Of a DNA stretch of 21,243 nucleotides, positions 1-21,243 are shown one piece after another; the first letter of the stretch is position 1; every line of letters starts with the position of its first letter. The stretch comes from a virus, in the IMG/VR virus record IMGVR_UViG_3300021962_000767, positions 1 to 21,243 of that record. One strand, given 5' to 3'. The position numbers were made by a program, and so were the translations under genes. The notes below the pieces were generated by a model. That model was given only the letters and a program-made list of their open reading frames with translations, had not been told where the DNA came from and made no database searches.

Positions 1-1208
1 TCTGTAGCCCAGTAAACAGTAGTGCCATTGGAATGTAGAACTTGACCGGCAGTGCCGATAGTTCCATTGGCTTCTAAACCTACAGCCGTGCCTATAGCTA
101 ACTTTGTAGAGTTAGCAACTACTGATGTTCCAACCGATAGGGTCGCACCATTTACAGTACCTGTAGTATACACACCAGTAGCGTTACCTACGAGGGCTGA
201 TCCTACTGATAAAACCGTACCGTTAACTGTACCAGTCGTGTATACGCCTAGCGCGTTAGCTACTACAGATGAGCCAACTGAATGTACTGCAGCGTTGACA
301 GTACCAGTTGTATATACACCCAATGCGTTAGCAATTACGGAAGAGCCGATAGAAACAACAGCGCCGTTAACAGTACCTGTAGTATATACACCTATTGAGT
401 TAGCGATAACATCTGTGCCTACTGAATGCACAGATGCGTTAACAGTAAGAGCGTTAACAAGACCGGTTGTATATACCCCTAGCGAGTTAGCAACAACCGC
501 AGATCCTACAGATATAGTAGCACCGTTTACAGTACCGGTTGTAAATGTACCTAAAGAGTTTGATATTACTGCAGAACCAACAGATACAATAGAACCATTT
601 ACTGTACCAGTTGTAAATACACCTGTAGAGTTAGCAATAACGTCCGCGCCTACTGAATGCACGGCACCATTAACAGTACCAGTAGTATATACACCTAGCG
701 AATTAGCAACTACTGATGAGCCTACAGATAGCACTGCTGAGTTAACTAGACTGGTTGCTAGGAAAGAGTTAGCAACTACTGTGTTTGTTGTTAATGTATC
801 TGTAAGTTTATTATATGTAAGACCTGCGTCTGCACCTAGTGCGCCGCTATCATTAAACTGAATTTGCGTATTAGTACCAACAACACTGGGAGCGGGGGTA
901 TTCCAGAATACTGTTGATCCGTTTGATGTAAGAAGTTGACCTTCTGTACCAAAAGAGCCGTTAGCATATACACTAGTAGGAACGAGGTTAGCTACAATTA
1001 CTTTATCAATACCGCTAGTGGCGTTAGCTACTAATGCTTGATTAGCTGTGAGAACACCTGGGTTACGTTTACCACTGATAGGTACGACAGCGCCGTTACT
1101 ACCAATATAAAGTACGTCACCGTTAGCGGTATAAGCAAGTTCACCATTAGCGAGAGATCCAGGAGTCGCCCCTGTCAAACTTCTTTTAATCTGAATTAAA
1201 TTTGGCAC
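1..1208 (-). CDS. Repeat-rich tail fibre, N-terminal 402 residues (runs off the left edge)
   Basis: The frame is open from a GTG at 1208 to the left edge. The GTG directly follows the upstream stop (TAAGTG), with a GGGGGA stretch upstream as a possible ribosome site. The predicted start reads (M)PNLIQIKRSLTGATPGSLAN, then GELAYTANGDVLYIGSNGAV, a fibre N-terminus I recognise from marine phages; I see no ATG giving this N-terminus. Residues about 84-102 (GSFGTEGQLLTSNGSTVFW) recur at about 382-400 as GTIGTAGQVLHSNGTTVYW. Between them lies an array of 24-residue repeats (159-367). The protein is nearly all Gly/Ser/Thr/Asn/Val, consistent with a long trimeric beta shaft. The receptor-binding tip is outside the window. 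An antisense frame at 52-861 is only a shadow of these repeats. Confidence 0.88.
   Translation of the reverse strand, partial: MPNLIQIKRSLTGATPGSLANGELAYTANGDVLYIGSNGAVVPISGKRNPGVLTANQALVANATSGIDKVIVANLVPTSVYANGSFGTEGQLLTSNGSTVFWNTPAPSVVGTNTQIQFNDSGALGADAGLTYNKLTDTLTTNTVVANSFLATSLVNSAVLSVGSSVVANSLGVYTTGTVNGAVHSVGADVIANSTGVFTTGTVNGSIVSVGSAVISNSLGTFTTGTVNGATISVGSAVVANSLGVYTTGLVNALTVNASVHSVGTDVIANSIGVYTTGTVNGAVVSIGSSVIANALGVYTTGTVNAAVHSVGSSVVANALGVYTTGTVNGTVLSVGSALVGNATGVYTTGTVNGATLSVGTSVVANSTKLAIGTAVGLEANGTIGTAGQVLHSNGTTVYWAT
108..734 (-). repeat. 24-residue tandem repeat array in the distal fibre
   Basis: Eight full units and one partial unit of consensus (V/T)-x-S-(V/I)-G-(S/A/T)-(S/D/A)-V-(V/I)-A-N-(S/A)-x-G-V-Y-T-T-G-T-V-N-G-A. 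Unit starts on the minus strand are 734, 662, 590, 518, 431, 359, 287, 215 and 143. All have period 72 nt except the fourth unit, which is 87 nt because of five extra residues (LTVNA-like). Nucleotide copies differ at many third positions although the protein pattern is kept, arguing for purifying selection on structure rather than a recent expansion. Confidence 0.92.
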
Positions 1209-1613
1209 TTAGAAGGATCCCCCATCTATATCTAATATCTTTACTACGTATTTATCAGTAGAATTATCATACACTAGAGTACTATTATTAGAGGGTATCA
1301 ATCCTTCCTCTACATCTGCAAGCTGATCTAATCTTAGAGTACCAATACCGGATGTATCTACAATAATAGCAGATCCATTCGATGTAACGGTTGATAGTCC
1401 GGTACCGACAATAGGAATTGTATCAGCTATTACGTTAGTCTGTTGAGTTACAAGACTGATGGGACCGGCGGAGTTATTAGCAGGAGTGTCTAAAACATAA
1501 GTCACGGCAGGCCTTACTGTAGCTGAATGTACATCGATACGTAACGCAGCTGAATTAGCAAGCGTTACATTGTATTTATTTTGTGTAGGTTTAACTACTC
1601 TGTATTCAGCCAT
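1209..1613 (-). CDS. Small virion structural protein (134 aa)
   Basis: The sequence starts MAEYRVVKPTQNKYNVTLAN and continues with a Ser/Thr/Asn-rich beta region (NVIADTIPIVGTGLSTVTSN) and LRLDQLADVEEGLIPSNNST, then VYDNSTDKYVVKILDIDGG. The L-x-D-V-x-E-G ... L-V-Y-D-(N/S)-x-T-(D/N)-K-(Y/W)-V-V pattern is common in short fibre or fibre-adaptor proteins of marine myophages. It is coupled to the BppU-like gene by a one-base overlap and abuts the next fibre gene, so it may join that fibre to the baseplate or act as its tip. It has no enzymatic motif. I give no name because only pattern-level resemblance is visible. Confidence 0.7.
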   Translation of the reverse strand: MAEYRVVKPTQNKYNVTLANSAALRIDVHSATVRPAVTYVLDTPANNSAGPISLVTQQTNVIADTIPIVGTGLSTVTSNGSAIIVDTSGIGTLRLDQLADVEEGLIPSNNSTLVYDNSTDKYVVKILDIDGGSF

Positions 1614-1939
1614 TACTTGGTTACTTCTGGTGTGATAGTTACTATACCTTCTACTATACGAGTCACTTCACCTAAACCATTAGTAATCTGTAAGTCGTAA
1701 ACATAACGATCTGGAGATAGAATAGCAGTTTGATTTGCGGTAAGAGAAGCTCTTACAGTACCATTAGAATATACACCAATAGTAAAGGAAGTAGCTGAAT
1801 TAGATGCGTAATTCCGGCGCAGCTGACCTGCACCGGTATAATCAGTAAGGTTAACTATATCGTTATTTGCATCTTTTACGATAAAGTCGACAGAGAAAGT
1901 AGCTCCCTGATCTACTGTAAGATTTACTTTGTCAGCCAT
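1613..1939 (-). CDS. BppU-N-like small baseplate/fibre protein
   Basis: 108 aa. The sequence MADKVNLTVDQGATFSVDFI, then VNLTDYTGAGQLRRNYAS, then LSPDRYVYDLQITN and VTRIVEGIVTITPEVT follows a pattern I know from small structural proteins of marine phages. It resembles the N-terminal domain of the lactococcal baseplate protein BppU: a beta-sandwich with D-Q-G-A-T-F and a Y-x-Y-D-L strand. Probable role is an adaptor at the base of a fibre. It follows a putative late promoter, and its stop overlaps the next ATG (TAATG). No signal peptide or membrane segment is present. Family resemblance is good, but the precise location in the virion is inferred. Confidence 0.78.
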   Translation of the reverse strand: MADKVNLTVDQGATFSVDFIVKDANNDIVNLTDYTGAGQLRRNYASNSATSFTIGVYSNGTVRASLTANQTAILSPDRYVYDLQITNGLGEVTRIVEGIVTITPEVTK

Positions 1940-1958
1940 AGTACCACTCTTTTTAGTA

Positions 1959-1966
1959 TATTTATT
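1959..1966 (-). promoter_or_regulatory. Putative T4-type late promoter before the BppU-like gene
   Basis: The minus strand reads AATAAATA, one mismatch from TATAAATA, inside the 73-nt gap after the oxygenase gene, the longest gap in the window. It is 19 nt before the ATG at 1939, similar to the 22-nt spacing of the element before the gp8 gene. It would start a separate transcript for the distal fibre genes. AT-rich context lowers confidence. Confidence 0.5.
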
Positions 1967-2012
1967 AGTTGTAGGCCTTACCGATTTACTAGAATAATTT
2001 ACTAGTTAATTA

Positions 2013-2681
2013 CTATTTTTGAGCATCTTTCAAAACCTCGAAATATTGATACTGTTGACTGGCATTCTCACCTTCAAGTATACTAGTAAATCTTACGTTG
2101 CATACTAATGCAAATTTTTCAGATTTTTCGCAGAAGAAAGGAAAAGTACTATGCTCTGCATGTGCAGGAAAAATAACAATAGTGCCAGTTTTATTATCAA
2201 TAGGGATATAAAGTTTTTCTGTTCTAGCCCAGAACCCACTTTGTGGAAATCTAGGATTATGAAAAACTAATCTACCTGCAAATGGGTGTGGCTCTTCTGG
2301 ATCACGCACCACTTTAGGGTAGTATGTAATAACAAACTGATTTCCTTGATGCGCGTGAGGTATAGACCACTGGCCTCTTCTCTCAACGTTACCGAACATA
2401 TGCATTCTTGGTCTGGTAATATCTTCCGGTCCAAGATTTGGTACTTTACGTAGATAATGCCAAAGATATTGCTCTAAGATATTGAAATACTTCAATAAAG
2501 CTGGGGACTTATAGAGCAGTAAAATATTGTTAGGAATAGCGTGCTTGAAGCCGCTATCGTAGTGTACCATTCGCTCTTTAACGTATTTCTCTGCTAGTAC
2601 AGCTAACTCTTCATTCTCTTGTTCGGTTAGCCTGAGACTATCAACCATTACCTGTGTGGGATAGAAACTATGTAACATCAT
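2013..2681 (-). CDS. 2OG-Fe(II) oxygenase-like protein
   Basis: 222 aa. The C-terminal half has the double-stranded beta-helix pattern of 2-oxoglutarate/Fe(II) oxygenases, closest in my reading to the HxH-type phage family (2OG-FeII_Oxy_5-like). It has QWSIPHAHQGNQFVITYYP with His109 and His111 as likely iron ligands, then GRLVFHNPRF, then GTIVIFPAHAEHSTFPF with distal His177, then EKFALVCNVRF. At the place of the usual 2OG-binding Arg I see Lys189; Arg197 is two strands' spacing later. Such enzymes hydroxylate proteins or small molecules in the cytoplasm. Its start overlaps the radical SAM stop by four bases, so the two are probably made together and may act on one substrate. It could be a divergent or non-catalytic cupin. 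Confidence 0.75.
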   Translation of the reverse strand: MMLHSFYPTQVMVDSLRLTEQENEELAVLAEKYVKERMVHYDSGFKHAIPNNILLLYKSPALLKYFNILEQYLWHYLRKVPNLGPEDITRPRMHMFGNVERRGQWSIPHAHQGNQFVITYYPKVVRDPEEPHPFAGRLVFHNPRFPQSGFWARTEKLYIPIDNKTGTIVIFPAHAEHSTFPFFCEKSEKFALVCNVRFTSILEGENASQQYQYFEVLKDAQK

Positions 2682-4066
2682 AACGGAATAGGTTCCTTTC
2701 GGATTTCAGGTACTACAATTTTAGCGTTTGCAGGCCCCCATAGATCTTCACGTTCATTAGGAAGACTGTAATTATCATCTAATGCTTTGATAGCATAAGG
2801 TAGCGCACCCGTAGCAAATTCAAAAGCAGAAGCAAAAAATGGAATATGATCGCTATAAGCACTGTCACATGAACGCTTGAAGTATTCACCTTGCAAGAAC
2901 ATACATGAGCCTTTACACATTTGTAGTACAGGGCACTTAGAGCATTCATCTCTAAACTTCCAGTGTGTCGCTGTATTTAATTTAATTTTATCAAATTGAG
3001 CCACATGGCCAATTCGATGTGTATGGCCGTTTGGTGCTTTAGAGATGGCAGTTACGTTCTGGCAAGTTAATACGTTACCGTTAAGATCAACAGCAATATT
3101 ATCTTCACGGTCCATGCCACATTTCTGGCCAAGACTATCCCAGCTACGCTTATTGCCCCAGCTATCAATCCATTCACCTACTCTCATTCTAGTAACATTA
3201 AAACGCGAGATAGTACCATCTCTCAACTGATCAAGAGTCATACGTCTAAATGCTAGATGTTCTGCATGTGACTGAAGTGTGTTCTTTAAGCCGCCTTCAT
3301 CATATACATCAATAAAAGCACCTTCGCCAATATTAAACTTAGCTTCTGTACCAAGTAGTTCTACAAAGAAAGCTTGAATCTTCTCTCTATTAAGATTCTC
3401 TCTATGGATCATGCTATTGAAACTGATCTTATTTTTCTTGGAAAGTTTTTCAAACAGTCTCAATAATATCTGTCTTTGATTAGGATCATCAAGCGGGTCA
3501 GGACCTCTAACATTTTGACCTGGACCGTCATGTGAAATACCAACACTAAAGTTGAGATCGTCTATCCAGTCAGTGATTTCATCAGTAATAAGAGAACCAT
3601 TAGTAATAATTAGGAAATCAGCAAGAGGCCACTTTTCACGTAGCATTTCAGCGAGTACTTTTAAATTCTTCCAGTACACGAATGGCTCACCACCCCAAAA
3701 TTCTACTTCCTGAGGCGGATATTTAATCCATGAGTCTAGACCATTAACAAACTTATCCAATAACTTAGTATTTGAATGTTCAATATTAGGTACAAATCTT
3801 TGGCTACAGTACTCACATGAGTAATTACAAGATAATCCTAATTGTATTTTTAAGGTCTTCACTATACCTTTACCTAATGGGGTCTCAGGAGATGTAGGCT
3901 TTGCGGTATGGTAGTTAACTTTATAGAGCGGCTCAATATCAACTAGTCCATTCTCGTCCCATACCTCTGATGTTTCGTTATCATATACGTAATATACGTC
4001 ATCGACACCTACTACATTATCCTGCTCGTCTACAACAGGCTTAGTGCAAGCAATAGCAAACTTCAT
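2678..4066 (-). CDS. Radical SAM/SPASM peptide-maturase-like enzyme
   Basis: 462 aa. Radical SAM enzymes use a [4Fe-4S] cluster to split S-adenosylmethionine and abstract hydrogen from a substrate. The cluster motif is C80-x3-C84-x2-C87 (LSCNYSCEYCSQ), followed by WGGEP at 124-128 and an ISHDGPG segment near 178-184. The C-terminus is a full SPASM domain with seven Cys in the canonical spacing: C316-x13-G330-x4-C335, C375-x2-C378-x5-C384-x3-C388, then C400, ligating auxiliary clusters. SPASM proteins typically modify peptides or proteins (sulfatase maturases, sactipeptide and thioether synthases, PqqE). Residues 1-70 precede the core, are strand-rich and may bind substrate. An AGGA ribosome site lies 6 nt before the ATG. 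The TGA stop overlaps the next start (ATGA). The substrate is unknown; the Cys tract of the Hint protein is a candidate. Confidence 0.93.
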   Translation of the reverse strand: MKFAIACTKPVVDEQDNVVGVDDVYYVYDNETSEVWDENGLVDIEPLYKVNYHTAKPTSPETPLGKGIVKTLKIQLGLSCNYSCEYCSQRFVPNIEHSNTKLLDKFVNGLDSWIKYPPQEVEFWGGEPFVYWKNLKVLAEMLREKWPLADFLIITNGSLITDEITDWIDDLNFSVGISHDGPGQNVRGPDPLDDPNQRQILLRLFEKLSKKNKISFNSMIHRENLNREKIQAFFVELLGTEAKFNIGEGAFIDVYDEGGLKNTLQSHAEHLAFRRMTLDQLRDGTISRFNVTRMRVGEWIDSWGNKRSWDSLGQKCGMDREDNIAVDLNGNVLTCQNVTAISKAPNGHTHRIGHVAQFDKIKLNTATHWKFRDECSKCPVLQMCKGSCMFLQGEYFKRSCDSAYSDHIPFFASAFEFATGALPYAIKALDDNYSLPNEREDLWGPANAKIVVPEIRKEPIPL

Positions 4067-4076
4067 TTTCTATCCT

Positions 4077-4823
4077 TTAAATCACTGTTATCTTATGCTG
4101 TACTGCGTTACTATAAACTTTATCTATACTAAACTTTATTTCAGCTTCGTCACCTGGGTCTAGACCTAGCGCTGTAAAATTAATATTAGCTTTGCCGTCT
4201 TTAATTTGTACAACATTATGTGGTAAATAACCAGCAGTAGTTTTTATATAACTCTTGAAATCGCATTCAGTAAAAACGTCATTGTAATTATAATATTCAT
4301 AATTTAATGTAACGGTTTCGTTAGGTCTAATAGTAGAAGGTCCCCGTACAACAGGTCTAGGAGTATACATCTTTCGGTTAAAGCCTTTAGTGGGTATAAC
4401 ACCTGGAGTAATTACTCTTTCAGCTTCTATATTTGAATGCAGTCCGATTCTCTTATCAACCGTTACAAGCCAAATCGCATCAAGAAAATTTTTCGATTCA
4501 GGTAAGAAAATAAGGTGAATAGGATAACTCTGCTTAAAGATATGAGCTAGTTCTATAATTTTTATTGAGGTAAGTTCTGTAAAGCCTAGTGCGTTGTATC
4601 CTACATCAGGACTAACTATAGCGTTCTCGTTACTATGTGCTTTATAGAAAGGAAAAACGTATCTAGAAAAAGCGTAAAAATCGCTACGTGCTTTAAGTGT
4701 TGCTAGATCTAGTCGTTGACCATTCAATAGGGCATATTCAAGGTGTATTTCTAGGTCAAGCTCGATACCGTGACCGAATATTTTATCACCCTCACCTTCA
4801 CTTTCATAAACCCAAAGTGGCAT
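4077..4823 (-). CDS. Unrecognised protein with Ig-like C-terminal domain
   Basis: 248 aa; I do not recognise the family. Residues 1-45 are acidic (MPLWVYESEGEGDKIF). Residues 46-135 mix helix and strand, with hydrophobic segments such as PIHLIFLPES and DAIWLVTVDK. Residues about 155-248 have the strand spacing of an Ig/fibronectin-like fold (PRPVVRGPSTIRPNETVTLN through GLDPGDEAEIKFSIDKVYSN to HKITVI). There is no signal peptide or membrane segment. An AGG-type ribosome site precedes the start, and the stop is 10 nt before the radical SAM start. It sits between the Cys/Hint protein and two modifying enzymes, so it could be a virion decoration protein, an enzyme substrate, or a partner presenting the substrate. 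None of these can be shown from sequence. Confidence 0.72.
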   Translation of the reverse strand: MPLWVYESEGEGDKIFGHGIELDLEIHLEYALLNGQRLDLATLKARSDFYAFSRYVFPFYKAHSNENAIVSPDVGYNALGFTELTSIKIIELAHIFKQSYPIHLIFLPESKNFLDAIWLVTVDKRIGLHSNIEAERVITPGVIPTKGFNRKMYTPRPVVRGPSTIRPNETVTLNYEYYNYNDVFTECDFKSYIKTTAGYLPHNVVQIKDGKANINFTALGLDPGDEAEIKFSIDKVYSNAVQHKITVI

Positions 4824-4849
4824 AATGTACCTCGCAAATATTAATAATT

Positions 4850-5653
4850 TTATATAGGTTGCCAGGTCTCGTAGTTAAAGTCCTCGTCGTGTGCCCATCC
4901 TGTTACTACTTTATTATCAACGAGGTGAGTATGTGAGCCGTCTAAGATAAGTGTATAAACTGGCATAGAAGAATGAGCAGTAACATCTTTTTCGATACTG
5001 AAAATTTCTTCCTCACCATTTTCAGTGACGAAAGACATTCCAACTTCTAATAGAGAAACAGGCGTGTTTTTAAATCTTTTATTGGTACGCTCGCCTTTAT
5101 TGCCATCACTATCAATAGTTACAACAGTGGTATAATCAGTAGTAGCCTTACTTACACTAAGTGCAGCCCATCCTTTATTAGTCCAATGTCTATGCTCTGG
5201 AGTAGTTTTATGCGTATTATTAATAATGAACAACTCATTATTATTTAACGGGCCTTCATGAAGGGCGATTACTGTATTAATATAACCGAATCCACCATAT
5301 ACTCTATCACCTACAACGATTTCATCGATTCGCTTTAAGCTTTTGTCATGCATTACAACTAAACTATCGCCAGGGAAACAGGTCGTATCTGTTGAACATG
5401 CACAGGCGCAGTCACATGCACAGTCGCATGCGCAGTTACCATCTGAATTATAGAAAGCGTTAAAGGCTATAGAGCCGGAAGAAAAATAAGTAGCTTCATT
5501 ACCAGCCTTGCGGTAACGTCTACCTCTATAATAGTTTAAATTATATAGATTAGCATTATTAGTGCCGTAGTTAAATCCATCTCTGTTAGTATAGTTAACA
5601 AAGTTATCTCTAATATTTGAAAAACTTAACGCTCCTGAAGTAACGGTAGGCAT
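4850..5653 (-). CDS. Virion-type protein with Cys-X-Cys tract and Hint autoprocessing domain
   Basis: 267 aa in three parts. Residues 1-48 (SGALSFSNIRDNF, then NLYNLNYYRGRRYR) resemble a short N-terminal domain of marine phage structural proteins with the pattern I-S-(L/F)-S-x-I-R ... Y-Y-R-G. Residues 74-86 alternate Cys with Ala/Asp, giving seven Cys in 13 residues, followed by STDTT. Residues 92-256 fit a Hint (hedgehog/intein) fold: Cys92 in CFPGDSLVVM as N-terminal nucleophile, a KRIDEIVVGDRVYG strand, a TPEHRHW block-B motif (Thr151, His154), and VYTLILDGSHTHLVDNKVV as the C-terminal strands. The terminal His-Asn of splicing inteins is not evident, so cleavage at Thr91-Cys92 without splicing is the likeliest activity. 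It lies 3 nt after the S74 fibre gene, so it is probably a tail component. Its processed state is inference. Confidence 0.78.
   Translation of the reverse strand: MPTVTSGALSFSNIRDNFVNYTNRDGFNYGTNNANLYNLNYYRGRRYRKAGNEATYFSSGSIAFNAFYNSDGNCACDCACDCACACSTDTTCFPGDSLVVMHDKSLKRIDEIVVGDRVYGGFGYINTVIALHEGPLNNNELFIINNTHKTTPEHRHWTNKGWAALSVSKATTDYTTVVTIDSDGNKGERTNKRFKNTPVSLLEVGMSFVTENGEEEIFSIEKDVTAHSSMPVYTLILDGSHTHLVDNKVVTGWAHDEDFNYETWQPI
5396..5434 (-). other. Alternating Cys-X-Cys tract (seven Cys in 13 residues)
   Basis: Encodes residues 74-86 of the Hint protein, CACDCACDCACAC, five residues before the Hint nucleophile Cys92. Apart from these and Cys92 I count no other Cys in the protein. The tract could coordinate metal, form interchain disulfides, or be the target of the radical SAM enzyme encoded two genes downstream. 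The choice between these is open. Confidence 0.9.
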
Positions 5654-5656
5654 ATC

Positions 5657-8056
5657 TTATAGATCCTTACTCTCTAGTTCAGCAACTTTAGCTCTAAGCT
5701 CGTTTACTTCTGAAGTCAACTCTTTTACTGCTTCTACGATAAGGGCTGTAATCTGCTGATTCATTTTAATCGTCTTATATGTATTGTCAAAAGGAGCAGG
5801 TGCAATAGCTTCTGGAATTACTTCCTCAACTTCTTGAGCTATCAACCCAACATCGGTACCTCTCATGGGTTGATCGGTATCTTCTCTCCAGTCAAATCGT
5901 ACACCGTTTAACTTTAGTAAGTCTTGAAGGGGTGTTTCTGAAACTACTCTTATATTAGTCTTTAGTCTGTTATCTGAAGCATAGGCTGTAATATTGCCCC
6001 AAGATTGCCAGTTGCCACTATCATCTACACGAGATGACCAGCCAAAACTGCTATTTAAAAACCCTATAAAACCATCATTACAGTGAACGTATCTATTACC
6101 TGAATTTGTATCGTTAAATTGTAGTGTGGGTGAAGTACTTTGAATTTGTGGTTGCCCGAACATTACCCCGCTTGTATTATTAAGAGGTGTATATCCTAAT
6201 CTAGCCGCAATATCCGTATAAAAAGAGGCAGCTTGCCCGTTCAAATTAGTGGCATTATTAGCAGTACCATCAATACTAACCCCTGTTAGTGTCTGTAATC
6301 CGCTTGCTCTATTAAGAGCTACACTCGTTGTACCAATAAAAGTAGTGTCTGCTTTCAGTGCATATGAAGCAGCTGCGGTACCGCCCAAGAAAGAAGCATT
6401 ATTAGACGAAATTGTACTAATATAAGTAGCATTTACGTATGTACCTGTAGCATTTGCTACAATACCCGTATTAGCTAAAACATGCAGTCCTGTAGTATTA
6501 GCTACAAGTCCAGTTTTGGCGTCTACAAATGTACCTGAAGTATTTGATACTATACCGTTATTGGCATTAACAGCTAGTGAACCTGTAGTAGTAACAGTTC
6601 CAGTTAAACCTGCACCGCTGCTTACAGAAGTAACTGCTGTAGAGTAACTCTGATCACCTCTAAGGAATGTTGTAGCATCAGCAGTACCTGAACCTAAACG
6701 AGCAGTAGGTACTGTGCCAGTAACTAAGTTAGTAGCATTAGTATAATATGCAGCAGGTTGAGTGGCAAGAAAGGTAGCGTTATTTGCAGCGCCTGAGTAC
6801 GCAGTAGAATTAATCGTAGCTCCATTTATATTAATGGTACTGTTTGAAACTGTTACGTTAGCTGTAGTATTGCCTACTTTAATCTGCGCTGTAGTAATAT
6901 TAACATTTGCACCGACATTAATACCTGTAGCGTTAGCAGTGGTAGCATTTACTGCACCTAATGTACTTAATCCAGTAACATTAAAAGTATTTGAAAATGA
7001 TACACTATTAAGTACCGCAAGTGTGCCGTCTATGTCAAGTGTTGTACTATTTGCAAAAGTATTTACTGAGCTATTGCCGAAAGTGATACTAGCTGTTGTA
7101 ATATTGACATTTGCACCAACATTAATAGCAGTGGTGTTTGCAGTAGCTGCGTTAATATCATTTGCTGTAGTTAATCCAGTAACATTAAGGGTATTGGATA
7201 TTGTAGTTACACCAGCAGCTGATAACGTATTTGCAGCTGTATTTCCTAGTATAGTAACCGTATTTGAGAATCTAGCAGCACCAACTGTATTGGAAGTAGT
7301 ATTAACAGTGAACAAGCTAGATGATTGTAGAACTGTAGAATTAACTACTGTTGTACCGATTGTTACCGAGTTCGATGCGTCTAGATTAGTAACATCAATT
7401 AAAGTAAAATAACCATTCCTAAAAGTAGAAATAGTATTACCGAGGTCGTAAGTATTGGTTACTGGTGGTATTAAATCACCCGCAACACTTAAATCAGATG
7501 TTGTGGTAAAAACACCGTCTACAACTAGATTACCTGTAAAATATCCATTGTTAGACGATACGTAAGTAGAATTAACTATACTATTACCTACTACAATTCT
7601 TGCTACTGATGAATTAGCTACTGCTGCAATTGTGCCAACACCGCTTGTTATAGCAATAGATGTAGAATTAATAGAAGCTCCACCTACAGTAATAGTATTA
7701 CTAGTAACAGTATTGGTTACAGCACTGTTAAATGTAGCAACTCCAGTCACATTTATAGTATTAGATAATACTAAAGCTCCAGAAATAGTCGCTGTATTAC
7801 TAACAGTTAGATTAGACGATATAATTAACGTATCAGTTGAGGATACATTGCCACCTCTTAGTGCGGCTGTAGCAAATAAAGTGTTAGCACCAAACCGACC
7901 AATAATCGTACCGTTACCAGTTGAAGTATTACCTGTAGCTGTGCCATCAACAGTAACAACATGGGTGGTCATGTTATATGCTAGACTATTAGTCTTAGCA
8001 ACCCATGTACCAAACGTATCGGTTGTGATGTCTAAATTTGCAGTAGTAATTGTCAT
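5657..8056 (-). CDS. Tail fibre with C-terminal peptidase S74 chaperone
   Basis: 799 aa. Residues 1-420 are Asn/Thr/Ser-rich beta repeats, including a 68-aa duplication (288-355 and 356-423). Residues 197-222 (PPVTNTYDLGNTISTFRNGY), 447-470 (GTVPTARLGSGTADATTFLR) and 596-625 (NATNLNGQAASFYTDIAARL) are motifs common in phage fibres. Residues about 694-799 form an intramolecular chaperone of auto-processing (peptidase S74): ASDNRLKTNIRV, then VRFDW, VGLIAQEVEEVIPEAI, and a terminal coiled coil (ITALIVEAVKELTSEVNELR). In endosialidase-type fibres this domain trimerises the fibre and cuts itself off between Ser and Asp. The equivalent bond here is Ser694-Asp695, giving a 694-aa mature fibre and a 105-aa released chaperone. 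It probably binds the host surface. Its start overlaps the stop of the coiled-coil gene. Confidence 0.9.
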   Translation of the reverse strand: MTITTANLDITTDTFGTWVAKTNSLAYNMTTHVVTVDGTATGNTSTGNGTIIGRFGANTLFATAALRGGNVSSTDTLIISSNLTVSNTATISGALVLSNTINVTGVATFNSAVTNTVTSNTITVGGASINSTSIAITSGVGTIAAVANSSVARIVVGNSIVNSTYVSSNNGYFTGNLVVDGVFTTTSDLSVAGDLIPPVTNTYDLGNTISTFRNGYFTLIDVTNLDASNSVTIGTTVVNSTVLQSSSLFTVNTTSNTVGAARFSNTVTILGNTAANTLSAAGVTTISNTLNVTGLTTANDINAATANTTAINVGANVNITTASITFGNSSVNTFANSTTLDIDGTLAVLNSVSFSNTFNVTGLSTLGAVNATTANATGINVGANVNITTAQIKVGNTTANVTVSNSTININGATINSTAYSGAANNATFLATQPAAYYTNATNLVTGTVPTARLGSGTADATTFLRGDQSYSTAVTSVSSGAGLTGTVTTTGSLAVNANNGIVSNTSGTFVDAKTGLVANTTGLHVLANTGIVANATGTYVNATYISTISSNNASFLGGTAAASYALKADTTFIGTTSVALNRASGLQTLTGVSIDGTANNATNLNGQAASFYTDIAARLGYTPLNNTSGVMFGQPQIQSTSPTLQFNDTNSGNRYVHCNDGFIGFLNSSFGWSSRVDDSGNWQSWGNITAYASDNRLKTNIRVVSETPLQDLLKLNGVRFDWREDTDQPMRGTDVGLIAQEVEEVIPEAIAPAPFDNTYKTIKMNQQITALIVEAVKELTSEVNELRAKVAELESKDL
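6800..7195 (-). repeat. 68-aa tandem duplication in the S74 fibre shaft
   Basis: Two adjacent units (protein residues 288-355 and 356-423) both start NT(L/F)NVTGL and share INVGANVNITTA at residues 311-321 and 379-389. DNA identity is high over the shared core near 7094-7126 and 6890-6922, then decays, so the duplication is old or under diversification. Weaker related starts occur upstream in the same protein (NTINVTG near residue 99). Confidence 0.75.
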
Positions 8057-8265
8057 TATTTGCTCTCTAGAACCCTACTGATTAAAATCTTTATCTCATT
8101 AATGTCGTTTTTAAGATTACTAAATTCGCCGATCATATCGTTTAATATACGCTCTCTGTCACGTCTTGCCTTATAAGCGGCAAGACCGTTATTATCAATA
8201 TTTAGTAGGGCACTCGAACTAGTATCTCTAACTAAATCGTTGCGGTCTTGAACTTTAACGTGCAT
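8056..8265 (-). CDS. Small conserved coiled-coil structural protein (69 aa)
   Basis: The sequence begins MHVKVQDRNDLVRDTSSSAL, a motif I recognise from small proteins next to the DUF4815-type gene in marine T4-like phages. The rest is charged and helical (AAYKARRDRERILNDM, then LKNDINEIKILISRVLESK) with heptad-like Leu/Ile spacing over about residues 40-69, so an oligomeric coiled coil is likely. I chose ATG at 8265, one base after the upstream stop (TAAAATG). A TTG at 8283 would add six residues but overlaps the upstream gene and is less family-like. The stop overlaps the next ATG by one base (TAATG), coupling it to the tail fibre. A fibre-attachment or fibre-assembly role is possible from context, but unproven. 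Confidence 0.75.
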   Translation of the reverse strand: MHVKVQDRNDLVRDTSSSALLNIDNNGLAAYKARRDRERILNDMIGEFSNLKNDINEIKILISRVLESK

Positions 8266-8266
8266 T

Positions 8267-11200
8267 TTAGATCTGCAATGCAATAGCGCGCATATCGGCT
8301 ATTCTTGGAATTAAATGAGTTCCAGCAGTTGATGTCATTACAATCTTAATTGCAAATACTTTAAAGTCATCAACGGGTGATCCTGCAAGAGTATAGTATC
8401 TAATAATATTAGAATTATCAGAGTTTCTAGCAGCTGTCTTACCAGTACTAATATTAGCAGCAGTGTTAGCAGGCAACCTATAACGATATTCATTATATTC
8501 TTTATAGTTAGTCTTACTACCAACTACACTGGCTGGTGTTACCTGTTCCATTAACGACCAATATTTGTCACTAAATGACTCTGAATCTTCTGCACCTTGT
8601 ACTTTAACATATACGTAGATTTCAGTACCTGATGGCTTGTTTGCTGTTAGATATACTTCAATATCTTCAGCGTCTTGACCTTCAGCTAATGTAACTCTTT
8701 TACTAACATACTTACTAGTAATTACAGTATTACCACCAGGGAATGTTTCATTATTAGCAATTACTGTGTTACCAGTAGAGATCTCATTCTTAATTACAAG
8801 AACGCTCTTCTTAATATCATTAATAATAGGCGATATTTTTGCATTAGTAGATGAGATGGTAGCTAGTAGTTCAAGAGAGTTATTTCCGCCCATCCCGCTA
8901 AATTCATTTGATCTTGAGAGTACTCTGCGCTCAAAATCTACAAATTCCATTTCAGTATCGTTTTGAACTGGTGTACTTAGATTTTCTCTAGTAAAGGACG
9001 ATAGCGGGGTACCGTTTAATGTTAGGTTAATAAATGTACCAGGAGGTCTTGCAATAGACAACTGAGGTACTGCTACACTATATGTAACGTTATCAACACT
9101 AACTAGGTTAGCTCTAGCCCCACTAACATTACCGATAATAAGAGTTTGAGTATTACCAAAAGTAAAGTTAGCAGTACTATTTGCAGTACTGTTAGCAATA
9201 TACAAATCACCATTTACTGGATCTACGAACTCAACAGTGCCTGTCAATCCACCATTAGCATAAAGCTTACCGATACTAGCGTTATTATCAGTAAAGGATA
9301 GATTTGCACCAACTCTAATATTTGTTGTGTTGGGTAACGCGGTAATAGTTCTAACATCAGTATTTGTGCCAGTGTTGGAAGAGATATAGATTACATCGCC
9401 AACTGAGAAAGCTGACTGTGCTGTAGTAGTTCCAATTATTATTGAGTTAGATAGTGAGCTATTAACCGTTGCACCGGAAGCTACTGTTACGACTGCATTA
9501 GATACGTAGACTGTTTCTCCTGTTAGGAAAGTACTCTTAAAGTTATTAACACTTAGATACTCTGTTTCTGAGTTTTTATAAGTGATTGAACCAGAGAGTG
9601 AAGAGAAGTTAGCACGGTAAATAACACACTTAATATCTTCTTTAGTATATGCAATCCAGACTCTATTTGTAGAGGATGTAAATAGATCGCCCATTGGATT
9701 GTTTTCATAGATAGGGGCATTAGTGGTAACGTCTGTACCACCAATCTGAGCTACCCAGATTTTTGTATCTGTGTTATTACCTTGCGGTAATACTACAAAG
9801 CAATATTGCTTCTGATTTTCAAGGTATAGAGGAGTATCAAATGTTACAGTTGTAGCTAGTGAAGCATCGCTACTTGTATTAATACTAGCAGATGTAATAA
9901 CTTTTCTGCCACCCGGAACAATACGAGGAGTGGGGTACCCTGTATCTTCATCTACTTCACGTAGCTGAACCTCAACACCTAGGGTCGCATGTTTCTGCTG
10001 GAAGAACAGATCAATTTTAGTTACAATAATACCTGGTAGTCCCGTTGCTGAATCATCTACCAAGAAAGACTGAGCGATAGGATCATACCAACCTACAATG
10101 TTGTTAGTAGTTTCGGTAGAAACGGATGTGATAACTGATTGAGTTTCTTGAGTTACAGTCTGAGTAATTTGAGGCTGTGTAACGTTAACTCCAGCGTTAG
10201 CTTTAGCAATAATAATATTACTACCAGTATAAGATCCCGTAGCGATGGTTGAAATTGTTTCAGCCTCTGCAACGAGATTTTGCACATCAACTAGCTTAAA
10301 TATGCGTTCACCAGTCTTAAAGGTATTTTCAGGTATGTAGAAGATACCATATACTGTTCCGGTAGAATCGGTAGTAAGAGCACCGCCGAAAGATCCAATA
10401 TCAACAAGTGATGAGTTAGATGCTTTACAGTTAGATGCTACTGATTTTTCATCGAAGAACGGGTAAACAATAGTACTAGGCTTTAAACCTCTTGCAGTAA
10501 ATGCAACACGTCTTGAGCGTAGATATGGTTGTACCGATACATCCTGTACAATTTCACCGAACGAAAATTGCTGGTTATATGCACTAAAGTTAGTATTAAT
10601 AACGTCACGTATTTGATTAGTCGTTTCTGTAACAGTAGTAGTAGCTTCTTGAGTAATGGGTCTACCTAGACCTGGTACAAAATTAGCAAACGAGGTTTCA
10701 GCAACAGTAGCGCCTAGAACTGTATTGGATTTAACATCAACGCTTGTAGTATTCCAATTACCGTACTGAGTGCCGAAGAACCCACCGTTTGCTAGAGCAA
10801 GAAAAGGAGCTGCAAGATCAATGTTTACTACAACGTCAGGATTATACTTAATATCTGGAACATGGTCACCATCAGGCGATAAAGCTACACTTCCTTTCCA
10901 AACATATACAAGGGCTTCGGCGCAGTTTCTTACCTTACTGGCAAATGGCTGTGTAATGAAAGGAGTATGTGAATAATTTAGAGTTGTACTTGTACCGGTT
11001 TTAACAGTAGAAGTTAAAGCCTTATCCTGTAGAGGGATATATGCATTTACAAATTTAGGTCTTAGAATACTACCCTTTGTATCAATAGCGGCTTTGAACT
11101 CAGGGCTACCAGTATCTGCAATTTTAAAATCGTTGAACGAGTCTACATATAATCCGTTCTTAAATCTATTATTGCCGCTAGAATCGGTAATTAGTAACTT

Positions 11201-13960
11201 ATCAGTATCTAGCTCTAGAGTGGATAATAATGTATAATATTCTAGCGTGTTAATACGCTGGTCTAACACGCCTACATCACGCATAGTGTATCTACGCTGT
11301 TGAAGTAGAGTATGAGTTACTAGATAATCATATCTATTGTATGTTCTTGATTCAGCCTGTGTTAATGATGGGTATGGTGGTATACTTACTACACCCAGTG
11401 TCATGGCACCTTCTTGGTCTTTCGGTGTAGTTGGATAAAGACCAGCAATACCTTCTACGATATTAACCTTACCACTCGGAGACATTGTAATCTTGTCTCT
11501 TCTTCCAAGGTAATAATTAATATCCAATGAAGCAGTAGTATCAGGTGCAGGTACTGAGATTAGAGATGCGTTAAACGTATTAGCAGCACCATGCCCATCA
11601 GTAGGGCTCACAGTAGCGGTAGAATTAGAAGTAGCATATGCAGCTGTATTAGACATAACGGGTCTAAAATCAATTGCATCTCTTAGAGTTATCGCACCTT
11701 CTCCTCTTTGAAACGCATAAATTGGTATCTCAGCGGTCTTAATAGTGGATAGGGTATTAGCAGTAGAAGAATCATCAGTTGAATAAGAATCTACTGTAAA
11801 GAAACCATTACCCGTACTGTTATTAGCTTGAAAGCAGTCTAGTACTACAAGTAGGTATTGATTAGCTGTAACAGTATGACCTGTACCTGGTTTAATCTTA
11901 AGATATGCGTGACCGTAATATGCGTCTCTTTGACCTGTATCTAATGTAAAGTAATCTACATTATTAGTCTCTGTATTACTTAGAGTAGACCCTTGATAAA
12001 CGGCTTTAATTTTAAATACGTCAGATAATCCAAGTGGCCAGGGGCCGACAGTATTACCAGGATTACTCGTGTTGGCTAGAATACCAACGTGTACATCTCT
12101 CTTAACGATTTTTGAGAGTACCGGAAATGACTGGCGTGTAACGTTAAACGATATATCTGCATTAAATGATACTCCTAGGCCTGTATCAATAGTAGCAGAA
12201 TTAGAGGTTGTAGTAATAGAACCAGTAGTTACTATGTTAATAGGTCTACCAATATTTACCCCGGTATTTGCACTGGTGGGAATAATTGTAAACTCGCTCT
12301 TTTGATTTTGAGTGAGAGAACCAACATCAGCAAAAACAGTATTAGATCCTACGGGAGCGATACCAGTTGCTTGACCGTTAGTAAAAGTAACCGATACTGT
12401 CTGTCTTGTAGTATAGGATCTATCGGATGTATTTGCTAGTGCTGCACGTCCAATTGGAAATACTAACGAGTCTAAATTACTATCGTTTAGTACTGCTTCG
12501 CTACTAGCATTAAGTATAACGTCGCCAAAAGCATTAGCGCTAGAATTACTGGATGCAATGCATTTAACGTCTTTAAAATTATAGGTGTTAGCCATATTAA
12601 TATCATACAAGTAGATATTATATGTGGCGTTAGCAAGACCGGGATTACCTGAACTATATGCTACTGAGCGTACATAAGCTGTACCAACTTCTGATCCAGG
12701 ATATGCCCTATTTGAGTACTGACTATTTGCAATTGCATTTGCAGCTGCACTTCTTAGTGACACTCTTGTAAAGTTGGGGAAGCCGAAATTACCAACGAAA
12801 TTATTAACAGTTACATAATTACCATACCCTGTACCTACCGTTTGATCGTCGATACTTGATACATCAGTGCCCTTTCTAATATTTGTACTTTTCTTATTTA
12901 CAAACTCTACACGATAGCCCTGAACGTACCCTACACCTTTATCAATTGATAACGTGTGATATGTTGTATTAGAAGTATTTGCAGAAATGGACAATTCAAA
13001 CGGGTCAATAATATAATGACCGCTTTCTTCATATGTACGTTTAGCTAGCTGTCTTCCTAACTGAGCGTACTGAGGGTCTGTACGGACTATGGTAGGTGCA
13101 CCAGCTTCAAAATCTACGATCGAGAAAAAACTATCTGTATTTGAAGTTGATGATGTTACACTAGTATTATCTGTTGTACGTACGACTAGATTAGCGGTTA
13201 ACTTTAAGCGATTAGCACCGGGGGCATTATAATTAGGGGCGCCTAATGCGTTGTCAAGTAAAGTCGCATCACTATCAGCAGTGACTACAATTTCGTTTGT
13301 CTTAAATCCAACAGATACACCGTTGGGCTGGTTATTGTATTTTGTTACGATAACGCTCTGTGGATCAACGCGAACGAAGAAGCCTTTCTGGAATATTACA
13401 CCCTCGGAAATACCAACGGAGTATCCTACACCTACTGCATTAACAGTTGAATTAGCTACAGTAACAGTACCAAATAAACTGTTAGCGGTCGTTCTAATCT
13501 GTATAAGCTGATTAGGGTCATATTTCTTTTGAGGTGAACTATTTGAATATGTGCCTGAGTTAAGATACTTAATGTATAGTGTATTGAGGTCTGGATTAGC
13601 TGATTCAAAGCCAGCTACTGCATCGACGATAATAGCTTCTAGTGATGTATTCGAGGATAGTACCTTCTTGCCAATAAAATCAGAAAGGGAAGTAATAGCA
13701 GAACCATTACTGTAGTTATCCAAAATTTTAATATAATCAAGCTTATTATCGAAATAAACGGAGCATCCTTCTATAATAGAACCGTCGACAAAAATATGCT
13801 TACCAAATTTTTCGACTTGATCTTGTAGAATAGATTGTAGTTGTGTTAGCTCGCGAGCTTGCACAGCGGTAGAGGGACGAAATAAAATTCTATAGAAATT
13901 ATTATTAGCGTCAAAGTCATCAAAATATGGAGGTGTGTTAAAATTAGTTTCTAAAGACAT
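8267..13960 (-). CDS. Giant DUF4815-type virion structural protein
   Basis: 1897 aa, the largest protein here. Its N-terminus (FNTPPYFDDFDANNNFYRIL, FRPSTAVQARELTQLQSILQ, then QVEKFGKHIF) is the signature of DUF4815 structural proteins of marine T4-like phages. Further family-like blocks are DKGVGYVQGYRVEF near 340, ITLRDAIDFRP near 760, and a helical stretch near 890-960 (MRDVGVLDQRINTLEYYTLL). A jelly-roll-like region near 1290-1490 contains GWYDPIAQSFLVDD and KIDLFFQQKHATLGVEVQLR. Residues about 1490-1660 are low-complexity beta modules. The C-terminus has an FKVFAIKIVMTSTAGTHLIP block and ends MRAIALQI. It occupies the map position where T4 has gp9/gp10, so it may be the peripheral baseplate piece joining wedge to fibres. 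That role is inference; the family's exact function is unknown to me. Confidence 0.8.
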   Translation of the reverse strand: MSLETNFNTPPYFDDFDANNNFYRILFRPSTAVQARELTQLQSILQDQVEKFGKHIFVDGSIIEGCSVYFDNKLDYIKILDNYSNGSAITSLSDFIGKKVLSSNTSLEAIIVDAVAGFESANPDLNTLYIKYLNSGTYSNSSPQKKYDPNQLIQIRTTANSLFGTVTVANSTVNAVGVGYSVGISEGVIFQKGFFVRVDPQSVIVTKYNNQPNGVSVGFKTNEIVVTADSDATLLDNALGAPNYNAPGANRLKLTANLVVRTTDNTSVTSSTSNTDSFFSIVDFEAGAPTIVRTDPQYAQLGRQLAKRTYEESGHYIIDPFELSISANTSNTTYHTLSIDKGVGYVQGYRVEFVNKKSTNIRKGTDVSSIDDQTVGTGYGNYVTVNNFVGNFGFPNFTRVSLRSAAANAIANSQYSNRAYPGSEVGTAYVRSVAYSSGNPGLANATYNIYLYDINMANTYNFKDVKCIASSNSSANAFGDVILNASSEAVLNDSNLDSLVFPIGRAALANTSDRSYTTRQTVSVTFTNGQATGIAPVGSNTVFADVGSLTQNQKSEFTIIPTSANTGVNIGRPINIVTTGSITTTSNSATIDTGLGVSFNADISFNVTRQSFPVLSKIVKRDVHVGILANTSNPGNTVGPWPLGLSDVFKIKAVYQGSTLSNTETNNVDYFTLDTGQRDAYYGHAYLKIKPGTGHTVTANQYLLVVLDCFQANNSTGNGFFTVDSYSTDDSSTANTLSTIKTAEIPIYAFQRGEGAITLRDAIDFRPVMSNTAAYATSNSTATVSPTDGHGAANTFNASLISVPAPDTTASLDINYYLGRRDKITMSPSGKVNIVEGIAGLYPTTPKDQEGAMTLGVVSIPPYPSLTQAESRTYNRYDYLVTHTLLQQRRYTMRDVGVLDQRINTLEYYTLLSTLELDTDKLLITDSSGNNRFKNGLYVDSFNDFKIADTGSPEFKAAIDTKGSILRPKFVNAYIPLQDKALTSTVKTGTSTTLNYSHTPFITQPFASKVRNCAEALVYVWKGSVALSPDGDHVPDIKYNPDVVVNIDLAAPFLALANGGFFGTQYGNWNTTSVDVKSNTVLGATVAETSFANFVPGLGRPITQEATTTVTETTNQIRDVINTNFSAYNQQFSFGEIVQDVSVQPYLRSRRVAFTARGLKPSTIVYPFFDEKSVASNCKASNSSLVDIGSFGGALTTDSTGTVYGIFYIPENTFKTGERIFKLVDVQNLVAEAETISTIATGSYTGSNIIIAKANAGVNVTQPQITQTVTQETQSVITSVSTETTNNIVGWYDPIAQSFLVDDSATGLPGIIVTKIDLFFQQKHATLGVEVQLREVDEDTGYPTPRIVPGGRKVITSASINTSSDASLATTVTFDTPLYLENQKQYCFVVLPQGNNTDTKIWVAQIGGTDVTTNAPIYENNPMGDLFTSSTNRVWIAYTKEDIKCVIYRANFSSLSGSITYKNSETEYLSVNNFKSTFLTGETVYVSNAVVTVASGATVNSSLSNSIIIGTTTAQSAFSVGDVIYISSNTGTNTDVRTITALPNTTNIRVGANLSFTDNNASIGKLYANGGLTGTVEFVDPVNGDLYIANSTANSTANFTFGNTQTLIIGNVSGARANLVSVDNVTYSVAVPQLSIARPPGTFINLTLNGTPLSSFTRENLSTPVQNDTEMEFVDFERRVLSRSNEFSGMGGNNSLELLATISSTNAKISPIINDIKKSVLVIKNEISTGNTVIANNETFPGGNTVITSKYVSKRVTLAEGQDAEDIEVYLTANKPSGTEIYVYVKVQGAEDSESFSDKYWSLMEQVTPASVVGSKTNYKEYNEYRYRLPANTAANISTGKTAARNSDNSNIIRYYTLAGSPVDDFKVFAIKIVMTSTAGTHLIPRIADMRAIALQI

Positions 13961-13964
13961 TATG

Positions 13965-13971
13965 TCCCTCT
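13965..13971 (-). promoter_or_regulatory. Strong Shine-Dalgarno site for the DUF4815-type gene
   Basis: The minus strand reads AGAGGGA, a close match to the ribosomal anti-Shine-Dalgarno complement, 4 nt before the ATG at 13960. It lies in the 17-nt gap after the gp8-like stop. It is the clearest ribosome-binding site in the window and supports the start chosen for the 1897-aa protein. Confidence 0.65.
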
Positions 13972-13977
13972 AAGACC

Positions 13978-16900
13978 TTAAAATTTAATAACAAGATTAA
14001 CAGATTCTGTACTTGTATCAGTACGAGTGACAGGTGGAACGTTTTCTATATATAGTACAGATCCCGTATCACGAACTAGATTTGGCCTCACAATTGTGTT
14101 GGGATTCTCAGCATAACCCATAGCTCCAGAAGTAATACCCATAAAATAGTTATTAGTACTTTCTGAGAGAATACCGTCTACATCTCCTAGCACTAGCACT
14201 TTATTGACTTGGCTTACAGCTGCCGTAGCACCAGAAGTTATACCTGTTACATTAGCACTGGAAGAGAATGTACCTTTAATATTTGTTAGTTTTAGATGCG
14301 TACTATTAGCAGCTATTAAAATACCATTAGCAGATGTACTTTGATCGATTCTTTCGTTGATAGTAAATGCAGCTGTGTTACTACTAATTATAAGATCAAC
14401 CTCATTTGAAGTATCGTACACTAGTCCAGATCCAATTTTAGATCCAATTGAAGTGCGCATTTCAACTGTTTCGTCTACGCTAAAGTTGCCTGAAAGCTGT
14501 GAAAGAGTTATTCTTGCTAATTGATTAAAGGTATTAAACGTTAAAGTTTTAGTATTATTAGCTGTTTTAATAGCAGAAACGTTAGCGTAAGCATTAGAAG
14601 AATTATCAAAAACTGTATATCCAGCAACAAAAGTACCTACTACATTGCTAAGTCTTAAAGTAGTATTGTTTGATGATACTAAAGTACCACCGGCGCCTGT
14701 TGTCTGTTGCCTGACATAGCTATTAGAAGAAACAGTGAATTCGTTTATATTAACGTTAGCAATTGTTGAGGTGAGTTCAGATGTTAGACCTATAACAGTT
14801 AAGTTTGCGGCTTCTTTATCAAAGCTACCTTTTACATCACTTAATTCTACTAAACTTGTATTAGCATGTACTACCAAACCTGTAGCTAGATTAGCTTGAT
14901 ATACTACTTCACCTACAGTAAATGTATTAGCACCAGTAAGATTTAAAGTTACTCTATCAAAATTATTGATTGTTAGAAATACATTATCAAATAGCGGGTC
15001 TTTAATAAGACCGGCTGTTCTGAATTCACCAAACCCGGGTAGATTATACTGTTCATTATAGCTATTAGCAATTTGTACAGCTACACTAACATATTGAGCA
15101 CCTAGTTCAAACGCTGCATTACTGCCGTGACCTAATACAGGGCTAATCAATGGCTTTAAACTAGCATTAGCACCAAAATTAGGATTAGCAGATACAGATG
15201 CGTTTGCTTGCGTATAGTTACTTCCAGGATCAAACACAACAATAGAGCTAATAGCAGTAGTAGTAGTGTTTACTAAGCTATAAGCAGCAGCATTAGAGCC
15301 GTCTCCTGAAATTGTTACTTTAGGAGATATAACATATTCTGTTTGTTCGTTTGGCAATAATTTAATAGAAGATATGTTAGCAGTACCACTAGATGTACTT
15401 ACAATACCAGCGCCTAAAATAAACGATCCTGATGTACTACCTAGGGTAATGGTAGGATTATTTTCTACAGCAGCAACATTAGCAGATGTATTTGAAGTAA
15501 TACCTAAAATAGTTTGATTTGCTACAAACCCTGGACCTGCAATACTAGATATTATTAACTTAGTGCTATTAGCAAAAGATATTACGCCGTTTGTGGAGCT
15601 ACTTGCTTGTGTAATTATTTCACCTAAATCATAATTGCCCGTAGCACTATTAATAGATATTATTGCACCATTAACATCAGCAAAAGATATAATACCGTTC
15701 GCTGAAATATTAGTAATACTTGAAACGGTAGCGGCTGAATTAACCTTATAGTGCGCATTTGCTGAGTACGCGGCACTGAAAGGCCCAGCTACAGTCAAAC
15801 TAGTATTGTTAGCTACAGCTGTAACACGGTGAAAATGAGTACCTACTTTAATATAATCCCCAGCAGAATAAAACGTAGTAAAGAAAGCATTAGCAGCTGC
15901 AGTCACGGTATTTGAAGAAGTACTTGTAGTTACTGTACTATTACCTATAGTAGTTCCTCTACCTGCGTCAATTGCATACCCGTTCTCAAATTCAGTCGAG
16001 GTTAACAAATTAACTCTTAAGTAAGAACTATTAGCTGTAACAATAGTGGCTGTAGCACTAGTGTTACTCTGAGTAATAGTATCTCCGGGTTGAATGTAAC
16101 CTGATTGTGATGTAATCGAAATAGCGGTCAAATTCTGCGTTACAGTGTCATTAACAGTAAAAGTACCACTAACATTTGCAAGTGTTAGATTAGTTTTAAG
16201 ATCTAGCGGGCTATCAACAAGTAGTACCTTAGAAGCGCCGTCATAATCTGCTATTGTTCTTATTTGACCGGAGCCTAGGCCACTTTTAAAGTAAATAGCT
16301 GAGTTAGTGTAGAAATCATTATTAGAGGAAGCATTACTAGAAATAACAATAGCGGTTGTATTAATTACACTCTGTAATAAACCTGTATTAAACGTGGCCC
16401 AGCCTGAACCGCCAGTAACCACTTTAATAGCGTCAATACCGCCAGGTATAGCAGCCGCTACCACAGCAGAATTTGGAGTGACAGACATGTATAGAGCAGA
16501 TCCAAATTTAGCCATATCACTATCAGAAATAGTATACATGTATTTCCAAACATAACCATCGGAAGTTTTGAACGGCGTAACGGATTTAATAGAAGGTGCA
16601 ACTACTGAGTTGCCAGATCCAGCCTGTATGACTTTATAAACAGACTTTACCGAAGCGCTCGTGTTGTATACAAAAAAGTCTTTTGAGTATAGATCTGCAT
16701 CATCCTTATCATAAGCTGAGTATAAAGTATTATTTGCCCAGTCGTTTCTTTTTACAGATAATATTACATCAGTGTTGGTAACTTTTTTACCGTATAATAT
16801 ATTATCATATACTTCATGATCATAATTAGAAACAGCAGAATTAGCAGCAGGGGGCGTGCTATCGTTAGCCCATGGCGTTGAATGACCTACAAAAATATAA

Positions 16901-16983
16901 AAGTTATTATTAGTTGACTTGACGTCATCTATAAATCTGTTAGCTAGATCAACACTAAATTTTTTTGTAATAATTCCGGCCAT
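13978..16983 (-). CDS. 8: Baseplate wedge protein gp8-like, enlarged by two insertions
   Basis: 1001 aa, three times T4 gp8 (334 aa). Three separated blocks look like gp8. The N-terminal block (about 1-170) has ITKKFSVDLANRF, FYIFVGHSTPW, RNDW and DGYVWKYMYTI, matching T4 gp8 segments ending in FGRSEPW, RRDW and DGYVWEYLFEI. A middle block (about 612-665) has LPGFGEFRTAGLIKDPLF, matching the T4 GFRQISIITNPL region. The C-terminus (about 970-1001) has GSVLYIENVPPVTRTDT and ends VNLVIKF, matching the T4 GEMIYMENRPP to ILFTF end. Between them lie about 440 and 300 residues of Asn/Ser/Thr-rich beta modules. T4 gp8 is a dimer clamping gp6, gp7 and gp10 in the wedge, so the insertions probably project outward. 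A putative late promoter precedes the gene. Confidence 0.88.
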   Translation of the reverse strand: MAGIITKKFSVDLANRFIDDVKSTNNNFYIFVGHSTPWANDSTPPAANSAVSNYDHEVYDNILYGKKVTNTDVILSVKRNDWANNTLYSAYDKDDADLYSKDFFVYNTSASVKSVYKVIQAGSGNSVVAPSIKSVTPFKTSDGYVWKYMYTISDSDMAKFGSALYMSVTPNSAVVAAAIPGGIDAIKVVTGGSGWATFNTGLLQSVINTTAIVISSNASSNNDFYTNSAIYFKSGLGSGQIRTIADYDGASKVLLVDSPLDLKTNLTLANVSGTFTVNDTVTQNLTAISITSQSGYIQPGDTITQSNTSATATIVTANSSYLRVNLLTSTEFENGYAIDAGRGTTIGNSTVTTSTSSNTVTAAANAFFTTFYSAGDYIKVGTHFHRVTAVANNTSLTVAGPFSAAYSANAHYKVNSAATVSSITNISANGIISFADVNGAIISINSATGNYDLGEIITQASSSTNGVISFANSTKLIISSIAGPGFVANQTILGITSNTSANVAAVENNPTITLGSTSGSFILGAGIVSTSSGTANISSIKLLPNEQTEYVISPKVTISGDGSNAAAYSLVNTTTTAISSIVVFDPGSNYTQANASVSANPNFGANASLKPLISPVLGHGSNAAFELGAQYVSVAVQIANSYNEQYNLPGFGEFRTAGLIKDPLFDNVFLTINNFDRVTLNLTGANTFTVGEVVYQANLATGLVVHANTSLVELSDVKGSFDKEAANLTVIGLTSELTSTIANVNINEFTVSSNSYVRQQTTGAGGTLVSSNNTTLRLSNVVGTFVAGYTVFDNSSNAYANVSAIKTANNTKTLTFNTFNQLARITLSQLSGNFSVDETVEMRTSIGSKIGSGLVYDTSNEVDLIISSNTAAFTINERIDQSTSANGILIAANSTHLKLTNIKGTFSSSANVTGITSGATAAVSQVNKVLVLGDVDGILSESTNNYFMGITSGAMGYAENPNTIVRPNLVRDTGSVLYIENVPPVTRTDTSTESVNLVIKF
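14077..16473 (-). repeat. Repeat-rich beta-module insertions inside gp8-like protein
   Basis: Covers protein residues about 171-969, with the conserved middle block (612-665) in between. Degenerate modules follow the pattern L-x-x-(V/L/I)-x-G-x-F-x-x-x-(E/D/N)-x-V: LANVSGTFTVNDTVTQ (268-283), FTVGEVVYQANLATG (688-702), LSNVVGTFVAGYTVF (778-792), LSQLSGNFSVDETVE (827-841) and LTNIKGTFSSSANVTG (899-914). A separate domain at 349-416 recurs in the neighbouring gp7-like and DUF4815-type proteins. Boundaries are approximate because they were set by eye from the T4 gp8 match. Confidence 0.6.
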
Positions 16984-17005
16984 ATTATTTACCTAAAATA
17001 TGAAT

Positions 17006-17013
17006 TATTTATG
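17006..17013 (-). promoter_or_regulatory. Putative T4-type late promoter before gp8 gene
   Basis: On the minus strand this reads CATAAATA, one mismatch from the T4 late promoter consensus TATAAATA, which is recognised by the sliding-clamp-activated gp55/gp33 polymerase. It abuts the gp7-like stop (TAG) in a 30-nt intergenic gap and is 22 nt before the gp8 ATG, leaving room for a short leader with an AGG-type ribosome site. No -35 element is expected for this class. The sequence is AT-rich, so chance occurrence is possible. Support comes from position in a true gap and from a similar element before the gene starting at 1939. Confidence 0.5.
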
Positions 17014-19308
17014 CTATAGAGAAATAACTGAATTAGACGAGATAGAGCTTTCTGATAATGTAGTGAGGTTATCTACATTATTATCTACAAAGGCAAACTT
17101 ACCAAATAACTCTGTACCGGCTATATGAAGCAAGGACTTTACGACGTCTTTGTATTTTAAGAAGTCAATACCAGTACGCATCTCATATGAGTATTCTTGA
17201 TAGTATTTACTATCCTGAATATACTTGTCGGCATCTAAAAATCCTCTAGAAGATCTCCAATATCCTTCCTGAACCCCGTGCGTTTTAACAATTGCAGCAC
17301 CTGTGACGGTAAATGCTGATCCTTCTTTCGTTAAAGTTACTGGCTCACCTACTTCATACCCTACGCCGCTATCGACAACTGTTAATCCTAACACCACTCC
17401 GCTAGAAGTGCCTGCGTTTGATTCTATGATAGCGTCAGCACCTTTTACTCTATTACCTACACCGGGTAATTCTAATGCTGCTACAACTGGCTCGATAATA
17501 CTAACATAAGGATTTAATGAATAACCAGTGCCTGGATTAATACCGCTAAGATACTGAATAGTACCAACTTCTAGTTCCTGATATGTTAATGCATCTACAA
17601 TTTTAGTGTTAATTTTTTCTATATCACCTAAGGTTACAGCTTTAGCAAAACTGTAATTAGATTGATCTTCATAGTAAGGTACAGTTGTTTGCGTGTTACT
17701 AAAATTAGTAGCTACTGTTAATACTGTACTATTAGTAACTGATGTAACTTCTCTTATTTCTTTTGCGGCGCTATTATTTACTTGTATATAATCACCTACT
17801 ACGAAATCTGTTGTAAAGGAAGTTCCTACACCGGTGACTGTATTACTACCACTAGTTATCGATACTGTACCTGTAGCATTACTTGATTCATTAAAAGTAA
17901 TAAGTTTTGTGTCTAGCTTGTCTCTTAAAAAGTCTGTATTAACTGTAATGACTTCTTTATCAAAGATAGCTCCTACTTTAAAATTAGCACCAGTGCCTCC
18001 TCCAATAATGTTAGCGACACTAATAGCCCCAGTGTTACTGCCGCCTGTTACGTTATATACGAAACCCTGCGCAGAAGACGTATTACCTACTAGTAGGAAT
18101 GTGTTACCACCGGTTGAGTAAGTAGAAGTAGTAAACGAGCCAGTAACATTACTAACATAGTAAGCTGTATTGCCTACACTAGGTACGATACCTACAATCT
18201 GACCAATTCCTACATTTGCACTGCCATTAGATTGGTATACATATTCACCATTTGCAAATGTACCGGATACGGTATCTAATATAATTTTAATCGCAGTATA
18301 TGCTGGTAAACCTATTTGAAAGCCAGATGTAGTCTGCTTGATAGTAACAACAGAAGAATTTACTGCAGTAACCAAGCCATTGGCAGTCATGACACCACCA
18401 TCAGTTTGATATACTAATTGATCAACTTGAATATTACCATTACTGGTTGTATAGCTTAATTGAAGTTGTGAATAAACTTGTGATAGGGCATTTAACGAGT
18501 ATCCACTACCACCACTAATTAAGTTGAAGTTAACTCTACCTTGTTGATTTGTAATCGCGGTAATTTTAGCTTTTGCGTTATCACCTTTACCATTTACATC
18601 TAAAATATCACCAACGTTAAAATTAGCTCCTCCGTCAGTAACACTAATAGCTGATAACGAGCCGACAGTGGTGGGAACTGCTACTCCAATTATATTAATA
18701 GTGTCTTCAGTTCTTATTTTTTCACCGTAATCGAAAACACCATTAAGATTGGATATTTCTAATACATCAATAACTTTTTTATTAGCAATTCTTTGCGTGA
18801 AATTTTCAACAATAGCAGTAGCACCACTATTTACACCCACAATTTTACGCCCAATATAATATTGAATATCATCTATAAAGCTAGTAATTTCAAGATACTT
18901 ACCTTGATACCACTCACCATCTGATACTCTTAGAATATCATCGCCAGGGTAATAAATTTTTATATCTTTATTGTATAGAGTACGAAAAAGTATTTCGTAG
19001 CTTCTTTCAGACCCTTTTGATTTGTACAGGTCTTGAATATTTTTAATTAATAGTCGTTTATCAGCAACAGTATCTAGAGGTATATTCTTAGCATACTTGT
19101 TTTTAAAATACACTAGATATTCATCTAGTGTACTATCAATATCTCTATAGTCAAAAACGCGACGAGCTTTGTATGTAACATTATTCTCGTCTTCAAGCCA
19201 CTCAAAGTATGATTGCACAAACGCAATAAGAGCTGGTCCATCTTCCCTGAAAAGAGCAGGAAATTGACTTTCTATAAACTGCGATATATTTTTTTCAATA
19301 ACTTTCAT
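17014..19308 (-). CDS. 7: Baseplate wedge protein, gp7/gpI-like
   Basis: 764 aa; T4 gp7 is 1032 aa. Expected to nucleate the wedge by binding the gp6 dimer. Residues 1-120 are compact and helical, with FPALFREDGPALIAFVQSYF near 16-35 and LIKNIQDLYKSKGSERSYEI near 87-106. That second motif resembles the tail protein I (gpI) helix and is followed by LFRTLYN. Residues about 150-680 are beta-rich modules with recurring G-x-F-x-x-G-E-x-V patterns (187-200, 348-358) and a domain at 478-545 that recurs in two neighbouring proteins. The C-terminus (about 678-740; EGYWRSSRGFLDADKYIQDS, then GTELFGKFAF) is a closing domain I recognise from marine T4-like phage structural proteins. The gene starts 2 nt after gp6. 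The gp7 name rests mainly on synteny and the gpI-like helices. Confidence 0.72.
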   Translation of the reverse strand: MKVIEKNISQFIESQFPALFREDGPALIAFVQSYFEWLEDENNVTYKARRVFDYRDIDSTLDEYLVYFKNKYAKNIPLDTVADKRLLIKNIQDLYKSKGSERSYEILFRTLYNKDIKIYYPGDDILRVSDGEWYQGKYLEITSFIDDIQYYIGRKIVGVNSGATAIVENFTQRIANKKVIDVLEISNLNGVFDYGEKIRTEDTINIIGVAVPTTVGSLSAISVTDGGANFNVGDILDVNGKGDNAKAKITAITNQQGRVNFNLISGGSGYSLNALSQVYSQLQLSYTTSNGNIQVDQLVYQTDGGVMTANGLVTAVNSSVVTIKQTTSGFQIGLPAYTAIKIILDTVSGTFANGEYVYQSNGSANVGIGQIVGIVPSVGNTAYYVSNVTGSFTTSTYSTGGNTFLLVGNTSSAQGFVYNVTGGSNTGAISVANIIGGGTGANFKVGAIFDKEVITVNTDFLRDKLDTKLITFNESSNATGTVSITSGSNTVTGVGTSFTTDFVVGDYIQVNNSAAKEIREVTSVTNSTVLTVATNFSNTQTTVPYYEDQSNYSFAKAVTLGDIEKINTKIVDALTYQELEVGTIQYLSGINPGTGYSLNPYVSIIEPVVAALELPGVGNRVKGADAIIESNAGTSSGVVLGLTVVDSGVGYEVGEPVTLTKEGSAFTVTGAAIVKTHGVQEGYWRSSRGFLDADKYIQDSKYYQEYSYEMRTGIDFLKYKDVVKSLLHIAGTELFGKFAFVDNNVDNLTTLSESSISSNSVISL

Positions 19309-19310
19309 CG

Positions 19311-21098
19311 TTACTCTTTAACCGATTCAACGGTAATTTCAGTAAGGTTATTATCAATACGAATAACTGTATTTCTTAGAGCTGCTATATCTTGATTGGC
19401 AGGCATAGCGTAGAATTTTATACCTTCACCTTCATAGTCATTAATAGAAATATTACTGATATTGACAGTACCGTTCTCATAATCTACTGAGCCGGCATTA
19501 GATTTAAGAATGTTTCTACCAGATCCAGTCAATTCATAAAGAAATAAATTACCAGCACCATCTTCGCCGAAATATGCTGCTCTAGAATTATATGTAATTT
19601 GCGAGGAATATACTGTTAATTCATTATCTAGTGGTCTTGAAACATTATAATCATCTCTCTGGATCTTGTTTCCAAAATTAATAGTAGCTGAGTAATTACT
19701 ATTCAATAGTGGTATAATTGATTTAATCATGAGAGTTTTAGTTTGATTACCAACAATACTTACGTGAGCGTCGTTAATTGCTGCTACAAATTTAGAGTAT
19801 CTAAAAGTCTTATTAAAATCTATAAGGTATAAATTATTAAAATCTACGATAGCTCCTCTTACAAGCGCTTCAATCTGACTATTAGTAAGTATTGTCTGAT
19901 TAATATTATATTTTACGGTTGTGCTAATTTTTAGATCAAGAAACTCTGGGTCTTCAATCATTGGATTGATTGAGAGTGGAGATCTAGCACGAACAAATTC
20001 TAGAATTCTGTCTGATGTTGTTTGAGTTACAGGGTTGCCAGATAGTGTTACTGGGGAAATAACAACTCGACCATATTGAGGTGTTACAGGTATCTCTTCA
20101 CCACCATATACACTAATCGATTTAATTTCTGGAAAATTAGCAATAATGAGTGCTTTATAATCTTCCGTTGTTACTACTCTATCTTGAGTCTGAAAAAATC
20201 TAGTAGCATTTGACTTAATAGAGCTAAGACTTTCACTTTCAGATCCACCTGCTGCAGGTGTTAAAGTAGTCGCCGTAACCGAGAAACCATCAATAGATGA
20301 CTGAGGATTAAAAGAATTAATGCCATTTACTGTATTACCAGATGATACTCTGTACTTTACTGCAATCATATTTCCATGATCAGGCTTTTTACTGACTACA
20401 TTATCGCCAAACTGTATTTCATACTTACCGCTCTCAGCAGGTTGAATGTAAAAAACTGTTGAGTTTGCATTGAGACTAAAAATACTAGTTGTAAAGGTAT
20501 ATTCAGTGTTTGTAGACGATAGGGAGCTAGGATGCACGAACACTTCTATACTATCAGTATCTACACCTGGATTGGATAATACAAATCTCTGATTTTCAAT
20601 GCTAGTATTAACAACAAACTTTTCGGTTAACAATACCCCTTCATAGATGTCAATATCTCTAATAAATTGATTGTTCGCATTTTTACTAACAGTATAAGGT
20701 TCAGCGGTAGAAAACGTAAATGTGCCATTTGAGGTAGTAGCAGTAAACTTATAATATTGAGGTACAGAGATAGAATAGATAGAGTTATTAGTTACGTTTA
20801 TATTTACTCTTACAGAAGCGGCGGCGGAAGTATAAGATCTAGGGAGATAGTTTAACTCTTTAGCGTGTGATATAATAGAATCGCGTAGCGTAGCTGTATC
20901 AAGAAACATTTCACTACCTATCATATTAAGGTAGAAGGCGTTCTGATATGTGTTATATGCTAGTATATCAAGTAAAACTGAGATGTTTGAGCCTTCAAAA
21001 TCATAGTCAGCAAATCTACTTTGACCTTGCAGGTATGTCTTGAGATTTTCTCTCAGAGAAGAGAAATCTAATTGATTGACTGGTAAAAAATCTGACAT
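19311..21098 (-). CDS. 6: Baseplate wedge protein gp6-like (gpJ family)
   Basis: 595 aa, against about 660 in T4 gp6. Gp6 forms the dimeric backbone of the baseplate wedge and closes the inner ring around the hub. The N-terminal region (about residues 35-100) has the family signature: DFEGSNISVLLDILAYNT, then YQNAFYLNMIGSEMFLDTAT and a conserved LNYLPRSYTSA. The middle carries the Baseplate_J pattern: an EIQFGDNV segment near 227-234, an RVSSGN segment near 250-255, and RVVTTEDYKAL near 307-317, equivalent to the R-x-V-T-x-x-D-Y motif of gpJ proteins. The start ATG overlaps the gp25 stop, and the stop lies 2 nt before the next start. Gp25 upstream and a gpI-like gene downstream make the role firm. 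Confidence 0.93.
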   Translation of the reverse strand: MSDFLPVNQLDFSSLRENLKTYLQGQSRFADYDFEGSNISVLLDILAYNTYQNAFYLNMIGSEMFLDTATLRDSIISHAKELNYLPRSYTSAAASVRVNINVTNNSIYSISVPQYYKFTATTSNGTFTFSTAEPYTVSKNANNQFIRDIDIYEGVLLTEKFVVNTSIENQRFVLSNPGVDTDSIEVFVHPSSLSSTNTEYTFTTSIFSLNANSTVFYIQPAESGKYEIQFGDNVVSKKPDHGNMIAVKYRVSSGNTVNGINSFNPQSSIDGFSVTATTLTPAAGGSESESLSSIKSNATRFFQTQDRVVTTEDYKALIIANFPEIKSISVYGGEEIPVTPQYGRVVISPVTLSGNPVTQTTSDRILEFVRARSPLSINPMIEDPEFLDLKISTTVKYNINQTILTNSQIEALVRGAIVDFNNLYLIDFNKTFRYSKFVAAINDAHVSIVGNQTKTLMIKSIIPLLNSNYSATINFGNKIQRDDYNVSRPLDNELTVYSSQITYNSRAAYFGEDGAGNLFLYELTGSGRNILKSNAGSVDYENGTVNISNISINDYEGEGIKFYAMPANQDIAALRNTVIRIDNNLTEITVESVKE

Positions 21099-21243
21099 TA
21101 CCTTATCCTATCTAAAGTAACTTGCATGGTAATAGGCTGTTCTCTATTTATTACGGAAAAAACAATGGTAACGTCGACAGCATTATTGTCTTCGTATGGT
21201 GTACAGATTACATCTATTAGATTAGCTCTAGGCTCATAATTAC
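21098..21243 (-). CDS. 25: Baseplate wedge protein gp25-like (C-terminal part only)
   Basis: This is the last 47 codons of a gene entering from the right edge; its start is outside the window. The visible protein contains EPRANLIDVICTPYED and ends ITMQVTLDRIR, matching the C-terminal part of the gp25/gpW family, a small lysozyme-fold baseplate wedge subunit. In contractile tails gp25 binds the gp6 dimer and sits where the sheath starts to assemble. The TAA stop shares one base with the ATG of the next gene (TAATG), which suggests translational coupling to gp6. Position directly before gp6 agrees with the conserved W-J-I order (gp25, gp6, gp7). The assignment rests on the C-terminal motif plus synteny. 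Confidence 0.85.
   Translation of the reverse strand, partial: NYEPRANLIDVICTPYEDNNAVDVTIVFSVINREQPITMQVTLDRIR

Follow-up and report, generated by a model that had tools for sequence, protein, structure and literature searches.

The stretch of DNA analyzed here (the window) is the virus record IMGVR_UViG_3300021962_000767, positions 1 to 21,243 (21,243 nt; 21.2 kb), and the surroundings of the genes of interest are those of a T4-like baseplate/tail-fiber operon on the minus strand. The four open reading frames that the first-pass annotation had described, with their span and tight spacing, are all present on that strand (Table 1). The S74 fiber gene and the Hint gene are 3 nt apart, the Hint and Ig-like genes 26 nt, and the Ig-like and radical SAM (rSAM) genes 10 nt; the rSAM and 2OG genes share a 4-nt ATGA overlap.

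Table 1. The tail-fiber cassette of the window and its upstream neighbor, with the features of the Hint protein
Feature	Position	Strand	Basis and remarks
Upstream tail fiber with S74 chaperone (context)	5657..8056	-	PF13884, 7.4e-15
Tail protein with Cys tract and C-terminal Hint, 267 aa; proposed substrate	4850..5653	-	
Cys tract, predicted modification site	5396..5437	-	Residues 73-86; N73-CACDCACDCACAC-86 = NCACDCACDCACAC; read from sequence
Hint domain from Cys92	4853..5380	-	TxxH at 151-154, without C-terminal His-Asn; fold match
Ig-like partner, 248 aa; C-terminal Big-1/intimin-like domain	4077..4823	-	Model and structure matches
Radical SAM/SPASM enzyme (putative maturase), 462 aa; core member	2678..4066	-	PF04055, TIGR04085, phrog_1802; invariant cysteines
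2OG-Fe(II) oxygenase-like protein, 222 aa; optional member	2013..2681	-	phrog_81; PF13759 below cut-off

The rSAM protein matches Radical_SAM PF04055 (3e-10), SPASM TIGR04085 (8.7e-9), and phrog_1802 (1.6e-63). All three cysteines of the CX3CX2C motif and the canonical seven SPASM cysteines are in place, ten of ten; across 13 diverse relatives, nine are invariant and C400 is nearly so. The nearest named NCBIfam families are QhpD (the top match), PapB, CcpM, and AnSME, all far below their curated cut-offs. The protein is thus not a member of QhpD (TIGR03906; 55.1 bits versus a cut-off of 453), of the PapB/ranthipeptide maturases (NF047865; 55.2 versus 340), or of the anaerobic sulfatase maturases (TIGR03942; 50.4 versus 349). 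Its nearest named solved relatives in the PDB are AnSME and CteB. By these comparisons, the enzyme is closest to peptide and protein maturases.

A profile scan with the rSAM alignment returned more than 500 viral relatives, of which 80 were kept; the rSAM tree has long branches. Most of the 80 have a same-strand neighbor with a CxCxC tract, mostly without a Hint domain. Since the loci are related, counts overstate their independence, which clustering of rSAM corrects in part: at 70% identity, a same-strand CxCxC ORF lies near rSAM in 42 of 50 testable clusters, and at 55% identity, 15 of 17 have a tract gene. Tract ORFs of ≥60 aa number 123 on the rSAM strand versus 16 on the opposite strand. 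Distant cellular relatives with no phage fiber alongside account for most of the exceptions and come from Variovorax/Ramlibacter and Bacteriovoracaceae; the exceptions also include locus L290, where the tract is broken (NCNCDRNCGC), and L020, where rSAM is present and no tract was found. In the reverse direction, viral contigs were scanned, blind to the enzyme, for DNA encoding NCNC[ND]C[ND]C. An rSAM gene was found at 54 of the 66 loci with an in-frame tract ORF versus 2 of the 14 without one (Fisher p = 2.9e-6), and it accompanies 35 of 36 tract ORFs with ≥4 kb of downstream sequence; the one exception, L142, appears to be a spurious ORF of 61 aa. The gene association, observed directly, is more than a chance arrangement, as the tests in both directions support the pairing, and joint occurrence in unrelated phages gives strong support to the link that the first-pass annotation proposed between the rSAM enzyme and a tail-protein Cys tract.

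The pairing is found in T4-like contigs and in the isolated Achromobacter siphophages JWF and 2-1, where the set lies shortly after the Tal protein. Many Tal-type uncultivated phages have the order Tal, fiber, tract fiber, Ig-like, 2OG, rSAM, and the pairing also occurs in prophages of Limnohabitans, Roseobacteraceae, and Burkholderia. Distant cellular rSAM relatives adjoin PqqD-like proteins and short Cys peptides, a setting like that of RiPP clusters; in one of them, L298, the neighbors are a PqqD-like protein (PF05402, 4.2e-4, below cut-off) and a 62-aa peptide ending GACACACGGPCY, which makes it likely that the phage system has either a RiPP origin or a RiPP offshoot. The available text of a study of pelagimyophages reports rSAM cassettes, noticed and left unexplained, in host-recognition clusters (PMC7029224); by that description, these resemble our cassettes as rSAM genes in a T4-like variable tail-fiber region. 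The same text describes host-recognition regions that gather unrelated genes (PMC7029224), and PHROGs classes the 2OG family as moron/auxiliary. Both points would suit a reading of the enzymes as auxiliary or host-takeover cargo of a hypervariable tail-fiber region, unlinked to the fiber. Against it stand the 35 of 36 tract ORFs in the reverse test and the recurrence of the same pairing, in conserved order, in unrelated phage types; this reading is already disfavored, and we give it almost no credence.

Hint proteins allow the partner of the enzyme to be identified more closely. They were examined for the Cys tract and Hint domain occurring together without the enzyme: those with a tract (L087, L088/L089, L091, L098, and L099) all have rSAM, and for those without a tract, no rSAM was seen in the available sequence at L090 (a short contig), L092-L097, and L100. 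Judged by gene content, the partner of rSAM is the CxCxC tract at the C-terminal end of the tail fiber rather than the Hint domain.

The position and composition of the tract, which can be read directly, were compiled from 142 nonredundant tract proteins over all loci. The residue between cysteines is N at 334, D at 92, and A at 81 of 561 positions (90%), and in 122 of the proteins, N precedes the first Cys. In 107 of the 142, the tract lies ≤12 residues from the C terminus and simply ends the fiber protein. The Hint domain, a component of the cassette in the first-pass annotation, is rejected as the essential partner and turns out to be accessory: ∼16 of the 142 carry it after the tract, an S74 chaperone domain stands there instead in one case (L137, just after the tract; PF13884, 1.4e-4), and most have the bare C terminus. 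In the window, the tract ends five residues before Cys92 of the Hint domain.

Sequence gives a weak Hint match (PF01079 at 2.7e-5, short of its cut-off), and single-sequence searches of phage records and viral contigs with the window protein found no relatives; a five-member alignment was needed to find them. The fold is evident in the predicted model, which matches BIL and intein domains (Z 18.2; rmsd 2.1 over 138 residues) as well as hedgehog (Z 14.1) and has a pLDDT of about 80-94 over most of residues 90-250; the alignment for the model was built without proteins from annotated phage records. Residue 92 of the model superposes on intein residue 1, identifying Cys92 as the catalytic Cys, and the residues for the N-terminal acyl shift, Cys92 and T151PEH154, are intact in the sequence and alignment. 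The domain is not a splicing intein, for at the aligned intein end (about residue 252-254) it has TGWAH in place of the C-terminal His-Asn and +1 nucleophile. With TxxH present and the C-terminal His-Asn absent, N-terminal self-cleavage without splicing is expected. The fold, catalytic Cys, and TxxH are shared with other Hint, BIL, and hedgehog autoprocessing domains; unlike them, the phage domain directly follows a Cys tract on a tail fiber and is replaced by S74 or by nothing in relatives. We observed the same fiber with and without Hint both in a T4-like lineage (L017 and L016, respectively) and in a Tal-type lineage (JWF and L025), and in both the Hint domain begins just after the tract. 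Thus, the role of Hint, and of its substitutes, is most likely to uncover the tract as the fiber C terminus.

Further partners were counted in 35 nonredundant cassettes with flanks, as lower bounds from profile matches. The most frequent is the Ig-like family, in at least 22 of 35 cassettes, a protein that the first-pass annotation had set aside. The Ig-like call itself is borne out for residues about 150-248: the model (pLDDT 82.9) matches intimin 1f00 with Z 10.9 and GH2 Ig domains with Z up to 12.2. For the first 150 residues, structure search showed no solved fold, which does not show the fold to be new; uncultured phages do have structural relatives of the full-length protein. An alternative to the Ig-like protein, cl9, is present in at least 3 of the 35 cassettes and never together with it; profile comparison shows no relationship between the two. 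The 2OG-like protein was detected in at least 14 of the 35, so the fixed four-gene pathway originally envisaged is not supported. Its family profile is clear for phrog_81 (4.9e-19) and weak in Pfam (PF13759, 1.6e-4, below cut-off), and the family alignment gave no matches in a PDB sequence search. The invariant residues of the family, numbered as in the window protein, are H109-x-H111, H174, H177, and R197, the first metal motif being HxH and not HxD/E; we regard the protein as a putative oxygenase. A RimK-type ATP-grasp gene (PF08443, 3.6e-11) is present at L006, with a similar gene at L008. By these counts, the core of the cassette is the rSAM enzyme with the tract fiber, the Ig-like protein is the usual partner, and the 2OG and ATP-grasp genes are optional.

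These distributions also bear on what the enzyme acts upon. CxC motifs can bind metals, and L020 has the enzyme without a detected tract, as might be expected if the tract stayed unmodified, serving in metal or Fe-S binding or in tip-locking disulfides, while rSAM acted on the Ig-like protein or another region of the fiber. We consider this very unlikely, given that the tract, and no other gene, tracks the enzyme in both directions and that the Ig-like protein is absent from about a third of cassettes. On the genomic evidence, the rSAM enzyme very probably acts on the Cys tract.

As to the product, rSAM/SPASM enzymes make the Cys-Asn thioether of NxxcA and the six Cys-Asp thioethers of freyrasin (PMC8326336), and QhpD makes Cys-Asp/Glu thioethers in a structural subunit that QhpG then oxygenates (PMC7876137). 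The tract supplies Asn or Asp together with Cys, the residues joined in these systems, and so has a precedent for thioethers. Because Cys alternates with Asn/Asp, the distance from Cys to acceptor can only be odd, and [N/D]-x-x-C fits, as an argument from spacing and not a demonstration. N or D occupies position -3 for 313 of 415 tract cysteines, although alternation by itself yields much of this; in the window, the pairs are N73-C76, D77-C80, and D81-C84. Alternatively, rSAM could act on the tract with other chemistry, converting Cys to formylglycine, epimerizing residues, or forming C-C crosslinks, with, for instance, aldehydes binding host amines. Both profile and PDB comparisons place AnSME, a formylglycine maker, among the closest relatives, and the alignment with anaerobic sulfatase-maturing enzymes, core and SPASM cysteines included, covers most of the chain (E 8.6e-16). 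Unlike in those systems, we saw no sulfatase or sulfatase-type target motif, and the tract differs; moreover, the Asn/Asp bias of the tract is what marks thioether acceptors in known systems, and formylglycine formation has no use for it. We find such other chemistry fairly unlikely, and by analogy it is about an even question whether the product is a thioether.

Two known systems offer the nearest parallels. As in ranthipeptides (PapB/freyrasin, NxxcA, and SCIFF/CteB), an rSAM/SPASM enzyme lies beside a substrate rich in Cys and Asp/Asn. Unlike in ranthipeptides, the proposed phage substrate forms the C-terminal end of a virion fiber and has no apparent leader, strict alternation in the tract excludes even Cys-to-Asp spacing, and the NCBIfam scores of the enzyme are far below the family cut-offs. 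In RiPP terms, a conserved core-like tract lies beside the enzyme, there is no classical leader, and the tract is fused to a fiber. The phage cassettes, that of the window among them, yielded no RRE (PqqD-like) gene; the only PqqD-like gene is that of the cellular relative L298. With QhpD/QhpC/QhpG, the phage set would share a structural protein as rSAM/SPASM substrate, an oxygenase acting on the same protein, and a later processing step (PMC7876137). There, the components are a periplasmic enzyme subunit, a flavoprotein oxygenase, and a protease that removes an N-terminal leader, whereas in phages they would be a fiber, a 2OG-like oxygenase, and a self-cleaving C-terminal domain.

We consider it probable that the cassette encodes a RiPP-like, phage-borne maturation system for the tail-fiber tip. 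In this system, the rSAM/SPASM enzyme would modify the Cys-x-Cys tract (x = Asn, Asp, or Ala) at the C-terminal end of a small tail-fiber protein, the likeliest chemistry being a row of thioethers from Cys sulfur to the Asn/Asp beta carbon with [N/D]-x-x-C spacing. For the Ig-like protein, or cl9 in its place, the most likely role is to hold the substrate or to sit on the fiber. The 2OG-like protein, in cassettes that have one, may in addition hydroxylate Asn/Asp. A minority of phages have a self-cleaving Hint or S74 domain after the tract; it would remove itself, leaving the modified tract as the C terminus. The resulting tip would be rigid and resistant and would serve for contact with the host surface. 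The whole case is built on genomics and predicted structure, from which we infer the modification itself, its chemistry, its order relative to Hint cleavage, and the role of the tip.

The available part of the pelagimyophage report mentions no Cys tract, substrate, or mechanism, and the word "cysteine" is absent from that text (PMC7029224). Literature searches, which did not cover bioRxiv preprints, found no description of an rSAM-tract-fiber system. They likewise found no case of a phage making a tail fiber with radical chemistry, and we know of none. We lean slightly toward the broader view that this is an undescribed and widespread form of virion maturation, in which phages of several morphotypes would crosslink a Cys-Asn/Asp tract into a polycyclic, receptor-contacting fiber tip by means of a RiPP-type rSAM enzyme and interchangeable self-cleaving domains.

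The finding is broader than the first-pass annotation held, and the Hint and 2OG components are less central to it: many phages appear to carry their own rSAM enzyme beside a tail-fiber gene to modify a Cys-Asn/Asp tract (NCNCDC...) at the fiber tip. The isolated phage JWF makes the proposal directly testable. If it is true, these are natural enzymes that may staple NCNC-type tags at a protein C terminus, new chemistry is added to the receptor-binding tips of phages, and the presence of radical SAM genes in phage host-recognition regions could be explained.

Several tract loci (L108, L114, L144, L145 and L180) carry two to four distinct radical SAM (rSAM) genes. At two others, L113 and L120, the tract is followed by a domain of ∼170 amino acids that starts with SKIxCxKLxxLGMM and may be a further removable C-terminal domain; in L113 it had no Pfam match. 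A CxC tract also lies in a glycine-rich, adhesin-like protein of L027. The rSAM locus L020 encodes a glycine-rich protein, and no tract was found at this locus.

Some tail cassettes contain additional genes. In L008, a T4-like viral contig, these encode TctC-type (PF03401, 5.1e-49) and DctP-type (PF03480, 4.2e-25) solute-binding proteins. The cassettes of L006 and L008 each have an insertion encoding a RimK-like ATP-grasp protein, shown as such for L006, plus a small protein. Near the rSAM gene of L023 is a gene for a protein that has no match in Pfam but contains an SGGLDS motif resembling that of Asn-synthase/PP-loop proteins.

Features at loci related to the cassette (locus coordinates)
Feature	Locus and position	Basis or taxon
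Multi-rSAM tract locus	L114 3051-10408	
Tract plus ∼170-aa domain	L113 4636-5631; L120 41-934	SKIxCxKLxxLGMM
Glycine-rich protein	L027 6274-6762; L020 11371-12954	
TctC-type and DctP-type genes	L008 8990-9979 and 12667-13683	PF03401, PF03480
ATP-grasp plus small protein	L006 2820-4062; L008 11440-12670	ATP-grasp shown for L006
SGGLDS protein	L023 438-1466	
rSAM/PqqD-like/peptide locus	L298 8312-8929	
Short ORF	L279 6567-6782; L287 6727-6924	Variovorax/Ramlibacter

Among cellular relatives, L298 has an rSAM that clusters with Bacteriovoracaceae in the rSAM tree. The locus also encodes a PqqD-like protein, together with a peptide of 62 aa whose C-terminal sequence is GACACACGGPCY, and is probably a RiPP cluster. 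In Variovorax/Ramlibacter relatives, an ORF of 65-71 aa lies immediately 5′ of the rSAM gene, and these ORFs may encode precursor peptides.

Follow-up and report, generated by a model that had tools for sequence, protein, structure and literature searches.

The window, a 21,243-nucleotide stretch of viral DNA (IMG/VR record IMGVR_UViG_3300021962_000767), is a T4-type phage tail region in which every gene lies on the minus strand, and it includes genes for baseplate wedge proteins and a very long PHROG 358 protein. The gene of interest encodes a protein with an alternating Cys tract followed by a Hint domain, and it is one of a series of closely spaced genes (Table 1). Relatives of the 248-aa protein are encoded at 57 of 118 radical SAM loci, where they occupy a fixed relative place ~1 kb before the enzyme, and the members that were scanned have no Pfam or PHROG match. 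This protein may take part in the system described below, as may the 2OG oxygenase.

Table 1. Positions of the tract gene, its encoded features, and the neighboring genes in the window
Feature	Position	Strand	Remarks
Tail fiber protein, 799 aa, with C-terminal Peptidase_S74 autocleaving chaperone	5657..8056	(-)	Directly upstream of tract gene
Tract-Hint precursor, 267 aa	4850..5653	(-)	Short fiber/adhesin-type N-domain (SGxISFxxI...FY), Cys tract, C-terminal Hint domain
Asn73 followed by the alternating Cys tract of residues 74-86 (N-CACDCACDCACAC)	5396..5437	(-)	Tract alone, 5396-5434
Cys92, predicted Hint nucleophile	5378..5380	(-)	Residue 91 is Thr
Hint domain, residues 92-267	4853..5380	(-)	TxxH motif is T151-P-E-H154; ends WAHDEDFNYETWQPI
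248-aa protein between tract gene and radical SAM gene	4077..4823	(-)	C-terminal half Ig-like by eye
Radical SAM/SPASM protein, 462 aa	2678..4066	(-)	CxxxCxxC at 80-87; full SPASM Cys set
2OG-Fe(II) oxygenase-like protein	2013..2681	(-)	4-base overlap with radical SAM gene

The window protein contains eight Cys, seven in the tract plus Cys92, and their order is CACDCACDCACAC (residues 74 to 86), STDTT, and Cys92. This is the arrangement of seven alternating Cys, five residues, and a Cys nucleophile given in the original prediction, and its span of 5378 to 5434 is exact. The chance of obtaining seven alternating Cys by shuffling the protein's own residues is ~1e-10. The alternation of purines and pyrimidines that had been noticed in the DNA is also there (77% over the 45-base tract versus 52.5% for the window) and is explained by the TGY, GCN, and GAY codons. 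Because the Cys codons (TGC and TGT) and the Ala codons (GCA and GCC) are mixed, the tract is not a fresh DNA microsatellite, and a microsatellite origin is rejected on the basis of these mixed codons and of conservation at the protein level. The tract is unstructured in the AlphaFold model, with a pLDDT under 50. Overall, it is real and looks functional.

The domain that follows the tract had been taken for a Hint domain, and several lines of evidence agree. It matches Pfam PF01079 (E value of 3e-5), PF05203, and PF14623, all at scores under the gathering cut-offs; it has profile matches to PI-SceI, intein, and BIL chains; and this part of the AlphaFold model (pLDDT of ~68 to 96) has fold matches to BIL2, gp41-1, and hedgehog. 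The features of the Hint/intein superfamily, which are Cys at position 1, TxxH in block B, and the Hint fold, are all present. The C-terminal His-Asn plus Cys, Ser, or Thr of a splicing intein is absent at the end of the window protein, which has H255-D256-E257 and ten further residues, and we reject protein splicing because there is neither a C-terminal Asn nor a nucleophile. By analogy with known Hint domains, an N-S acyl shift as the first step is compatible with the presence of Cys92, T151, and H154. Given the His-Asp-Glu end and the lack of a splicing nucleophile, the thioester would be expected to undergo hydrolysis or to be attacked by another nucleophile, rather than to lead to splicing. 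The strength of cleavage may be variable, given this His-Asp-Glu end and the Hint domains of the L500 group, in which the Thr of TxxH is missing.

The 462-aa protein encoded two genes downstream of the tract gene has both the motif and the core fold of a radical SAM enzyme (PF04055, E value of 3e-10; AlphaFold pLDDT of 93), and C80, C84, and C87 are invariant. It also has the seven-Cys SPASM set CX9-15GX4C ... CX2CX5CX3C ... C (TIGR04085, 35.7 bits against a cut-off of 27), and C316, G330, C335, C375, C378, C384, C388, and C400 are invariant across 32 relatives. The PDB fold nearest to the model is the thioether-forming maturase CteB, followed by anSME, ChlB, TigE, SkfB, and SuiB. The NCBIfam neighbors are QhpD- and PapB-type maturases, with the QhpD family among the top matches (E value of 5e-15). 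Since every named maturase shown scores far under its curated cut-off (PapB, 55.2 of 340 bits; QhpD, 55.1 of 453 bits; SCIFF, 38.1 of 425 bits), we place the enzyme family outside these, near phrog_1802. In the AlphaFold model, the N terminus of the enzyme appears as a small beta unit with no recognizable RiPP recognition element; the substrate, for its part, has a fiber-type part where a leader peptide would be. The related enzyme of Achromobacter phage JWF is annotated as a sulfatase maturation enzyme; we reject that function because the constant neighbors are Cys tracts, with no annotated sulfatase in the vicinity. For the radical SAM proteins of Campylobacter phages, the match extends over only 27% of the query, and no fiber genes are annotated at their locus.

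In hundreds of other phages, a Cys run at the end of a tail fiber protein adjoins a radical SAM gene. The whole window protein, used as the query against viral contigs and isolate phages, gave no match because each of its parts is too diverged, and relatives were found instead by searching with the enzyme. A search of viral contigs with a two-sequence enzyme alignment yielded at least 529 that encode relatives, and a search of bacterial genomes with a 32-sequence alignment yielded 103 relatives, mostly in Burkholderiales (Limnohabitans, Polynucleobacter, and Paraburkholderia) and Alphaproteobacteria (Magnetospirillum, Thalassobacter, Nereida, and Bradyrhizobium). When the enzymes from these enzyme-seeded searches were clustered at 80% identity and at least 5 kb of upstream sequence was required, 61 clusters remained. 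An upstream tract of at least four Cys is found in 46 of these clusters and one of three Cys in 7, for a total of 53 of 61 with at least three Cys. The other 8 have none, and one of these (L516) has the interrupted version NCNCDRNCGC. Enzyme copies that lack a tract upstream may carry one immediately downstream, as in L333 and L340. In the same loci, 56 of 1,490 open reading frames (ORFs) within 6 kb upstream on the same strand carry a tract. In the control zones, tracts occur in none of 512 ORFs farther upstream, in 2 of 2,273 ORFs located downstream, and in none of the 4,474 on the opposite strand, or 2 of 7,259 in total.

The association also holds when the search starts from the tract. Using the DNA pattern AAYTGYAAYTGYRAYTGYRAYTGY for NCNC[ND]C[ND]C, which is blind to the enzyme, removing near-copies, and requiring at least 4 kb of downstream sequence, we found the enzyme within 6 kb on the same strand in 33 of 34 distinct families with a C-terminal tract. 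The sole exception (L334) has a weaker-scoring radical SAM enzyme farther off, and the enzyme is present in all three Hint families of the set. Over the 46 families with the enzyme, the median distance from tract to enzyme is 965 bases, and the tract gene is almost always just upstream of the enzyme gene on the same strand. Loci from an unrelated pattern search had the enzyme in 0 of 120 cases. A generic pattern of any seven alternating Cys returned mostly low-complexity DNA and reading frames that do not resemble genes, and it was kept as background. We conclude that the constant partner of the tract is a radical SAM enzyme, which the original prediction did not name, and that an enzyme gene adjoins a Cys-rich substrate, as in ranthipeptide and sactipeptide systems.

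Two groups of loci differ in layout or in enzyme. Tandem tract proteins, two or three ahead of a single radical SAM gene, are found at L415, L424, L227, L505, and L252. L328, L349, L368, L389, and L436 encode tails of the form NCNCNCDCSDDSGGG or NCNCDCNCNCSDDS; L368 has no radical SAM match, those that exist elsewhere in this group reach only ~60 to 110 bits, and these tails are perhaps the like substrate of a second enzyme lineage.

The number of Cys per tract ranges from 3 to 12 and changes in two-residue steps, which is the pattern that an alignment of homologues had been suggested to reveal. The residue before the first Cys is Asn in 56 of 64 tracts, and the 284 residues between tract Cys include 138 Asn, 64 Ala, and 54 Asp. 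Even outside the tracts, 192 of 252 Cys in tract proteins are preceded by Asn, compared with 19 expected. It looks as though Asn-Cys, with the variants Asp-Cys and Ala-Cys, is the recognized unit. In an NxxC system, the link is between Cys and a carbon of Asn, and each N-C-x-C unit in the tracts matches the NxxC spacing. Upstream of the tract, L245 (4763-5623, plus strand), L247, and L474 have, in addition, an extended region rich in Asn-Cys (GNCNNGNC...NCNCGNIxCxNC...NCxNCD).

Cys-X-Cys repeats are good binders of Zn, Cu, or Fe, so the tract could instead form a metallothionein-like metal site or an Fe-S site at the end of the fiber, with the enzyme having some other target or only helping assembly. 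This explanation leaves both the near-constant enzyme neighbor and the Asn before most Cys unexplained, and we consider it quite unlikely. Another explanation is suggested by the proteins that carry the tracts. Six of ten tract proteins that were scanned match tail or tail fiber PHROGs, three of these six have collagen repeats, and the larger tract proteins are those matching tail fiber PHROGs. The small ones, including that of the window, have the N-domain SGxISFxxI...FYG, as found in several loci and in Providencia phage PSTNGR1. Since tract proteins are fiber-like and some have collagen repeats, three tails would meet, and ordinary disulfides could knit the trimers together, with the enzyme being unrelated. 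However, disulfides require no dedicated adjoining enzyme, and the very strong association with one makes this explanation very improbable.

The original prediction held that Hint cleavage would leave the tract at a new C terminus, and the Hint-less relatives provide support for this, because they carry a like tract at their natural C terminus, the same end that the predicted cleavage would create. The distance from tract to stop codon is 0 to 4 residues in 48 of 54 cases. A tract before a Hint Cys, at a spacing of 0 to 7 residues, is found in 20 ORFs with 18 distinct Hint sequences, including the window. The two situations can be compared in close relatives. L249, L250, and L260 have ORFs of 84 to 85 residues (stop to stop), and that of L250 terminates in ...GACACDCVCDCACVCGNGG-stop (CACVCGNGG-stop), while L251, whose enzyme is in the same 70% cluster as that of L250, has ...CVCQCGNGS followed by CFLAG-Hint. 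Judged from these sequences, the Hint Cys occupies the place of the stop codon, which is close to a natural experiment. On a quick tree of the enzymes, there are ~9 to 11 switches between a Hint domain and a native end.

The Hint domain is not the only domain found after a tract. In L426 (8053-8751, minus strand), L357, and L402, the residues directly after the tract are FWSDDTLKNR, with which Peptidase_S74 begins (22.4 bits; cut-off, 22), and the radical SAM gene adjoins downstream; from its position, S74 appears to play a role equivalent to that of Hint in this one family. In L333 (4633-5628, plus strand) and L340 (44-943, minus strand), where the radical SAM gene is upstream of the tract gene, the tract is followed by a common domain of ~170 residues (SKIxCxKLxxLGMMxxNxxxADQAxGxxL) without a Pfam or PHROG match, which is perhaps another removable cap. 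These positions suggest that what the families share is an exposed tract at the C terminus, with at least two kinds of removable cap, of which Hint is one.

The close spacing of tract and Hint Cys in 18 distinct Hint sequences bears out the prediction that the tract abuts the Hint domain, and it would also suit an obligate pairing in which the tract serves the Hint domain as a spacer or cofactor. However, most tracts occur without Hint, S74 replaces Hint at the three loci given above, and Providencia phage PSTNGR1, L395, and L413 have related Hint domains that no tract precedes. Hint domains of this sort are what the original prediction had named as its own refutation, so the obligate link fails, and we regard the spacer or cofactor explanation as extremely improbable. 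The protein of phage PSTNGR1 (L442, 4563-5516) has a like N-domain type and a Hint domain, and the range of Hint caps among phage proteins extends beyond the tract system. In L395 (6397-7987, minus strand) and L413, the tract-less Hint protein adjoins a separate small gene ending in ACNCNCNCNCSRGIL, as if cap and tail had been split into two genes.

Among isolate phages, only Achromobacter phages 2-1 and JWF have the enzyme at high similarity (44 to 45% identity to that of the window). In both, a fiber-like protein is encoded two genes upstream of the enzyme, and that of phage 2-1 has the form NCNCDCNCSCFPAGT-Hint, with the tract directly before the Hint Cys. The Hint protein of JWF is PJWF_00028. 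The intervening gene appears to belong to a family other than that of the window's 248-aa protein.

Based on the observed co-localization, gene layout, end position of the tracts, and enzyme family, we infer a RiPP-like maturation of phage proteins, in which the enzyme would cross-link the Asn/Asp/Ala-Cys tail, probably by thioethers, and Hint would trim the precursor. We consider this reading probable. Counting against it are the eight enzyme clusters with no upstream tract, the lack of a recognizable RiPP recognition element, the possibly variable strength of Hint cleavage, the unstructured tract in the model, and the suitability of CxC repeats for binding metal. In the first of the proposed steps, a fiber or adhesin protein would be synthesized that carries Asn/Asp/Ala-Cys pairs as a C-terminal run, and in the second, the adjoining radical SAM/SPASM enzyme would modify this run, most likely by joining Cys sulfur to nearby Asn, Asp, or Ala carbons (thioethers, as in ranthipeptides and sactipeptides). 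In the window, the Hint domain would then form a thioester at Cys92 and be shed, so that the tract becomes the new C terminus of a product of ~91 residues. Finally, the hardened tail would be located at the end of a fiber or baseplate-attached protein, probably at a host-facing tip, where it would stabilize the trimer or meet the cell surface.

The enzyme might also change the tract in some other way, such as by C-C links, epimerization, or desaturation, perhaps once the adjoining 2OG oxygenase has hydroxylated Asn or Asp. Enzymes of this fold do many reactions, the fold matches include anSME, ChlB, TigE, and SuiB besides CteB, and 42 of 118 loci have 2OG oxygenase-like clusters next to the enzyme gene. 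Nevertheless, the substrate is dominated by Cys, and both the best solved fold and the QhpD/PapB-type profile matches are those of thioether formers, which makes a different chemistry unlikely, though less so than the metal site. The idea of thioether links, raised in the original prediction as one of several fates of the tail, fits the radical SAM gene two genes downstream. A tail that is exposed by cleavage and possibly linked by thioethers is still the best guess, but the partner that defines it is the radical SAM enzyme, with Hint as one cap. In its broadest form, the proposal is that there is a widespread class of phage virion proteins whose tail is radically cross-linked and is exposed by a stop codon, Hint, or S74, with Asn-Cys as the recognition unit; we judge the prospects of this broader proposal to be evenly balanced.

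Known cases of radical SAM cross-linking involve small peptide natural products and a few enzymes. Its target here appears to be tail fibers, the parts with which the phage meets its host, and if this is true, RiPP-type chemistry is built into the phage infection machine. Unexplained radical SAM genes in phage host-recognition regions would gain a testable hypothesis, and the C-terminal Hint domain would gain a function as a cap whose removal puts the tract at the end. Achromobacter phage JWF and prophages in culturable hosts are ready test systems. Our search of the open-access journal literature found no account that joins radical SAM enzymes to Cys tails of phage fibers.

The closest genomic parallel is the host recognition cluster of pelagimyophages, in which radical SAM cassettes occur in the tail fiber region of T4-like SAR11 phages (PMC7029224), much as the window's radical SAM gene lies in the tail fiber region beside T4-type baseplate genes. 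In the relevant passages of that paper the cassettes are given no function, and the word cysteine is absent from its text. Like BIL, intein, and hedgehog Hint domains, that of the window has a Cys nucleophile, TxxH, and the Hint fold. Unlike them, it is at the C terminus of a phage protein, lacks the His-Asn plus nucleophile end, and would be expected not to splice but to detach from a Cys tract that stays behind. Peptidase_S74 is likewise C-terminal, but it is an autocleaving fiber chaperone that differs from Hint in fold and chemistry. Among radical SAM systems, cluster 59 of Kostenko et al. 2022 pairs a radical SAM/SPASM enzyme with a peptide in which an Asp-Cys motif is repeated up to six times (PMC9062424); compared by its description, its layout is recombinase, enzyme, and peptide, with no phage fiber, Hint, or Asn-Cys reported. 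QhpD places Cys-to-Asp/Glu thioethers in a protein subunit (PMC8172795), but the gene context here differs from that of QhpD and the QHNDH gamma subunit, and the QhpD system has no alternating tract. As in the ranthipeptides (freyrasin, with PapA/PapB, and SCIFF/CteB), a radical SAM/SPASM enzyme stands beside a Cys-rich C-terminal core, but here the substrate is a phage fiber-type protein rather than a small peptide, and Cys alternate singly with Asn, Asp, or Ala. PapB forms Cys-Asp links in CX3D and tolerates 0 to 6 intervening residues as well as nested links (PMC9413430), which makes the alternating tract a plausible substrate for an enzyme of this type.
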